DNA of 64,000 nucleotides from Bifidobacterium reuteri DSM 23975 (GTDB taxonomy: Bacteria > Actinomycetota > Actinomycetes > Actinomycetales > Bifidobacteriaceae), in assembly GCF_000741695.1 (NCBI RefSeq), contig NZ_JGZK01000003.1:345864-409863 (forward strand), in the 5' to 3' direction. Each line of letters begins with the position of its first letter. Within the stretch, counting starts at the first letter, position 1. The notes under the pieces were generated by a model. That model worked only from the letters and a program-made list of their open reading frames with translations. It was not told the DNA's origin and ran no database searches. Shown here in pieces: positions 1-64,000 of this stretch. Position numbers and translations under genes: made by a program.

Positions 1-1100
1 GCGGTCTGCACGGCACCGCCTTCGAGTTCGAAGGACAGCACCGACCCGATGCCCAACGGATAATGCTCGGCGACCAGATCCGCCTGTGCGCTTCCGGGCA
101 GTCCGGAATAGTTGACTTTGGTGACATGCGGCTGCTGCGACAGGTATTTCGCCACGGCGGTGGCGGACGCTGTCTCCTTCGATACACGCTCGCTGAGCGT
201 CTCCAGGCCGATCAACTGCAGATACGCCTCGAACGGGCCCAAAACCGCACCGGTCAGACGCAAATACTTCAACCGCAGACGGCGGATGAACGCCAGAGGC
301 CCTGCCGCCTCGGCGAAACTGCGCGGTGCGCGGCCTGCCGCCTCGCCAAGGATGTACTCAGGCTCGGTGAATTGCGGATACCGGCCGTTCGCCCAATCAA
401 ACGAGTCGCCGGAGGTCACCACGCCGCCGATGGCATTGCCGTGGCCGCTCAGCGCTTTGGTGGTGGAATACACGACGATGTCCGCGCCATGTTCGAGCGG
501 GCGATAGAGATACGGTGTCGGCAGCGTGTTGTCGATGATGAGCGGGATGCCATGGCGATGAGCCAGCTCGGCCAGCGCCTCGACGTCGGTGATGACCGTG
601 GTGGGGTTGGACACCGATTCGGCGAAAATCGCCTTGACATCGGTGTCTCCCGTATTGTTCGGATCGCCGATCAGCGATTCGATATGATCGATGTCATTGA
701 TGTCCTCCACGAAGTCCGTATGCACGCCGAACTGCGGCAGCAGGGTGCGCAGCGAGTCGAACGTGCCGCCATAGACGTCATAGGGCGCGATGATGCGGCC
801 GCCGCCTTCAGCAGCGTTCAGGATCGCATAGGTGATCGCAGCCATGCCGGAGGCGACCGCCACCGCCTCCTTGGCGCCGTCGAGCTCGGCGATTCTCTTC
901 TCCAGGAACGACACTGTGGGATTGGAAACCCGGGAGTACAGGAATCCTGGAATGTCCCCGTTGGCCACATCATGTCCGCGCTGCGAATTCTCCAACCAGA
1001 ATGCCGCATTCGAATAGATGACCGGCGTCACGGAGTCGGCGTTGGCGCCGGGGTCGAACCCGGCATGCACCTGTGACGTCGCGAATTGATGATCAGACAT
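1..1100 (-). CDS. O-acetylhomoserine sulfhydrylase (partial, 3' end outside window)
   Basis: PLP-dependent Cys/Met metabolism enzyme that would form homocysteine from O-acetylhomoserine and sulfide in the cytosol. About 366 codons are visible; the C-terminus lies beyond base 1. Reading the complement gives the family N-terminus (FATSQVHAGFDPGANADS), the substrate/PLP loop (VASGMAAITYA) and the PLP-lysine motif STTKALSGHGNAIGG. The ATG at 1098-1100 follows an AGAAGGGG ribosome site, which fixes the start. The gene sits divergently from the M20 peptidase and a few kb from metK and MetNIQ, consistent with a methionine-related neighbourhood. It could act as MetY or as a related CysD-type enzyme; the sequence alone does not separate these. 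Confidence 0.88.
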   Translation of the reverse strand, partial: MSDHQFATSQVHAGFDPGANADSVTPVIYSNAAFWLENSQRGHDVANGDIPGFLYSRVSNPTVSFLEKRIAELDGAKEAVAVASGMAAITYAILNAAEGGGRIIAPYDVYGGTFDSLRTLLPQFGVHTDFVEDINDIDHIESLIGDPNNTGDTDVKAIFAESVSNPTTVITDVEALAELAHRHGIPLIIDNTLPTPYLYRPLEHGADIVVYSTTKALSGHGNAIGGVVTSGDSFDWANGRYPQFTEPEYILGEAAGRAPRSFAEAAGPLAFIRRLRLKYLRLTGAVLGPFEAYLQLIGLETLSERVSKETASATAVAKYLSQQPHVTKVNYSGLPGSAQADLVAEHYPLGIGSVLSFELEGGAVQT

Positions 1101-1579
1101 AAACCCCTTCTTTGCAATGGCCGTGCGACGGATCCGAAGATACGTGGTCGCTGGATACATAGACGCTTCCCGACATCCCCGGCCGGAAAGCCATGCCACA
1201 CAATCTATCAGCTTCCAAGGTGTGCCGTTCCGGGCTGCCAATCGGTAAAATTTATGATGTCATCAATGAAATGATTATGGACGGCGCCGCTGTGTGATTG
1301 GCTGTGCGATTGGCTTATATCCATTGCTTATGGCGCACGCATGGGCGCTGCTTATAGCGCGTGCGGAGGGCTGCGCCGTCGGCGTTGCGATCATGCCGAA
1401 TGTGAGCCGATTCTATATTTCTCTTATACCTTCATGCCCGGTGACACAGGGGATTTGTCGTTTGACGAGGCCTCGGAGCAACCCATACCATGCAGGCTAG
1501 GTAACGTCTCGCAATCAATGCAACGTCTCGCATGTCTTGGGGAAGCACATGCGGGCGGACTCGTGGAAGGGAATATGCC
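1101..1579. other. Divergent intergenic region between the sulfhydrylase and M20 peptidase genes
   Basis: No supportable gene. The region must hold the two divergent promoters but no strong -35/-10 pair stands out. Two small signals are visible: a TGATG-T-CATCA palindrome at 1255-1265, on the sulfhydrylase side, and an 11-bp direct repeat AACGTCTCGCA at 1503-1513 and 1522-1532, just upstream of the peptidase start. Either could be an operator; neither matches a site I can name. Confidence 0.4.
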
Positions 1580-2959
1580 GTGACGGCAATCAACGAATCG
1601 AATGTCATCGCAACCGCAGCCGGAGATGAAGCCATCGGTTTTCTTCAGGACCTGATCCGCTTCGATACGCGCAACAACGGTGACGGCACCTGCAACGAAC
1701 GGCCGGCGGCCGATTGGGCGGCGGAACGGCTGCGCGAGGCGGGCATCGAATCGACCATCATCGAAAGCGCCCCAGGGCGGGCGATTCTTGTGGCTGAAAT
1801 CCCGGGTGAGGACCAGACTCTGCCGACACTGCTGGTGCATGGGCATCTTGACACCGTGCCGGCCAATCCCGATGACTGGTCGGTCGATCCGCTTTCCGGG
1901 CTGATTGCCCCCGATGAGGCGGGTGTCGAATGCGTCTGGGGCCGCGGTGCCGTGGATATGAAGGACATGGTCGCGATGTCGCTTGCCGCCATCCGTGCGC
2001 TGGTCAGGCGTGGGGTCAGGCCCCGTCGCAATGTGCGATTCGTATTGCTTCCCGACGAGGAGGCCGGCGGGCATATCGGTTCGGATTGGGTGGCCGAGCA
2101 CCGCCCGGAAATCTTCGCAAACATCGGATATGTCATCAGCGAGACCGGAGGCTTCTCCGACTATGTCAACGGCAGGCGCGTCTACTATGTGCAAGTCGGT
2201 GAAAAAGGCACGCAGTGGTTCAGACTCGAGGCGCAGGGCACTCAGTCCCATGGGTCGCAGATCAACCATGACAATGCCGTGGTGCGCGTCGCCGAAGCCG
2301 CAGTGCGCGTCGCCGAATACGAGTGGCCCGTCGAACTCAGCCCGGTGACACGCGCGTTGTTGGACGGTCTGAGTGAGGTCAATGGCCGGACGGCCGATGC
2401 CAATGCCAATGCGGCAGACGCCTCCTATGCGCCTGCCGACATCCAGCGGTTGGCGCAGTCGGCCGGGGCGACCACGCCGTGGGTGGCATCTTCGTTACGT
2501 AATACGTTCAATGTCAGCTCCATCGACGCCGGAAGCACGGTCAACATCGTGCCGGCCAAAGCGACGGCACTGGTGGATGGCCGCGCGCTGCCCGGTCAGG
2601 AGGATCTTCTGGTCGACACCCTGAAACGACTCGCCGGACCGGGCATCACCGTCACCCCGATACACCGCAGCAGCGGGTACCTCACCGAGCCGGATGCCGA
2701 GCTGTTCACCGGCATCACCGCGGTATTGCATGATCTGGACCCCGATGCCGTGGTGCTGCCGTTCCTCTCGTCCGGCGGCACCGACAGCAAGGAAGTCAAG
2801 CAGGTCAGCCCCGAGGCTCAGGCGTGCGGGTTCATGCCATTGCAGGTGCCCGAGGGATTCAGCTATATCGCCCAATTCCATGGCATCGACGAGCGCGTGC
2901 CGGTGCAGGCGCTGCGCTTCGGCGAGCAGGCCCTGGAACGTTTCATCGCAGAATTCTAG
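1580..2959 (+). CDS. M20 family metallopeptidase / deacylase (ArgE/DapE/CPG2-like)
   Basis: A 459-residue cytosolic dizinc amidohydrolase that would cleave a peptide or N-acyl bond. Visible catalytic elements: HGHLDTVP near residues 87-94 (metal His89 and Asp91), GRGAVDMKDM (bridging Asp126), PDEEAGG (catalytic Glu160 and metal Glu161), SETGGF, and a late QFHGIDERV metal histidine. The GTG at 1580 is preferred over the upstream ATG at 1532 because GGAAGGG lies 8 bases before it and the upstream extension has no family character. The product is close to the length usual for the family (about 400-460). Substrate unknown. Confidence 0.85.
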   Translation: MTAINESNVIATAAGDEAIGFLQDLIRFDTRNNGDGTCNERPAADWAAERLREAGIESTIIESAPGRAILVAEIPGEDQTLPTLLVHGHLDTVPANPDDWSVDPLSGLIAPDEAGVECVWGRGAVDMKDMVAMSLAAIRALVRRGVRPRRNVRFVLLPDEEAGGHIGSDWVAEHRPEIFANIGYVISETGGFSDYVNGRRVYYVQVGEKGTQWFRLEAQGTQSHGSQINHDNAVVRVAEAAVRVAEYEWPVELSPVTRALLDGLSEVNGRTADANANAADASYAPADIQRLAQSAGATTPWVASSLRNTFNVSSIDAGSTVNIVPAKATALVDGRALPGQEDLLVDTLKRLAGPGITVTPIHRSSGYLTEPDAELFTGITAVLHDLDPDAVVLPFLSSGGTDSKEVKQVSPEAQACGFMPLQVPEGFSYIAQFHGIDERVPVQALRFGEQALERFIAEF

Positions 2960-2963
2960 TGTT

Positions 2964-3075
2964 CCGTCTCGTATTTGGTTAAGGGTGCTGGCCCCCTCTG
3001 ACGAGGGGGCTGTCAGCGAAGCTGACTGGGGGAGAGACGGAAGCTGAAGTCCTCAATTATCAGCGAGACAGGCCA
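2964..3075. repeat. MITE-like / REP-like intergenic element, copy 1
   Basis: The element carries two adjacent stem-loops: CCCCCTC-tgac-GAGGGGG followed by GTCAGC-gaa-GCTGAC, then TGGGGGAGAGAC. It is bounded by imperfect terminal inverted repeats built on CGTCTCGTAtTTGG on the left and CAATTATCAGCGAGACAGG on the right. Closely similar copies lie at 51690-51923 and 58740-58853, and core-only or altered copies elsewhere. It occupies most of the 202-bp gap between the M20 gene and metK. No coding capacity. Confidence 0.75.
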
Positions 3076-3161
3076 TCAGAAATACAGTGAGATTTAATCA
3101 TTCCAACGTACACATCAATTCGTGCATACAGATACAACCACAACACAGAAGGGAACACACC

Positions 3162-4355
3162 ATGACCAGACTGCTCACCTCCGAATCGGTGACCGAAGGG
3201 CACCCTGACAAGGTCTGCGACATCATTTCGGACTCCATCCTCGACGCTTATCTGACACTCGATCCGGATTCGCGCGTCGCCGTGGAGACCTCCGCCAAAG
3301 ACGGCCTCGTGGTCGTGGAAGGCGAGGTGTCCGCGCCCCGCACGCTGGACCATGTGGCCATCGTGCGCAAAGCCATCGCCGACATCGGCTACACGGATGC
3401 CGCCAGCGGCCTCGACCCCGAAGGTGCAGGCGTGATCAACAACATCCGGCCGCGAGAATTCGACAGCAACGACGGCGGCGCATGGGGCAACTACGGCGAT
3501 GACAAGCAGATCAGCAAGGAGGAGGCCTACAACACGTTCGGCGGCGACCAGGGCCTGATGGTCGGCTATGCGGCCGACGACACCAAAGCACTGCTGCCGC
3601 TGCCGATCTACGCCGCCAGCCGTCTGGCCGAGCGTCTCGCCTACGTACGCAAGAACGGCATCATCCCGCTGCTGCGCCCCGACGGCAAAACGCTGGTCTC
3701 CGTGGAATACGCGAACGACGACATCACTGATCCCCGTGCGATTCGTCATATCCTGATCTCCACCCAGCACTCCGACAGGATCGCCGTCGAAGAAGTGAGG
3801 GAGCAGGTGCGCAAGGAGGTGCTCGAACCGGTGCTCGCCACTCTGGATGTGGACGCATCTGAAGCGGAAGTGGTCATCAACCGTTCGCCGTTCATCAACG
3901 GCGGACCCAAGGCGGACGCCGGTCTGACTGGACGCAAGATCATCGTCGACACCTATGGCGGCATCGCCGGTCACGGTGGCGGCGCGTTCTCCGGCAAGGA
4001 TCCGCGCAAGCCCGACCGCTCCGCCGCCTATGCCGCGCGCTGGGCAGCGAAGAACATCGTCGCCGCAGGCCTCGCGCGCCGCGCGCAGGTGCAGCTCGGG
4101 TACTTCAACCGTGTGGCCAAGCCCATCACCATCGACGTGGAGACGTTCGGCACCGAGACCGTGGATCGCGAGAAGATCCAGCGCGCGGTGGCAGACACTT
4201 TCGACTTCCGTCAGCTGGCCATCATCGACGAGCTTGACCTGCGTCGTCCCATCTACCGCAAGACCGCGGCATACGGGCACTTCGGCCGCGATGACGCCGA
4301 CTTCACGTGGGAGCGCACCGACAAGGTGGAGGAACTTCAGAGGAACATCAAATGA
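3162..4355 (+). CDS. metK: S-adenosylmethionine synthetase (variant)
   Basis: Makes SAM from methionine and ATP in the cytosol. The 397-residue product opens with the family signature SESVTEGHPDKVCD (HPDK at 14-17) and carries the P-loop-like GGGAFSGKD at 272-280 and a DRSAAYAARWAAKNIV core. The canonical hexapeptide GAGDQG appears here as FGGDQG at 126-131, and the segment before it (about 85-125) is unlike the usual MetK sequence. The ATG at 3162 follows GAAGGGAAC; the 25-codon upstream extension is not family-like. Its stop overlaps the next methyltransferase start (ATGA), so the three genes form one operon. Likely a divergent or second MetK serving the methyltransferases; whether a housekeeping metK exists elsewhere cannot be seen. 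Confidence 0.93.
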   Translation: MTRLLTSESVTEGHPDKVCDIISDSILDAYLTLDPDSRVAVETSAKDGLVVVEGEVSAPRTLDHVAIVRKAIADIGYTDAASGLDPEGAGVINNIRPREFDSNDGGAWGNYGDDKQISKEEAYNTFGGDQGLMVGYAADDTKALLPLPIYAASRLAERLAYVRKNGIIPLLRPDGKTLVSVEYANDDITDPRAIRHILISTQHSDRIAVEEVREQVRKEVLEPVLATLDVDASEAEVVINRSPFINGGPKADAGLTGRKIIVDTYGGIAGHGGGAFSGKDPRKPDRSAAYAARWAAKNIVAAGLARRAQVQLGYFNRVAKPITIDVETFGTETVDREKIQRAVADTFDFRQLAIIDELDLRRPIYRKTAAYGHFGRDDADFTWERTDKVEELQRNIK

Positions 4356-5092
4356 CCGATGCGTTCAGACACGAGTACTTCGACGACTTCGAACGCGACC
4401 ATCCCAACATCTTCGCGGCGAAACTTGGCCTGCTCCGAACGGCGATCACGCTCGACGGTACGCGGGATATCGGTTATACGGTGTCGGTAGGAGCCGGCAC
4501 CGGTTCATACGAGACCGCCCTGCGCAGCGACGGCCTCGTCGTCGACCGCATCATAGAACCGTCCGCGAACCTTGCCGCCGAGGCCCGCAGCCGGGGATTC
4601 GACGTCACCGAGGCGCTCGCTCAGGATGTGCCGGTCGCGGACGAATCAATCGACACTGTTTTCTACAACGGCAGCGCCTTCGGATTCATCGACGAAGCCA
4701 CCCTGCGCGACCTGTTCCGAGCCCACTGGCGGCAGCTCAAACCGGGCGGCGTGCTCGCCCTGCTCGACGTGCCGCCCGCCAGCGCGCTGGGACTCGCAGT
4801 GCAGGCGTCATTCCGCATCGCGGGGGAGTCGTATATCGGCGAAGTGCTGCGGTCCAGCTGGTACAGCGCCGACACCCCGCACAAGGAGTATTGGCGCACC
4901 ACGGAGGAGTACCGAGCGTTCCTCGAGGACGGCGGCTTCACTCAATTCTTCACCTGGCAGACCCTGCGCAGGCATCTGATCTACCAGAACGACGCCGTCG
5001 AACCGGTCGTCGAAGGGTATCAGGAAGGCAGCTACGTGGCCTTGGTAGCACGTAAAGACATCGAATCAGACCATCACATCGATCGGAGATAA
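4352..5092 (+). CDS. Class I SAM-dependent methyltransferase, paralogue 1
   Basis: A 246-residue Rossmann-fold methyltransferase. Motif I is VSVGAGTGS at 44-52, followed by an acidic strand end (DRIIEPSANL), the loop VFYNGSAFGFI and LLDVPPASALGL. It starts in an ATGA overlap with metK and is followed after 4 bases by a second paralogue sharing the same layout (YNGS-FGFI, DVP--SALG, a YQNDAVEPVVEGY-type C-terminus). Translational coupling to metK suggests that SAM supply and use are co-ordinated. The methyl acceptor is unknown; the length and conserved C-terminus suggest a small-molecule rather than an RNA or DNA substrate, which is inference. Confidence 0.85.
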   Translation: MTDAFRHEYFDDFERDHPNIFAAKLGLLRTAITLDGTRDIGYTVSVGAGTGSYETALRSDGLVVDRIIEPSANLAAEARSRGFDVTEALAQDVPVADESIDTVFYNGSAFGFIDEATLRDLFRAHWRQLKPGGVLALLDVPPASALGLAVQASFRIAGESYIGEVLRSSWYSADTPHKEYWRTTEEYRAFLEDGGFTQFFTWQTLRRHLIYQNDAVEPVVEGYQEGSYVALVARKDIESDHHIDRR

Positions 5093-5096
5093 CACC

Positions 5097-5825
5097 ATGG
5101 GAGAACCATTCATCGACCGATATCAGGACAACGGGCGGATTCTGGACGAGACGTGGCAGGCCCGGCCCAACATCTATGAATCACGGCTGCGTCTGCTGCA
5201 TCGCGCGTTGACCACCAAGGAGCCGGGCAAGATCCTGTCCATAGGCATCGGCTCGGGCATCTTCGAAACGCTGCTGAGCGAACGCTACGGCATCACCGTG
5301 GCGGAGGCCGTGGAGCCTTCCGCAAGCCTCGGCGCAGAGGCAAAGGCCAAAGGGATCAACGTCGTGCAAAGCACCGCCCAGGAATACGACTATGCGGGCG
5401 CCCCCTACGACACCATCGTCTACAACGGGTCAAGCTTCGGTTTCATCCCGGACGATGAAATCGAGGCGACGTTCTCCCGCAACCGCGAGGCGCTCGCCGA
5501 TGGTGGGCGCCTGGTGCTCACCGATGTACCGGAGGAGAGCGCGCTCGGCATCCTCCTGCAGTTCGCCCAGAAGTATGAGATAAACCGCAACGATCTTGAC
5601 GATCTGCTCGTGGGAACCACGTTCTTCAACCTCGATACGCATGCCTACAAGCCGAACTGGCATCCTATCACCTGGTACGTCGCGCTGCTGGAGCGCATCG
5701 GATACCACGATCTCAGGTTCTTCCAGACCGTGCTCTCCAATCCTCCCTATCAGAAGGACACCGTCGAGGATCCGATTGAAGGATACACCAAGGGCAACTA
5801 CGTGGCCATCGTAGCCGAACGCTGA
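5097..5825 (+). CDS. Class I SAM-dependent methyltransferase, paralogue 2
   Basis: 242 residues, clearly a diverged duplicate of the preceding gene. Motif I is LSIGIGSG at 47-54; the strand-loop YNGSSFGFI, the TDVPEESALGI segment and the C-terminal QKDTVEDPIEGYTKGNYVA align with paralogue 1. The ATG follows TCGGAGATAACACC. It is the last gene of the metK operon: a strong hairpin follows 13 bases after the stop. Two retained, diverged copies suggest two acceptors, successive methylations, or a heterodimer. Substrate unknown. Confidence 0.85.
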   Translation: MGEPFIDRYQDNGRILDETWQARPNIYESRLRLLHRALTTKEPGKILSIGIGSGIFETLLSERYGITVAEAVEPSASLGAEAKAKGINVVQSTAQEYDYAGAPYDTIVYNGSSFGFIPDDEIEATFSRNREALADGGRLVLTDVPEESALGILLQFAQKYEINRNDLDDLLVGTTFFNLDTHAYKPNWHPITWYVALLERIGYHDLRFFQTVLSNPPYQKDTVEDPIEGYTKGNYVAIVAER

Positions 5826-5838
5826 TAGTCAGCCTATG

Positions 5839-5868
5839 AAAAAGCCTCTCCGTAAGGAGAGGCTTTTT
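5839..5868. terminator. Bidirectional rho-independent terminator
   Basis: A perfect stem AAAAAGCCTCTCC / GGAGAGGCTTTTT with a GTAA-type loop. It has A-runs on the left and T-runs on the right, so it can stop both the metK operon (+) and the convergent metQ operon (-). Confidence 0.92.
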
Positions 5869-5886
5869 CTGTACAGCTGTCTGTCA

Positions 5887-6768
5887 TCACCACGTCGGGA
5901 TTTCAGCGCCCTTGGACTCGTTCTCCATAAGAACGCGGACATTGTCCTGATGATAGGCCTTGATGATGTCCTTGTAGGCCTGATTGTCCTTATCCTTGGT
6001 GCGGGCCACGATGACGTTGATCCACGGCTTGTTGACATCCTTCGTGGGGTCGGGGTCGATCTTGAAGATGGAGTCCTTCTCGGGGCTCTTGCCGTAATCG
6101 ACCACTGCGTTGGCATTGGCGATGCCGGCTGCCGCATCGTCTAGCGAGCTCATGATCATGTTGCGGTCAGTGGGCACGATCTCGATGTTCTTCGGATTGC
6201 TGGTGATGTCTTCCTGCGCCGGGTAGACGCCCTTGGCTGGGTCGTTCTTGTCGGGGTCGACCTTGATGACGCCGGCTTCCTGCAGCACGATCAGTGCGCG
6301 GCCTCCATTGGTCACATCGTTGGGGATGAGGACCTTGTCGCCATTCTTCAGTTCGGAGACCTTCTTGATCTTGTTGGAATAGATGTTCAGCGGGCTGATG
6401 TATGCCTCGCCGATCACCGTGAAGTCGTAGCCCTTCTCCTTGATCTCACCGTTCAGGAACGCATAATGCTGCTGTGCGCTCAGGTCGACATCGCCGGCTT
6501 CAAGGGCCTGGTTGCCGAGCACGGCGCTTTTCATGGCCACTGTCTTGACCCTGACCTTGGATCCCTCGGATTCCAGGTTCTTGTTGACCTGGTCCCATAG
6601 CGGGTCATCGGTCGATGTGGTCAACGCGACCTTGACGGTGGTGACGCCGGAGGCGGAGGACGAGCCGCAGGCAGCAGCCGTCAGCAGCACGCCCATTGCG
6701 GAGATGATGGCAAGTCCCGTCCGGATACCGGTGAACACGCGTGAGCGAATCGATGGTTTAATGTTCAT
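5887..6768 (-). CDS. metQ: MetQ-type substrate-binding lipoprotein (NLPA family)
   Basis: Membrane-anchored binding protein of a methionine-type ABC importer, 293 residues. The signal peptide ends in the lipobox LTAAAC with Cys34, then VKVALTTSTDDPLWDQV opens the NLPA domain. The start ATG (complement of 6766-6768) follows GGGAGGAAGA; the track-length form with four more codons lacks such a site. It overlaps the permease gene by 11 bases and is last in metN-metI-metQ order. The binding pocket cannot be read for L-Met, D-Met or sulfoxide preference, but the full MetNIQ set and nearby met genes favour methionine. Confidence 0.9.
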   Translation of the reverse strand: MNIKPSIRSRVFTGIRTGLAIISAMGVLLTAAACGSSSASGVTTVKVALTTSTDDPLWDQVNKNLESEGSKVRVKTVAMKSAVLGNQALEAGDVDLSAQQHYAFLNGEIKEKGYDFTVIGEAYISPLNIYSNKIKKVSELKNGDKVLIPNDVTNGGRALIVLQEAGVIKVDPDKNDPAKGVYPAQEDITSNPKNIEIVPTDRNMIMSSLDDAAAGIANANAVVDYGKSPEKDSIFKIDPDPTKDVNKPWINVIVARTKDKDNQAYKDIIKAYHQDNVRVLMENESKGAEIPTW

Positions 6769-7431
6769 TCTTCCTCCCAACTAAGGTTCCAATGGTCTGG
6801 ATGATGGTGATGAAAATCAGCAGGGCGATGACCGCCGCGACTGTGACATCAAGCTGGTTGCGCTCGAAGCCGTAACGGTTCGCGTAATCGCCGAGGCCTC
6901 CGGCTCCGATGGCGCCGATGACGGCGATCTCGGAGTTGAAGCTGATGCAGGTGATCGTGGTCACTCGCGCCAGGCCCGCGATGCTCTCGCGCAGGTACAC
7001 GTGCCAGATGATCGACAGCGGCCCGAAGCCCATGGATTGCGCCGATTCGATGAGCGTCGGGTTCAGCCCGTTGAACACGGATTCGACCTGACGAGAGAAG
7101 AACGGTGTGATGCCCACGATCAGCGGGAAAATCGCGCCTTCCACACCAATGGCCGTGCCGGCGATGAGACGGGTCAGTGGGAACAGCAACGCGATCATGA
7201 TGACGAACGGAATCGAGCGGCATAGGTTGACGAGCTTGTCGAGGAACTCGAACACCGGCCGGTTCTCCAGCAGGCCGCCTTTCTTCGTCACGGCGAGCAC
7301 CAGGCCGAAGAAGATGCCGAAGACGAACCAGAACGGTGATGCGATGAAGAACATCTGCAACGTCTCGATCAGCGACTCGACGAAGACGTCGGGGTTCTCC
7401 ATCACATGCGGGAACAAAGTCTCGAGAACAC

Positions 7432-7435
<4 letters not shown>
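6758..7435 (-). CDS. metI: MetI-type ABC transporter permease
   Basis: 225-residue inner-membrane subunit with about five hydrophobic segments and the BPD_transp_1 coupling region near ESAQSMGFGPLSIIWHVYL (the EAA-like loop that contacts MetN). It lies between metN (4-base overlap) and metQ (11-base overlap), so the three are translationally coupled. It moves the ligand delivered by the MetQ-type lipoprotein into the cytosol. Length is typical for MetI. Confidence 0.9.
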
Positions 7436-8568
<1,133 letters not shown>

Positions 8569-8728
8569 CTGGCAATGTCCCTTCTGTCTGGCTGATCGCT
8601 GTTCCCGGATGGCATGTCCGGGCAACATATGCGAGCCTAACCGATGGGACAAGGTGACTTGGCCTGTTCTTTATCGGTGTTGGTTATGGCCGGTTACAGG
8701 CGAGGGTGCGCATACGGACTGCGGAACT

Positions 8729-9172
8729 TCACAGATCGTGGTCGAAGTAGATCACGTCAGGGCGGGTGTTCCAGCCCTGCTTCTTCCAGAATTCCTGTCC
8801 TTCGATGTTGTCGGCCACCACCAGGATGCCAATCTTGACGATGCCGATGGCCTTGAACACATCGTAGATGCGGTTGATCAGTGTGGTGCCGATGCCGTGG
8901 CCGCGCCACTGCTCATCGACCGCCACATGATACAGGTAGCCTTTGCGGCCGTCCGTGGCGCCCAGCGCGGTGGCGATCACCTTGCCTTCCGGATCGGTGG
9001 CCACGAAGCAGGAATCCGGATTCTTGGACAGCAGCAGCGCGATGCCGCCATACGTGTTGTTCAATGATTGCAAATGCATGCCGGGAGTGTGCTCCCAGAG
9101 CGCATAGGCCTCCTCGTAATCCTCGGGTGCCATGCGGCGGATGTGGACGTGCTCGTCCTGCCAAGTAGCCAT
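8729..9172 (-). CDS. GNAT family N-acetyltransferase
   Basis: 147-residue acetyl-CoA-dependent acyltransferase. It shows the GNAT order: N-terminal strand HVHIRRMAPEDYEEAYALW, beta4 KGYLYHVAVDEQWRGHGIG with the acetyl-CoA pyrophosphate loop QWRGHGIGT, and a late NIEGQEFWKKQGW. Start chosen at the complement of 9170-9172 behind GAGAGGAC. It stands alone, transcribed in the same direction as metN but separated from it. Substrate unknown; the WKKQGWxxR ending resembles small GNATs acting on free amino groups. Confidence 0.8.
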   Translation of the reverse strand: MATWQDEHVHIRRMAPEDYEEAYALWEHTPGMHLQSLNNTYGGIALLLSKNPDSCFVATDPEGKVIATALGATDGRKGYLYHVAVDEQWRGHGIGTTLINRIYDVFKAIGIVKIGILVVADNIEGQEFWKKQGWNTRPDVIYFDHDL

Positions 9173-9229
9173 AGTGTGTCCTCTCTGTCGAAGGTGTTGC
9201 ATGCCGTTGCCGTAATGATATGGCGTTGC

Positions 9230-10255
9230 CTATCTGGTGTGAGCCAGATTGTCATATGGTGCTATTTCGTGTGGGCTGGTGCCGCCATTAAGGATCGCCA
9301 GTGCGTCGTCCAATGATTGGCAGACCATGTTCTTGACCGCCACGTCGGTGAAGAATGCGATATGCGGGGTGATGACGACGTTCGGCATGGCGTTGAGCGC
9401 ATCATAGTACGGGTGCCCGGTCGGTTGGTCGGCGGGCAGGGTGTGGCCGAATAGCGTCGCCTCGCCTTCGAGCACGTCGATTGCAGCCCCGGCGATCACA
9501 TGATTGTCGAGCGCATCGATGAGCGCCGGGGTGTCGACCACGCCGCCACGCGAATTGTTCACGAAATACGCGGTCGGTTTCATCTGCGCGAATCGGGAGG
9601 CGTCCATGAGATGCCGCGTGCTCGCGTCGAGATACGTGTGCATGGTGACCACGTCGGCCCGCGCCAGCAGCTCATCCTTGCTCACCCAAGTGAGGATGCC
9701 GTCCAGCTCATGGTTCGGCGCGATGTCGTTGCCAAGCACCTGCGCGCCGAGCGCATGGAAGATGCGCGCCACCGTGGAGCCGATGCGGCCGACGCCGATG
9801 ATGCCGACGGTCAGTTTGCTGATCTCCCGTGAGATCAGTCCCTTGACCGAGAAATCATGGTTGGTGGCGCGTTCGTCGAACTGCGGCACATGACGGATGA
9901 GCCGCATGATATGCGTCAGCGTCAGTTCGGCGACGGCACTGGGGGAGTAGGACGGCACGTTGGTGACGCGGATGCCGTTCTCCGCCGCGGTCTTCAGGTC
10001 GATGGTGTCGTATCCGGCGGAGCGGATCGCGATCTGGCGGATACCGTAGGCGCTCAGGCGACGGTAGAAATCCGGGTCGTCGCTTGGCGCGCTGCGCTGC
10101 TTGTAGGAGATGCCGTCGAATCCTTCGACGGTGTGCAGCGTATCCTCATGCAGTTCGAACGGGAAGCATTCCACATGGACGTCGTGTTCGGCGGCCCACT
10201 GCTCGGCGAACGGACGCTCCTCGTCAATGCAGTGATAGAACGCGATGGAAGTCAT
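9230..10255 (-). CDS. D-2-hydroxyacid dehydrogenase (D-lactate dehydrogenase-like)
   Basis: 341-residue NAD-dependent enzyme reducing a 2-oxoacid to the D-2-hydroxyacid. The Rossmann motif is GVGRIGS followed about 17 residues later by Asp (LGNDI). Catalytic residues lie in NNSRGGVVD (Arg), AIDVLEGEA (Glu) and ITPHIAFFT (His). The start at the complement of 10253-10255 follows GAAAGGCCC, while the 29-codon longer form lacks family sequence. It sits downstream of an aminotransferase and an Ldh_2-type dehydrogenase on the same strand. This suggests conversion of amino acids to 2-oxoacids and 2-hydroxyacids; which substrate is unknown. Confidence 0.88.
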   Translation of the reverse strand: MTSIAFYHCIDEERPFAEQWAAEHDVHVECFPFELHEDTLHTVEGFDGISYKQRSAPSDDPDFYRRLSAYGIRQIAIRSAGYDTIDLKTAAENGIRVTNVPSYSPSAVAELTLTHIMRLIRHVPQFDERATNHDFSVKGLISREISKLTVGIIGVGRIGSTVARIFHALGAQVLGNDIAPNHELDGILTWVSKDELLARADVVTMHTYLDASTRHLMDASRFAQMKPTAYFVNNSRGGVVDTPALIDALDNHVIAGAAIDVLEGEATLFGHTLPADQPTGHPYYDALNAMPNVVITPHIAFFTDVAVKNMVCQSLDDALAILNGGTSPHEIAPYDNLAHTR

Positions 10256-10338
10256 GGAAGGGCCTTTCTGATGGATTGGGTTGGTACGAGTGGAATGATG
10301 CGCCATTGACGATGCGACGGGCGCATACGCATGCGAGG

Positions 10339-11616
10339 TCAATGTGATTGCCTGAATGCCCGGATGCGTCTGACGGCCTCATGCAGCGTATCGAGCCCTG
10401 CGGCATAGCTGAATCGGATATACCGTGATGGTCCGCTGGTGAACGCCTCGCCGGGGATGCCTGCGACCTTCGCCTCTCTCGCCAATAGTCGGGCATAGTC
10501 ATAGCCGGTGCCCTCATAGTCTTCGGGAATGCGTACGTACAAGTAGAACGCGCCGGAAGGCCTGGCCATCGAGAATCCGAGCTCGGTGAGCGCATGCACC
10601 AGATAATCACGGCGCTCGCGGTATTCCCCGACCATGAGATCGATTGATGTGTCGCCTTGTTCGTAGGCGGTCTGCGCGGCGTCCATGGTGAAGGTGGCAG
10701 CCGTGGACACATGGATTTGGTGGACCTTGGCCAGTTGCGCGGACAACGCGTGCGGCGCGGCGAAGAACCCAAGTCGCCAGCCGGTCATCGCATAGCTTTT
10801 CGACGTGCTGTCCACCACGACGGTGCGGTCGGGCGCGAACTGCGCGATGGAGGGTGCCGGGCGGGTCTCGTAGCTGACCTCTGCGTACACTTCGTCGCTG
10901 AGCACCGTCACGTCATACCGCTCCACGACCTCGGCAAGCGCTTGCAGCTGGCTGGCGGACAGCGTCACACCGGTGGGATTGTTCGGCGAATTGATGACCA
11001 GCACCGTGTCGCGTCCCTTGAGGGAGTCCAGGGTGCGTTCCAACGCGTCCGGCGTGAGGATGAAACCGGTGCCTCTGGTGTCGATCGCCACCGATTCGGT
11101 GCCGGTGAGTCTGGCCATGCTCTCGTACAGGCCGAACGCCGGCGTGGGATACACCAGTACCGCGCCCGGGTGCAGCAAGGCGGTCAAGGCACTGCTGATC
11201 GCCTCGCTGGCGCCTTCGGTGACGACGATGTCAGCAGCGTCGAAATGCAGGTCGCGGCGGCGTGCAAGATAGTCGGCGATGGCCTGACGCAGGCCGGGAG
11301 TGCCGGCGTTCGGCGCGTAATGCGTACGGTTGCGCGCAAGGCTCGCCGCTGCCGCATCCTTGATGAAATCAGGGGTCGCGAAATCCGGTTCGCCCAAGGT
11401 GAGTTTCAGTATTCCCGGAATATCGGATACTTCGGCATCGAACGATCGGATGACCGATGTCGTGAGATTGGAAAGCTGGGGGATGACGGAGTCTGTCGGA
11501 TTGAACTGGTGCGACGGTGATGGCTGATTCACTGGTGACTGCCTTGCTGGGTTCATGGGTGGTGGATAGTGTGTTCGTTGCGATGATTGGTTGTATCGGT
11601 GTTCATAGGTGTTCAT
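10339..11616 (-). CDS. Class I/II PLP-dependent aminotransferase
   Basis: 425 residues of the fold type I aspartate-aminotransferase superfamily. Visible: LKLTLGEPDFATPDF near the N-terminus, NSPNNPTGV, LSDEVYAEVSY, the PLP-lysine segment DSTSKSYAMTGWRLGF, and the C-terminal arginine in YIRFSYA. The ATG at the complement of 11614-11616 overlaps the stop of the upstream Ldh_2-type gene (ATGA), so the longer start is chosen despite a weak ribosome site; a methionine 20 codons later is an alternative. Translational coupling to two hydroxyacid dehydrogenases supports a role in amino acid / 2-oxoacid exchange. Amino-acid preference not readable. Confidence 0.88.
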   Translation of the reverse strand: MNTYEHRYNQSSQRTHYPPPMNPARQSPVNQPSPSHQFNPTDSVIPQLSNLTTSVIRSFDAEVSDIPGILKLTLGEPDFATPDFIKDAAAASLARNRTHYAPNAGTPGLRQAIADYLARRRDLHFDAADIVVTEGASEAISSALTALLHPGAVLVYPTPAFGLYESMARLTGTESVAIDTRGTGFILTPDALERTLDSLKGRDTVLVINSPNNPTGVTLSASQLQALAEVVERYDVTVLSDEVYAEVSYETRPAPSIAQFAPDRTVVVDSTSKSYAMTGWRLGFFAAPHALSAQLAKVHQIHVSTAATFTMDAAQTAYEQGDTSIDLMVGEYRERRDYLVHALTELGFSMARPSGAFYLYVRIPEDYEGTGYDYARLLAREAKVAGIPGEAFTSGPSRYIRFSYAAGLDTLHEAVRRIRAFRQSH

Positions 11617-12701
11617 CGATACTCGTCGAGTGCGATGGCGGGCGGCGCTGCGATGCCGGTGCGCTCGCCGATCTTTGCCAGCTGCCGGAATGTGGCCTCA
11701 TCGACCGTCACCGTGGTGGTGTTGATCCGGAAGGCAGTGTTCTCCTTGTCTCCCGGAACCAGCACGTCGTGACCGTCCACCGATGGCATGGACCGGAGCC
11801 GGCGCGACAGCTCGGCGACACGGCTGCCGACCAGCGGGGCGCCGCCGAACGACTCCAGACTGATGGCGGCGAAACAATGGCAGATGTGCTGTCCCCGCAT
11901 ATCGAGGGACAGCAGCCCGCCGGAAAGGATGCCGGTGAATGTTTCGACCATCAGTGCCAGGCCGTATCCCTTATAACCGGCATTCGTCTCACCGGCTCCG
12001 CCCAGCGGCGTCAGACCGCCGATCCGCGGAGTCGCCTTGATATTGTCCATCACGTCGGCGGAATCGTGGTTGATGAGGCCCTGCCCGTCTACGGCCCAAT
12101 CGCCTTCAATGGGCTGGCCGAGCTTGACCAGCACCTCGATCTTGCCTAGGGACACTGTGCTGGTGGCGGCGTCATAGACCAGCTGGTCATCGCCTTGTCC
12201 CACCGCGAACGCTATAGGATTGCTGCCCAGCGCCGGCAGACCGGCATGCGTCGGTACGGTGAGCGGATTGCTGTTGGTGCTGGCCAGGCCGATCAGGCCC
12301 TGATCGGCCGCCATGCGCGCATAGAAACCGGCGGTGCCGAAATGATTGGAGTCGCGGACGGCGACGATGCCGATGCCATGGTTCTGGGCTTTGGAGATGG
12401 CAAGCTCCATCGCATCGCGCGAGATGAGCTGTCCCATGCCGCTGTGGCCATCCAGCACGGCGCATGCCTTCACGTCGCTGACCACGGTGGCGTGCGCATT
12501 CGGGTCGATCATGCCGTGGCGCAGTTTGTGGTCGTACATGGCTAGACGCTGCACGCCGTGCGAACTGATGCCCCGGCGGTCGGCATCGATAAGCGTATCG
12601 GCGATGAACGAGGCGTCTGCGGCATTGAAGCCGCGCGCCACGAAGACCCGCGAAAGGAAAGTGTGCAGAGTCTCGATGCTGATCTGGACGTATTCGGTCA
12701 C
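11613..12701 (-). CDS. Ldh_2 family malate/L-lactate/ureidoglycolate-type dehydrogenase
   Basis: 362-residue NAD(P)-dependent oxidoreductase of the family unrelated to classical LDH. Family hallmarks: ADRRGISSHGVQRLAMY, VRDSNHFGTAGFYA (catalytic His region), STNSNPLTVP, LGSNPIAFA and GYKGYGLALMVE. A GTG start (complement of 12699-12701) is chosen because GGGAGGTAAT precedes it by about 13 bases. The 108 codons upstream are not family-like and run through the divergent promoter region. First gene of a three-gene minus-strand operon with an aminotransferase and a D-2-hydroxyacid dehydrogenase. Exact 2-hydroxyacid unknown. Confidence 0.85.
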   Translation of the reverse strand: MTEYVQISIETLHTFLSRVFVARGFNAADASFIADTLIDADRRGISSHGVQRLAMYDHKLRHGMIDPNAHATVVSDVKACAVLDGHSGMGQLISRDAMELAISKAQNHGIGIVAVRDSNHFGTAGFYARMAADQGLIGLASTNSNPLTVPTHAGLPALGSNPIAFAVGQGDDQLVYDAATSTVSLGKIEVLVKLGQPIEGDWAVDGQGLINHDSADVMDNIKATPRIGGLTPLGGAGETNAGYKGYGLALMVETFTGILSGGLLSLDMRGQHICHCFAAISLESFGGAPLVGSRVAELSRRLRSMPSVDGHDVLVPGDKENTAFRINTTTVTVDEATFRQLAKIGERTGIAAPPAIALDEYR

Positions 12702-13125
12702 GATGAGTCGATTACCTCCCTGATTCTCCGGGCGTTTCCGCTGTCTGCATTCGTCCGGCTCGTTGCCTCCGGATCCGCTGTGCCGAAAACAGGTCGGGCG
12801 GGGGAATGACGTGCGGACACTGTGCATGAACCTAGCACGGTGCGAGGCGTATGACAGTGGCGTGGCAATCGGGAAAACCGATAGCGCGTTACAAACCACG
12901 GCTGTACCGGACGCGACACCGGGCGCGGCCCATCCCATTCCCGTGATTTCGGCGCAGGGCGGAATATGAGGGGATGGGTTTTCCGGTCCGGATACCATAT
13001 GGAATCCGCGTGGATAGCACCTCATAGGTAATGCCTATAGCAATGCCGACGTATCGGCATTGCGCCCGAGGTATCGTAGTCCGTGCGTAACGGAAAGTGC
13101 GGCACAGGAACATGAGAGGAAACCG
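12702..13125. promoter_or_regulatory. Divergent regulatory region with palindromes at 13024-13063
   Basis: No gene is seen in these 424 bases, which separate the hydroxyacid operon (-) from the amino-acid importer (+). Two adjoining inverted repeats lie about 65-100 bases before the importer start: ATAGG-n5-CCTAT (13024-13038) and a perfect 10-bp-arm repeat GCAATGCCGA / TCGGCATTGC around CGTA (13040-13063). There is no T-run, so an operator is likelier than a terminator. The cognate regulator is not evident. Confidence 0.5.
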
Positions 13126-13884
13126 ATGATCGAGATCAGGGGAGTACGTAAGAGCTTCGACGGCACCGCCGTGCTGGATGGGCTCGATCTTGACATCCCC
13201 CGCAAAAGCGTCGTGACGGTGATCGGTCCCTCCGGTTCAGGCAAATCCACACTGCTGCGCATCCTCGATTTTCTGGAACGGGCGGATGCCGGCACCGTGG
13301 ATTTCGGAGACGGGCCAATCGATCTGACCAGCACCAAAGCGTCCGACATTCGTGCGGTGCGTGCCCGGATCGGGTTCGTATTCCAGAACTACAACCTGTT
13401 CCTCAACAAAACCGCATTGCAGAACGTCGCCGAGCCGCTGATCTATGCCAAGGGCGTCAAACCTGCGGAAGCCCGTAGGATCGCCGCCGAACAGCTTGAC
13501 AGGGTGGGACTTGCGGATTTCGCGGATCGGCACCCCAGCACTCTGTCCGGAGGACAGCAGCAGCGCGTGGGCATCGCCCGCGCGGTGGCGCTGAACCCGG
13601 AACTGCTGGTGCTCGACGAGCCGACATCCGCGTTGGACCCCGAAATGGTCTCCGGTGTGCTTGAGGTCATCAAGCAGCTGGGCCGTGACGGCATGACCAT
13701 GCTGATGGTGACCCATGAGATGCGCTTCGCCTATGAGGCTTCGGACAAGGTGGTGTTCATCGAACATGGGCATGTGATCGAGCAGGGGGATCCTAAACGG
13801 ATTTTCGAGCACCCCCAGCAGCAGCGGACCGCGGAGTTCCTGTCGTCCACCAACAATGTGCTGGTGATTCCGGCAGCGCAGTGA
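13126..13884 (+). CDS. Polar amino acid ABC transporter ATPase
   Basis: 252-residue ATPase of the GlnQ/TcyN class that energises amino-acid uptake. Walker A GPSGSGKST, Q-loop FVFQNYNLF, signature LSGGQQQRVGIARAV, Walker B LLVLDEPTSALDP, switch histidine VTHEMRFA. The ATG at 13126 follows GAGAGGAAACCG. It is the first gene of a run: ATPase, binding protein, permease, redoxin. The importer class includes systems for His, Glu, Arg and cystine; the following redoxin hints at cystine, which is inference only. Confidence 0.9.
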   Translation: MIEIRGVRKSFDGTAVLDGLDLDIPRKSVVTVIGPSGSGKSTLLRILDFLERADAGTVDFGDGPIDLTSTKASDIRAVRARIGFVFQNYNLFLNKTALQNVAEPLIYAKGVKPAEARRIAAEQLDRVGLADFADRHPSTLSGGQQQRVGIARAVALNPELLVLDEPTSALDPEMVSGVLEVIKQLGRDGMTMLMVTHEMRFAYEASDKVVFIEHGHVIEQGDPKRIFEHPQQQRTAEFLSSTNNVLVIPAAQ

Positions 13885-13968
13885 GGCTGAGTTCGCGATT
13901 GACGCCTACTGCGCCTCGATCTATCCGCAATAAATGTATCCACAATGACAAGAAGAGAGGAAATTGTC

Positions 13969-14802
13969 ATGTCCACCAATCATGTGATTCGCAAGGCCGT
14001 GGCCTTGCTGTCCGGCGTCGCCGTGCTGTTCTCGCTGGCCGCCTGCGGTTCGTCTTCCGCCGGTTCCGCTGACAGCGGCTCCACTAGCGCCAGCGCCCTG
14101 GAGCAGGTCAAGCAGGCCGGCAAGATCGTCTTCGCCACCGAAGGCACCTACGCACCGTTCAGCTACCACGATTCCAAGACCAACGAGCTGACCGGCTACG
14201 ACGTCGAGGTCGCCAAAGCCATCGCCAAGGAAGTCGGCGTCAAGGCCGAGTTCGCCGAAGGCAGCTTCGATTCGCTGCTCGCCGGCGTGGACGCCAAGAA
14301 GTACGATACGGTCGCCGACCAGATCAGCGCCACCGACGAGCGCAAGGCCAAGTACGACTTCACCGAACCGTACACCTATTCCTATGGCGTGGTGGTGACC
14401 ACCAAGGACAACCCGAAGGGCGTCAAGTCGTTCGATGACGTCAAGGGTCTGCAGGCTGCGGAGACCGGCACCTCCAACTGGAACAAGACCGCCCAGGAGA
14501 AGGGCGCCACCATCGTGCAGGTCAACGACTTCGGCCAGGCCGTCGATGCGCTGACCACCGGTCGCGCCGATGTGACCCTGAACGACGGTCTCGCCGTGCT
14601 CGACTACCTCAAGCAGAAGCCCGACGCGAACATCAAGATCGCCGCCAAGACCGAGAAGACGCCGGCCGCCCAGCTGCCGTTCCGCAAGGGCAGCGACGAT
14701 CTGGTCAAGGCCGTGAACGACGCCATCGCCAAGCTCCAGAAGGACGGCACCCTGACCAAGATCTCCGAGAAGTACTTCGGCGAGGACTTCTCCCAGGAGT
14801 GA
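13969..14802 (+). CDS. Amino acid ABC transporter substrate-binding lipoprotein
   Basis: 277-residue SBP_bac_3 protein anchored to the membrane outer face. The signal peptide ends with lipobox FSLAAC (Cys26) and a Ser-rich linker. The mature domain starts near KQAGKIVFATEGTYAPFSYHD and shows the family landmarks LTGYDVEVAKAIAKEVGVK, DEFTEPYTYSYGV-like hinge and ETGTSNW. The start ATG follows AGAGAGGAAATTGTC, eight codons inside the longer frame. It is between the ATPase and permease genes. Ligand not readable; general or cystine-type amino acid uptake is likely. Confidence 0.9.
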   Translation: MSTNHVIRKAVALLSGVAVLFSLAACGSSSAGSADSGSTSASALEQVKQAGKIVFATEGTYAPFSYHDSKTNELTGYDVEVAKAIAKEVGVKAEFAEGSFDSLLAGVDAKKYDTVADQISATDERKAKYDFTEPYTYSYGVVVTTKDNPKGVKSFDDVKGLQAAETGTSNWNKTAQEKGATIVQVNDFGQAVDALTTGRADVTLNDGLAVLDYLKQKPDANIKIAAKTEKTPAAQLPFRKGSDDLVKAVNDAIAKLQKDGTLTKISEKYFGEDFSQE

Positions 14803-14826
14803 TGCATCGCTTCCAACCGCTGTTCC

Positions 14827-14868
14827 GGCTCCCTTCGCTCTGAAGGGGGCCGCCGGCATGAACCGGCC
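14827..14868. repeat. REP-like double hairpin between binding protein and permease genes
   Basis: Two adjoining stem-loops, GGCTCCCTTC / GAAGGGGGCC and GCCGG / CCGGC. The layout resembles the two-hairpin core of the REP/MITE family found elsewhere in the window, but the sequence is diverged. It may attenuate permease expression relative to the abundant binding protein, or simply be an inserted repeat. Confidence 0.5.
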
Positions 14869-14919
14869 CGATGAACGGCGACGAGCGGGAGTATCCAACC
14901 AATACGCAAAGGATGACCA

Positions 14920-15582
14920 ATGGATGCACGAGTATGGGGAATAGTCGTTGATTCCTTCACCAAGCTGCTGATTCCCGGCATCACCGTGACCATTCCGCTC
15001 ACGCTGATATCATTCGCCATCGGATTGCTTCTGGCGATTCTCGTGGCGCTGGTCCGCGTGGCCAAAGTGCCGGTGGCGTCGCAGATCGCATGGGTCTATG
15101 TCTGGGTGTTCCGAGGCACGCCGTTGCTGGTACAGCTGTTCGTGATCTTCTTCGGCCTGCCTTCCGTGGGCATCACTATCCCCGCACTGCCGTCCGCGGT
15201 GATCGCATTCTCGCTGAATGTGGGGGCGTATGCGTCCGAGACATTGCGCGGCGCGATTCTCGCCGTGCCCAAGGGACAGCTTGAGGCGGGCCTGTCCGCC
15301 AATATGCCTTATGTGACCATCATGCGGCGCATCATCCTGCCGCAGGCATTCCGTTCGGCGTTCCCGGCATTGTTCAATTCGTTCATCGCATTAGTGAAGG
15401 ACACCTCATTGGCCGCGAACATCACCGTGGTGGAGATGTTCATGTCCGCCCAGCGCGTAGTGGCGATCTATTACGAGCCGCTGGCGCTGTACATTGAGGT
15501 GGGTCTCATCTACCTGCTGTTCTGCACCGTGCTGACATGGTTGCAGAACTACTGTGAGAAGAAGCTCAACGAACACTTCTGA
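14920..15582 (+). CDS. Polar amino acid ABC transporter permease
   Basis: 220-residue inner-membrane subunit of the His/Glu/Arg/cystine class (HEQR family). About five membrane segments are visible, with FRGTPLLVQLF and the coupling loop EAGLSANMPYVTIMRRIILPQA typical of this family. The ATG follows AAAGGATGACCA. Only one permease gene is present, so a homodimer is expected. It completes the importer begun at 13126. Confidence 0.9.
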   Translation: MDARVWGIVVDSFTKLLIPGITVTIPLTLISFAIGLLLAILVALVRVAKVPVASQIAWVYVWVFRGTPLLVQLFVIFFGLPSVGITIPALPSAVIAFSLNVGAYASETLRGAILAVPKGQLEAGLSANMPYVTIMRRIILPQAFRSAFPALFNSFIALVKDTSLAANITVVEMFMSAQRVVAIYYEPLALYIEVGLIYLLFCTVLTWLQNYCEKKLNEHF

Positions 15583-15633
15583 TATATCATCGGATACCGT
15601 TCACGACGATTACGAAACAAAGGAGAAGCTCAA

Positions 15634-15882
15634 ATGGCCATTGACGTCTATGGGGCAAGCTGGTGCGGCGACTGCCATCGCGCAAAGCAGGCTCTGAACG
15701 ATTTCGGAGCGCCGTTCAACTGGCACGACATCGAAACCGAGGAGGGTGCCAAGGATCGTGCCGTGGCCATCAGCGGCCAGCAGCACATTCCCGTCGTCGT
15801 CTATTCCGACGGCGCGTTCCAGGTGGAGCCTTCCGCTCTGGATATCAAGCACAAGCTTGAGGAGCTTGGCGAACTCAAGTGA
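15634..15882 (+). CDS. Glutaredoxin / mycoredoxin-like CxxC redoxin
   Basis: 82-residue thioredoxin-fold dithiol protein. The active site is WCGDC (Cys11, Cys14) and a cis-proline loop HIPVVV follows near residue 56. It reduces disulfides, or mixed disulfides of low-molecular-weight thiols, in the cytosol. Strong AAAGGAG ribosome site. It lies 52 bases after the amino acid permease gene, probably in the same transcript. This pairing would make sense if the importer carries cystine or another disulfide; that remains inference. NrdH-like redoxin is the alternative, but no ribonucleotide reductase genes are near. Confidence 0.82.
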   Translation: MAIDVYGASWCGDCHRAKQALNDFGAPFNWHDIETEEGAKDRAVAISGQQHIPVVVYSDGAFQVEPSALDIKHKLEELGELK

Positions 15883-15913
15883 TACGGCGCTCGCCGAATC
15901 GCGGCCGCTGCAC

Positions 15914-15943
15914 TTCGGCTCCCCTGAAACCAGGGGAGCCGAA
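15914..15943. terminator. Hairpin after redoxin gene
   Basis: Perfect 13-bp stem TTCGGCTCCCCTG / CAGGGGAGCCGAA with a 4-base loop, 32 bases after the redoxin stop. It lacks a T-run, so it may be a factor-dependent terminator, a transcript stabiliser or a relic REP hairpin. Confidence 0.6.
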
Positions 15944-16026
15944 CGCATAGATGGGCATCATGCCCAAGGCGGGCGGTTGCGGGCAATCGATCAACCCACA
16001 GGGTCATGACTGGATAGGGGGTACCC

Positions 16027-17208
16027 ATGGCCGACAACACATTGCAGCAGGAACTGGAAACCTATTACCGCTGGTTCCACCAACATCCCGAACCTTCATA
16101 CGGGGAAGTCGAAACCACCACACGCATCGCGGCCATTCTCGCCGATCACGGCATCGAGATTCTCGATACCGGCCTGAAGACCGGTCTGGTCGCAAAGGTC
16201 ACAGGACAGGGGCGGCAAGCGGGTGCCGGTCATGTGGTGGCGGTGCGTGGCGACATCGACGCGCTGCCGATCGTGGAAAACACCGGTCTGCCGTATGCCT
16301 CTCTCAACAAGGGGTATCTGCATGGATGCGGCCATGACTACAATCTCACGGTCGCCTTGGGGGCTGCGCTACTGCTCAACGCGCGTCGGGAGGAATTCGC
16401 CGGCGAAGTCAAGGTCATCTTCCAGCCGGCCGAAGAGGTGGGAGCCACCAAGGAAACCCCTACCGGTGCGGTGACCGTGCTCAACACCGGTGCTCTGGAT
16501 GACGTGGAGGCGTATTTCGGCACCCATGACACGAACATCGGAGAGCCTGGCGAGGTGCTCATCTCCGCCGGTCCCGACAGTGGTGCGGTCGACAAGTTCC
16601 GCATCACCATCCACGGCAAAGGCACGCATGCGGCACGGCCCAACGGCGGAGCCAGTCCCATCCGCGTGGCCGCCACGCTGATCGAGGGCATCCAATCCAT
16701 CGCCGGACAGGACGTCAACCCGATTCATCCGAGAGTCGTCACCGTCACCAACGTCGAAGCGGGAAACACGTGGAACGTGGTGCCGGACACCGCGTTCCTG
16801 CAAGGAACGGCACGCACGTCATATCCGGAGGACCGCACGGTCATCCATGATCGCCTTCAGGCCTTGGTGCAGGGCATATCGGCGGCCTATGGCGTCACCG
16901 GCGATTTCACATGGGAATTCGGCGCGCCATCGGTGATTAACGACGCCGAATGGGCGGCATTGGCCACCGATACCGCCACAGAGCTCGGTCTGTCCGTCAA
17001 GCCATCCAAGCCCACGCTCGGCGGCGAGGACTTCTCCTACTATCAGGCCCAGGCGCCAGGCGTGTTCATCCACCTGGGCGTCGGCAACGCCGACCGTCCG
17101 ATGCACGGTCCGACGTTCTATGCGAAGACCGATGCCATCGCAGCCGGCGCAGATCTGCTGGCCACTGTGGCCGAACGTGCGTTGCGACGTCTGGGCGACG
17201 ACAATTGA
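16027..17208 (+). CDS. M20D amidohydrolase (aminoacylase / hippurate hydrolase-like)
   Basis: 393-residue dimetal amidohydrolase that removes acyl groups from N-acyl amino acids. Visible: VAVRGDIDALPI (bridging Asp), HGCGHDYN with Cys101 and His103, FQPAEE (Glu136 and Glu137), TIHGKGTHAARP (dimerisation-domain His) and GGEDFSYY near the C-terminus. The ATG follows GGGGGTACCC, a moderate site. It lies between the amino-acid importer and the oligopeptide importer, so it probably processes imported N-acyl amino acids or peptides. Exact substrate unknown. Confidence 0.87.
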   Translation: MADNTLQQELETYYRWFHQHPEPSYGEVETTTRIAAILADHGIEILDTGLKTGLVAKVTGQGRQAGAGHVVAVRGDIDALPIVENTGLPYASLNKGYLHGCGHDYNLTVALGAALLLNARREEFAGEVKVIFQPAEEVGATKETPTGAVTVLNTGALDDVEAYFGTHDTNIGEPGEVLISAGPDSGAVDKFRITIHGKGTHAARPNGGASPIRVAATLIEGIQSIAGQDVNPIHPRVVTVTNVEAGNTWNVVPDTAFLQGTARTSYPEDRTVIHDRLQALVQGISAAYGVTGDFTWEFGAPSVINDAEWAALATDTATELGLSVKPSKPTLGGEDFSYYQAQAPGVFIHLGVGNADRPMHGPTFYAKTDAIAAGADLLATVAERALRRLGDDN

Positions 17209-17270
17209 CGGCCGGCGATTGAGGAATCGAACACCGTTGCCGCCGTAAGGATGGCGGTCACTCGGCCGGT

Positions 17271-17318
17271 CATGCGAAGGGCCCTTCACCTATATATAGG
17301 TGAAGGGCCCTTCGCATG
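17271..17318. terminator. 48-bp perfect palindrome, probable terminator
   Basis: Both 24-base arms match perfectly around a TATATATA centre; each arm contains the smaller palindrome GAAGGGCCCTTC. It is 62 bases after the M20D stop and followed by GTTTTG. It could form a hairpin in RNA or a cruciform in DNA. Its position between two co-directional genes favours termination before the oligopeptide importer operon. Confidence 0.75.
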
Positions 17319-17468
17319 TTTTGAGCGGCATATAGATAACGCATATAGGCACGAGGGTGTGCGAACTGCCGGAATACTGTACGGTTGTCGCTAACGGCGG
17401 ACGCATGGGGATGCGTAGGGCCGGGGCCGGAAGGCCTGAACCATCGCAATATCAAGGGGAATTATCTT

Positions 17469-19175
17469 ATGGGGGACAATCGTATCTCGAGGCGGGCCGG
17501 CACTGGCCGATCCAAAGCCGTACGAACCAAAGCTGTGGCGCTGGCGATCGCGGGACTGCTGGTCTTCTCCGGCTGCGGCAGCGCCGCAAACGCGGCGACG
17601 AATGGCGCCGAGGAGACGGCTGGCGATCCGGTCTCGGGCGGCACCTTGCGCATCGCCGAACCGACCGAGATCCTCAACTGCATCGATCCATTCCAGACAT
17701 CATGGACCGCATCGCGTACGCTGGTGCGCCAGTTCGCGGAATCCCTGACCGATCAGGATCCGAAGACCGGCGAGATCAAGCCGTGGCTTGCCACCGACTG
17801 GACGCTCAGCGAGGACGGCAAGACCTACACGTTCAATCTCAAGCATGACGTGACCTTCTCCAACGGGGAGGCATTCAACGCGGACGCCGTGGTGAAGAAC
17901 TTCGAAACCGATCTGCAAGGCGTCAAGGAAGGCTGGGGCACCGCCGGCGGCAACTACATCCAAGGCCTCGAATCCGTGAGCAAAGTGGATGACGACACCG
18001 TGGAATTCCATTTCTCCAAGTTCAACGCCGCGTTCCTGCAGGCAACGGCCACCACCACGTTGGCGATCATCGCGCCGGCCTCTCTCGATCAGACCCCGCA
18101 GCAGCGCTGCCACGGGGAGAACCTGTACGGCACCGGTCCGTTCGTGCTGGAGCAGTGGGACATCACCAGCAAAACCACGTTCACCAAGCGCAAGGGATAC
18201 ACAACACCCTCACCATTCGAAAAGCGACAGAAGGGCGACGCCTACCTCGACCGCATCGAAGTTTCATATATTCCTGAAACTTCCGTACGCACCGGCAACT
18301 TCGTGGGCGGACAGACCGACCTGATCCTCGCCTCGTCTGCGGTGCCAATCCTCGAGAACGACGCGAACCAGATCAAAGCGGCAGGCGGGCGCATCGAAAC
18401 CCGAGCCTTCCCAGGCACCTCATACGACATCTATCCGAACACGCGCACCGAGGGACGTCCGCTGACGGACATCAACGTGCGCAAGGCGGTGTCACTGGCG
18501 ATCGACCGCACCTCGTACGCACAGACGATCTTCCGCAAGGACTACCCACTGGTGCAGGGCGTGCTCGGCGCCACGACACCGAGCTTCCAAGCCACGCCCG
18601 AAGCGGTGAAGTACGATCCGGAGCAGGCCGGCAAACTGCTGGACAAGGCCGGCTGGAGGCTCAAGGATGACGGCTACCGGTACAAGGACGGCAAGAAACT
18701 GACCTTGGTATGGCTGGACTACAACAAGAACGCCGGCCAGGATCTTCTGGTCGACCAGTTCCGCCAGGTCGGCATCGACCTGCAGATCGAGATCGGCACC
18801 TATGCGGATTCGGTGAACAAGGAGAAGACCAACGATTACGATCTGTCGATGCTCTGGACCTACACGCGAAGCGACCCCTCGGCCATCGGCAATCTGATCG
18901 ATATCCGCAGCGAGAAGGGCAACCGAGGCGGATGGAACATCGCCGACGACGAGCAGCGCGCCAAACTCAACGAACTGTTCGATGCCGGCATCGCCGAACG
19001 CGACACCGCGAAACGCACCAAGATCTATCAGGAACTGCAACAGTACCTCGCCGACCAGTACCTCCAGATCCCGTTCTACGAGCGCACCGGCGACCTCGCC
19101 CTCGCCAAGAACGTGCACGGCGTGCGCTACACCGCCGAATCCTTCATCTCCCTGTACGACACCTGGCTGAGCTAA
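17469..19175 (+). CDS. Oligopeptide ABC transporter substrate-binding lipoprotein
   Basis: 568-residue SBP_bac_5 (DppA/OppA-type) protein on the outer membrane face of the cell membrane. The lipobox VFSGC puts the lipid on Cys36. The mature protein opens with GGTLRIAEPTEILNCIDP and includes LATDWTLSEDGKTYTFNLK, LYGTGPFVLEQWD and NVRKAVSLAIDR, all family landmarks. The ATG at 17469 has AAGGGGA 8 bases upstream; an in-frame ATG 28 codons earlier is rejected. It heads the importer operon with the fused permease and fused ATPase genes. Ligand could be peptides, nickel-type chelates or glycosides; peptides fit the neighbouring peptidases. Confidence 0.9.
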   Translation: MGDNRISRRAGTGRSKAVRTKAVALAIAGLLVFSGCGSAANAATNGAEETAGDPVSGGTLRIAEPTEILNCIDPFQTSWTASRTLVRQFAESLTDQDPKTGEIKPWLATDWTLSEDGKTYTFNLKHDVTFSNGEAFNADAVVKNFETDLQGVKEGWGTAGGNYIQGLESVSKVDDDTVEFHFSKFNAAFLQATATTTLAIIAPASLDQTPQQRCHGENLYGTGPFVLEQWDITSKTTFTKRKGYTTPSPFEKRQKGDAYLDRIEVSYIPETSVRTGNFVGGQTDLILASSAVPILENDANQIKAAGGRIETRAFPGTSYDIYPNTRTEGRPLTDINVRKAVSLAIDRTSYAQTIFRKDYPLVQGVLGATTPSFQATPEAVKYDPEQAGKLLDKAGWRLKDDGYRYKDGKKLTLVWLDYNKNAGQDLLVDQFRQVGIDLQIEIGTYADSVNKEKTNDYDLSMLWTYTRSDPSAIGNLIDIRSEKGNRGGWNIADDEQRAKLNELFDAGIAERDTAKRTKIYQELQQYLADQYLQIPFYERTGDLALAKNVHGVRYTAESFISLYDTWLS

Positions 19176-19208
19176 TACCCTGCGTCAGAAATTCGTTGAT
19201 TATATTGA

Positions 19209-19256
19209 CGGCTCCCCTTGTCCGGGAGCCGTCCCGAGAAGCGGGACTGAAGGGCA
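19209..19256. repeat. REP-like double hairpin in the binding protein-permease gap
   Basis: GGCTCCC-cttgtcc-GGGAGCC followed by GTCCCG-agaa-GCGGGAC, then TGAAGGGCAG. The arrangement and the ending match the core of the REP/MITE family (hairpin, hairpin, CTGaGGGG). It probably lowers read-through from the binding-protein gene or is a relic insertion. Confidence 0.6.
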
Positions 19257-19329
19257 GTGAATTCGTCAACGAACCTCTGGCGAAAGATGTTAGCCGGCAT
19301 ACCGCATATAACACCCGGATTGGAACAAT

Positions 19330-21177
19330 ATGAAAGATCAACTTCTCTATGTGGCAGGCAGGGTGGTGCAGGCGGTGGTGGTGCTGTGGGCCTCCTATAC
19401 GGTGACCTTCATCATCCTGAATCTCCTGCCCGCCAACCCCATCGATCTGATCCTGCACGCCAGAGGCATCCCCGACGGCACCATCAGCGGACCCGAGCTG
19501 GAAGCGGTCAAACACCAGTACGGCCTGGACCAGACACCATTGCAGCAATACTTCACGATGCTGGTCAACGCCCTGCACGGCGATTTCGGCACCTCATACA
19601 TGCAGGGACTTCCGGTCAGCCAGCTCATCGCACAGCGTCTGTCCAACACGCTGGTCATCAGCGGACTGTCCATCGTGGTGTCGTTCATCGGTGCCTTCCT
19701 GCTGGCCTTCTTCGCCGCGTACACCAGGCACGACTGGATCCGAAGCCTCATCAACATGCTGCCCACGCTCGGCGTATCCGTACCATCGTTCTGGATCGGC
19801 CTGCTGCTCATGCAGGTGTTCAGCTTCGGACTTGGATTGCTGCCGGCAGTGGGAACCGAAGGCTGGCAGACCCTGATATTGCCGACTATCACCATGTCCA
19901 TCCCCATGATGGCGTTGCTTTCCCGACTGCTCATCACCGGCTTCGAGGAAGTGCTGCATGAGGAGTTCATCACCACGGCGAAAGCGCATGGTCTGAGCTA
20001 CCGCACCATCATCGCCACCCATGTGCTGCGCAACGGCGCATTGCCGGCGTTCACCATGCTCGGCCTGGTCGTCGGGCATACGGTGACCGGCGCGATCGTG
20101 GCTGAAACCGTATTCTCCCGCCAAGGCGTGGGCATGCTGGTGCAGCAGTCCGTGGAGAACCAGGATATCCCGGTGGTGCAAGGCGTGGTATTGCTCGCGG
20201 CCGCAGCGTTCGTCGTCATCAATCTCATCGTGGATCTGATATACCCCGTGCTCGATCCGCGCATCTCACACATTCGCAAAGGAGGGGGCACAATGAGCAT
20301 CAGTATTACTGAGTCGCCGGTATTGGGCGTCGCCATACCGCAGCCCAGACACCATGTGGCCAATCGCATCACCGGCTTCATCACCAAACGGTTCTTCGTC
20401 GTATTGTCGGCCGTCTTCCTGGCCTTCGTCATCGTCTCGTCGGCTTTTCCCCAGTTGTTCACGCGGATAGATCCGTATAAGACCAATCCTGCGGACAAGC
20501 TGCTCGCGCCTTCGGCCGAGCATTGGTTCGGCACCGATCAGGTGGGGCGTGACCTGTTCACCCGCGTGCTCTACGGCGGCAGGGCCACCATCCTGGCGAG
20601 TCTCGTATCGCTGTCCATCGCGTTCTTCGGCGGCCTTCTGCTGGGCGTCATCGCCGGTTATTTCGGCGGAGTGCTTGACGCCCTCTTCATGCGCGGGGTG
20701 GATGTACTGCTGTCCATTCCTGGATTGCTGCTGGCCATCACCATCGTCACCGCCATAGGGTTCGGCACCACTCCGGTCGCCATAGCCATTGGCATCGGCA
20801 TCCTGCCCGGATTCGCGCGCACCACGCGGTCCCAGGTGCTCAAGGTGCGGGAGCGGTCGTATATCGAAGCGGCGAAAGTCAATGGGGTGCCGGTGGCCTC
20901 CATTGTGTTCAAGCATGTGATCCCCAATGCCATCGGACCCGTGTCCGTGCTGGCGTTGCTTGAATTCGGCAGCGTGATCATGGCGGTCGCCACGCTGAGC
21001 TTCCTTGGATTCGGTGCGAGACCGCCGGCTGCGGAATGGGGTTCGCTCATCAACGACGGCCGCAGCTATCTCGTCACCAGCCCGTGGGTGCCGCTGCTGC
21101 CCGGTCTGACCGTGGTGCTCACGGTGTTGTCTATCACCGTCATCGCACAATCATTGAAGAAGAAAGGCAACCTATGA
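19330..21177 (+). CDS. Oligopeptide ABC permease, DppB-DppC in-frame fusion
   Basis: A single 615-codon frame covers two permeases normally made separately. Residues 1-320 are DppB-like (LYVAGRVVQAVVVLWASYTV, coupling loop EEFITTAKAHGLSYRTI, ending LDPRIS). Residues 322-615 are DppC-like (HWFGTDQVGRDLFTRVLYG, EAAKVNGVPVASIVFKHVIPN). At the junction the DNA retains a strong internal ribosome site AAAGGAGGGGG and an ATG at 20293. Removing one G from the GGGGG run would give a TGA overlapping that ATG (ATGA), the same overlap style used at the next junction. The fusion is therefore probably a one-base insertion or a sequencing error. If real, separate DppC can still be made from 20293. Confidence 0.88.
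   Translation: MKDQLLYVAGRVVQAVVVLWASYTVTFIILNLLPANPIDLILHARGIPDGTISGPELEAVKHQYGLDQTPLQQYFTMLVNALHGDFGTSYMQGLPVSQLIAQRLSNTLVISGLSIVVSFIGAFLLAFFAAYTRHDWIRSLINMLPTLGVSVPSFWIGLLLMQVFSFGLGLLPAVGTEGWQTLILPTITMSIPMMALLSRLLITGFEEVLHEEFITTAKAHGLSYRTIIATHVLRNGALPAFTMLGLVVGHTVTGAIVAETVFSRQGVGMLVQQSVENQDIPVVQGVVLLAAAAFVVINLIVDLIYPVLDPRISHIRKGGGTMSISITESPVLGVAIPQPRHHVANRITGFITKRFFVVLSAVFLAFVIVSSAFPQLFTRIDPYKTNPADKLLAPSAEHWFGTDQVGRDLFTRVLYGGRATILASLVSLSIAFFGGLLLGVIAGYFGGVLDALFMRGVDVLLSIPGLLLAITIVTAIGFGTTPVAIAIGIGILPGFARTTRSQVLKVRERSYIEAAKVNGVPVASIVFKHVIPNAIGPVSVLALLEFGSVIMAVATLSFLGFGARPPAAEWGSLINDGRSYLVTSPWVPLLPGLTVVLTVLSITVIAQSLKKKGNL
20281..20295 (+). promoter_or_regulatory. Internal ribosome-binding site and start for the DppC half
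   Basis: AAAGGAGGGGG (20278-20288) sits 4 bases before an in-frame ATG at 20293. Its conservation inside the fused frame argues that the second permease is, or recently was, translated independently. Confidence 0.75.
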
Positions 21178-22823
21178 GCGAGGCAACAACAGGCGAACTG
21201 GTCGGCGAGATCTCGCACCTGAGCGTCACCTACCATGCGCATGGGCGAGCCCATACGGCCGTGGATGACATCTCATTGCAGCTGAAGGCCGGCCGCACGC
21301 TGGCCATCGTGGGCGAATCGGGGTCAGGGAAATCCACAGTGGTCAAGGCATTGCTGGGCATCCTTCCTGCGAGCGCGGAAGTGACCGGATCCCTCAACCT
21401 TCTCGGGCATGCGCTCGAGCATGCCGGGCCGAAGGAATGGGCCCAAGTGCGTGGCCGCATCGTTGGATTCGTACCGCAGGACCCCCAGAGCAACCTCGAT
21501 CCGACCATGCGTATCGGCGAGCAGGTCGCACAGATCGTCCGTCTGCACCATAGCGGCCTCGACAGGCGGGCGCAGCAGTCTCGTGTCCTTGAACTGTTGG
21601 AGGAGGTGGGCATCGATGAACCCGCCTTGCGCGCACGCCAATACCCCTATGAGCTGTCCGGCGGATTGAAGCAGCGTGTGCTGATCGCGCAGGCATTGGC
21701 CAGCGATCCCGAGGTGATCGTGGCCGACGAGCCCACCAGTGCGCTTGACGTCACCGTGCAGAAGAAGATCCTCGACGTCCTCGAGACGTTGGGCAAGGCG
21801 CGCAACATCGCCACCCTGATGGTGACCCATGATCTGGCTGTGGTGTCGGACCGGGCCGATGACGTGCTGGTCATGCACAACGGCGAGCTCGTGGAAACCG
21901 GCGAAACCGGACATGTGCTTGGGCATCCGGGGAGAACCTACACCAAGGCGTTGCTCGCCGCATCGCCGTCATTCCGCAGTGAGGACATCCCGACAAAAAC
22001 CGGCCGTGAGCATTTGACCGGCGGAGCCGCACCGGAACCCGAGGTTGCGGTCCGATGGAAAGACGTCACCAAGACTTACCGCACCGGGTATACGCCGGCG
22101 GGGGTGTTCAAGGCGGTCGATGGCGTTACGCTCACTGCCCGCAAAGGTGAGACCCTGGCGATCGTCGGCGAATCCGGATCCGGAAAGACCACGCTGCTGC
22201 GACTGGCTTTGGCGCTCACCTCGCCCACCAATGGTTCCGTGGAAGTCAACGGGAACGACCTCTCCACACTGCGTGGAGCAAGGTTGCGCAACGCGAGAAG
22301 GGATTTCCAGCTCGTACAGCAGAATCCCTTCGATTCGCTCGACCCGAAATACTCTATCGCCGATTGCATCAGTGAGCCGTTGAAGGCCTTCCATGTGGGA
22401 GACGGCCGTTCGCGCGCCAACCGAGTGCGCGAACTGCTGGACCTTGTCGCACTGCCGCAATCCGTGCTGACCGCGAAGCCCACGGAGCTTTCCGGCGGTC
22501 AATGCCAGCGCGTGGCCATTGCCCGCGCCCTCGCCGTCGAACCCAAGGTGCTGTTCCTCGATGAGCCGGTGTCCGCGCTGGATGTCATCGTCCAGGCGCA
22601 GATCGTCGATCTGCTCGCGACGCTGCAACGGGATCTGAAACTCACCTATGTGTTCGTCTCCCATGATCTGGCGGTGGTATCGAACATCGCCGACCGTATC
22701 GCCGTCATCGGCAAAGGCCATCTCGTCGAGGAGGGCGCGGCGTCTCACGTGCTGCATCATCCCACGGCGGACTATACGCGCAAACTACTGGCCGCGATAC
22801 CGGGCGGGCGGCTCGGGCGCTGA
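21174..22823 (+). CDS. Oligopeptide ABC transporter ATPase, DppD-DppF fusion
   Basis: 549-residue protein with two complete nucleotide-binding domains. The first has GESGSGKSTVV, YELSGGLKQRVLIAQAL and VIVADEPTSALDV; the second has GESGSGKTTLL, ELSGGQCQRVAIARAL and VLFLDEPVSALDV. Two-domain peptide-importer ATPases are common in actinobacteria, so this fusion is ordinary, unlike the permease one. The ATG overlaps the permease stop (ATGA), ensuring coupling. It energises the importer built from the 17469 lipoprotein and 19330 permease. Confidence 0.93.
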   Translation: MSEATTGELVGEISHLSVTYHAHGRAHTAVDDISLQLKAGRTLAIVGESGSGKSTVVKALLGILPASAEVTGSLNLLGHALEHAGPKEWAQVRGRIVGFVPQDPQSNLDPTMRIGEQVAQIVRLHHSGLDRRAQQSRVLELLEEVGIDEPALRARQYPYELSGGLKQRVLIAQALASDPEVIVADEPTSALDVTVQKKILDVLETLGKARNIATLMVTHDLAVVSDRADDVLVMHNGELVETGETGHVLGHPGRTYTKALLAASPSFRSEDIPTKTGREHLTGGAAPEPEVAVRWKDVTKTYRTGYTPAGVFKAVDGVTLTARKGETLAIVGESGSGKTTLLRLALALTSPTNGSVEVNGNDLSTLRGARLRNARRDFQLVQQNPFDSLDPKYSIADCISEPLKAFHVGDGRSRANRVRELLDLVALPQSVLTAKPTELSGGQCQRVAIARALAVEPKVLFLDEPVSALDVIVQAQIVDLLATLQRDLKLTYVFVSHDLAVVSNIADRIAVIGKGHLVEEGAASHVLHHPTADYTRKLLAAIPGGRLGR

Positions 22824-22984
22824 TTATCGCGGATTCCAGGTGTGGAATCCGGGTGTGGATTCCAGTGTGCTCGGTAACGGCGTGGGAAACGGCGAGGCGG
22901 ACCGGAAAGGGCGGTCGCCTCGACTCGGACCAGATCGATTCCATCGGGCATCGTGCCTTCATTATGGATGTATTGGGGAACATC

Positions 22985-24421
22985 ATGACGAATATCCAAG
23001 AGCAAGTGATTCAGGCAGCGGAGACTGCCGATCTCCTGGCACTCGATTCGAAAAGAGTCGTGGAGCTTCTGGCTGAAATACTGCCGGAGGGGCAATTGGT
23101 CGTCGATCCCGCGCAGATTGACGCCATCCAGCGGCGTTCTCGGCAGGATGGCGTGGGAGAAATCTACGCCGTCGCGCTGCCGGACAGCGTCGAAGGTGTC
23201 AGCGCCGTGCTCCGCTTGGCATCATCGCTTGGCGTGCCGGTGTATACCAGGGGCGAGGGCTCCGGTATCGGCGGCTTGTCCGCGCCATCACAGCCGGGCA
23301 TCCTGCTGCTGACCACCAATCTCAAGCGCATTGTGGACTTTGATGCGGTCAGCCGCACCATAACCGTTCAGGCTGGAGTGGTCACGGCGGACATCAACCG
23401 GTATCTGGAGGGGAGCGGACTGTTCTATGCGCCGGATCCCGCCAGCGCCGGTTTCTCCAGCATCGGCGGCAACATCGCTACGAACGCAGGGGGATTCCAC
23501 TGCGTCAAATACGGCACCACCCGCCAGTCGCTGCTGTCATTGAAGGTGGTGCTGGCGGACGGTTCCGTCATCGACACCGGGCGCGGTGTGGCGAAGAATG
23601 TGGCCGGGCTGGATCTGACCTCGTTGTTCACCGGCTCGGAAGGATTGCTGGGCGTCGTGGTCGAGGCCACCCTCAAGCTTCTGCCCAAACCGATTTCGAC
23701 GTCGGCGGCGATTGCGTTCCTCGATGATCTGTCCGAAGTGGGCGAAGCGGTCGACGCGGTGCAGGGCGTCGCCGTGCAGGTGTCCACGTTCGACCTGATG
23801 GGCGTGCCGTACATACAGACGTATCCGGATGCCTACATCCCCGCCGTGGGTGATGCGCAATGGATGCTGGTCGTCGAAACCGATGGGTTGGCGAGCGCGC
23901 AGGAACGCGATCTGGTGTGCGAAGCGTTGCGCGGCACGGGTGCCAGCGTCATCGCCCCAAGCGAGGATGAAGTCGCCTCATTCCTGGAATTGCGCACCAG
24001 CGGACGGGCCATCCCGCCCTCGGACCATCCACGCTGGCTGGTGGAGGTGGATGCCGCGGTTCCCCTTTCGGTTGCCGCCAGGTATCTGCGGGACATCGAA
24101 TCGGAGGCCGTGAACCATCAGTCGCAAGGTGTGGGGTTCTCGCTGGCGGCGCATATCGGCGACGGCAACGTCCACGCCGTGTTCCTTGCGAGACGGCGGG
24201 AGGAGGAGAGCGAGCCCCCGGCGGTGCTGTCCGAAATACGCCATCGGCTGTTGATCCGTGCGCTCGAACTTGGTGGCACCATCACCGGCGAGCACGGCAT
24301 AGGCCTGGGGCTGAAAGACTATCTGCCCCTACAGCTGGGCGCGCGCAATCTGGAACTGCAGCGGGCCATCAAGCATGCGCTCGATCCCCAAGGCATTCTC
24401 AACCCGGGGAAGTGGCTATGA
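22985..24421 (+). CDS. GlcD-like FAD-binding 2-hydroxyacid oxidoreductase
   Basis: 478 residues with an N-terminal FAD_binding_4 domain (VPVYTRGEGSGIGGLSAP, SIGGNIATNAGGFHCVKYGTT, DLTSLFTGSEGLLGVV) and a C-terminal FAD-oxidase_C domain (AHIGDGNVHAVF, GTITGEHGIGLGLKDYL). Relatives oxidise glycolate or D-lactate to the 2-oxoacid. The ATG at 22985 has GGGGA about 5-10 bases upstream; the longer frame is not family-like. It overlaps the next aminotransferase gene by ATGA. Together with that gene it could turn a D-2-hydroxyacid into an amino acid. The natural electron acceptor in a fermentative cell is unclear. Confidence 0.87.
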   Translation: MTNIQEQVIQAAETADLLALDSKRVVELLAEILPEGQLVVDPAQIDAIQRRSRQDGVGEIYAVALPDSVEGVSAVLRLASSLGVPVYTRGEGSGIGGLSAPSQPGILLLTTNLKRIVDFDAVSRTITVQAGVVTADINRYLEGSGLFYAPDPASAGFSSIGGNIATNAGGFHCVKYGTTRQSLLSLKVVLADGSVIDTGRGVAKNVAGLDLTSLFTGSEGLLGVVVEATLKLLPKPISTSAAIAFLDDLSEVGEAVDAVQGVAVQVSTFDLMGVPYIQTYPDAYIPAVGDAQWMLVVETDGLASAQERDLVCEALRGTGASVIAPSEDEVASFLELRTSGRAIPPSDHPRWLVEVDAAVPLSVAARYLRDIESEAVNHQSQGVGFSLAAHIGDGNVHAVFLARRREEESEPPAVLSEIRHRLLIRALELGGTITGEHGIGLGLKDYLPLQLGARNLELQRAIKHALDPQGILNPGKWL

Positions 24422-25640
24422 GCGTTTATGCAGCATATTCGCATATCGCCAACAATCTGGGCGCGCCGCCGTTCCTTCCGCTGAATCGGGACCACGTGGG
24501 TGATGTGCCTCTGGTCAATCTGACCGGAGGCGTGCCTGCAGCCGACATACTGCCCTATGAGTCGTATAGTCAAGCAGTCGGGCGGGTGCTGGGCAATCCT
24601 GCCACCGCGTTCTCCTCGGTGTCGTATGTCTCGCCGTTCGGCATCCAGGAGCTGCGCGAACAGGTGGCGCATTGGCGAGGGGTTCCGGTGGAGAATGTAC
24701 TGGTCACCAATGGCGCGATGAACGGCATATTCCTCGCAGCGCAGACACTGATCGACCCCGGGGACACCGTGTTGGTGGAGAGTCCTACTTTTCCGTTCGC
24801 GCTCAACATCTTCCGCAGAGCCGGGGCACGTCTGGAAAGCATCGCACTGCATGCGGGCGGCATCGATCTGGACGAGCTGGAGCAGCGGTTGCGCGAAGGC
24901 AGACGGTACAAACTGTTCTACACGATTCCCGATTTCCAGAACCTGCCGGGACCCTGACCTCAGCCGAGCACAAGAGCAGACTGCTTGCGCTCGCCGATCG
25001 ATACGGATTCGCGGTTATCGCGGACAATCCATACCGAGAGTTGTGGTTCGATCATGAGCCGGACGGCTTCCCGGATGACTACCGCCACGCGGAACGGTAT
25101 TCGCCGCTCTACGAAATCGGCACGTTCTCGAAGACGCTGGGACCCGGATGGCGTGTAGGGTGGACGATCGCCTCAAGCGATGCAGTGCGGCGAATGAGTG
25201 CCATTCGCGCCTGCGTGGACGGCAACAGCACGGCACTCGGACAGTATGCCATCTCTTGTCTCTTGCAGGAGCCGTATTGGTTTGATCGATTGCTTGAGGC
25301 CGAACGTGCTCTCTACCGAGGCCGTGCACAAGCATTGGCTTCGGCATTGCGAACCGGATTCGGCGATGCCGTTGCGTTCGACGAACCTCGAGGCGGGTTC
25401 TTCCTCTGGCTGGGATTGCCTCAAGGCATACGGATTGATGATCCGCATGTGCAGGACGCTCTGGCGCGCCAGAATGTGCTGGTGACCCGAGGCGATTCGT
25501 TCGCTCCGGAACAACCGGGCCGGGACCCTGCGCATCGCGATTATGCGGACCATGTGCGGATCGGATTCTCCGCGCTGCCCGAACGGGATCTGCGCGAGGG
25601 TGCGGACCGTTTGGTTGCGGCATTGATTGGTCTGGCGTAG
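24418..25640 (+). pseudogene. Frameshifted class I/II aminotransferase (MocR/2-aminoadipate type)
   Basis: Two frames together encode one PLP aminotransferase. The first (24418-24957) runs from MSVYAAYSHIANNLG through VNLTGGVPAADILPYESY to YKLFYTIPDFQN, then LPGP-stop. The second continues PAGTLTSAEHK, VIADNPYRELWF and the PLP-lysine segment GTFSKTLGPGWRVGW to the end at 25640. The family motif FQNPxG is broken: AACCTGCC at 24940-24947 reads in frame if one C is added (AACCCTGCC). So one base is missing near 24943. As read, the product is a 180-residue fragment without the PLP lysine. It may be a true null, a slippage-corrected gene, or a sequencing error. Start overlaps the FAD oxidoreductase stop (ATGA). 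Confidence 0.85.
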
Positions 25641-25660
25641 CTGTTTCCCGGCGGTTTCGC

Positions 25661-25688
25661 GAGGGGCTTCACGTGTGTGAAGCCCCTC
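25661..25688 (+). terminator. Rho-independent terminator after the peptide-importer operon
   Basis: Perfect 12-bp stem GAGGGGCTTCAC / GTGAAGCCCCTC with a 4-base loop, followed by GTTGTGTTT. It ends the transcript that runs through the importer, FAD oxidoreductase and aminotransferase genes. Confidence 0.85.
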
Positions 25689-25812
25689 GTTGTGTTTGCT
25701 GCCAGGCGACTGCTGCGCATGACATATGCTGGCTGGCTGCCGGCATTCGGCAGTGTAACAGAGCATAAGTTTTTCATATGGCGTCGTGGTGTTTTCCTGG
25801 TGAAGTATGGCG

Positions 25813-25846
25813 TAGAGTACAAACCATCAGAAGTTGGGGCTTCTGA
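25813..25846 (+). promoter_or_regulatory. Candidate promoter and operator before the DUF1684 operon
   Basis: A TAGAGT -10-like hexamer (25813-25818) is followed by an inverted repeat TCAGAAG-n6-CTTCTGA (25827-25846), about 65 bases before the DUF1684 start. No convincing -35 is seen. The repeat sits where a repressor would block elongation or initiation. Confidence 0.35.
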
Positions 25847-25911
25847 TTCTCTCAACAATCATCCGGCATCTCCATGAAGAGCATTGCCAAACGAGAAGGG
25901 GAACTCATTCC

Positions 25912-26745
25912 ATGAGCACATACCAGCAGATCGAGGAGCTTGGCGACGACCAGTTCGTCCAAGAGTGGCGCCAGTGGCACCAGGACAAGGACGAACGGTT
26001 CGCCTCGGAATACGGTTTTCTGTCCATCACCAGCCTCAATTGGCTGAAGGACGGCAATACCATCGAAGTCTCGGACTTCCCGGGGTCATGGTCACAGGCC
26101 GGTGACACGGTCACCTACACGCCAGCCGCAGGCAAAGTCGTCACCGTCAACAACCTTCCGTTGGGCGGTCCTCGCGGGTTCATCACGGAACCTGCCGAGG
26201 ACGCGAATGTGGTTGTCGTGGTCTACCGCGACGTGCATGCCGAACTCATCAAGCGACTCGGTGGCCCAAACCAATACGCCGTGCGCGTGCGCAACCCGCA
26301 GGCGGCCAAGCGCGTGAACTTCAAGGGCACTCCGGCCTTCGAGCCAAGCAAACGCTGGGTGGTTCCCGCAACCTACAAGCCATACACCGAAGTCAGCGAT
26401 GTGACCGTGGACGCCTCGCTCGACTACCTCAACCATGTGGAGCAGGCCATCGGCGAGTTGGAATTCGAACTTGAGGGCAAGCCGCAGCGGCTCGTCGTGT
26501 TCCAAGGTCATGGGGATGGCCAGGGACTCGTACTGTTCCGCGACGGAACCTCCGGCAAGGAAAGCTATGGCGGCGCCAGGGTGCTGACGTTTGACGTGAG
26601 CGAACCGGAGAGCATTGACCATATCGACTTCAACCGCGCCACCAACCTGCCATGCGCCTACAGCGAATACGCCACCTGCCCGCTGGCTCCGGCATCGAAC
26701 AGGCTCGACGTGGCGGTGACCGCGGGGGAGAAGCTGCCGGCGTAG
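25912..26745 (+). CDS. DUF1684 domain protein
   Basis: 277 residues, full DUF1684 family architecture. Landmarks: VQEWRQWHQDKDERFASEYGF near the N-terminus, SITSLNWLKDG, FKGTPAFEPSKRWVVPA in the middle, and the C-terminal IDFNRATNLPCAYSEYATCPLAPASNRLDV, which is the family's most conserved block (NPxCAYxxxxxCPxPPxxNRL). No signal peptide. Function of the family is not established to my knowledge. The ATG follows GAGAAGGGGAACTC. It is the first gene of a run with LanC-like, alcohol dehydrogenase and GNAT genes. Confidence 0.85.
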   Translation: MSTYQQIEELGDDQFVQEWRQWHQDKDERFASEYGFLSITSLNWLKDGNTIEVSDFPGSWSQAGDTVTYTPAAGKVVTVNNLPLGGPRGFITEPAEDANVVVVVYRDVHAELIKRLGGPNQYAVRVRNPQAAKRVNFKGTPAFEPSKRWVVPATYKPYTEVSDVTVDASLDYLNHVEQAIGELEFELEGKPQRLVVFQGHGDGQGLVLFRDGTSGKESYGGARVLTFDVSEPESIDHIDFNRATNLPCAYSEYATCPLAPASNRLDVAVTAGEKLPA

Positions 26746-26821
26746 CACGATTTCTAAACGGAATCCGCATCGTTTGCCAAAACTGAACTTACACAACGAT
26801 CACAATCTTGGGGGAAGATTC

Positions 26822-28270
26822 ATGACCGAACAACAACATAACGAACCGCAACACAGCGAACCGGCACTGACCATCGCGAATCTCAGGCCCACCTATGACG
26901 GCAAGCCGTTCCCGGGCAGCGAACTGCCCACCATCGAACAGGCGGTAGCGGAAGCGCAGCAGTACGTGGACCGCTCATGGAAGGAGGACGGCAGCTTCGT
27001 CACCTGGCCGGAACACGAGGAATGGGGAGCCAATTACGGCCCGCTTTCCCTGTACACCGGCGCAGCGGGCGTCGCCTGGTTCCAACTGGCGAAGCTGAAC
27101 AGCGAACTCGCCGAAGACGGCGATCTCGACCGACTGAACAAGGCGCTCTCGTATCTGGAGACGCATTGGAGCATCCTGACCGAGCCCGACCATGAATTCA
27201 TCTCGGTCGACCCGGACACCGGATACTGCGGCGGGCTTGCAGGCATCGCCGCAGTGGTGGCTGAAGCGGCGGCCCGTTACGAACGTTGGCGTCTGTTGGC
27301 GGTGAACATCGCCGACGCGCTCGCTGAACGGTATCGTCCCGGTGAAGGATGGACCGGCCTGTCGCCGCTCTGGGGCGATGCCGGAATCCTCAACGCGCTG
27401 CTTGCCATCGGCAAAGCGCTCGGCGAACAGCGTTACACCGATGTCGCCGTTCAGGCGGGCGAGGACCTGCTCGCCAAGGAGATCCGTGACGACGACGGTT
27501 CGCATTGGCCATACATGCATCTGCATGACATGAGCGAGCGATACGCCTCATTCCCGGATAAGGCCATGATCGACGGATTCCTCGAAGGCGGCGACGGCAT
27601 CGCCCTGGCGTTCTCGAACCTTGCGCTGGCCACCGGCCGCGATGATTTCAAAGAAGCCGCGTTGCGTGCATTGGACACCGTCAAGACCAAGGCCATCGTG
27701 GTGGGGGACAGTGCCATCTCACGCAACCTCAACGAATCCGGTCAGGCGCGTTTCGGCCTGTGCTCCGGCTCCTCCGGATACATCCGCATCTACACGGCGG
27801 TGGCCCGCATCAGCGATGACCCCGCAGACACAATCGGCTGGGCACGTCGATTCGGACGCGGACTCATCCGCAGCGGTGTTCCCGGTCGTCTCGCCCAGGA
27901 CAACTACTGGCTGCTGTCCCAATGCTGCGGCGGTGCCGCGGTATTGGAGGCGTTCACCGCATTGTGGTTGGAAACCGGCGAAGAGCTGTGGTTCCAAGCC
28001 GCAAGCGCACAGGCCGACGATCTGCTGATCCGCTCCTGGTCCGACAAGCTCGGACGCCGCTGGTACACGGAATCCTACGCGCTGCGCGATGTGGGACGTC
28101 TGAAGGCGGAAGTCGGCTATCAGGTCGGTGCTGCAGGCGTGGCCTTGAGCCTGATTCACTTCCATCAGGCCAAGCGCAGCCATGACGACGGCGTGCACTT
28201 CTCCACGCCGCGTCTGCCCGACGAGCCATACGTCACCAATGACGACGGCTTCCCGTTCGCCGGCGTGTGA
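26822..28270 (+). CDS. LanC-like (lanthionine cyclase-like) alpha/alpha-toroid protein
   Basis: 482 residues with seven glycine-rich repeats of the LanC toroid: LYTGAAGVAWF, GYCGGLAGIAAV, LWGDAGILNALL, FLEGGDGIALAF, GLCSGSSGYIRIY, SQCCGGAAVLEAF and QVGAAGVALSLIHF. In LanC enzymes zinc is held by Cys, Cys and His (WCYG and CHG motifs). Here the aligned positions read LCSG (Cys314) and CCGG (Cys368, Cys369), so the His is a Cys. The usual catalytic His repeat reads LEGGDGI. No LanB/LanM dehydratase or lantibiotic precursor is visible nearby, so it is probably not a lantibiotic cyclase. ATG follows GGGGGAAGATT. Confidence 0.8.
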   Translation: MTEQQHNEPQHSEPALTIANLRPTYDGKPFPGSELPTIEQAVAEAQQYVDRSWKEDGSFVTWPEHEEWGANYGPLSLYTGAAGVAWFQLAKLNSELAEDGDLDRLNKALSYLETHWSILTEPDHEFISVDPDTGYCGGLAGIAAVVAEAAARYERWRLLAVNIADALAERYRPGEGWTGLSPLWGDAGILNALLAIGKALGEQRYTDVAVQAGEDLLAKEIRDDDGSHWPYMHLHDMSERYASFPDKAMIDGFLEGGDGIALAFSNLALATGRDDFKEAALRALDTVKTKAIVVGDSAISRNLNESGQARFGLCSGSSGYIRIYTAVARISDDPADTIGWARRFGRGLIRSGVPGRLAQDNYWLLSQCCGGAAVLEAFTALWLETGEELWFQAASAQADDLLIRSWSDKLGRRWYTESYALRDVGRLKAEVGYQVGAAGVALSLIHFHQAKRSHDDGVHFSTPRLPDEPYVTNDDGFPFAGV

Positions 28271-28426
28271 CCGCCAGTACCACGCGACAATCCGAATCAT
28301 CATCCATCGCCGTAATCCAGCGGCATCCATCACTGCAACCGCAGTCCTGCACAGTCAGGCGCCGTCATTTCTCGACGGGCGCATCATCGACATCATCGAT
28401 ACATACTCATTCGCAAAGGAACCATC

Positions 28427-29650
28427 ATGTCCAACAATCCCGCAGACCAGCAGTACACCACCCGAATCGCCGACCTTCCCGGCACTGAAGTCGTCTTCGG
28501 TGTCGGAGCCGAGGAGAAGCTGCCATACCTGCTGAAGAAGAACCATGTGAAGTCACTGCTGTTCGTATACAGCGGCGACTACGTCAACGAGCTCGGCATC
28601 CGGCAGAAGGTGCTCGACACCGCCAAGGAACTGGGAATCAGCGTCATCGAAAACGGCGAAGTGCAGGTCAACCCCCGGCTGGAGCTGGTGCACACGCTCA
28701 TCGAACAGGCACGCGAACATGACGTGGACTTCGTCATCGCCGCAGGCGGCGGCAGCGCATTCGACACCGGCAAGGCCGTGGCCCTCGGCAAGAACTATGA
28801 CGGCGACGTCTGGGATTTCTACACCCATAAGCGTACGGAGCCGGAACACCAGGTGCTCGGAGTCGGCACCATCTCCACCATCCCCGGCACCAGCTCCGAA
28901 GTCTCCTTCGCTTCGGTGATCACCAACGGTCACATCAAGGGCGGGGCCGCTCCCATCGCCATCAAGCCGACCTTCACCATCATCAACCCCGAATACTCGC
29001 GCACCGCGCCATACCGGTACCTTGCGGCGGCCACCGTCGACATGATCGTGCACAACCTCGAGAAGTACTTCACGCCGAATGCGCCGCTCGCGCTCGTCGA
29101 CCAGCTTGAGGAGAACGTGTTCCGAGCCGAATACGACGCGGCCATCCGGTTCGCCAAGAATCCGGAAAGCCTGCAGGCGCGTACCGATCTGCACTGGCTG
29201 TCCGCATACGTCAACCCGCAGCTGCGCTCGGCCGATGCCACCGGCCCGCGGTACTCCATCCATGAAGGCGTGATCCACGCCATCGAGCACGCGCTGAGCG
29301 GCGTCTACGATATCATCCACGGCGAAGGCAACGCGGCGGTGCTGATCGCGCTGGTGCGGTATGAAGCGAGCCGCAATCCCGAGAAATTCGCCAAACTCGC
29401 GGTACGAGTCTTCGGTGCCGACCCTTATCTCAATACCGAAGAAGAGAACGCGCTGCTGCTGGCGGACAAGCTCGAGGATCTCATCGTGAACCACCTGCAC
29501 GTGCCGATCCGTCTGTCCGAACAGGGCGTGCCCAACGACGATTTCGAGGAGGTGCTCGACCAGATCGGCGGCGGCATCGGATATCCGCTGGGTCACTACA
29601 CCAACCTGAGCCGTGAGGACGTCAAGGCGCTGCTCAAGAGCGCATACTGA
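28427..29650 (+). CDS. Iron-containing alcohol dehydrogenase (BdhA/YqdH-like)
   Basis: 407-residue NAD(P)-dependent group III alcohol dehydrogenase. Cofactor motif AAGGGSAFDTGKAVA, then GTISTIPGTSSEVS. Metal ligands are visible in ATVDMIVHNLEKYF (Asp and His), GVIHAIEHALSG (His) and DIIHGEGNAAVLI (His). Length and ligand spacing match butanol-dehydrogenase-like enzymes, which reduce aldehydes or ketoacids. An AAGGAACC ribosome site precedes the ATG. It follows the LanC-like gene by 156 bases and may share its transcript. Substrate unknown. Confidence 0.9.
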   Translation: MSNNPADQQYTTRIADLPGTEVVFGVGAEEKLPYLLKKNHVKSLLFVYSGDYVNELGIRQKVLDTAKELGISVIENGEVQVNPRLELVHTLIEQAREHDVDFVIAAGGGSAFDTGKAVALGKNYDGDVWDFYTHKRTEPEHQVLGVGTISTIPGTSSEVSFASVITNGHIKGGAAPIAIKPTFTIINPEYSRTAPYRYLAAATVDMIVHNLEKYFTPNAPLALVDQLEENVFRAEYDAAIRFAKNPESLQARTDLHWLSAYVNPQLRSADATGPRYSIHEGVIHAIEHALSGVYDIIHGEGNAAVLIALVRYEASRNPEKFAKLAVRVFGADPYLNTEEENALLLADKLEDLIVNHLHVPIRLSEQGVPNDDFEEVLDQIGGGIGYPLGHYTNLSREDVKALLKSAY

Positions 29651-29764
29651 CAGGGGTGTCGGGCCTGCGGCGGTCGTCGCGGGCCCGGGCTGACCGTCGA
29701 AAGCCGACAACGGCAACAAGACCAAGACAGATCCAGACAACCAAGCCAACGAGGAGCGAGCATC

Positions 29765-30649
29765 ATGGCCGCATCGCAGCTGCAGACCGAAGACGGCATC
29801 ATCATCCGCGAAGCCGAGCCACATGAATATGACACGGTGGGCGAAGTGCTGTATCGCGCGTATTCCAGTGTGATCGACGTGTCCGAACGGTATGAGCGGG
29901 ACATGCGTGACATCGCCGGCCATGCCAAGGCATGGCACATCTGGGTCGCCGATGACACGCGTGCACATCGTCTGCTGGGCGTGGTGCTCACCCCGTTGTC
30001 GGCATTCGGCCCTGCCGACCAGCTATGGCATTTCCATCAAGGTGAGCGCATGTTCCGTCTGCTCGCCGTCGATCCGGACGCCCGCCGGCGTGGGCTCGGA
30101 CATCGGCTTGTGGATTTCGCGGTCGCGCAGATCGGCGGGCTTGGCTTCTCCACAGTGGGTATCAACTCCGGACTGAATCTCACCCAGGCCGTTCACCTGT
30201 ATCTCCACTATGGTTTCGTGCGTCGTCCGGAACGGGAGCTGATGCTGTACGGGCCGGGCAGGGTGTTGGAGCTCACCTATGACATCCCGGCGGACCTGGT
30301 CCGTCATGACGCGCGCGTGGACGAGTTCGAACGACGGCGTGGGGAGCCGGCCGTCCCCGATACCGTGGGGTCCATCCCGGCGTTCCTCCGCCGTGTCGGC
30401 GGTTTCATCGAGCGAGACCGCATCGTATCCGAGCGCCAGGCCATCGATTCGTATGTTAAATCGTTGTCTATTGATTTCGATGCGGACGACCAGCCGGTGG
30501 CATTCGTCCGCGTCAAGGGGGACGAGGAGGAGCGTTTGGTCGCCGATGCCGCCAAGCGCTACGGCATCCCGGTGTTCCACTATGTCGGAGCGGGCCCGCT
30601 GGCCGGGCGGACCTTGCCGCATGAGACGGGCGTGGTGCTTCTCCGGTAG
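29765..30649 (+). CDS. GNAT acetyltransferase with an uncharacterised C-terminal extension
   Basis: 294 residues. The N-terminal half is a GNAT domain: IIIREAEPHEYDTVGEVLYRA, FRLLAVDPDARRRGLGHRL (acetyl-CoA loop RRRGLGHRL) and HLYLHYGFVRRPE. From about residue 185 there is a roughly 110-residue extension rich in Arg, Asp and Glu (DEFERRRGEPAVPDTVGS) that I do not recognise. It ends with AAKRYGIPVFHYVGAGPLAG. The ATG follows AACGAGGAGCGAGC. Last gene of the DUF1684-LanC-like run on context. Confidence 0.75.
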   Translation: MAASQLQTEDGIIIREAEPHEYDTVGEVLYRAYSSVIDVSERYERDMRDIAGHAKAWHIWVADDTRAHRLLGVVLTPLSAFGPADQLWHFHQGERMFRLLAVDPDARRRGLGHRLVDFAVAQIGGLGFSTVGINSGLNLTQAVHLYLHYGFVRRPERELMLYGPGRVLELTYDIPADLVRHDARVDEFERRRGEPAVPDTVGSIPAFLRRVGGFIERDRIVSERQAIDSYVKSLSIDFDADDQPVAFVRVKGDEEERLVADAAKRYGIPVFHYVGAGPLAGRTLPHETGVVLLR

Positions 30650-30733
30650 CCGGCCGACTGATAGGATGGTGACTGTCAGGTCGACGGCATAATGGTATGC
30701 CGCGCAGAAACCTTGTACGAAAGGGGGCTGTGC

Positions 30734-31651
30734 ATGACCATCGCAGCCATGTTGGGAGGAAGCATGCTGTTGCTGCTGATTGTATTGATAGTCATCATCG
30801 CATTGCTGTTCGCCGCGATTTTCGTGGTGCCGCAGCAGCAGGCGTATATCATCGAACGATTCGGCAAATTCCAGAAGGTGCAGTTCGCCGGCATCCACAT
30901 GCGCATTCCATTCGTTGACCGCATCGCCATGAAGACGAACATGCGCGTCAACCAGCTCAATGTGCAATTGGAGACCAAGACGCTCGACAACGTGTTCGTC
31001 ACTGTGGTGGCCTCCACGCAGTTCCGCGTCAACCCGAATGATGTGGCCACCGCGTACTACGAGTTGCGTGATCCTGCCGGACAGCTGCGCAGCTACATGG
31101 AGGACGCGCTGCGCTCAGCCATCCCGGCGCTGAGCCTGGATGATGCGTTCGCCCGCAAGGATGATGTGGCATTCGACGTGCAGAAGACCGTGGGCAACGA
31201 GATGAGCCGCTTCGGTTTCACCGTGGTCAAGACCCTGATCACGGCGATCGACCCGAGTGCTCAGGTCAAGAACGCGATGGACTCCATCAACGCCGCGCAG
31301 CGTGAAAAGGAAGCCACCCGCCAGCGCGCCGAGGCCCAGCGCATCCAGATCGAGACCCAAGCCGCCGCCGAGGCCGAGAAGACCCGCCTGCAGGGTGAAG
31401 GTCAGGCCAACTACCGTCGTGAGATCGCCAACGGTATCGTCGACCAAATCAAGAGTCTGCAGGCAGTGGGCATGAACATCAACGACGTGAACAACGTCGT
31501 GCTGTTCAACCAATACCTCGATGTGATGCGTTCGCTGTCCGAATCCAACAACGCCAAGACCGTGGTGCTGCCCGCCTCCACGCCCGGCGGCTACCAGGAT
31601 CTCTACGAGCAGGTCACCAAGGCCATGCTCACCGCCTCCGAAACCAGATAA
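30734..31651 (+). CDS. SPFH / stomatin-prohibitin membrane protein (QmcA/HflK-like)
   Basis: 305 residues. One N-terminal membrane segment (MLLLLIVLIVIIALLFAAI) is followed by the SPFH domain (VPQQQAYIIERFGKFQKVQF, MKTNMRVNQLNVQLETKTLD, NDVATAYYELRDPAGQL). A long Ala/Glu/Arg coiled-coil (AAQREKEATRQRAEAQRIQI) follows at about 190-245. Such proteins form large rings at the membrane and affect membrane protein quality or raft-like domains. The ATG at 30734 follows AAGGGGGCTGTGC. No NfeD partner gene is adjacent. Confidence 0.88.
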   Translation: MTIAAMLGGSMLLLLIVLIVIIALLFAAIFVVPQQQAYIIERFGKFQKVQFAGIHMRIPFVDRIAMKTNMRVNQLNVQLETKTLDNVFVTVVASTQFRVNPNDVATAYYELRDPAGQLRSYMEDALRSAIPALSLDDAFARKDDVAFDVQKTVGNEMSRFGFTVVKTLITAIDPSAQVKNAMDSINAAQREKEATRQRAEAQRIQIETQAAAEAEKTRLQGEGQANYRREIANGIVDQIKSLQAVGMNINDVNNVVLFNQYLDVMRSLSESNNAKTVVLPASTPGGYQDLYEQVTKAMLTASETR

Positions 31652-31698
31652 CCCGGTATGTACAGCTGATTCGCATCAGCTGTGCGATCAGGGCATCG

Positions 31699-31762
31699 GG
31701 CATCGCCTGTTAGGCTCCCCTTGTCAGGGGAGCTGTCGGCGCAGTCGACTGAGGGGTAGTCC
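31699..31762. repeat. REP-like element, direct copy A
   Basis: 64-base unit containing CTCCCC-ttgtca-GGGGAG and GTCGGC-gca-GTCGAC-type stems, ending CTGAGGGGTAGTCC. A second copy 92 bases downstream differs by one base. Member of the REP/MITE core family described for 2964-3075. Confidence 0.75.
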
Positions 31763-31790
31763 CGTGCTTGTTATTGGTTCTGTGAACTTT

Positions 31791-31854
31791 GGCATCGCCT
31801 GTTTGGCTCCCCTTGTCAGGGGAGCTGTCGGCGCAGTCGACTGAGGGGTAGTCC
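31791..31854. repeat. REP-like element, direct copy B
   Basis: Second 64-base copy of the unit at 31699-31762, in the same orientation, with a single difference (GTTTGG against GTTAGG). Both lie in the 330-base gap between the stomatin-like gene and the convergent patatin gene and could serve as terminators for either. Nothing else is seen in the gap. Confidence 0.75.
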
Positions 31855-31981
31855 GCGACTACATACCAAAGTTGGAGTGGCAGAGTCTGTGTATTCGCTG
31901 ATATGCCTGTTTGCCTGACTGTCAGCCAGGTCGGTGATTGGGGTTCCGGACGGATATGTGGATGGAATTCGAGGTGTTCTC

Positions 31982-32824
31982 CTATTTGCCGAGGAACTCC
32001 GGAATCGTCTCGGCTGCGGCATAGCCCTTGCGGTACATCATTTCCAGACCTTCGAAGTTCTTCTTCAGCGTATTGAGGCCGTACAACTCTTCGGGGGCGA
32101 GGATGAGTACGCGTCCCTCGGCCTCGTTTCGTTTGGCCAGTTCGATCTCATCGTTGTAGGTCCGGTAGCGCTCGCGAAGCCGCTCGGCCGCCGCCGGATA
32201 CGTGCGCTCCAGAATGCGTGCCGGCGCCAGATCCTTGCGCTGCTGGCGCACCTCATCGCGCAGACGGGAAAGGATAAGAACCACGCGATCATAGCCATCG
32301 TCCAGTGCCTTCTGTACCGGTACCGGGTCGGCGATGCCGCCATCGAAGTATGGCACACCATCCACCACATACGGTTCGCACGCCACCGGCACCGCGGACG
32401 ATGCCTTGACGACGTCGAAGTCGTCGAAGTGAATGCGTGATTTATCGAAGTACTTCGCAGAACCGTCCTCGGCATTGCATGCCACCACGGTGAATCCGGT
32501 GGGGTTCGCCTCAAAAGCCTCGAAATCCACCGGATACTCGCCGTCGTGATTGCTCAATGTGCCGTAAATGTAGTCGAGATTGGCGAAATTATGGTTCTTG
32601 AAGAAGCTCTCGGCGCTCGCGTATTCCTTGCGGAATGCGTATTTGGTATAGAACGTGTGATTGCGTCCATGCTGGCGGGCGATGAACGAGGTCATGTTCG
32701 CGGCTCCAGCCGATACGCCGTAGCACATGTCCACGTCGATGCCGTCCTCAAGCATGCGGTCCATCACGCCGCAACCGAAAATCGCGCGGAATCCGCCGCC
32801 CACGTCGATCATCGCGGTTTTCAT
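31982..32824 (-). CDS. Patatin-like phospholipase (YjjU type)
   Basis: 280-residue patatin hydrolase with a Ser-Asp dyad. Visible: oxyanion motif DVGGGFRAIFGCGV near the start, nucleophile elbow GVSAGAAN (Ser), and the Asp in YFDGGIADPVP. No signal peptide or membrane segment, so it acts in the cytosol or at the inner membrane surface. The ATG follows GGGGAGGAATAAAGCT. It lies downstream of an elaborate repeat array (32962-33119), which may affect its expression. Lipid substrate unknown. Confidence 0.88.
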   Translation of the reverse strand: MKTAMIDVGGGFRAIFGCGVMDRMLEDGIDVDMCYGVSAGAANMTSFIARQHGRNHTFYTKYAFRKEYASAESFFKNHNFANLDYIYGTLSNHDGEYPVDFEAFEANPTGFTVVACNAEDGSAKYFDKSRIHFDDFDVVKASSAVPVACEPYVVDGVPYFDGGIADPVPVQKALDDGYDRVVLILSRLRDEVRQQRKDLAPARILERTYPAAAERLRERYRTYNDEIELAKRNEAEGRVLILAPEELYGLNTLKKNFEGLEMMYRKGYAAAETIPEFLGK

Positions 32825-32961
32825 AGCTTTATTCCTCCCCTGAAAAGCCCCTATCGATATTCATAACCAATTTCAGAGCTTACGCGGTTTTGTCGGACAA
32901 TTGGATAGGCATTGAAAGGCACATTGCATGGTTATCGCTAGGCCTCCAGTCGTTTCGCCAG

Positions 32962-33119
32962 CCTACATCGTGCAGCGAACTCTCCACGATGTAGGGAAAC
33001 CCCATCATGTAGGGAAAACCCCATGATGTAGGGAAAATCCCATGATGCAGGGATAAGAAATGGCGGAATTCCGCCATTTCTATATTTTGCATCCCTACAC
33101 GGTGGGAATTTCCCTACAC
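32962..33119. repeat. 19-bp-period repeat array around a 26-bp palindrome
   Basis: Four direct copies of ATGTAGGG (32989, 33007, 33026; 33045 as ATGCAGGG) recur every 18-19 bases. Each is followed by GAAA and a short CCC run, giving small GGGAAAACCC hairpins. A perfect 26-bp palindrome (33056-33081, arms AGAAATGGCGGAA) follows. Then two copies in the opposite orientation, CCCTACAC at 33093 and 33112, again 19 bases apart. A perfect 11-bp stem CCTACATCGTG / CACGATGTAGG (32962-32995) opens the array. It fills the gap between murI and the patatin gene, both minus strand. Not a CRISPR: no conserved long repeat and no room for spacers. Confidence 0.7.
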
Positions 33120-33144
33120 GGTGGGAAACCGACTGCATTGCGAG

Positions 33145-33939
33145 TCAGCGGGTCAGCAAGGAGTGCGAGAGTGCGGCGATTCGTTCGGAGGGATCGGAAT
33201 TGGCGAGCTTCACGCCGCCGGCCGCGCCTTCGGGGGCCAGTGCGCCCAGTGATTCCAGCACGACGCGCAGATGCCGCACCGTGCCTTCGTTGCCGTCGAT
33301 GATCGCAGCGCGATCCGGCAGCAATTCACGGAAATAGTCGCGGTAGAACACGAAATGCGTGCAACCCAGCACCACCGAATCGATACGGTTCAGATCATAC
33401 CGGTCGAAGTAATGGTGCAGCGTATCCATCACCAGCTGATGATTGTCCAGTTGCCCGGATTCCACGATCTCCACCAAATCGGGGCAGGGCTCCTTGAATA
33501 TCTCGTTGTCCGAGTCGAAACGCTCCATCAGCTTGGCGAATTTCCGTTCGCGCAAGGTCAGTGGAGTCGCGGCGACGATCACGCGCTGGGGGATATGATG
33601 CGGATCCGAAGGCACGTCGCCTCTGTCGCAGGCCACCTTCAGTGCCGGCTCCATGCCGATGATCGGGATATCGTATTGTTCGCGCAGGTCATTCACTGCG
33701 GCGGAAGTCGCGGTATTGCAGGCGATGACCACCGCCTTGACACCCTGGACGACAAACCGCTCCATGATAGCGAAGCTCAGCGCCCTCACCTGTTCGGGTG
33801 TTTTCGTGCCATATGGCGCATTGGCGGAATCACCGAAGTACAGTACCTGTTCGTCCGGCATGTCCTTCACAATCTGACGGACGACCGAAATGCCGCCAAG
33901 CCCGGAATCGAATACGCCGATCGGCGCCGAGGAGCTCAT
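33145..33939 (-). CDS. murI: Glutamate racemase
   Basis: 264-residue cofactor-independent racemase supplying D-glutamate for peptidoglycan. Opening [17 protein letters not shown], first catalytic cysteine in [12 protein letters not shown], second in [12 protein letters not shown], plus [10 protein letters not shown]. The start at the complement of 33937-33939 follows GGGAAGGATTGTGTC; the longer frame runs through a tandem repeat and is rejected. It is divergent from dapF, pairing two cell-wall precursor genes. Confidence 0.93.
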
Positions 33940-34008
33940 GACACAATCCTTCCCGATGAATGGACTCGATGGGCCAAGGCATGGTGTCGCGGATTCCGCA
34001 GACCTCGG

Positions 34009-34050
34009 AGCGAACCGGAGTGCACCGGAGTGCACCGGAGTGCACCGGAA
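34009..34050. repeat. 10-bp tandem repeat between murI and dapF
   Basis: Three perfect units of AGTGCACCGG flanked by degenerate ones (AGCGAACCGG before, AATGGAATCGG after), in the 159-base divergent murI-dapF promoter region. May vary in copy number between strains. Confidence 0.65.
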
Positions 34051-34084
34051 TGGAATCGGCACTGTCGCCTTGCCATTACCAGAG

Positions 34085-34101
34085 TACTCTTAACAGACAT
34101 G
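34085..34101 (+). promoter_or_regulatory. -10 element for apparently leaderless dapF
   Basis: TACTCT at 34085-34090 ends 8 bases before the dapF ATG and no Shine-Dalgarno sequence is present, so transcription probably begins at or next to the start codon. The -35 is weak. Confidence 0.45.
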
Positions 34102-34995
34102 AGTTTTCCGAACCGAGTAACCAAAGCACACGCCACCGGCAATGATTTCGTGGTGTATCTTGACCGGTCCGGCGAATATGAGCCCACTGCCGACGAAGTG
34201 CGATTCCTGTGCGACCGCCACTTCGGCATTGGCGGCGACGGCCTGATTCGTCTGACGCGGCCCGATCACGTATCCGACCTCACCGATGAGCAACTCTCCC
34301 GAACCCTCGCAGGAGGCGCCCGCTGGTTCATGGATTATCGCAATGCGGATGGTTCCCTGGCGGAGATGTGCGGCAATGGCACGCGCGCCATCACACTGTT
34401 CGCCCAACGCGAAGGCGTCGCCGACTCCACCGAGCCGTTCCGCCTGGGCACTCGTGCCGGCGTCAAGATTCTCACACCGAAGGGCAATATGAAGCCCTAT
34501 GGGGCTGACGTGTTCCAAGTCGACATGGGGGAGTGGGCGATTGGTGCTTTGGATGCTTACGAAGTGACCATCCCCGGTACTCCGGGTTCGGCGCGCGGCA
34601 CGTTCGTGGACATGGGCAATCCGCACGTCGTGGCGGTGATCGAGGACGCATTCGCGTCGTTGCCGGTGGTCGAGGAGCTCGACTTGGCGACCAAGCCGGA
34701 AGTGAACCCGAAGATCGAATCCGACCAGAACGTGGAATTCGTGCGCGTCGATGACATTGACGACACCGCCGGCTCGGGAGAGGCCACCATGCGCGTCAAC
34801 GAGCGGGGATGCGGCGAGACCCTGTCCTGCGGTACCGGATTATGCGCCACGGGCATCGTCCTCAGGGCCAAGACCGGCATCGACCACTGGGATATCACCG
34901 TGCGGGGCGGCACGTTGCGCGTGGACGTCTCCGACCATGATGTCAAGCTCACCGGTGCCGCCACCCTGGTGGCGGATATCGATGTGCTGCGATAG
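34099..34995 (+). CDS. dapF: Diaminopimelate epimerase
   Basis: 298-residue enzyme interconverting LL- and meso-diaminopimelate in lysine synthesis. Two catalytic cysteines are visible in EMCGNGTRAI and LSCGTGLCATG. Other marks: KAHATGNDFVVYLD at the start and VDMGNPHVVAV. The ATG at 34099 is internal to a much longer open frame that runs antisense to murI; family similarity starts exactly here. Most bifidobacteria have lysine-type rather than DAP-type walls, so the enzyme is expected to serve lysine synthesis. Confidence 0.93.
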   Translation: MSFPNRVTKAHATGNDFVVYLDRSGEYEPTADEVRFLCDRHFGIGGDGLIRLTRPDHVSDLTDEQLSRTLAGGARWFMDYRNADGSLAEMCGNGTRAITLFAQREGVADSTEPFRLGTRAGVKILTPKGNMKPYGADVFQVDMGEWAIGALDAYEVTIPGTPGSARGTFVDMGNPHVVAVIEDAFASLPVVEELDLATKPEVNPKIESDQNVEFVRVDDIDDTAGSGEATMRVNERGCGETLSCGTGLCATGIVLRAKTGIDHWDITVRGGTLRVDVSDHDVKLTGAATLVADIDVLR

Positions 34996-35031
34996 CCGTA
35001 CGCCGGCTGATACGGCACCCTCAGGGAGACA

Positions 35032-35072
35032 AGACCCCCGCAGGATTCCGACAAGGACATCCTGCGGGGGTT
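35032..35072. terminator. Terminator after dapF
   Basis: Stem CCCCCGCAGGAT / ATCCTGCGGGGG around a 13-base loop, followed by TTCGATT. It lies between dapF (+) and the convergent VKOR gene (-) and can act for either. Confidence 0.8.
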
Positions 35073-35129
35073 CGATTGTCATGTCATGCAATGGCGGCCG
35101 ACAGCGTCAAAGAACCGCCAAGGGAGGGG

Positions 35130-35849
35130 TCAGGCGAACAGTGCCGCACCTTCGGTCACGAAGATCAGCGCGACGATGGCCACGATCCAGAGCACATCGA
35201 TCATGAGGTCGAAATTGAGACGGTAATACTTGTTCAGCCCGTTGGGAATCGTTCCCGTCGTCTTCGATGCGGGCATCTTCTGCACGGCCACCGTCGCATG
35301 GCTCAAGGCCATGAACTGGATTGTAGTGGAGAACATGAGGGTCAGGCACCACGGGCACAGCGCATGGATCACGAACAGCGACTGCGTGCTCAGCCAATAC
35401 GAATAAGCCAGTGCAGCAAGTCCGCCTAGCCAGGTGCATGCCGCGAACCAGCGCGGCACCCGTACGCGCGCCAAGCCGATGACCGCAATGGTGATGAACA
35501 CCGATTCGGCGGCGATGCCGAAGAACGCGTTCGGGTAGCTCAGGCCTCCGAACTTCACGATCTCCGCCTGCCAGGATTGCGCCACTGTAGTGCAGGAGAT
35601 GACCGAATTCACGTCACAGCCGAGTTGCGCGTCGGGATGGCGGGCCAATTGCAGTGTTTCCGCCGACAGGATGAACGATGTGCCCAGTGCGATCGCCGAA
35701 GCGATCAGCATGATCAGATACGTCCAGGTGGCGCTATGACGCCATCCGGTCAGTGGATTGACAATAGAGGAATCCGGGTTTTCGTCGACGTTGCTGGAAG
35801 CGAGGTCGATGGGCGAGTCGGTGTATTCGTCGTTGTTCGTGCGAGCCAT
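35130..35849 (-). CDS. Vitamin K epoxide reductase (VKOR) family thiol oxidoreductase
   Basis: 239-residue membrane protein that would reoxidise a periplasmic-side disulfide catalyst with a quinone. About five membrane segments. The loop cysteines are Cys78 and Cys86 (LGCDVNSVISC) and the active-site CPWC is at 165-168 (IHALCPWCLT). The start at the complement of 35847-35849 follows GGGGGAATACC. The frame stays open upstream for over 400 codons but that part is antisense to the next gene. No DsbA/thioredoxin-like partner is adjacent; the quinone partner in a fermentative cell is uncertain. Confidence 0.88.
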   Translation of the reverse strand: MARTNNDEYTDSPIDLASSNVDENPDSSIVNPLTGWRHSATWTYLIMLIASAIALGTSFILSAETLQLARHPDAQLGCDVNSVISCTTVAQSWQAEIVKFGGLSYPNAFFGIAAESVFITIAVIGLARVRVPRWFAACTWLGGLAALAYSYWLSTQSLFVIHALCPWCLTLMFSTTIQFMALSHATVAVQKMPASKTTGTIPNGLNKYYRLNFDLMIDVLWIVAIVALIFVTEGAALFA

Positions 35850-35977
35850 GGTATTCCCCCTGTTTTTCGGTATCGTCCACCACGATAGCTGTGGGTGTCG
35901 CCGGAATCCGTGCCGTTGCGCGGTTAACTCGCCCAGAGCGAAGCGTCGATCTGGCTGTGGTATGGCGTGCATGCGGT

Positions 35978-35993
35978 TACGATGGAACGTATG
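35978..35993 (+). promoter_or_regulatory. -10 element for apparently leaderless PHP gene
   Basis: TACGAT at 35978-35983 ends 7 bases before the ATG at 35991, with no ribosome site between. This favours the 35991 start and a leaderless message. Confidence 0.45.
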
Positions 35994-36875
35994 ACTGGAT
36001 ATGTGATGCCTGATTCGCCGCCGAGCACCGGGTGGGATATTCATTGTCACACTGTGTTTTCGGATGGTACGGAGACTCCCGCGACCCTGGCTGCGCAGTG
36101 CATGGCACGTGGGTTGAGCGGGGTTGCCATTTCCGATCATGACACGACGGCAGGCTGGACCGAAGCCGAGGCCGCGGCTCGTCGCGTGCAGCTGCCATTG
36201 CTGCGGGGCACGGAGATTACGGCCACCGACGACGATGTGTCGGTGCATATGCTCGGCTACCAATACGATCCGAACAATCCGCATATCGTACGGCTGTTTG
36301 CCTCCACGCGCGAGGCCCGTCTGCGCCGCACCCAGCGCATGGTCGCATTGATGTCCCGCGATCTGCCTATTTCCTGGGAGTCGGTGCTGGCGCAAGTCAA
36401 GGAGGGGGACAACACCACCATCGGCCGCCCGCACATCGCTGACGCCTTGGTCAGTGCGGGTGTGTACAGGAATCGTTCGGAGGCGTTCGCCGACGCTGTC
36501 AATTCGGCATCGAAATACTATATTCCGACGCCTTCTCCCACGACGCATGAGGTGGTGAAGGCCATCAAGGAAGCCGGAGGGGTGATCATCATCGCCCATC
36601 CCGGCGACAGAAGCCGCAATCCCGGATTGTTGAGCGATGCGCAGATAGAGTACCTGGTGGATGAAGGTTTGGACGGTCTTGAGGTGTGGCATCGCGGCAA
36701 CCTGCCCGATCAGCGCGTCAGGCTGCTGGACATATGCAGGCGATGCCATTTGCTGGTCACCGGCGGTTCCGATTGGCATGGCAAAGGCAAGCCGAACCTC
36801 TTGGGCGAGAACCTTACCGATGAGGCCACGGTCGCCGAGATTGTACGCCGGGGCGTACTGCCGCTGTATCGTTAG
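35991..36875 (+). CDS. PHP-domain phosphoesterase (TrpH/RNase AM-like)
   Basis: 294 residues of the polymerase and histidinol phosphatase family. Metal-binding motifs are visible: DIHCHTVFSDGT, VAISDHDTTAGW, LRGTEITA, the histidine in IIIAHPGDRSR and the terminal TGGSDWHGKGKP. Relatives such as E. coli TrpH (YciV) act on 5'-phosphorylated nucleotides or short RNA. Stand-alone gene, apparently leaderless. Length typical. Confidence 0.88.
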   Translation: MTGYVMPDSPPSTGWDIHCHTVFSDGTETPATLAAQCMARGLSGVAISDHDTTAGWTEAEAAARRVQLPLLRGTEITATDDDVSVHMLGYQYDPNNPHIVRLFASTREARLRRTQRMVALMSRDLPISWESVLAQVKEGDNTTIGRPHIADALVSAGVYRNRSEAFADAVNSASKYYIPTPSPTTHEVVKAIKEAGGVIIIAHPGDRSRNPGLLSDAQIEYLVDEGLDGLEVWHRGNLPDQRVRLLDICRRCHLLVTGGSDWHGKGKPNLLGENLTDEATVAEIVRRGVLPLYR

Positions 36876-36917
36876 CAAGCGCCTTCCGGCGTGTGTGTCC
36901 CTCATGCGCTTCCTGAT

Positions 36918-37001
36918 GGTACCGGTTGGGTGGTGCCGACTGTGTGGTATCGATTGAGTGGTTCCGGTTGTGTGGCGTCGACTGTGTGGTGTTGATTGGG
37001 T
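36918..37001. repeat. Six tandem 14-bp units
   Basis: Six head-to-tail 14-base units with consensus GGTRYCGAYTGNGT begin 42 bases after the PHP stop: for example GGTGCCGACTGTGT at 36932 and GGTATCGATTGAGT at 36946. A partial seventh follows. They end 11 bases before a good -35 hexamer (37013). No coding role is apparent. Confidence 0.75.
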
Positions 37002-37012
37002 GGCGCAGGCTA

Positions 37013-37042
37013 TTGACATGAATTGATTTCTGCCGGCATAAT
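37013..37042 (+). promoter_or_regulatory. Promoter reading into the TGCAGGT array
   Basis: TTGACA (37013-37018) and CATAAT (37037-37042) with an 18-base spacer, a good sigma-70-type pair. No gene starts within 550 bases downstream, so it would transcribe the repeat array at 37070-37337, alone or as a long leader to the galactoside locus. Confidence 0.55.
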
Positions 37043-37069
37043 TCACAACACTGCTTTCGGATACGGAGC

Positions 37070-37337
37070 CTGTTTTACCTGCAACTGCCGGCGCAAAGCC
37101 GTTCTGATTACTCTTCTGCAGGTGAAACAGACACAATTACGAGGCCAACATGGTCGGTTCTGATGGTGCGGCGCGGCACTGCAGGTGGAACAGGTACAAA
37201 TAAGACGACTCTGTGCAGGTGGAACAGGTACAAATAAAGGGGCTGCAGGTAAAACAGTACTAGTTATGAGGATTATTGGCCTCTAACTGGCACTGTTCTA
37301 CCTGCAGTCCCTATTTACGATGCCTGTTTTACCTGCA
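37070..37337. repeat. Seven-copy TGCAGGTRRAACAG array in both orientations
   Basis: The 14-mer occurs forward at 37117, 37180, 37214 and 37244, and reversed (CTGTTYTACCTGCA) at 37070, 37293 and 37324. Neighbouring copies are often 30-34 bases apart, and several are followed by a GTACAAATAA-like tail. The variable positions are only the two purines. Forward and reversed copies can pair, so a transcript would be heavily structured. It lies in the 724-base gap before the galactoside binding-protein gene. I do not recognise it as a known riboswitch, CRISPR or iteron set. Confidence 0.8.
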
Positions 37338-37504
37338 CGCGGCAGGATTGGGATCTCTGTTCCGGGGTCCAGGGTTCGCAGGATTCAGATCCTGGCGCTA
37401 GTGGTCTGTTCCCCGCCAAGTATCGTGATTCGGCGTTGTGTTCGGCATTGCGGCATGCGGAGGCTCCCGTGGTTTGGGAAGGAAAATGAGGCGTGTCGCG
37501 CGGT

Positions 37505-37560
37505 TTGACATATTGATACACAGGTGTATCATCATAGGTGTTGGTACACGGATGTACCAA
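37505..37560 (+). promoter_or_regulatory. Promoter and two operators for the galactoside operon
   Basis: TTGACA (37505-37510) and TATCAT (37527-37532) with a 16-base spacer. The palindrome GATACAC-AG-GTGTATC (37515-37530) covers the promoter, and a second, TTGGTACA-CGGA-TGTACCAA (37541-37560), lies at the likely transcript start. Two such sites are typical of LacI-family repression, and a LacI-type gene ends this operon (43442). Confidence 0.7.
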
Positions 37561-37599
37561 AGACATAACCCGAAACAATGGGGTAGGAGGAGAAATAAC

Positions 37600-38948
37600 A
37601 TGCGCAACGTCAAGAAGGTCATTGCGGCAACCGCAGCGGTTGCCACCCTCGTCGGTCTCGCGGCCTGCGGCGACAGCGGGGACGCCAATGCCAACAAGGG
37701 CGACGCCGACAAGGCCGAACTGGTGTTCTGGGGCTGGGATTCCGGCAACTCGATGAAGGACATCATCGCCAACTTCGAGAAGGCCAACCCCGGCATCACC
37801 GTCAAGTTCAACAACACCGGCACCGCCGAGAAGACCTCCACCGCGCTCTCCAACGCCATCGCCGCAGGTAACGGCGCTCCGGATGTGGTGATGCTCGAAG
37901 ACCCGACCGTCACCCAGTTCGCCGTCACCGATGGTCTCGTGGACCTGAGCGAATTCGGTGCCGACAAGCTCGCCGATGATTTCGCGGCCGGCCCGTGGAA
38001 CAAACTCCAGTACAACAGCAAGCCCTACGCGTTGCCCATCGATTCCGGCCCGGAGATGTTCTTCTACAACAAGGCCGTATTTGACAAGGCCGGCGTCGAC
38101 GGCGAATCCATCAAGACGTGGGACGACTACTACGAGGCCGCCAAGAAGATTCGCGCCACCGGCTCCTACATCACCAACCTCGCCGGCACCTCGAACGACT
38201 ACCAGCCGTTCACCGCCCAGATCTGGCAGGCCGGCGCCAAGCCATGGACCGTCGATGGCGAGAACATCACCATCAACATGACCAAGGACGAAGGCATGCA
38301 ACGCTACATCGAGTTCGTCCAGACGCTCATCGACGAGGACCTGGTCGATACCAAGACCCCGAATTGGTCCGACGATTGGAACCGCGAGCTCAACGACGGC
38401 ACCATCGCCTCGCTGACCATCGGCGCATGGATGCCGATCAATCTCATGTCCGGTGCACCCGACCAGGCCGGCAATTGGCGCGTCGCCCAGCTGCGCAGTG
38501 GGAGGAGGGCCAGGAGGTTTCCGCCGAGGATGGCGGCTCCGCACTCGCCGTCGTCAAGCTCTCCAAGAACCAGGCCGCAGCCTACAAGTTCGTCGAGTAC
38601 ATGACCCATGGCGACGGTGCCCAGGAGATGGCGGACACCGGCACCTTCCCGTCCTTGAAGAAGATTCTCCAGTCTGACGCTTTCATCGATCCGACCACCG
38701 AGGGCAACAAGAAGACCAACGACTACTTCGGCGGACAGAATGTGAACGAGGTCCTTTCTGCAGCAGCTCAGCGCCCGACCGAAAAGTTCCAGTACCTGCC
38801 GTACAACCCGTTCGCCCAGTCTTCCTACGGTGATGAGGTCTCCAAGGCCTACTCCAAGGAGATCACCCTTGAGCAGGCGCTCGAGAACTACGGCAAGAAA
38901 CTGGCCGAGCAGGGTGAACAGCAGGGCTACACCGTGACCGTCAAGTAG
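37600..38948 (+). pseudogene. Frameshifted sugar ABC substrate-binding lipoprotein (GalC-like)
   Basis: SBP_bac_1 protein of a galactoside importer, broken by one base. The first frame runs from the lipobox LVGLAAC (Cys23) through ELVFWGWDSGNSMKDII and SGPEMFFYNKAVFDKAGVD to GNWRVAQL. It then degenerates and stops at 38604. The other frame continues PQWEEGQEVSAEDGGSALAV to EQGEQQGYTVTVK at 38948. CTGCGCAGTGG at 38490-38500 restores the frame if one C is added (CTGCCGCAG). As read, the last 145 or so residues are lost, which should abolish binding. The ATG follows GTAGGAGGAGAAATAAC. True inactivation would disable the importer; a sequencing error is possible. Confidence 0.87.
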
Positions 38949-39071
38949 GCGGTCCGATACATCCAACGGTTCGGATTCCACAGCCTGCTCTCCTTCCGCT
39001 CAACTGTCAGACAGGAATCCGAACCGCCAAGGCCAGCGCTTTCACTCTTCAAGCCAGGCCGCTGACTCAAG

Positions 39072-39101
39072 GGCGGGGATGCTCCCCAAAGTATCCCCGC
39101 C
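39072..39101 (+). terminator. Hairpin between binding protein and permease genes
   Basis: GGCGGGGAT / ATCCCCGCC stem around a 12-base loop, then TTGTC. It probably gives partial termination so that more binding protein than permease is made, and lies in a 290-base gap. Downstream at 39210-39222 the 13-mer TGACATATTGATA repeats the one at the operon promoter (37506-37518). Confidence 0.65.
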
Positions 39102-39238
39102 TTGTCATGTCTCGATCCATGCCATGCCCGTGCAACACTCCTATGCGACGATGCGGGAAGCGGGCTCCCCTTGTGCCCATTCTCTGGAAAGCATGGATGC
39201 ATTTCATAGTGACATATTGATAAGAAAGTAGATTCATC

Positions 39239-40201
39239 ATGTCAGAAGAACACACAATGGCCACAGCGCCGCAAGCTGTGGGCATTTTGCCCGAGCAGGC
39301 GGGGCTGCATACTGCCCAGGCGCGCGTGAATAAGCATAAGGCGGATTGGCGTGGTTGGAAGTTCATGTGGCCGTTCGCGGTGGTGTTCGTGTTCGTGTTC
39401 ATCATCCCGATCGTGTACGCGGTCTATATTTCGTTCTTCAAGAAGCAGATGATCGGTGGTACGAGGTTCGTCGGTGTGGAGAACTATGCGCGTCTGTTGC
39501 AGGACCAGCAGTTCTGGTCGTCGGTGGGTCGTGTGGCTTTGTTCACGGTGGTGCAGGTGCCGATCATGTTGTTCCTTGCGGCGGCGATGGCGTTGGCGAT
39601 CGACAGCATGAAGCTGCATGGGACGAAGTTCTTCCGTATCTCCACGTTCCTGCCGTATGCGGTGCCGGCGGTGGTGTCGACCCTGATCTGGGGTTTCGTG
39701 TATGGCGCGAAGTACGGTCTGGTGGGTTCCCTGAACGGCTTCCTGGGCACGGACATCGACATGTTCAGCCCGGGCATGCTGCTGGCGTCGATCGGCAACA
39801 TCAACACGTGGGAGTTCACGGGCTACAACATGCTGATCTTCTACAGCTCGCTGTCGACGATCCCGCACTCCCTGTACGAGGCGGCCTCGATCGACGGCGC
39901 CTCGGAGTGGCAGATCGTCAAGTCGATCAAGCTGCCGGAGTTGAAGGGCTCTTTGGCGATCACGGTGATCTTCTCGATCATCGGCTCGTTCCAGCTGTTC
40001 AACGAGCCCAGCATTTTGCAGAACATGGTGCCGGGCAACGCGATCACGACGTATTACACGCCGAACATGTACGCGTACAACCTGAGCTTCAGCGGCAACC
40101 AGAGCAATTATGCCGCCGCCTTGGCCATCGTCATGGCCGTGATCACGATGGCCATCGCATACATCGTGCAGCTCAAGAGCATGAAGGAGCAGATGAAGTA
40201 A
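39239..40201 (+). CDS. Sugar ABC transporter permease 1 (MalF-like, GalD-like)
   Basis: 320-residue inner-membrane subunit of a carbohydrate importer (CUT1). Six membrane segments, and the coupling loop LYEAASIDGASEWQIVKSIKLPEL that docks the shared ATPase. The N-terminus is long and polar. An alternative ATG six codons in (39257) has AGAAG upstream; the first ATG has AAGAAAG. No ATPase gene is in the locus, as usual for CUT1 systems sharing one ATPase encoded elsewhere. One base separates it from permease 2. Confidence 0.9.
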   Translation: MSEEHTMATAPQAVGILPEQAGLHTAQARVNKHKADWRGWKFMWPFAVVFVFVFIIPIVYAVYISFFKKQMIGGTRFVGVENYARLLQDQQFWSSVGRVALFTVVQVPIMLFLAAAMALAIDSMKLHGTKFFRISTFLPYAVPAVVSTLIWGFVYGAKYGLVGSLNGFLGTDIDMFSPGMLLASIGNINTWEFTGYNMLIFYSSLSTIPHSLYEAASIDGASEWQIVKSIKLPELKGSLAITVIFSIIGSFQLFNEPSILQNMVPGNAITTYYTPNMYAYNLSFSGNQSNYAAALAIVMAVITMAIAYIVQLKSMKEQMK

Positions 40202-40202
40202 C

Positions 40203-41213
40203 ATGAGTGCCGCAACAATGACTTCGGAATCCACTCGCCTCACCGAGGCGCAGCTCAAGGCACAGGAGAAGGCCGCCAAGGCCGCCGAGAAGGCGCGTCA
40301 GAAGCGCATCGCCGCCGATGAGAAGGCCGAGCGCAAACGCGCCGCCAAGACAGGCTTCTCCAACCCGGCGAATCCTACCCGTTCCATCGCGTTGACCGTG
40401 GTATGCGCGATCTTTGCCGTGTACTGCCTGTTCCCGTTCGTATATCTCATGATCAACGCCACCAAGACGCAGTCCGACTTCACGAGTACGTTCGGCCTGG
40501 GCTTCGGCAAGAGCTTCGCCCTGTGGGACAACATCGTCACGGTGTTCACCTATCAGGACGGCATCTTTGGCCGTTGGCTCATCAACACGATCCTGTACGT
40601 GGTGGTTGGCGCCGGCGGCGCCACCCTGCTGGCGATCATGGGCGGCTACGCCTTGGCCAAGTTCCGCTTCCCGGGGCGCAAGGTGTGCTTCGCCATCATC
40701 ATCGGAGCCATCTCCGTGCCGGGCATCGCGCTGGCCGTCCCGCAGTTCCTCCTGTTCGCCAAGCTCAACCTGACCAACACGCCATGGTCCATGATCATCC
40801 CATCCTTGGTGTCCACGTTCGGGCTCTATCTGATGTGGATCTTCTCGGATCAGGCGGTGCCGGATGAGCTTCTGGAGGCCGCTCGTGTGGATGGTGCCGG
40901 CGAGTTCCGCACCTTCTTCCAGATCTCGCTGCCGCTGCTGGCTCCTGGCATTGTGACGACCGCATTGTTCGCGATCGTGGCGACGTGGAACAACTACTTC
41001 CTGCCGTTGATCATGTTGAAGGACTCGAACTGGTATCCGCTGACCATCGGCCTGAACCAGTGGAAGGACCAGGCCAGCACGGCCGGCGGCCAGGCGATCC
41101 AGAACCTGGTGATCACCGGCTCGCTGATCACCATCATCCCCCTGGTCATCGCGTTCCTCATGCTCCAGAAGTACTGGCAGTCCGGCCTCGCCGCCGGCGC
41201 AGTCAAGGAATAA
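40203..41213 (+). CDS. Sugar ABC transporter permease 2 (MalG-like, GalE-like)
   Basis: 336-residue partner permease. A charged Ala/Lys/Glu-rich N-terminal tail (about 1-55) precedes six membrane segments; the coupling loop is LLEAARVDGAGEFRTFFQISLPLL. It begins one base after the permease 1 stop, behind GAAGGAGCAG in the preceding gene. Together with permease 1 and the (frameshifted) binding protein it forms a galactoside importer. Confidence 0.9.
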   Translation: MSAATMTSESTRLTEAQLKAQEKAAKAAEKARQKRIAADEKAERKRAAKTGFSNPANPTRSIALTVVCAIFAVYCLFPFVYLMINATKTQSDFTSTFGLGFGKSFALWDNIVTVFTYQDGIFGRWLINTILYVVVGAGGATLLAIMGGYALAKFRFPGRKVCFAIIIGAISVPGIALAVPQFLLFAKLNLTNTPWSMIIPSLVSTFGLYLMWIFSDQAVPDELLEAARVDGAGEFRTFFQISLPLLAPGIVTTALFAIVATWNNYFLPLIMLKDSNWYPLTIGLNQWKDQASTAGGQAIQNLVITGSLITIIPLVIAFLMLQKYWQSGLAAGAVKE

Positions 41214-41230
41214 GGTAAGCGCATCACACA

Positions 41231-41282
41231 GCCGGCCCCCTCCCCGAAATCGTTACGTACATTCGCATAATAGGGGGCCGGC
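41231..41282 (+). terminator. Hairpin between permease 2 and beta-galactosidase genes
   Basis: 11-bp perfect stem GCCGGCCCCCT / AGGGGGCCGGC with a 30-base loop and no T-run. Probably a processing or attenuation element inside the operon. Confidence 0.55.
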
Positions 41283-41309
41283 ATTGATACATACACAAGG
41301 AAAGCATCC

Positions 41310-43397
41310 ATGGCAACACGCAGATCGAACAAGTGGCCGTCACTGCTCACGAACAATGGGCGCGGCATCGCTTTCGGCGGCGACTACAATCCCGATCAAT
41401 GGCCGGAAGCCGTAGTCGATGAGGACATTCGGCTCATGTGCCAGGCGCACGTCAACACCGTGGCCCTTGCCATCTTCAGCTGGGACAAGATCGAACCGAG
41501 AGAGGGCGCATTCACATTCGAATGGCTTGACCGCGTCATCGACAAGCTCGGCAAGGCCGGCATCGCCGTCGATCTCGCCACCGCCACAGCCTCCGCGCCG
41601 ATGTGGCTGTACATCAAGCATCCGGAGGTGTTGCCCATCGACAAATACGGGCATACCGTCAACCCCGGTTCGCGTCAATCATGGCAGCCTACCAGCCCGG
41701 TGTTCAAAGCATACGCGCTCACCTTGTGCTGCAAGCTTGCCGAGCACTACAGGGACAACCCGTACGTCACCGCATGGCATGTGGGCAACGAATATGGCTG
41801 GAATAACCGCTACGACTACTCGGACAACGCACTTGACGCGTTCCGCACATGGTGCAGGGCGCGATATGGCGACATCGATGCGTTGAACGAAGCATGGGGC
41901 ACTGCGTTCTGGTCCCAGCACGTCAACGATTGGGACGAAGTGCTGCTGCCGCGCCACATGGGCGGCGATGCGATGGTGAACCCCGCACAGCAGCTCGACT
42001 ATGAGCGGTTCGGCAACGACATGTTGCTCGATTTCTATAAGGCCGAGCGTGACGCCATCGCCGAGATATGCCCGGATAAGCCGTTCACCACGAACTTCAT
42101 GGTCTCCACCGACCAGTGCACGATGGATTACGCCCAATGGGCCGACGAAGTGGACTTCGTCTCCAACGACCATTACTTCCACGAGGGCGAATCCCATCTG
42201 GATGAACTGCTCTGCTCGGATGCGTTGATGGATTCGCTCGCCCTCGGCAAACCATGGTATGTGATGGAGCATTCCACATCCGCAGTGCAATGGAAGCCGC
42301 TCAACACGCGCAAGCGCCACGGCGAACTCATGCGTGACGCATTGGCTCATGTGGCCATGGGCGCGGACGCCATCAATTTCTTCCAATGGCGGCAATCCGC
42401 ATCCGGAGCCGAAGCATTCCACTCGGCCATGCTGCCGCACGCCGGTGCCGACTCGACAATCTATCGTGATGTCTGCAAACTCGGGGAAGCCTTGCATGCG
42501 CTTGGCGAAGCGGGCATGCAAGGCAGTGAACTCGAACGTTCGGATACGGCCATCCTGTTCAGCGCCGAATCCGAATGGGCCACGCGCAGCCAGACCCTGC
42601 CCAGTATGAAACTCGATCATTGGCATGACGTGCGCGACTGGTATCGGGGGCTTCTGGACGCCGGCCGACGTGCGGACATCGTGCCGCTGGCATACGACTG
42701 GAGCGGATACCAGACGGTCATCCTGCCTACGGTACTGATTCTGTCCGATCGGGATGTGCGTCGTCTTGCCGATTTCGCGCGCAAGGGTGGCAGTGTCATC
42801 ATCGGCTACGCCACGGGGCTGATCGACGAGCACTTCCACGTCGGTCTCGGCGGCTACCCAGGTGCCGGACATGGACTGTTGCGCGAAATGCTCGGCGTGC
42901 GCAGCGAGGAATTCAACATCCTCGGAAGCGAAGCGGAGGGCGAGCCTTTCGAGATCCGACTGTGCGATGGCTCAGTGAGCAGGCTTTGGCAGAACGTAGT
43001 GACCGGTCTTGCCGAAGGCACCAAGGTGATCGCCGAATATGTCGGTGCCGAAGCAGCCGAGTGGGAGCTTGCCGATGTGCCTGCCATCACCCGCCATCCA
43101 TACGGGGAGGGGGCGGCGCTGTATGTCGGTTGCGATTTGGACCGCAGCGGCATCGCGTCATTGATGCGCGCGCTGTACTCCGCAACCGTTGTCGATCAGC
43201 GTATCATCCATACGATTCGCCGTTCGGTCGACGGCAATGCGGTCTTCGACTGCTACCTCAACCGGGACAGGCAACCGGTACATGTGCAGAACGTTATGGG
43301 CGACCCCATTGTCGCCCATCGTTGCAAGCCCGGCGCGCGCGCACATGAATATGTGATGGACCGCAATTCGGTGCTGATCGTGAAGCGGGTAGAATGA
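41310..43397 (+). CDS. GH42 beta-galactosidase
   Basis: 695-residue cytosolic glycoside hydrolase that removes beta-galactosyl units from imported oligosaccharides. The acid/base is Glu161 in WHVGNEYGW and the nucleophile Glu320 in YVMEHSTSAVQW. Domains in order: TIM barrel (about 1-400), trimerisation domain (about 400-620) and a short C-terminal beta domain. No signal peptide, so substrate must be imported. The order importer, GH42, LacI regulator matches the bifidobacterial gal locus for galactan-derived oligosaccharides; no extracellular endogalactanase is seen here. ATG follows AAGGAAAGCATCC. Confidence 0.94.
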   Translation: MATRRSNKWPSLLTNNGRGIAFGGDYNPDQWPEAVVDEDIRLMCQAHVNTVALAIFSWDKIEPREGAFTFEWLDRVIDKLGKAGIAVDLATATASAPMWLYIKHPEVLPIDKYGHTVNPGSRQSWQPTSPVFKAYALTLCCKLAEHYRDNPYVTAWHVGNEYGWNNRYDYSDNALDAFRTWCRARYGDIDALNEAWGTAFWSQHVNDWDEVLLPRHMGGDAMVNPAQQLDYERFGNDMLLDFYKAERDAIAEICPDKPFTTNFMVSTDQCTMDYAQWADEVDFVSNDHYFHEGESHLDELLCSDALMDSLALGKPWYVMEHSTSAVQWKPLNTRKRHGELMRDALAHVAMGADAINFFQWRQSASGAEAFHSAMLPHAGADSTIYRDVCKLGEALHALGEAGMQGSELERSDTAILFSAESEWATRSQTLPSMKLDHWHDVRDWYRGLLDAGRRADIVPLAYDWSGYQTVILPTVLILSDRDVRRLADFARKGGSVIIGYATGLIDEHFHVGLGGYPGAGHGLLREMLGVRSEEFNILGSEAEGEPFEIRLCDGSVSRLWQNVVTGLAEGTKVIAEYVGAEAAEWELADVPAITRHPYGEGAALYVGCDLDRSGIASLMRALYSATVVDQRIIHTIRRSVDGNAVFDCYLNRDRQPVHVQNVMGDPIVAHRCKPGARAHEYVMDRNSVLIVKRVE

Positions 43398-43441
43398 CGA
43401 CGTACTCCACTCCATGCCGATGATGTAAAAGGAGATATGCC

Positions 43442-44500
43442 GTGAGCGAGCATCCTGGGACAAGACGACGCGTCACTTTGCGCGATGTGGCCGAAGCGGC
43501 TGGGGTCTCGCTCAAAACCGCATCGAATGTGATCAATGGGTCCGGGCGCATGAGCAAAGACACCCGTACCAAAGTGGAATCGGTCATCAAGGAGCTCGGT
43601 TATCAGGTCAACGTGGCCGCTCGCAACCTGAGCCGCAACCACACCGGTTTCATCACGCTCGCGGTGCCCTCGCTCACTCCGCCGTATCTGGCCGAACTTG
43701 CCAACCGCACCATCGATGCGGCTCGCCAACATGATTATTCCGTCTACGTCACGACTTATGCGGAAGGCTCCGCCAAGGGTGCGCGCGATCTGCTGAGGAA
43801 ATTCAACTCCACTGTCTCAGATGGCATGATCCTGTCCATGAGCGAGGTGGAGAAAATCAGCAAGGAGGATCTGGAGGTTGGTTTTCCGCTTGTGGTGGTC
43901 GGCGCACGCACCACATGGGGCGTCGCCGACCATGTGACGCCGGATGATGTGGACGCGGCGGCTCAGGCAGCGGGTTACCTGTATGCACATGGGTCAAGCA
44001 GGCTGGCGGTCATCGGTGCCCGTGGCGACTATGATGAAGCCGCCTTGCTTCAATCGGTCGAAGGCAATGCGCAGTTGCGTTTGCGTGGCGTGATCGAGGA
44101 GGCGCATCGTCGAGGATGCGCCATCGATCCGAGGCTGGTGGGCACCACCGATCAGGATTGGACCATCGGTGCCGGGGCGTGCGTCACGCAGCGGCTGATT
44201 GATTCTGGCGTGCCGTTCGATGGGGTGGTGGCGTTGAACGACCAACTGGCCATCGGTGCCCTGACGGCATTGCGGATTTCCGGGTATGCGGTGCCCGAGC
44301 AGGTGCAGGTGATCGGCTTCGACAACATCGAGGAGGCCGCGTATCTGCAGATTCCGCTGACCACGATGGACTCCCGGCTGGAGTGGACCGCGCCGACTGC
44401 GGTGGAACGCATCCTGGCGCGCATTCGGGGAGAAAACGTCATGCCGGAAAAGCTGACCTGCTCATCTCAAGTCATTGTGCGCGCCTCCACGCGCCGGTGA
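43442..44500 (+). CDS. LacI family transcriptional repressor (GalR-like)
   Basis: 352 residues. The helix-turn-helix is VTLRDVAEAAGVSLKTASNV at about 11-30 with the hinge helix VNVAARNLSRN after it. A periplasmic-binding-protein-like sensor domain follows (FITLAVPSLTPPYLAELANR, VIGFDNIEEAAYLQIPLTT). GTG start behind AAAGGAGATATGCC. It closes the galactoside operon and most likely binds the two palindromes at 37515-37560, released by a galactoside or galactose. Confidence 0.92.
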   Translation: MSEHPGTRRRVTLRDVAEAAGVSLKTASNVINGSGRMSKDTRTKVESVIKELGYQVNVAARNLSRNHTGFITLAVPSLTPPYLAELANRTIDAARQHDYSVYVTTYAEGSAKGARDLLRKFNSTVSDGMILSMSEVEKISKEDLEVGFPLVVVGARTTWGVADHVTPDDVDAAAQAAGYLYAHGSSRLAVIGARGDYDEAALLQSVEGNAQLRLRGVIEEAHRRGCAIDPRLVGTTDQDWTIGAGACVTQRLIDSGVPFDGVVALNDQLAIGALTALRISGYAVPEQVQVIGFDNIEEAAYLQIPLTTMDSRLEWTAPTAVERILARIRGENVMPEKLTCSSQVIVRASTRR

Positions 44501-44508
44501 ATCGTCGG

Positions 44509-44733
44509 TCACAGGGCGCCGAAGCCCACCGCGTGCTTGGTGTCCGAACCGATGATGGCATAGCCGAGCGCGCCCGCGGGAACGATGATGCGGCGGCCCT
44601 TGTCGTCGGTCAGATCGATGGTGGTGCCATCCGAGACGGATTGCGCGATAGTCTTGCTGACCTCATCCGCGGACTGTTCGGTGCTGAAGTTGACCGGACG
44701 GGCCACATTCTGAATGCCCAGTTCGATATCCAT
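44509..44733 (-). CDS. DUF3107 protein
   Basis: 74-residue small cytosolic protein of an actinobacterial family described as ATP-binding by name only. It reads MDIELGIQNVARPVNF, then ALGYAIIGSDTKHAVGFG at the C-terminus. It ends 8 bases from the convergent LacI gene. The ATG follows AAGGAGCATC. In other actinobacteria this family lies near UvrD-type helicases, as here. Function unknown. Confidence 0.82.
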   Translation of the reverse strand: MDIELGIQNVARPVNFSTEQSADEVSKTIAQSVSDGTTIDLTDDKGRRIIVPAGALGYAIIGSDTKHAVGFGAL

Positions 44734-44816
44734 GATGCTCCTTGATGATTGGGATACTCGTTAATCTAAACCTATTGTGCCGTATCCGGAATGGACGGAC
44801 ACGCGGATTCGCACGT

Positions 44817-46532
44817 TTACGCCTTCGGCGTGGAGACCTGATGGCTGACGATGGTGTTGCCGTTCTGGTCATACCCTTCCAGACCGGCCCTGGCATCGCG
44901 CAGCGCTCGCTCCTCTCGCTCCAGCAGCGGGATCACCGTGGTCTCCGCCGCGTAGGAGGCTTGGGGCTCGTGCTCGCCGGTGTCGTCGTCATCCTCCTCG
45001 GTGGCAGCCGTCGTATTTCCGTTGTCGACGGCCTTGACGGATGATGCCGCTGCCTGCCGCTCTTCCTGCTCATGCATGTCGATGAGCTCTCTGAGCGTAA
45101 TGGTGGATGCCGAGGACGGCTGTGCGTTGGGCGTAGGCTGAGGCTTGGTCGAGCCTGTGGCGGTCACCGGCCGGTTCGCCGTCTGATCGTCATTGTCCGT
45201 TGCGTGCTTGTCCGTGACGCTTCTGTCGGCGGCAGCGACCTTCGGCGTGACGTCGATGCTGCCGGCCGCGATGATATCCGCGCTTCCTGTACGGTCGGGG
45301 TCGTTCGTATCATCGGGATTCTGCGCAACATGATGCTGTGCGTCGGGATTCCGTACAGCGTTGTTGGCCGCGTTCGCAGTGCGTTGGGCCTGCCGCGCGG
45401 CATCCTGCTGCCCGTCATTGTTCAACAAGGTGCCCACCGTGATGGTGGAAGGGTTATGGGATGACTTGCCGGTGGCTTTTGCCGCGGATGGCGTAGTGGC
45501 CGTGGATCGGCTGATGACCCCGAGCTGATGGGCGAGACGCTCCACTTGGGCCTTGAACTGGATGATGCGGTCGTTGTCCGCGCGGTTCAGCGCCTGGATG
45601 AACTCGCCGACCTGTTCCATCTGCAGCCACAGATTGGCGCGGAGCATGATGAGGTCATCGAGTCGCGCGCCCATCATGCGGCCGTATGCGGAAAGCACGG
45701 CATTGCGATGGGACTCATCAAGTTTGCCGAAAATCCACGCCAGATCGCGGGCGGGATCATTGACCTGCATATCCTGCCAATTGGTGATTGCGGCGATGGT
45801 GGATCCGGAGAACAGCATATCGCCATCGGAGAAGCCACCGTGCACCGTGCAGGTGGAAAACGACCATAGTCCCTCGGTTTCGATGACTTGCGCCCAGCTG
45901 TTGGTGATCTCCTGCGGCACATGGCCCGCTGCGCGCAGTCGTCTGATCCAGGCGATGAGTTGGGCACGAATCTGACCGGTGGTGAATACCGGATACTTGG
46001 CGGCTTTCAGGAATGCGGGAGGCAGGCGGTGGATGGCTCCCAATGCCGTGCCTACCGAAGCGCAGTCGTCCAGCGTCAGCAGATCGAGCGAGCGCGCCTG
46101 TCCTTCATTGTGGGTGGCGATCATCACCGCCGTCTGGCCGGTCGGGCCTGGTTTGGTTTTCGGTTTCGGCGCGGCAGCGACCGCTGCCTGATCCAGGGCT
46201 TGGGCGGTCGAGGTGGCGCCCGGCTGCGGTACTTTGCCCGGAGCGAATGCAATCACATGGTCCAGATTGAACCCGAGGCCACCGGGCTCCCGCGCTGCAA
46301 ACAACGTCTGCGCGGCCTGCACACGGCGTGTCAGACGCGTGCGACCTTCCTTGGTGTCGGTGGCGTACACGTCATACAGTTTGCCCGAGGCGTCCTGTAT
46401 GACTGCCTGATCGATGCCTTTGGCCAGATCAGTCGCGCTCTGCTGAGCGGTCTGACGAACTCCTGCAACGGCCAGATTCGGCAGGACGGCTGAGGCCAAT
46501 GCCGCCAACATGTAATTGCTTCGTCTCATCAC
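44817..46532 (-). CDS. Degenerate aminoglycoside-phosphotransferase-fold protein with acidic tail
   Basis: 571 residues. Residues 1-345 follow the APH/macrolide-kinase fold (VRQTAQQSATDLAKGI, LGAIHRLPPAFLKAAKY, DPARDLAWIFGKLDESHR). The key catalytic motifs are altered: HGDxxxxN reads HGGFSDGD (231-238), losing the catalytic Asp, and the metal-binding IDWE reads TNWQD (250-254). This suggests a pseudokinase. Residues about 346-571 are low-complexity, rich in Asn, Asp, Thr and Ala, with a late helical EREERALRDARAGLEGYD. The N-terminus has a hydrophobic stretch (LAALASAVLPNLAVAG). The start is uncertain by one codon. Neighbour of the UvrD-type gene. Confidence 0.75.
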   Translation of the reverse strand: MMRRSNYMLAALASAVLPNLAVAGVRQTAQQSATDLAKGIDQAVIQDASGKLYDVYATDTKEGRTRLTRRVQAAQTLFAAREPGGLGFNLDHVIAFAPGKVPQPGATSTAQALDQAAVAAAPKPKTKPGPTGQTAVMIATHNEGQARSLDLLTLDDCASVGTALGAIHRLPPAFLKAAKYPVFTTGQIRAQLIAWIRRLRAAGHVPQEITNSWAQVIETEGLWSFSTCTVHGGFSDGDMLFSGSTIAAITNWQDMQVNDPARDLAWIFGKLDESHRNAVLSAYGRMMGARLDDLIMLRANLWLQMEQVGEFIQALNRADNDRIIQFKAQVERLAHQLGVISRSTATTPSAAKATGKSSHNPSTITVGTLLNNDGQQDAARQAQRTANAANNAVRNPDAQHHVAQNPDDTNDPDRTGSADIIAAGSIDVTPKVAAADRSVTDKHATDNDDQTANRPVTATGSTKPQPTPNAQPSSASTITLRELIDMHEQEERQAAASSVKAVDNGNTTAATEEDDDDTGEHEPQASYAAETTVIPLLEREERALRDARAGLEGYDQNGNTIVSHQVSTPKA

Positions 46533-46638
46533 CCTTCCACACTAATACATGTCTGGTGTTTCAGTGGTGCGGCACGGGGCGAAAAGTCCGTGAATCGGAC
46601 GTCTGCGGCCATGAGATGCCATGCGTCCGCTTTCTTGA

Positions 46639-46696
46639 AGGGGTCGATGAAGGAATCGACGAAAGCAATGACGAGGGGATTGACGAAGGGATTGAC
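46639..46696. repeat. Degenerate 12-bp tandem repeat upstream of the helicase gene
   Basis: About five imperfect units of GACGAAGGGATT (GATGAAGGAATC, GACGAAAGCAAT, GACGAGGGGATT, GACGAAGGGATT) end just before the helicase start. They are open in frame with it, so they could also encode an N-terminal extension from 46590. Confidence 0.6.
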
Positions 46697-46712
46697 GTGC
46701 CACAATGGAGAT

Positions 46713-48290
46713 ATGGAACATGCGCAGCGGATTCTTGAAGGACTTGACGAGCGGCAACGTACGGCGGCCACAACGCTCAACGGTCCAGTGCGCATCATCG
46801 CCGGGGCGGGCGCAGGCAAGACGCGAACCGTCACCCGTCGTATCGCCTATGCCTGCGCCACAGGAGCGTGGCGGCCCGAAAGGACGCTTGCTGTCACGTT
46901 CTCGGTAAAGGCGGCGGCGGAAATGCGTGCCCGTCTGCATCAGCTGGGGCTCGCCGGCGCATCGGCCCATGGCGGACGACCGGGATCACCGGATGCGGCA
47001 GGCGTGACGGCTGCGACCTTCCATTCCGCCGCACTGCATCAGCTCAACAGTGTGTGGGCCGACGTGTGCGAGGCACCGTTCCCGCATCTGATTGAGGACC
47101 AGCGTGATGTGGCATCACGCGCCATCACGCGGGTGACGGCCAACGCGGACACCGATCCCATCACCGTCAGGGATGTTCTGGCTGAAATCAACTGGGCGAA
47201 GGTGTCCTTGGTCGCTCCCGAGGATTACGGGCGCGTGAGCGTCGCGGCGAAACGCATGCCTCCGGCCGGGCTGTCCCCTCAACGGTTCGTCGACATCTAT
47301 GCCGCCTATGAGCGGGAGAAGACCTCTAGGGGGGAGATCGATTTCGACGATATCCTGCTGCTGGTATGCCATATCATGGACGATTTTCCGGAAGCGGCGG
47401 CACAGATCCGATCCACCATCGGATGGCTGACTGTCGATGAGTATCAGGATGTGTCGCCATTGCAGCATCGGCTCATGATGCTGTGGCTCGGCGGCGGGGG
47501 AGCTGAGGGGAAGGCCGCGCTGAACCGGAATGTGTGCGTCGTCGGTGATCCGGCACAGACCATCTACTCGTTCGCCGGGGCCTCAAGCTGGGATCTGCTT
47601 CGTTTCTCCGATGAATTCGGGCCGCTTGCCGCGGACGTCGATCTCAACACGGATTATCGTTCGACGCCCGAAGTCGTGTCCTTGGCCAATGCGGTGCTTG
47701 CCGCGGCGCCAAATCGTCAGGACTATCTGAGACTCGTGTCCGCTCGTGATTCAGGCGCCAAAGTGTCGAGGACCGCCTACGACACCGATCTTGAGGAAGC
47801 ACAGGGGGTGGCGGCGCGTATCGACCGGCTGGTGCGCAACGGGGCCAAGCCATCGGATTGCGCGATTCTGACGCGCATCAATGCGCAACAGCCGGTGTTC
47901 GGCGCCGCCCTCCGTCAATACGGTCTGCGGTTCCGGGTCCGCAAGGATTCGGGATGGCAGACCTCGGCGCTGTCCACTGATGCGGCATCGCGTCAGGCCT
48001 TGCTGGAGGCTATGGGGCTGGATGGTGCCGGAGACGTGGCCAAGGATGATCCAGGGGTCACCATCTCCACCATTCACGCGGCCAAAGGTCTGGAATTCGA
48101 CACGTGTTCCTTGTCGGATGTTCGGAAGGGCTGCTGCCATATGGTGCGCCCGATTGGCGAGCTGCTGGAGGAGGAGCGTCGTTTGATGTACGTCGCCATC
48201 ACGCGCGCCCAGGATTCGCTGCATCTGTCATTTGCGAGGACCAAGGACGGATACGGCGCCCAACAGCGCCGCCCGTCCCGGTTCCTCTAG
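46713..48290 (+). CDS. UvrD/PcrA-type superfamily 1 DNA helicase, short form
   Basis: 525 residues from ATG 46713 (or 566 from 46590). SF1A motifs: Q-motif LDERQRTAA, Walker A AGAGAGKT (30-37), TFHSAALHQL, Walker B-type VDEYQDVSPLQ, VVGDPAQTIYSF, LNTDYRSTPEVV, STIHAAKGLEFD and EERRLMYVAITRAQDSL. Between the 2A strand GLRFRVR and STIHAAKGLEF there are only about 50 residues, where UvrD/PcrA normally carry the 2B domain of over 100. So 2B is essentially missing. Translocates on single-stranded DNA with ATP; role in repair presumed. Divergent from the pseudokinase gene; convergent with DUF2342. Confidence 0.88.
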   Translation: MEHAQRILEGLDERQRTAATTLNGPVRIIAGAGAGKTRTVTRRIAYACATGAWRPERTLAVTFSVKAAAEMRARLHQLGLAGASAHGGRPGSPDAAGVTAATFHSAALHQLNSVWADVCEAPFPHLIEDQRDVASRAITRVTANADTDPITVRDVLAEINWAKVSLVAPEDYGRVSVAAKRMPPAGLSPQRFVDIYAAYEREKTSRGEIDFDDILLLVCHIMDDFPEAAAQIRSTIGWLTVDEYQDVSPLQHRLMMLWLGGGGAEGKAALNRNVCVVGDPAQTIYSFAGASSWDLLRFSDEFGPLAADVDLNTDYRSTPEVVSLANAVLAAAPNRQDYLRLVSARDSGAKVSRTAYDTDLEEAQGVAARIDRLVRNGAKPSDCAILTRINAQQPVFGAALRQYGLRFRVRKDSGWQTSALSTDAASRQALLEAMGLDGAGDVAKDDPGVTISTIHAAKGLEFDTCSLSDVRKGCCHMVRPIGELLEEERRLMYVAITRAQDSLHLSFARTKDGYGAQQRRPSRFL

Positions 48291-48336
48291 CGCCGAAGCC
48301 GCAATCGCCTGACCGGTATCGATTGCAGCTTGTCAG

Positions 48337-50142
48337 CTACTTGGTGCCGTTGGTGCCGCTGGTAGTACCGTCTGTTTGGTCCGTGCCGTCCGTATGGTCG
48401 GTGTTGTCGTTGTTTCCGCCCTTATCACCGTCCTCATCGAGCAGTTTCGACAGCTCGGCATCCCAGTCGATATCTGCTGATTTGCCCTCGGCGGCTGGAT
48501 GACCGGCAGATGAGGCCTGTGACGCGCCGGTGCCGGAACCAGCGCCGGCGCCATCGTCCTGCCGGCCGGCACCCTGTTCGGCGGGCAGCGTCGGCAGCAG
48601 ATCGGGATGCGACCATTTGGCGTCGCGGCCTTCGGGGCCTTCGGCTGCAGTGATCATCTCCCACAATCCCGCTGCTTCGCGCATGCGCTTCGGACGCAGC
48701 TGCATGCCGAGCAGACTCTCGAAGGTGCGTTCGGCGGGGCCTCCCATGGCGCGTTCGCGACGCATCATCTCACGCAGCTGCTCGATATGCGGTAGATGCG
48801 CCATGCCGGCGCGCCACACGACGCAGTCCACCCAGCCTTCGACCATCGCCAGCAGCGATTCCAGCGAAGCCAGTGCCTCGCGTTGCTCCGGGGTGTCGGG
48901 AATGCCGACTTTGGTGAGGTTCACAGCCCCAGAGATCGACTCCGGATCCATCGACGTGGCGTCGCGCAGCTGCTCCTCCATGGCATCCAGATCGATGGAA
49001 ATGCCACGGGCGTATTTGCCGATCAGCGCCTCAAACCGGGGCATCAGCCATGGTACTGAGGCGTACAGCCGGGCATGTGCCATCTCCTGCAGGGCAAGGA
49101 AGGACAGCACTTCGGATTCCGGAATGTGTTCGGTCATGTTGAAATCGGCGAATGCCGCCGCAAACTGGGCGTCGAGATCGTCGGCGTCTGATGCGTCATC
49201 TCCGCTGCCGGCCTCTGATGGTGTCTGCGGGCCGGCATCCGAATCGGTGTTGGTGTCAGAATTGTGAGATTGCGCTGAGGTGAAGCCAGCCGGATAGTGG
49301 GAGTCTGCGTCATTCGACCCATCACCCGCAGTGTCCTGCTGGATTGGATCCTGCTGAGCCTGGCCGTTCAGCATGGCCGCATACTCGGTGGCGTTCTGTG
49401 CGATCAGACCGCCGGCCGGATTCTGCAACAGGGCGATGCCCTGATCGAAACTGCCATGCACCTCATGGCTGAGATTGCCTGCAGCATGTCCGAGCTGCAT
49501 GGCGAACGAGGTGTTGCCCAAGAGTTTCATCAGCTGAGCCGGGTCCTTCATGCCATCAGGAATCGGAATGGGGACAGGACCGGCGAACATGCCGGCGATT
49601 TCCCCGGTGCCGTCGCCGAACATGCCGCCCAGACGCTCCGAGATAACCGAAGCCAGCGCGTCGTTCATCGACTCGGCCACCGGGGAGGCGAACTTAGCCC
49701 ACTGGTCGATGGTGCCTTCCACCCATCCGGCGCGGGTCAGCACATCCGGCTCTCCCGGGGCTGGATTGAATTCGCATGCGGTGTCTAGCCACAGGTTGGC
49801 CTCGCTCATCGCACGACGTGCGGCCTCGCCGTCCACGGCAGACACGCTGGACTCGGAGCCCGAGGCATTGGCCTGCTGCAATGCGATGGACTTGGCGAGC
49901 TTCACATTGATGGGCCCTTCCTCCACCGTGCGCTGCATGTCGGACATGGTGTTGAGCCCGCCCGCGCTGAACGCGGCCATCATCTGCTGCACTTCGGAGG
50001 GGTCTGGCAGGCGGCTGGGATCCTGGCTCATCAATTGTTCCCGTATCTCCTCCGGCAGCTGACTGATCTGCTGCCATGCCATCTCACCTTGGATAGGGCC
50101 GAAGCATTTGATCAACCATTCGTGAATCGCGTTGTCGTCCAT
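48337..50142 (-). CDS. DUF2342 (zincin-like) protein
   Basis: 601 residues of the actinobacterial family often labelled zinc-dependent metalloprotease. Family landmarks: MDDNAIHEWLIKCFGP-type start, GTIDQWAKFASPVAESM, LGHAAGNLSHEVHGSFD, and the helix FLALQEMAHARLYASVPWL. In the expected HExxH place it reads QEMAH, so protease activity is doubtful. An acidic insertion (about 285-340) and an acidic C-terminal tail with TDGT repeats flank the core. Start fixed by family match at the complement of 50140-50142, with AGAAGGACACGC before it. Next to UvrD and YlbL-like genes, an arrangement also known in mycobacteria. Confidence 0.82.
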   Translation of the reverse strand: MDDNAIHEWLIKCFGPIQGEMAWQQISQLPEEIREQLMSQDPSRLPDPSEVQQMMAAFSAGGLNTMSDMQRTVEEGPINVKLAKSIALQQANASGSESSVSAVDGEAARRAMSEANLWLDTACEFNPAPGEPDVLTRAGWVEGTIDQWAKFASPVAESMNDALASVISERLGGMFGDGTGEIAGMFAGPVPIPIPDGMKDPAQLMKLLGNTSFAMQLGHAAGNLSHEVHGSFDQGIALLQNPAGGLIAQNATEYAAMLNGQAQQDPIQQDTAGDGSNDADSHYPAGFTSAQSHNSDTNTDSDAGPQTPSEAGSGDDASDADDLDAQFAAAFADFNMTEHIPESEVLSFLALQEMAHARLYASVPWLMPRFEALIGKYARGISIDLDAMEEQLRDATSMDPESISGAVNLTKVGIPDTPEQREALASLESLLAMVEGWVDCVVWRAGMAHLPHIEQLREMMRRERAMGGPAERTFESLLGMQLRPKRMREAAGLWEMITAAEGPEGRDAKWSHPDLLPTLPAEQGAGRQDDGAGAGSGTGASQASSAGHPAAEGKSADIDWDAELSKLLDEDGDKGGNNDNTDHTDGTDQTDGTTSGTNGTK

Positions 50143-50290
50143 GCGTGTCCTTCTGTTGCTGCGGCATACGTCTCGCACACCCCGAGATTGGATTACCTCA
50201 AGTGTAGGCGGTGCCCGCGCCCGTTCGCCTGAGGCGAGCGGATGCCGGGCATCCCGGTGACGGTTTGCGGCGCCGGAGTGGTGCGGCCCG

Positions 50291-50330
50291 TTGTCCGCGC
50301 TGCCGCCCATTGCCTACACTGTTGCTTATG
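50291..50330 (+). promoter_or_regulatory. Promoter of apparently leaderless YlbL-like gene
   Basis: TTGTCC (50291-50296), 18-base spacer, TACACT (50315-50320), then 7 bases to the ATG at 50328. No ribosome site. The message probably starts at the ATG. Confidence 0.55.
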
Positions 50331-51179
50331 TTTGCACGATGGTTCGCACGATTCAGGTCGTATGTCGCCGGCCGTTCGCCAAGGTATTTCACGGGTGCCG
50401 TGGCGGTGGCGCTCGCTGTGGTGGTGTTGCTGCTGCCCAGCCCCTACGTTATCGAGATGCCCGGTCCAACCCAGGATGTGCTGGGCAAGGTAGATGAGGG
50501 CGATGTGATTGATGTCTCCGGCGAAGGTGTGGCGACGTACAAGGATTCAGGCAAGTTGCTCCTGGTCACGGTGAGCGCGTCGGGTGTGCCCGGGTATCCG
50601 ATCGTCAACGCGCAGGCGGTTTGGGGATGGGCGAATCCACATGTGGAGGTCATGCCCCGTGAGGCGGTGGTCCCGGTCGGACAGACCGCAGACGAATACC
50701 AGCAGGAGGTCGATGCCGATATGTCCGGTTCGCAGGACACGGCCGGAGAAGTGGGGATCGCATATGCGAAAAACCACGCAAGCGAGCTGGGAATCGACGT
50801 ATCCGCGCTGGACAAGGTCAGCGTGACCATGCATGTCGACAAAATCGGCGGTCCTTCGGCCGGCATGATGTATGCCTTGGGTCTCATCGACAAGCTCACG
50901 GCAGCGGAGGAAAGCGGCGGACACGTCATCGCCGGCACCGGCACGATCGACTCTAAAGGCAAGGTCGGCAGAATCGGCGGCGTTCGTCTGAAGATGCTCG
51001 CCGCCAAACGCGATGGCGCCACATGGTTCCTTACGCCGTCCGGCAACTGCGACGAGGCCGTAGGGCATGTGCCGCAAGGGGTGCGGGACGTCAAGGTCGC
51101 AACCTTGGATGAGGCGTACCAAGCTTTGGTAGCCATCGGGCAAGGTAGGGGTGACAGTCTGCCGCATTGCTCGGCATAA
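50328..51179 (+). CDS. YlbL-like membrane-anchored Lon-domain (S16) protease lacking PDZ
   Basis: 283 residues. One N-terminal membrane segment (GAVAVALAVVVLLLPSP) is followed by VIEMPGPTQDVLG and VSASGVPGYPIVNAQAVWGW, typical of YlbL proteins. The Lon-type catalytic domain follows: Ser177 in GGPSAGMMYAL and Lys222 in GGVRLKMLAAK. YlbL homologues usually have a PDZ domain of about 100 residues between these parts. Here only about 35 residues separate SGSQDTA from the VTMHVD strand, so PDZ is absent. It acts outside the cell membrane on unknown targets. Start chosen from the -10 position and family fit. Confidence 0.82.
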   Translation: MFARWFARFRSYVAGRSPRYFTGAVAVALAVVVLLLPSPYVIEMPGPTQDVLGKVDEGDVIDVSGEGVATYKDSGKLLLVTVSASGVPGYPIVNAQAVWGWANPHVEVMPREAVVPVGQTADEYQQEVDADMSGSQDTAGEVGIAYAKNHASELGIDVSALDKVSVTMHVDKIGGPSAGMMYALGLIDKLTAAEESGGHVIAGTGTIDSKGKVGRIGGVRLKMLAAKRDGATWFLTPSGNCDEAVGHVPQGVRDVKVATLDEAYQALVAIGQGRGDSLPHCSA

Positions 51180-51257
51180 TCGCAAACATGGTCACTGAGC
51201 GAGATGTTTCGGTGAAATTAACGCGTTTGTTCCCCGAGACTTGCTAATGTTGCCTCT

Positions 51258-51674
51258 GTGAATCAAACGGCATCACAGAACGCTGAAGAATTTGGATTTA
51301 AGCCTGGAGACATCGTCCAGGAGTGGCTCTGGGACGACGACGTGGATGATTCCATCCGCGCCAAGATCGAAGAGCGTACTGGCGAGGAACTCGTGGATGA
51401 GGATTACAATTCCTCCGTGGATGGCGTCATTCTGTGGTGGCGCGATGGCGATGACGAAGACGAGCTGTCCGACACCATCGTCGACGCATGCGCCGTGCTC
51501 GATGACGATGGTCCGCTGTGGGTGCTGACTCCCAAGCCGGGGCGCCCCGGTGCCGCAAGCTCCTCCACTGTGCAGTCCGCGGCGCAGACTGCAGGCATGA
51601 ATGCAGCCACCCCGCTTACCGTCAGCAAGGATTGGAACGGCATCCGACTGCGCGCCTTCGGCAAAGGACGCTGA
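51258..51674 (+). CDS. DUF3052 protein
   Basis: 138-residue acidic protein of an actinobacterial family. Landmarks FGFKPGDIVQEWLWDDDVDD, VDGVILWWRDGDDEDELSD and GPLWVLTPKPGRPG. No membrane segment. GTG start at 51258 lies 7 bases after an extended -10 (TGCTAATGT), so it too looks leaderless. Function unknown. It is the last gene before a 1.4-kb non-coding stretch. Confidence 0.85.
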   Translation: MNQTASQNAEEFGFKPGDIVQEWLWDDDVDDSIRAKIEERTGEELVDEDYNSSVDGVILWWRDGDDEDELSDTIVDACAVLDDDGPLWVLTPKPGRPGAASSSTVQSAAQTAGMNAATPLTVSKDWNGIRLRAFGKGR

Positions 51675-51689
51675 CCGATGGTCTCGGGC

Positions 51690-51923
51690 TTAGTGGCCCG
51701 TCACGTCATTGTCTGAGTGGTGCTTGCCCATTACCCCCCTCTGATGGACGTTGCCGTGAAGCAGACAGCGGAGCTGTTTGTAGGCAACGTGCGAGCCGGC
51801 AGGCGAGCCAGTTGGATGCCGCGCGTAGCACGTCCGTAATTGCAGGACGGGCTGTCAGCGAAGCTGACTGGGGGAGAGATGGAAGCCGGATCCCTCGGTT
51901 ATTGGTGAGACGGACCACTAGGT
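51690..51923. repeat. MITE-like element, long copy
   Basis: About 234 bases with terminal inverted repeats (TAGTGGCCCGTC on the left; GAGACGGACCACTA on the right). The right half carries GCTGTCAGCGAAGCTGAC TGGGGGAGAGA as in the short copies. An extra inner segment of about 110 bases, including GAGCTGTTTGTAGGC and GTCCGTAATTGC, is shared with the element at 62393-62541. No coding capacity. Confidence 0.75.
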
Positions 51924-53059
51924 TTGGTGCCGAACGGGTGAATCGATTGCATGGATCATCCGTATCCTCGGCCGATTGCCTGGCTGATCCGTCCTGATAC
52001 CTGAACATGGCCTTGAACATGGGTTCAGAGACGGATTCTCGTGTCTCTGAAGAGCGGTTCAGCCGTTTTCGGGCTTCAGGGACTGGTTTTCGTGTCCTGG
52101 AAATGCGATTCTGCCGTTTTCGCACTTCCGGGACGGGTTTCGTGTGCCTGCGCCTGTGACGTGTGTGCGGCGGGGGTTGGGAATCCTTGGAATTCCGCCA
52201 TTCCTTCCGGGCGGCGATCGACGTGGCGCGGGAGGATCCGTCCCCGGAACGACGAAACGGGCCGAATTAGGCTTCCGGGACGGGTTTTCGTGTCCCTGAA
52301 GTGCGATTCAGCAGTTTTCAGGCTTTCCGGGACGGATTCGGTGCGTTTGCGCCGTTCCTATGCGGCAAATTGGTGTATGGGATGCCGCCGTGAGCGCGTA
52401 TCGTATGCCATGCGTATGTTCCGTGTGCCATGGTAGTGCGATTCGAGCCGTTTGGGGCTCGCGTGACGGACCGGCCTTGTTCTCTTCTCATGCGCGGATC
52501 AGATGATCCTTGGAATTCCGCCATTCTTGTTTGCGGTACGGGTGATGAATCATCGCGGATCATCGTGGATGCCGCCGCGCCAGCGCGATATCGCATTATT
52601 TGCGGCGCTGTGGCACAAGGTGCAGCACAAGCACCCGCTATGTCGTCTCACTTAACGTGCGTTGAGTGTCCGTCAAGTACGTTGAGTGAGAAAAGACCTG
52701 GAGAGAAGTGTGGGGCGTCGAACCGCGAAAGCGCCTGTCGGCGCAAGGGCCGCTCTCGGCGGCAAAAAATGGAGCCCGGGGCTTAAGCACGGCCCGACGC
52801 GGGTATCAGTACAGCGTGCGGTATCACCCGCCGCTTGCTGGCAAAAGATGATTCATGATGTGCCTTGCGCGAAGTGGCTGATACCGATTGTCGCCCGATG
52901 AGTCCCCAGTCTGCCCTTGCGAGATTGTTGAATCCCTCAATTGTTTACGAGACAGACCACTAGAGGATCACCTGAAAAACCAAGTTCACGATATTCCGGT
53001 GCCGGGATAGCGGAAGCGGGCGTGCCGCAATCACTGCGGCACGCCGGTAGACATCGGGG
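51924..53059. other. Long non-coding stretch with degenerate repeats
   Basis: No supportable gene. It holds copies of a roughly 57-base unit (TTTTCGTGTC, TGCGATTC, GTTTTC, CCGGGACGGG) at about 52031-52086, 52087-52140 and 52279-52336, with a fourth diverged at 52427-52475. The 21-mer ATCCTTGGAATTCCGCCATTC occurs at 52184-52204 and 52506-52526; its core also occurs in the 33064 palindrome. An isolated MITE terminal repeat, GAGACAGACCACTAG, is at 52949-52963. Open frames here are short and lack recognisable protein character. Confidence 0.6.
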
Positions 53060-53090
53060 TTGACACGCTGTGCCGGTAATGCGCTATTGT
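53060..53090 (+). promoter_or_regulatory. tRNA-Val promoter
   Basis: TTGACA (53060-53065) and TATTGT (53085-53090), spacer 19, ending 10 bases before the tRNA. Confidence 0.6.
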
Positions 53091-53100
53091 GGACAGTTGC

Positions 53101-53174
53101 GGGCAATTAGCTCAGTTGGTTAGAGCGCCACCTTTACACGGTGGATGTCGGGGGTTCGAGTCCCTCATTGCCCA
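53101..53174 (+). tRNA. tRNA-Val (anticodon TAC)
   Basis: Complete cloverleaf. Acceptor stem GGGCAAT / ATTGCCC with discriminator A; D-arm GCTCAGTTGGTTAGAGC; anticodon arm CCACC-TTTACAC-GGTGG giving anticodon TAC; T-arm GGGGTTCGAGTCCC-type. The terminal CCA is not fully encoded (ACCT follows). Its 3' part is duplicated at 54301-54329, marking it as an integration site. Confidence 0.95.
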
Positions 53175-53192
53175 CCTTGTCGAAAATGCATT

Positions 53193-53237
53193 AAAAGCCG
53201 CTTCCGCCTTATGGGAGTAGGGCTGAGCGGCTTTTCT
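53193..53237 (+). terminator. Terminator after tRNA-Val
   Basis: AAAAGCCGCT / AGCGGCTTTT stem followed by CTGTTTT, 20 bases after the tRNA. Confidence 0.85.
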
Positions 53238-53290
53238 GTTTTCACTGGATATCACGCGAAATCACTGGTGTAATGTCTCGGGGCCTAAAT

Positions 53291-53349
53291 GACGCATGTG
53301 TCGGAGCATGGTTGACGGCATGTCCTGGGGTATGGTTGACACATGCGTC
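53291..53349. repeat. 12-bp inverted repeat with doubled ATGGTTGAC
   Basis: GACGCATGTGTC (53291-53302) and GACACATGCGTC (53338-53349) are perfect complements; ATGGTTGAC occurs at 53308 and 53332 between them. The look is that of an insertion-sequence end or solo terminal repeat. The rest of 53238-53497 shows nothing else. Confidence 0.5.
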
Positions 53350-53497
53350 GTGTCGATGTCATGCGGCTGCCGGTTTGTCTCTTGGCCCGAGCGGGTAGTC
53401 GCGTGTGATGTCAAGCGGCTGGTCTGTTTTGTTTCAATGTTTGTTCAGCAGGGTTTGGCAGTGTTTTTCCGCAGTGCCAAGGTGGTACCGGTCATGT

Positions 53498-53800
53498 TCA
53501 GACTTCGGCGAGCGGGCGGATGTCTCCAAGGGTGCTGGGGTCGAAGGTCAGGAGGTCGTAGTCGGTCTGGAGGTTCGCCCAGAAGTCGGGCGTGGTGCCG
53601 AGCGCCTTGCCGAGACGCCACGCCATGGGGGTGGAGATGCGGCGCTTGCCATTGACGATCTCGCCGATGGCGGTCTCGCTCACGCCGATGCTCTTGGCGA
53701 GCCGGTATCGGCTGATGCCGAGCGGCTGGAGGAACTCCTCGTCGAGGATTTCGCCGGGGGTGCTGTAGTAGTCATTTGTGGTAGTCGTCGAAGTAGACAT
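53498..53800 (-). CDS. higA: HigA-type antitoxin (XRE family)
   Basis: 100-residue DNA-binding antitoxin. The VapI/HigA-type helix-turn-helix reads PGEILDEEFLQPLGISRYRL, then IGVSETAIGEIVNGKRRIST and AWRLGKALGTTPDFWANLQ. A Ser/Thr/Asn-rich N-terminus of about 12 residues precedes it. The gene starts inside the toxin gene (29-base overlap), the toxin-first order typical of higBA. Expected to bind the palindrome at 54051-54079 and neutralise the toxin. Confidence 0.92.
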   Translation of the reverse strand: MSTSTTTTNDYYSTPGEILDEEFLQPLGISRYRLAKSIGVSETAIGEIVNGKRRISTPMAWRLGKALGTTPDFWANLQTDYDLLTFDPSTLGDIRPLAEV

Positions 53801-54047
53801 CGGTGGCCTCCTTGTTGTCGTCGTCCCATTGGAACACGAGACGCCATTGCTGGTTGACGCGAATACTCCAGTCGCCCTTCAGGGGTTCGAGCCGGTTGCC
53901 GGGCGGCACTTTGAGGTCGTGCAGCTCGCGGGATGCCTTGAGTATCTGGAGCTTGCGCATGAGGGCGCGCTCGAGTCCCGCCGGATATTTCTTGGGGTAG
54001 CGGCCACCGTAGAGGAAGTCGTTGAGCTCCCCGTCTCTCGTTCTCAC
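53772..54047 (-). CDS. higB: HigB-type toxin (RelE superfamily mRNA interferase)
   Basis: 91-residue RelE/HigB-fold protein. Visible: RYPKKYPAGLERALMRKLQI, LHDLKVPPGNRLEPLKGDW and the family block WSIRVNQQWRLVFQW with the conserved Arg and Trp, then ATDVYFDDYHK. Homologues cleave mRNA at the ribosome. GTG start at the complement of 54045-54047, six bases after the -10, so apparently leaderless. Translationally overlaps the antitoxin. Confidence 0.92.
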   Translation of the reverse strand: MRTRDGELNDFLYGGRYPKKYPAGLERALMRKLQILKASRELHDLKVPPGNRLEPLKGDWSIRVNQQWRLVFQWDDDNKEATDVYFDDYHK

Positions 54048-54050
54048 ACA

Positions 54051-54082
54051 ACGATACTAACACGGTGCGTTAGTATCGTCAA
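54051..54082 (-). promoter_or_regulatory. higBA promoter inside an autoregulatory palindrome
   Basis: On the minus strand TTGACG (complement of 54077-54082), 17-base spacer, TAGTAT (complement of 54054-54059). An 11-bp-arm palindrome ACGATACTAAC / GTTAGTATCGT (54051-54061 and 54069-54079) covers both boxes, so bound HigA would shut the promoter. The 370-base gap to the next gene otherwise shows only the att copy. Confidence 0.8.
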
Positions 54083-54422
54083 GTGGTGGCAGTGGATACC
54101 GTGACGCGACCTTAAGTATGCGTGACCCATTCCTATGACATTTTCAGGCTCAATGGGCAGTGGGACTTTTTCGTTGGATGCTTTGTGGCGGGTGCTTCCC
54201 ATTGCTGGTTTCTGCCGTCCGGCGGTCGGGGCGGCGATAATCGCCAGCTTGTTGCTGCGCGATTGTGAGACGCCGTTTGCCTGCCTGCGATTTGGCGGCC
54301 GGGGTTCGAGGTCCCTCATTGCCCACCTTTTGTGTCGATTCCGTCCGCCTTCATCACTGAGTCGTAACGCTCACGTACAGTTGTGAGCAGAGTGTTTTAT
54401 TCAGCAGGAGGTTGATCTGGCG

Positions 54423-56267
54423 ATGGCGAAGAAACTTCGTGAAGGGGATGGCAAAGCCGGAATCGCACGTGCGGGCAAGCGCAAGCTGGGATACGACACC
54501 ACGCAGGTGGATGCTTTCCTGGAACGCGCCCACACCTTGTATGACAGCGAAGGCATCAACCTTACGCAGCAGGACATTCAATCCGTCTCCTTTGAATTGG
54601 CCAAGGATGGATATGTCATCAGCCAAGTCGACGCGGCGCTGCACCGTCTTGAACAGGCCGTGGTCGATAAGCAGACCGCTTGGGAGATCGGCCAGCAGGG
54701 TCGTGTGGCTTGGAAGGCGCAGACGGAAAAGCTGTATCAGAAGGTCGCATCCCATGTTGAGCGCGCCCCACGGGAGCGATTCAAGCCAGGTGCTCCCAAG
54801 CAACCGTCCTATGACAAGAAACAGGTCGACCGCATTGCCGATCAGGTGGTGGACAAGGCAGCCGCAGCTCTTGGCGTCGATGGCGTAACCCAGAACGATG
54901 TCAAGGGGCTTGCCGACCTGAATGCCGACGCTGTGAACAATGTTATTTTCACACAGCGCAAGGGCAGAAATGGATACGATGAACGCCAGGTCGATTACTT
55001 CCTCAATGTCTGCGTCCAACTGCTGAGCAGGATCGAGTCCTACGCACGCATCAGCGATTATGTCGCCAACGGCGGCACTACGGCAAACCAGTCGGCGGCA
55101 AACCAGTCGGTAGACACTTCTCATAATGCCTCCGGTCAGGTGACCCCGCTTATTGCGAATGACGCACAGCGGTCCACGGTTGCCGCACCTCAGGCGGCTG
55201 CGGCCGTGACGGGGGAGTCGTTTGACGCGCTTCGTCAGGCCGAACAGAATCTGTTCCCTGCTCCCGCCACAGCACAGGCCGAGGCACAGTCAGGCGTATC
55301 TGGCTCAGCACCCTCAGTACCCTCCGCTTATACGCCGCAGACCATTAATCAGGTGTCGACCGCCTCGAACGCATCTGCTGTGCCGATTCAGGCACCTTCG
55401 TCAGCGCAGTCGGCTGTTCAATCCCCGACTGTGCAGTATCCTTCGGTTCAGCAAAATCGTCAGGCACTGCCGGTGCCGTCCCCGTCTCCTGACGCACCTG
55501 CGGCCGTCCCGGCATCTGTGCGCCATGACGCTTCTGAATCGGCGGATCAGGTTCCTCCGTCCTTCGATCCTCAGCCCAAGCCCGCTGCAACCGCTGCCGG
55601 GCCTGCTCAGCAGGCTGCCTCCCTGTCTACGAACAGGAACCTGACGGATGGCAACCCCTCGCTCGCCGCATTGGCGCACATGGCCGAGGTCTCCCAGGAG
55701 CTGCCCGCCGTGGATGCCTCTTCGTTCGCGCCGAAGATGCCCAGCCTCAATACTCCGAGCGCATTGAAACTGAACACTGAGCCCGCAGCGAATGTCGCGA
55801 ACGCCGTGAATACGTTCACGCCGGCCGGACAGCCGGCGCCACAGGCGCAATCGGCTGCGGCATCACACACGACATCACCTGTGGCTCCTGCCGTGCAGCC
55901 GGCGACTCCGGCACCGCCTGCTATGCCGGTGTCCTTCGCTCCCGCCGTCAAGCCTGAGCGCAATACCGGGTCCGTTGCGGTACCGGTCGTCGCACAGCCC
56001 GCCGCACAGCCCGCCGCACAGCCCGTTCCACAGAGCGCAGCGGCTCCTGCAGCACATGATGGACCCCAGTCTTCGGTGAAACCACAATCACAAACCGGCC
56101 AGCCTGCATCCGAGCAGCCGGCCGCGGAGAAAACAGACAACCAACACGAGACGAAATTCAGCACGTTATTCCCATTGATCCCGAACTTTGACGATGATCT
56201 GGGGAACTCCATCCCCGATCTGTCATTCCCCACTCTGAACGACGACGATACTAAGAAGGAACAGTGA
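54423..56267 (+). CDS. DivIVA-domain protein with long Pro/Ala/Gln-rich region
   Basis: 614 residues. The N-terminal 220 contain two DivIVA-like motifs, LGYDTTQVDAFLERA (22-36) and NGYDERQVDYFLNVC (about 182-196), which in DivIVA proteins mediate membrane or cell-division contacts. Residues about 230-570 are low-complexity Pro/Ala/Gln/Ser with repeats such as VAQPAAQPAAQPV, probably disordered. The C-terminus is short and conserved-looking: FSTLFPLIPNFDDDLGNSIP. The ATG follows CAGGAGGTTGATCTGGCG. Its stop overlaps the dxr GTG, so it is coupled to the isoprenoid genes. Role in septation or pole organisation is inference. Confidence 0.78.
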   Translation: MAKKLREGDGKAGIARAGKRKLGYDTTQVDAFLERAHTLYDSEGINLTQQDIQSVSFELAKDGYVISQVDAALHRLEQAVVDKQTAWEIGQQGRVAWKAQTEKLYQKVASHVERAPRERFKPGAPKQPSYDKKQVDRIADQVVDKAAAALGVDGVTQNDVKGLADLNADAVNNVIFTQRKGRNGYDERQVDYFLNVCVQLLSRIESYARISDYVANGGTTANQSAANQSVDTSHNASGQVTPLIANDAQRSTVAAPQAAAAVTGESFDALRQAEQNLFPAPATAQAEAQSGVSGSAPSVPSAYTPQTINQVSTASNASAVPIQAPSSAQSAVQSPTVQYPSVQQNRQALPVPSPSPDAPAAVPASVRHDASESADQVPPSFDPQPKPAATAAGPAQQAASLSTNRNLTDGNPSLAALAHMAEVSQELPAVDASSFAPKMPSLNTPSALKLNTEPAANVANAVNTFTPAGQPAPQAQSAAASHTTSPVAPAVQPATPAPPAMPVSFAPAVKPERNTGSVAVPVVAQPAAQPAAQPVPQSAAAPAAHDGPQSSVKPQSQTGQPASEQPAAEKTDNQHETKFSTLFPLIPNFDDDLGNSIPDLSFPTLNDDDTKKEQ

Positions 56268-57454
56268 GCGAGGTCTCCATTCGCAGCGTTGTGCTTTTGG
56301 GATCTACGGGATCCATAGGCACGCAAGGTCTAGATGTCATTGCACGTCACCCGGAACGTTTCACCGTTACCGGTCTGGCTGCCGGCGGAGCGCATGTGGA
56401 ACTGCTCGCCCGTCAGGCCGCGCAATTCCATGTTCCTGAAGTCGCGGTTTTCGACGCGTCCAAGGTCAAGGAACTTGAAGAGGCGCTGGTCCAAGCCGGT
56501 GCCAAGGGCACGCATGTGAGCGGTGGCCCGGATGCAGTCATCGCACTTGCCGCCTCAGGCGCCGATGTGGTGCTGAACGGCATCACCGGTTCCATCGGAT
56601 TGGAACCATCCATCGCGGCGCTTCATGCCGGTTCCCAATTGGCATTGGCCAATAAGGAATCGGTGGTTGCAGGCGGTCATCTGCTGTTCGGCGCCCAAGT
56701 GCGCGAGGCGCAGATCAACCCGGTGGATTCCGAACATTCCGCCATCTGGCAGTCACTGCGTTCCGGGACCCATGCCGAAGTGTCCAAGCTGGTGGTCACG
56801 GCCTCCGGCGGACCATTCCGCGGCTGGAAGCGCGCCGACATGGAGCACGTCACTCCCGAACAGGCGCTGCATCACCCCACATGGAATATGGGGCCGGTGG
56901 TGACGATCAACTCCTCGACGCTGATGAACAAGGGACTTGAGGTCATTGAGGCTTCCCGTCTGTTCGACATTGCGCCCGACCGCATCGAAGTGACTGTCCA
57001 TCCGCAATCCATCGTGCACTCGATGGTGGAATTCAGCGATGGCGCCACCATCGGTCAGGCCTCGCCGCCCGATATGCGTCTGCCCATCGCACTGGGCCTG
57101 TCCGCGCCTGACCGCATGGACAACGTGGCCGTGGCATGCGACTGGACGAAAGCCGCCACCTGGACGTTTGAGCCATTGGACAATGAGGCGTTCCCTGCGG
57201 TGCAGCTTGCCCGCCACTGCCTGTCCGCGTCGGAAAAGCATACGGCAGTTCTGAACGCCGCCAATGAACAGGCGGTGCACGCCTTCCTTGACCATCGCCT
57301 CCCGTACTTGGGCATTGTGGACACGGTCAAGGCAGTACTTGACGAGATGGATGTGGAACTCCGTGGTAACCCGCTGTTCAACGACGTGGAGGAAATGAAC
57401 CAACTCGAGTGCGAGGCGCGCCGCCGGGCGGACGACCTGATAAACAGGCAATAG
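56264..57454 (+). CDS. dxr: 1-deoxy-D-xylulose 5-phosphate reductoisomerase
   Basis: 396-residue NADPH enzyme of the MEP isoprenoid pathway. NADPH site LLGSTGSIGTQGLDVI, substrate/metal region LANKESVVAGG, PVDSEHSAIWQSL and TASGGPFRGW, then HPTWNMGPVVTINSSTLMNKG. GTG start in a GTGA overlap with the DivIVA-like gene. ispG follows 57 bases later, so two MEP steps are co-transcribed. Confidence 0.95.
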   Translation: MSEVSIRSVVLLGSTGSIGTQGLDVIARHPERFTVTGLAAGGAHVELLARQAAQFHVPEVAVFDASKVKELEEALVQAGAKGTHVSGGPDAVIALAASGADVVLNGITGSIGLEPSIAALHAGSQLALANKESVVAGGHLLFGAQVREAQINPVDSEHSAIWQSLRSGTHAEVSKLVVTASGGPFRGWKRADMEHVTPEQALHHPTWNMGPVVTINSSTLMNKGLEVIEASRLFDIAPDRIEVTVHPQSIVHSMVEFSDGATIGQASPPDMRLPIALGLSAPDRMDNVAVACDWTKAATWTFEPLDNEAFPAVQLARHCLSASEKHTAVLNAANEQAVHAFLDHRLPYLGIVDTVKAVLDEMDVELRGNPLFNDVEEMNQLECEARRRADDLINRQ

Positions 57455-57511
57455 CGTACGAGGGGCTGAAAGAGCTCATAGCCTATAGCTGCATGTCTGA
57501 GGAGATACCTG

Positions 57512-58723
57512 TTGAACACGGAAATCCCTGTTGCCAAACCATTCCGTAAGACCGGCGACCCGGTTGAGTTGACCAGTGAGTCGCCTTTGCATCCACGACG
57601 TAAATCCCGTCGCATCATGGTCGGTCCGGTACCGGTCGGTGGGGGTGCGCCCATTTCGGTGCAGTCGATGACCAATACGCTCACGGCGAATGTGGGTGCC
57701 ACCTTGCAGCAGATCGCCGAACTGACTGCGGCGGGATGCGACATCGTCCGGGTGGCGGTGCCGAGTCAGGACGATGCCGACGCATTGCCGGAAATCTGCC
57801 GGAAATCACCCATTCCGGTCATCGCCGACATCCATTTCCAGTCGAAATACGTGTTCCAGGCCATCGACGCCGGCTGCGCGGCGGTGCGTGTGAACCCCGG
57901 CAACATCCGAAAATTCGACGAAGTGGGCCCATCCATCTGCAAGGCGGCGACCGACGCCGGCATCTCGCTGCGCATCGGTGTGAACGCCGGATCGCTCGAC
58001 AAGGCCCTGTACGCCAAATACGGAGGTCCGACCCCCGAGGCGTTGGTTGCCTCCGCGCTCAAGGAAGCGCACATGTTCGAGGACGTCGGTTTCCATGATT
58101 TCAAGATTTCCGTCAAACACCATGATGTGATCACGATGGTGGAGACCTATCGTCTTCTGGCATCCAAAGGTGACTGGCCGCTGCACCTCGGCGTCACCGA
58201 GGCGGGCCCCGCCTGGCAAGGCACCATCAAATCGTGTCTGGCGTTCGGCGCCTTGCTGGCCGAAGGCATAGGCGATACGATCCGTGTCTCCCTCTCTGCG
58301 CCTCCGGTCGAGGAAGTCAAGGTCGGTTGCAAACTGCTGGAATACATGGGACTGCGCCCGCGCAAGTTCGACATCATTTCCTGCCCGAGCTGCGGACGTG
58401 CCCAGGTTGATGTGATTCAGCTGGCCTCCGCGGTCACCGAAGGGCTGAAGGACATCACCGCTCCGATTCGTGTGGCCGTCATGGGCTGCATCGTCAACGG
58501 TCCAGGCGAGGCTCGTGAAGCCGACCTCGGTGTGGCATCCGGCAACGGAAAAGGACAGATTTTCATCAAGGGCAAGGTCATCAAGACCGTGCCGGAAGAC
58601 CAGATCGTGGATACGTTGCTGACCATCGCCAACGACATCGCCGCACAGATGGAAGCCGAAGGCAAGGTGCCGGCCAATGCCACAGGTCCTGTGGTGGTGC
58701 CCATCCAGCATCCCGGCCACTGA
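57512..58723 (+). CDS. ispG: 4-hydroxy-3-methylbut-2-en-1-yl diphosphate synthase
   Basis: 403-residue iron-sulfur enzyme of the MEP pathway (GcpE). Barrel N-terminus [36 protein letters not shown] and [16 protein letters not shown]. The 4Fe-4S ligands are in [12 protein letters not shown] (two Cys) and [17 protein letters not shown] (Cys and Glu). TTG start at 57512 behind GAGGAGATACC. Follows dxr. Confidence 0.95.
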
Positions 58724-58739
58724 GCCAAACCGTCACCAT

Positions 58740-58853
58740 TAGTCTGTCTCGTAATTGTCTGAGTGGTATTGGCCTTCTCTGACGAGGGGCTGGCAGCGAA
58801 GCTGACTGGGGGAGAGACAGTACCCAATTATTAGTGAGACAGGCCGCTGCGTT
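58740..58853. repeat. MITE-like element, copy 2
   Basis: Same design as the 2964 element: left end AGTCTGTCTCGTAATTG, core GACGAGGGGCTGGCAGCGAA GCTGACTGGGGGAGAGACAG, right end CAATTATTAGTGAGACAGGCC. Located just after ispG. Confidence 0.8.
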
Positions 58854-58894
58854 GCCCTGCCACTAGGCTGCAGGTTTCCTTAAGTCGCCTACGG

Positions 58895-58922
58895 TTCGGC
58901 TCTCCCTCAGCGGAGAGCCGAA
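58895..58922 (+). terminator. Hairpin before the hydrolase gene
   Basis: TTCGGCTCTCC / GGAGAGCCGAA with a 6-base loop, then ATAT. Probable terminator of dxr-ispG. Confidence 0.7.
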
Positions 58923-58937
58923 ATATCGTCATCTGAT

Positions 58938-58954
58938 TACAATGGCTTCACATG
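58938..58954 (+). promoter_or_regulatory. -10 element for apparently leaderless hydrolase gene
   Basis: TACAAT (58938-58943) ends 8 bases before the ATG at 58952; no ribosome site. Confidence 0.5.
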
Positions 58955-60739
58955 CCGCAATCGCAGGAGCATGACGAACACCGGGTGACCGTCCCATACC
59001 GGCCGTGGGGCTTGGGCCGACGCATGTCGGTGAGCCTGCCCATTTTTATCATGCTCATCGGCATCCTCGTATCGATCTCGAATATCACCACAGTGCCGTG
59101 GAACATCGAGCCCACCGGGCAATCCATGGCAGCGCTCACCGACGACACGGATGTGGTCTTCGACAATCCCCAGGGGCGGACGCTGCCGTCCAAGGGAAGT
59201 TATGAAGTCTCCGAACGACAGGTGGTGCTGAATATAGCGCGTGACGGTTCGCTCGTCCAGGAACAAGGCGAACGAAACAAGGCGAACGCCGACGGTGTGC
59301 AGGCGGTCACCGTACGCATTCGCGAGCCGAAGGACAGCGGAGGCATACATCCGGGCGTGGTGTTCATGCATGGCGCCGGTTATGGCACGGCAGACAATTC
59401 CTTCGGCGATGTCGCCTCGGACATGGCGTCGGCAGGGTTCGTGACTGCCGTGCTCGACAAGCCGGTATGGGATACGACGGACATCAATCGCGATTATCCC
59501 GCTTCCGCGCGTGCCTATGATCAGGTCGTCAAATATGTTCGCGCGATGGACAATGTGGACGACAATCAGGTCGGCATATACGCCACCTCGGAATCCACGT
59601 GGATATCTTCGTATTTGCTGGCCGATGATCCGGACATCGCATTCCAGATCCTGTTGAGTCCGATGGTGTTCTCACCGCGTCAATCACTGGGCTTCTTCAT
59701 TACCCAGGATTTCACTTTGGTTGGCGCCAATGACGGATACCAGTCCATCGTGCAACGACTGTTCAGCGCGGATGCCTCACTGTTCGGCCTGACCAATCTC
59801 GATCTGCCGACGCTCAACCCCACGGCATACTCCGTACCCACGTATGTGGCATACGGTTCGAAGGACGTCATGACAGCCCAAGTGGAGGGAGTGAGGGCCA
59901 TCCTCTACAACGCGCATCAGGCTGGCAACTGGAATGTCACCGTGCGCAGCTATCCAGTGGCCAACCATGTGCTTCGATTGGGGGATGAATCCGAGGAAGG
60001 CACGCCATTCGCCGATGCCTATGTCGATGATCTCATCGATTGGGCGGTTGGTACCACCAGCGGATTGAAACAGACCAGTGAGCCGGTGGCCGGTATCGAC
60101 CTCTACCAATCCATCGGACTGCCCACAGGACTGAAAGCGCGGACGGCGGGAACCATATACGGCGTCATATTGCATGCCACCATGCTGATGCTGTTGCTTG
60201 CCTCGGCGATTCTTGCATGCGTAGCCATGATTCGGCAGCTGACGGTTGATGCGCGATGGCGCAGACAACGGCGTGATGCCAAACGTCAGGGGATTGCGGT
60301 TCCTCCCAAACCCCGTGTGCTGGGGTTCGCGCACGGTTTCGGCAGCGCGTTACTGAGTCTGACGCTGACGACACTCGCCGCGCTGTTGATCTTCTTCGCC
60401 GGTCTGGGACAGGTCATCATGGGAGTGGTCAAGCTGGCTTGGGGCGGCGCTCCCACGGAAACGCCAGGAGTCATGTATTGGAGCTGGCCTGTGATCCAAG
60501 TGGTCTCCATCGTGGTGCTGTGGGCATGGTCCCGCGTGTTCATGCGACTCATTGAAGTGGCATGGCACCGTGGGCTGATTCAATGGCCGCCGCGCAAGGA
60601 GGCGATGAAAGGTATCATCACCGGCACCGAACCGGTACTCGCCTCCACGCGATTCGGGCGCGTGCTGTTCTGGCTGGTCACGTTCACCATGCTGCACGTG
60701 CTGTTGTTCTTCGCCTTCTGGGGGCTGTTCATCTACTGA
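58952..60739 (+). CDS. Membrane-anchored alpha/beta hydrolase with C-terminal membrane domain
   Basis: 595 residues. One N-terminal membrane segment (SLPIFIMLIGILVSISNI), an external alpha/beta-hydrolase domain (about 90-380; HPGVVFMHGAGYGTADNSFG oxyanion region, nucleophile elbow IYATSESTW, VPTYVAYGSKDVMTAQ acid loop, NHVLRLGD His). About four further membrane segments follow from residue 400 (YGVILHATMLMLLLASAILA, LLSLTLTTLAALLIFF, PVIQVVSIVVLWAWS, LVTFTMLHVLLFFAFWG). The elbow reads TSES rather than GxSxG, compatible with a dienelactone/prolyl-type hydrolase but unusual. Substrate unknown; surface lipids or peptides possible. Confidence 0.75.
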   Translation: MPQSQEHDEHRVTVPYRPWGLGRRMSVSLPIFIMLIGILVSISNITTVPWNIEPTGQSMAALTDDTDVVFDNPQGRTLPSKGSYEVSERQVVLNIARDGSLVQEQGERNKANADGVQAVTVRIREPKDSGGIHPGVVFMHGAGYGTADNSFGDVASDMASAGFVTAVLDKPVWDTTDINRDYPASARAYDQVVKYVRAMDNVDDNQVGIYATSESTWISSYLLADDPDIAFQILLSPMVFSPRQSLGFFITQDFTLVGANDGYQSIVQRLFSADASLFGLTNLDLPTLNPTAYSVPTYVAYGSKDVMTAQVEGVRAILYNAHQAGNWNVTVRSYPVANHVLRLGDESEEGTPFADAYVDDLIDWAVGTTSGLKQTSEPVAGIDLYQSIGLPTGLKARTAGTIYGVILHATMLMLLLASAILACVAMIRQLTVDARWRRQRRDAKRQGIAVPPKPRVLGFAHGFGSALLSLTLTTLAALLIFFAGLGQVIMGVVKLAWGGAPTETPGVMYWSWPVIQVVSIVVLWAWSRVFMRLIEVAWHRGLIQWPPRKEAMKGIITGTEPVLASTRFGRVLFWLVTFTMLHVLLFFAFWGLFIY

Positions 60740-60876
60740 TGCCGGCCCGGTACCCTGCTCGGCTTCGTCATGGGGGTTTCGTCATGGGGGGCTTCGCGTT
60801 GGCGCATATGCAAGCGTCGATTCGCCATTCGCTATGATGAGGGAGGCTGGCAGGTTGAGGATGGAGGCTGACGGGC

Positions 60877-61596
60877 ATGGCGTTGTACCGGGATGAAGGC
60901 GTGATTCTGCGTACCGCCAAACTCGGTGAGGCAGATCGCATCATCACGATACTGACGCGGGGGCACGGCAAGATTCGTGCTGTTGCAAAAGGGGTGCGCC
61001 GCACCAAATCGCGATTCGGCGCGCGACTTGAACCGTTTATGCGAGCCGATCTGCTCATTGCTGAGGGACGGTCCCTTGACGTGGTATCGCAAGCTGACTC
61101 CGTGGCGGCCTATGGCACGGCCATCGTCACTGATTACGAATCGTATGAGGCGGCGAATGTCATTGTGGAAACCGTCGACAAACTCATCGGCACCGAGCAT
61201 GAACGTAGGGCTGAACAGTATCAGCTGCTGATTGGCGCATTGAACGCGCTGGCCAAACATGCGCACGCGCCTCGCGCCATCAGCGGTTCCTATGTGATGC
61301 GTGCGTTGGCTCTGGCTGGGTGGGAGCCCCGGCTCAACACATGTGTGGTGTGCGGCAAGTCGGATTGTGCGTATCTGTCCATAGCCTCCGGCGGTGTGAT
61401 GTGCGAGGTCGACCACACTACGGACGCCCGACGCATCCCGCCACGTGCGCTACGGGAGTTCCGGGCGCTCATCCAGGGCGATTGGACGGTGCTGGATGCG
61501 GGCCCGTTGGAGCGTGTCACGCATGAGTTGGTTGAAGATTGGGCGGAGTATTACCTTGAGCGCCCGATTCGTTCGCTGCGCTTGATAGATTCATGA
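60877..61596 (+). CDS. recO: DNA repair protein RecO
   Basis: 239-residue recombination mediator that helps RecA load on gapped DNA with RecR. N-terminal OB fold YRDEGVILRTAKLGEADRII, then AKGVRRTKSRFGARLEPF. Zinc-type cysteines in CVVCGKSDCAYL and the later CEVDH. ATG follows GGAGGCTGACGGGC; a TATGAT -10 at 60833-60838 could serve it. Overlaps uppS (ATGA). Confidence 0.93.
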   Translation: MALYRDEGVILRTAKLGEADRIITILTRGHGKIRAVAKGVRRTKSRFGARLEPFMRADLLIAEGRSLDVVSQADSVAAYGTAIVTDYESYEAANVIVETVDKLIGTEHERRAEQYQLLIGALNALAKHAHAPRAISGSYVMRALALAGWEPRLNTCVVCGKSDCAYLSIASGGVMCEVDHTTDARRIPPRALREFRALIQGDWTVLDAGPLERVTHELVEDWAEYYLERPIRSLRLIDS

Positions 61597-62387
61597 GTAT
61601 GGCTTTTGAGAACGTTGATTACACGTCATTGGACATTCCCGCCGCGCCATTCAGCGACCCGTCCCGCATCCCCGATTTCCCTAAGGACAAGGTGCCCCGT
61701 CATGTGGGGGTGATCATGGACGGCAATGGCCGCTGGGCCAAGCAGCGCGGCATGATCCGCACCAACGGCCATCAGGCTGCGGAGCCGGTGGTGTTCGACA
61801 CCATTGCCGGTGCGATCGAGGCGGGTGTGAGGTATCTGAGCCTGTACACGTTCTCGACCGAGAACTGGAAGCGCAGTCCGCAGGAGGTGCGTTTCCTCAT
61901 GGGATTCTCGCGTGAGATAATCCACCGCCGCGTGGCGCAGATGGACGATTGGGGCGTGCGCGTGCGCTGGTCCGGACGCCGCCCGAAGCTGTGGAAGTCG
62001 GTCATCGACGAGCTTGAGGTCGCGATGGAGCGCACGAAGAACAACAAGGTCATCGATGTGGTGTTCTGCATCAACTATGGCGGCCGTGCCGAAATCGCCG
62101 ACGCCTGTGCGGCGATCGCACGCGAGGTGCGCGATGGCAAGATTTCCGGCGACCGTGTGACTGAGAAGATGATTGCCGACCATCTGTACAATCCGGACAT
62201 TCCCGATTGCGACTTGGTGATCCGTACTTCCGGCGAACAGCGCACCTCCAACTTCCTGCCGTGGGAGGCCGCCTACGCCGAGCTCGACTTCGTGCCCGAA
62301 CTCTTCCCGGACTGCGGCCGTGACGTGCTATGGCGCTCCATCGACCATTACATCCACCGCGATCGCCGATTCGGCGGTGTGAAATAG
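61593..62387 (+). CDS. uppS: Undecaprenyl diphosphate synthase (cis-prenyltransferase)
   Basis: 264-residue enzyme making the C55 lipid carrier for wall synthesis from the MEP pathway products of the dxr and ispG genes nearby. Motifs GVIMDGNGRWAKQRG (catalytic Asp), LYTFSTENWKRS, CINYGGRAEI and DLVIRTSGEQRTSNFLPWEA. Starts in an ATGA overlap with recO, a pairing common in actinobacteria. Confidence 0.95.
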   Translation: MSMAFENVDYTSLDIPAAPFSDPSRIPDFPKDKVPRHVGVIMDGNGRWAKQRGMIRTNGHQAAEPVVFDTIAGAIEAGVRYLSLYTFSTENWKRSPQEVRFLMGFSREIIHRRVAQMDDWGVRVRWSGRRPKLWKSVIDELEVAMERTKNNKVIDVVFCINYGGRAEIADACAAIAREVRDGKISGDRVTEKMIADHLYNPDIPDCDLVIRTSGEQRTSNFLPWEAAYAELDFVPELFPDCGRDVLWRSIDHYIHRDRRFGGVK

Positions 62388-62392
62388 TCCTT

Positions 62393-62541
62393 GTTAGGCC
62401 CCCTCTGACGGGCTGAGCCGTAAAGCAAACGCCCGGTGGACTGTTTGTAGGCGAAGGCGAGACGAGAGTCGAGCCAGAAGAATGCGAGCGGCAGCTTGTC
62501 CGTAATTGCGGTCGAGCTGCCCGTGTAGCGGACTGAGGGGA
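62393..62541. repeat. MITE-like element, variant long copy
   Basis: Starts GGCCCCCTCTGACGGGC, ends GCGGACTGAGGGGAGTTACC. The inner segment (CTGTTTGTAGGCGAAGGC, CGAGCCAGAAGAATGCG, GTCCGTAATTGC) matches the inner segment of the 51690 element, with diverged bases. Fills the whole gap between uppS and the convergent nucleoside hydrolase gene. Confidence 0.7.
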
Positions 62542-62542
62542 G

Positions 62543-63730
62543 TTACCGGCACACCTCAGCCATCCTCTCTACAAACTCATCCAAAAAACGTCCCGAATCC
62601 ACACCAAGTGCCACATGCACATGCGGCATGGAATGATTCACCAGCCCAACCGGGTCTCCGGTGGTCCGGCCTCGTACTCCATTGAAATCACCGGTATTGG
62701 TCTCCGCGCGCAACGCAAGATCAAAACAATCGACCAGTGAAGAATCAAGTGCAACCGCCGCCGCCAACGGATCATGCAACGGCATGCCGCCAGAGAACAG
62801 TGCGGGGTCGGCTTCCAAATTTGCCTTGATGGAAAAGTCCGCGAGATCAGCCAAGAACCGCCCGCGCTTGGTCCCCGTCGCACGCCACCGGTCGGCCGCC
62901 GATTGCGGTAGCAAACACTGGTGAGTCACATCAAGTCCCACCATTGTGATGTCTGCGCCGGAATGAAATACACGATTCGCGGCCTCAGGGTCTTGGATGA
63001 TATTCGTCTCAGCTACCGCATCCCAACAATTACCGGGTTGGGTAAGCGTACCGCCCATCATCACCAGCCTGAGTTTCGATGCAATATCCGGTGCTCGAGT
63101 AATAGCCGCATCCACATCCGTCAACGGCCCGGTAGCCAGCACGGTAACGTCTCGGCCAAACTCGCGAACCTGCTCAATCAGATACTCAATCCCATCCGCA
63201 GCATCAACGGAGCACCTCCTTTTGCCCCCGCTGGCGAGAGCTGTCGGCATAGCCGACTGGGGATGGTCCACCGACTGAGAGCGGTTCACACGAGAACAAG
63301 CACCCAACGCCGGATGAGCATGAACATCCCCCGCCAAATACCCGCCAACAGAAACAACCTCATCGGGCACATCCACAGACATATCATCACCAGGCACACA
63401 AGCTCCATCAGCCAGAGCCCCGGACCCTGCCAGCCGAGTATTCCCCAGTCCATCATCCCCGTGGAACTGGGCACACCCTGCATCAGGAATAAACGCATCA
63501 GCCCAAGAAGGATGCTCAGACCCTAAAAACACTGGAATATCCGCCCGACCAAACAAATCAAGCACCGCGCAAGTATTGGCATAAGCCGTGTTCGCATCCA
63601 CATTGCCATAACTGGCAATCACGCCACCCAACTCGCACTCATCCGTCGACCCCAACAAATACGCCAACGCCAACGCATCATCAACACCCGTATCTATGCT
63701 GGCAATAATGCGGTCAGGACATTGGACCAT
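62543..63730 (-). CDS. Nucleoside hydrolase with in-frame repeat-derived insertion
   Basis: 395 residues; relatives are about 310-330. It releases the base from a nucleoside in purine/pyrimidine salvage. N-terminal metal site SIDTGVDDALALAY (Asp residues), then VIASYGNVDANTAYAN, FHGDDGLGN, TVLATGPLTDVDAAI, MMGGTLTQPGN and the late MPLHDPLAAAVAL (metal Asp). Between FHGDDGLGN (residue 97) and DAADGIEYLIEQ (176) there is an extra segment of about 70 residues. Residues about 154-169 are encoded by a REP-like element (63224-63269). ATG follows ACAAGGAGACGATTCT. Activity depends on whether the loop tolerates this insertion. Confidence 0.87.
   Translation of the reverse strand: MVQCPDRIIASIDTGVDDALALAYLLGSTDECELGGVIASYGNVDANTAYANTCAVLDLFGRADIPVFLGSEHPSWADAFIPDAGCAQFHGDDGLGNTRLAGSGALADGACVPGDDMSVDVPDEVVSVGGYLAGDVHAHPALGACSRVNRSQSVDHPQSAMPTALASGGKRRCSVDAADGIEYLIEQVREFGRDVTVLATGPLTDVDAAITRAPDIASKLRLVMMGGTLTQPGNCWDAVAETNIIQDPEAANRVFHSGADITMVGLDVTHQCLLPQSAADRWRATGTKRGRFLADLADFSIKANLEADPALFSGGMPLHDPLAAAVALDSSLVDCFDLALRAETNTGDFNGVRGRTTGDPVGLVNHSMPHVHVALGVDSGRFLDEFVERMAEVCR
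63224..63269. repeat. REP-like element inside the nucleoside hydrolase gene
   Basis: GCCCCCGCTGGCGAGAGCTG followed by TCGGCATAGCCGACTGGGGA matches the core of the intergenic family (CCCCCTCTGACGAGGGGGCT, then GTCAGCGAAGCTGACTGGGG). It is read through without a stop on the minus strand. Confidence 0.75.
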
Positions 63731-63847
63731 AGAATCGTCTCCTTGTTAGCGTAATCCGCTATGAATAACCTTATCGGCCGATACGCAAAAATGCGTCCTT
63801 TGGGGCTGCGGACGTTTTCTTGGAGACCGAACGGAAGGATTTTCGTA

Positions 63848-64000
63848 TGTTCAGTCTTGAGGAACGAGAGCGTGCGGTGGAGTTGTATTTCACCACGCCG
63901 ATGACGACGGCCCAGGTGGTGGAGCATCTGGGTTATCCGACCAGGCAGTGTCTGGAGCGTTGGCTGGCGATGGATTCCGGTCATGCTGGCATATGGCCAA
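63848..64000 (+). CDS. IS3-family transposase OrfA (partial, continues beyond window)
   Basis: 51 codons visible: MFSLEERERAVELYFTTPMT, then TAQVVEHLGYPTRQCLERWL, a helix-turn-helix of IS3/IS150-type OrfA proteins, which bind the element ends. The frame is open at the window edge. Upstream, GTCC-tttggggctgc-GGAC near 63795 may belong to the left end of the element, but I cannot define the terminal repeat. GAACGGAAGGATTTTCGT precedes the ATG. Confidence 0.8.

Follow-up and report, generated by a model that had tools for sequence, protein, structure and literature searches.

A gene-free array of phased, inverted sites within a 64,000-nucleotide stretch of DNA (hereafter the window) is one copy of a dispersed repeat. 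Covariance searches and a motif-agnostic scan revealed 47 such elements in 14 of 189 Bifidobacteriaceae genomes. The kind of repeat is already known, namely non-autonomous dispersed repeats; the architecture is new. We tentatively favor, with a little less than even confidence, the reading that the array is a non-autonomous mobile (MITE-like) element whose seven units are predicted binding sites of a single recombinase or transposase acting in trans. This reading rests on the recurring layout, the hairpin, the ~11-base spacing steps, the patchy distribution, the empty orthologous gaps, and the likeness of two copy pairs that stops at the outermost sites. A recombination target had been among the suggestions of an earlier note on this DNA, and it is the one we rank first. 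Throughout, the window's own genome is G000 and other family genomes carry G numbers, while C numbers denote contigs of a genome and L numbers individual loci.

The window array comprises seven exact matches to TGCAGGTRRAACAG, four forward and three reverse, in 268 bases. The outer site R1 (37070..37083, minus strand) is divergent from F2 (37117..37130, plus), with the two starts 47 bases apart by the 14-mer and 41 by the hexamer. Two further plus-strand sites follow, F3 (37180..37193) and F4 (37214..37227). Next come the left and right arms of a central hairpin, F5 (37244..37257, plus) and R6 (37293..37306, minus), and the short arm ends with R7 (37324..37337, minus). The F5-R6 pair forms a palindrome (37243..37307) that measures 55 bases from hexamer to hexamer and whose arms co-vary between copies. 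Allowing up to two mismatches, the window contains 9 matches to TGCAGGTRRAACAG against 1.04 expected, and none of 100 shuffles reaches 9. The seven copies described in the earlier note are thus exact, oriented as it said and beyond chance, and its forward and reversed copies do form inverted repeats. The array occupies a 615-base intergenic stretch (36876..37490) that measures only 47–61 bases in three relatives and holds, besides the array, a 14-bp tandem repeat and ~150 bases more. This imperfect tandem repeat, of the TGGTNNCGATTGNG type, spans 36917–37000 directly before the array, inside the stretch absent from the relatives.

Within its own genome the array has many counterparts. TGCAGGTRRAACAG with up to one mismatch occurs at 29 places, and besides the window there are six more arrays of the window word and one array of another word (C6b; TGGGCA in register). 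Measured between hexamer starts, the site order and spacing are R1-41-F2-63-F3-34-F4-30-F5-55-R6-31-R7. The full seven sites appear in one order in the window, C1b, C6 and C14 copies, with C6 showing 52 in place of 41 and a mismatch in one of its seven sites. R1 is missing from C1a, C13 runs from F4 to R7 only, and the degenerate C17 array was left out of the 47 elements. Six arrays, the window and five clusters, have a common layout and unlike spacer DNA. Sites are kept while spacers differ among copies of one genome, which simple decay of dead copies would not predict.

Across the genus, the exact 14-mer and the array part company. The 14-mer occurs in 24 of 111 other genomes (28 places), and the 27 loci examined were each a single hit (up to one mismatch) and were rejected as arrays; 22 of the 27 lie in one shared context, presumably SufB/SufD-like by translation. 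A BLAST search of the window array in the genus gave, outside its own genome and among the matches listed, pieces of up to 45 bases. Nevertheless, a looser pattern found arrays in G015, G053 and G074, although the exact 14-mer had suggested none outside the species. In 112 genomes it hit 30 times and the backward pattern 9 times; five of the 30, in G031, resemble CRISPR repeats, and singles in G002, G045, G057, G082, G091 and at C6:212367 of the own genome are unconfirmed or coding-looking. A reversed-sequence control is invalid here because reversal preserves the layout. An exact tandem pattern run over a genome contig collection gave two hits, both rejected: by eye, one is an intergenic repeat of Clostridia and the other a collagen-like gene.

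Two covariance models found most of the elements. Model R1, built from 11 rows and searched over 112 genus genomes, matched nine of them at E 0.01, G075 included. Model R2, built from 42 matched rows that include both strands of many elements, matched 14 of 189 family genomes at E 0.001, one from another genus; G035, G037, G047, G111 and G160 were first found by it. Training rows match their models by construction, as does the F4-to-R7 stretch of the window (37214..37337; E 1.7e-25 and 3.7e-22), a training row of both. The models fix 30-55-30 and reward pairing, a bias that to some degree selects for those spacing classes and for the hairpin; the spacings 63, 34 and 41 lie outside what the models fix. 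At the sensitivity of model R2, 175 of 189 genomes gave no match, and the same search missed at least one element (L187). The motif-agnostic scan, with 0.3–1.3 control hits per sampled set, added L187, G053h and G053i, the latter two from loci already included in the analysis. Over 394 kb of G075 it returned two rows, L187 as a new element and another due to chance, over 400 kb of G044 three rows of coding appearance, and over 340 kb of G000 contig C3 none. The distribution is patchy among related genomes. Lack of conservation of motif or spacing in related strains, which the earlier note named as a refutation, was not borne out: the layout recurs in 14 of 189 genomes, although the motif changes between species.

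The site unit spans ~14–30 bases, and its first six bases constitute a word that differs between genomes. GCAGGT is the word of G000, G053, G015, G070 and G074; GCAGAC of G015e and G021; GCGGGC of G005 and G010a; GTGGGC of G010 and G047; and GTGGGT of G075 and G037. CTGGGT occurs in G160 and CTGGGC in G111, with TGTGCA in register in G035 and TGGGCA in register in G053g–i and G000_C6b. Copies of one genome tend toward a common word whereas genomes differ, and two words are found within each of G000, G053, G015 and G010. Arrays in G005, G010b and G047 carry the long arm at the opposite end; theirs is an identical layout viewed from the complementary strand. The TGGGCA pair h/i of G053 has other spacings (24, 29, 54 and 40–42). 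G053 also holds three arrays of two word families inside 2.5 kb (L126:9953-12370), one of them ~0.8 kb from a tmRNA gene (L121).

Site spacings often differ by about one turn of the DNA helix. Counted with no position filter, same-strand hexamer spacings measure 29–31 bases in 44 of 94 cases, 40–44 in 14 and 62–63 in 12, with 33–34 (8 of 94) and 23–24 (4 of 94) out of phase; the convergent central pair is 53–56 bases apart in 34 of 41. At a period of 10.8 bp, 31 of the 49 spacings outside 28–32 fall in step with 30, against 18.1 expected, and changes often come in steps of ~11 bases; since the copies are related, these counts are not independent. An earlier count was biased, its allowed slot positions having been set after seeing the data, and the counts given here repeat it without the position filter. 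Near-duplicates were dropped beforehand (G010a, G000_C13, G021 and G053g in the placement and filter-free spacing counts; the first three in the arm-agreement test below). Steps near one helical turn make proteins on DNA the likely readers of the array and are ill-suited to single-stranded RNA. Protein subunits lined up along one side of the helix would fit steps of this size.

Changes in the two arms of the central hairpin go together. Aligned over 11 rows, its F5-R6 helix comprises 27 pairs, of which 17 have changed on both sides. For the structure as a whole the covariation score is 0.280, a value that 0 of 500 shuffles attain; the count of both-sides-changed pairs, a weaker result, is attained by 45 of 500. 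Within a copy, the arms agree beyond the word at 0.743, compared with 0.595 (sd 0.024) after arm swapping (0 of 2000; 36 elements in eight genome-and-word groups). Outer sites F4 and R7 show no excess agreement (0.45 versus 0.45). Template switching at palindromes and the models' reward for pairing could contribute to the arm agreement. Seven hairpins picked from the 47 elements and folded as DNA gave z of -8.0 to -12.5 against shuffles, and the window array, as RNA, gave -10.6 on the plus strand and -7.4 on the minus strand.

Such folding, together with the co-varying arms, would also suit a structured non-coding RNA or a 3' element acting at the RNA level, in either case working through the central hairpin. 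Several elements lie 10–35 bases after a stop codon, and by a crude gene caller 3' ends make up 49 of the 80 gene ends that face an element, compared with 107 of 222 in the background, both in line with an RNA role. Matches on both strands say little about it, because the palindrome yields them anyway. We nonetheless regard an RNA as quite unlikely given the lack of co-variation in the outer sites, the spacing steps near a helical turn, the absence of any Rfam match and the lack of a constant promoter. The hairpin RNA suggested in the earlier note is plausible as to folding, but the spacing points to DNA.

A different account of the matching arms invokes no binding protein at all: palindromes would correct themselves when replication switches template, with the arrays left over from tandem unit duplication. 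Near-identical tandem units of 28–29 bases in G010c and the mosaic pair h/i of G053, with one near-identical arm, would fit this history. It leaves unexplained why site order and spacing recur with different words in different genomes, and we consider it very unlikely.

The array lies before the galactoside operon, as the earlier note placed it, though another promoter-like region intervenes. That region (37505–37560, by inspection) is conserved in array-free relatives and contains what we take, by eye, to be LacI-type operators. The window's LacI protein is 89–90% identical to the LacI proteins of B. saguini and B. cebidarum, the closest named relatives by this protein, and the genome is accordingly very likely that of a Bifidobacterium. 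An operator or leader of the operon would account for the upstream position and the palindromic sites. However, G032, G021 and G070 keep the same gene-to-operon junction, 47–61 bases long, without an array. With the conserved promoter lying downstream of the array, this argues that the array is not the operon's leader; other copies, moreover, adjoin unrelated genes. We give an operator or leader next to no credence, and the multi-site operator proposed earlier falls with it as far as this operon is concerned. The array had also been credited with its own promoter. TTGACA (37013–37018) and CATAAT (37037–37042), with a spacer of 18, are indeed present upstream, but a promoter-like pair stands on the upstream side in just 3 of 43 elements, the window's included, against 1.4 expected from shuffles, and so is not a constant part of the element.

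Placement shows both shared and unshared positions. By neighboring genes, array places mostly differ between related species, and for two of the seven own-genome elements listed G053 has an array at the same place. None of the six relatives aligned has an array at the C1b junction, where 103–314 bases lie between the matched flanks. Four places are common to related genomes (G015e/G021, G000_C13/G053a, G000_C6b/G053g and G005/G010a). In G075, an element of another word (GTGGGY) lies directly behind the same PHP gene as the window array, which means either two separate uses of that gap or an old position. According to the crude gene caller, 40 of 43 elements sit between called genes, two have their centers inside a called gene and one is without neighbors.

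These positions bear on the reading we rank second, a host DNA element, in which a fast-diverging architectural or silencing chromosomal protein nucleates on phased sites and copies are kept because they are useful to the host. It would explain the four common places, the sites kept across copies with unlike spacers, and a somewhat raised share of gaps between convergent genes (15 of 40, versus 23 of 111 in the background, by the same crude caller). Against this, 175 of 189 genomes give no match at the sensitivity used, places mostly differ between related species, and site words change between genomes. Moreover, at three orthologous pairs the sites are hardly better kept than the spacers (75 versus 76%, 93 versus 88% and 100 versus 98%). 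We judge a host element unlikely, though it carries some weight.

The mobile-element reading draws instead on where likeness between copies stops. G053 copy pairs b/c and h/i are 79–81% alike inside, and outside their outermost sites the flanks match at 11, 6, 13 and 5 of 30 bases. For the pairs G075_C13/C4 and G035a/b likeness ends at a site on the right only, the left end not falling at a site; alignment ends at conserved sites are in part what BLAST would give anyway. The outermost two sites are oriented as inverted copies. We found no target-site duplication, the empty sites in relatives being too diverged to set insertion ends. Two junctions differ on a larger scale. G005 has, within ~300 bases of its array, an ISL3 transposase gene on an insert of 4.7 kb (L137:3688-8406); beside the same array in G010 (L138:5405-5412) the insert is missing, with an 8-base overlap at the junction. 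An array shared by G053 and the own genome (L139:9055-9987 versus L125:10097-13949) differs in its left half and ~4 kb beyond, and a GmrSD-like gene lies on the G053 side of the differing DNA.

Genome-wide enzyme searches covered the Y1 (RAYT) transposase and PF00589, and no transposase-bearing partner element was seen. The Y1 transposase (PF01797) was found in none of 15 genomes, nine of them array-bearing (9 of the 14), and was positive in 5 of 14 control genomes. In six genomes no PF00589 gene lies closer to an array than ~9 kb and no three are adjacent; G075 has two neighboring PF00589 genes on C31, a contig on which no array was found. Besides the ISL3 gene of G005, a transposase-like gene (by eye) lies within ~300 bases of the G037a array. 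Remaining neighbors look ordinary by eye, with unrelated genes beside other copies, and a 759-residue neighbor protein in G010 has no Pfam match. Rfam gave no match to the window array, and its hits at 19 loci holding other copies were confined to tRNA and tmRNA genes. The earlier note's finding of no riboswitch layout accordingly agrees with the absence of any matching Rfam family, riboswitches included, and CRISPR and iteron layouts were excluded by inspection only. Two array queries against plasmid, phage and viral records returned only pieces at E of at least 0.1, and pattern hits in viral contigs were rejected by eye as coding repeats or an assembly-end hairpin. In the literature searched, open-licence papers only, we found no report of these arrays.

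Four kinds of known repeat and one site architecture resemble the arrays in part. MITEs are non-autonomous transposon remnants that are short, gene-free and dispersed, with inverted terminal repeats. The arrays are likewise short, gene-free, dispersed and intergenic, as a MITE should be, with inverted repeats at both ends and a patchy occurrence in relatives. In contrast to MITEs, they have multiple internal phased sites and a central co-varying hairpin, no partner transposase or target-site duplication was found, and spacers are unlike between many copies. REP/REPIN sequences are intergenic palindromes with genome-specific words and variable spacers, served by RAYT (Y1) transposases. The arrays share all three sequence traits, but no Y1 transposase occurs in the 15 genomes searched, and the geometry of their ~7 sites is fixed. 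BOX elements of Streptococcus pneumoniae are modular, dispersed and hairpin-forming, with a variable number of middle modules. Compared by features rather than sequence, the arrays match this description, except that their units are helically spaced and binding-site-like. Integron attC and attP-type sites keep structure while sequence varies and consist of a core with flanking arm sites. The arrays do the same, but no integrase neighbor was found in the six genomes searched, and their half-sites only resemble such cores. Finally, MIC/RIT of Bifidobacterium longum, as read from the printed repeat, has ends with direct and inverted copies of a word, flanking three integrase genes (PMC2430713). 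The arrays, from the same genus, also combine direct and inverted word copies; their word is another one, and there is no integrase trio among the PF00589 places of G000.

How might such a mobile element work? We propose that protein subunits would line one face of the DNA, with the long arm (R1-F2-F3-F4) and the short arm (R7) folding around the central F5-R6 hairpin. The folded complex would then cut or copy the element. Site words such as GCAGGT and GTGGGT may each be tied to a single enzyme lineage; this would account for a common word within a genome and different words between genomes. A bolder claim, possible but doubtful in our view, is that the arrays represent a new class of chromosomal DNA machine, with ~7 helically phased sites around a folding hairpin. 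Here a putative family of DNA-binding recombinases would have repeatedly changed its sequence preference, with the complex retaining one architecture throughout Bifidobacteriaceae. With geometry near-constant as the word changes, the arrays offer a natural series for studying how a DNA complex of several subunits can hold its shape while its specificity evolves. They would mark an undescribed active protein in bifidobacteria and could explain genome differences between species. If mobile, they might be turned into an insertion tool for this genus, in which engineering is difficult.

Other repeat families were met along the way. In 394 kb of G075, CCCGGGA hairpin pairs ~94 bases apart occur in four copies (L171:8685, L175:3006, L177:13487 and L184:5749). 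G044, which has no array of the window type in the sampled 400 kb or by covariance model, holds the multi-copy inverted words AACCGGGACA, GGACGCAA and CCATGGGGCGGTA (L212:2791-3040, L218:6413-6590 and L211:9200-9350). The own genome carries AACATAC/GTATGTT and GGCTGTA/TACAGCC hairpin pairs 30–38 bases apart (L194:3370-3540 and L196:12353), which are possibly further dispersed palindromes.
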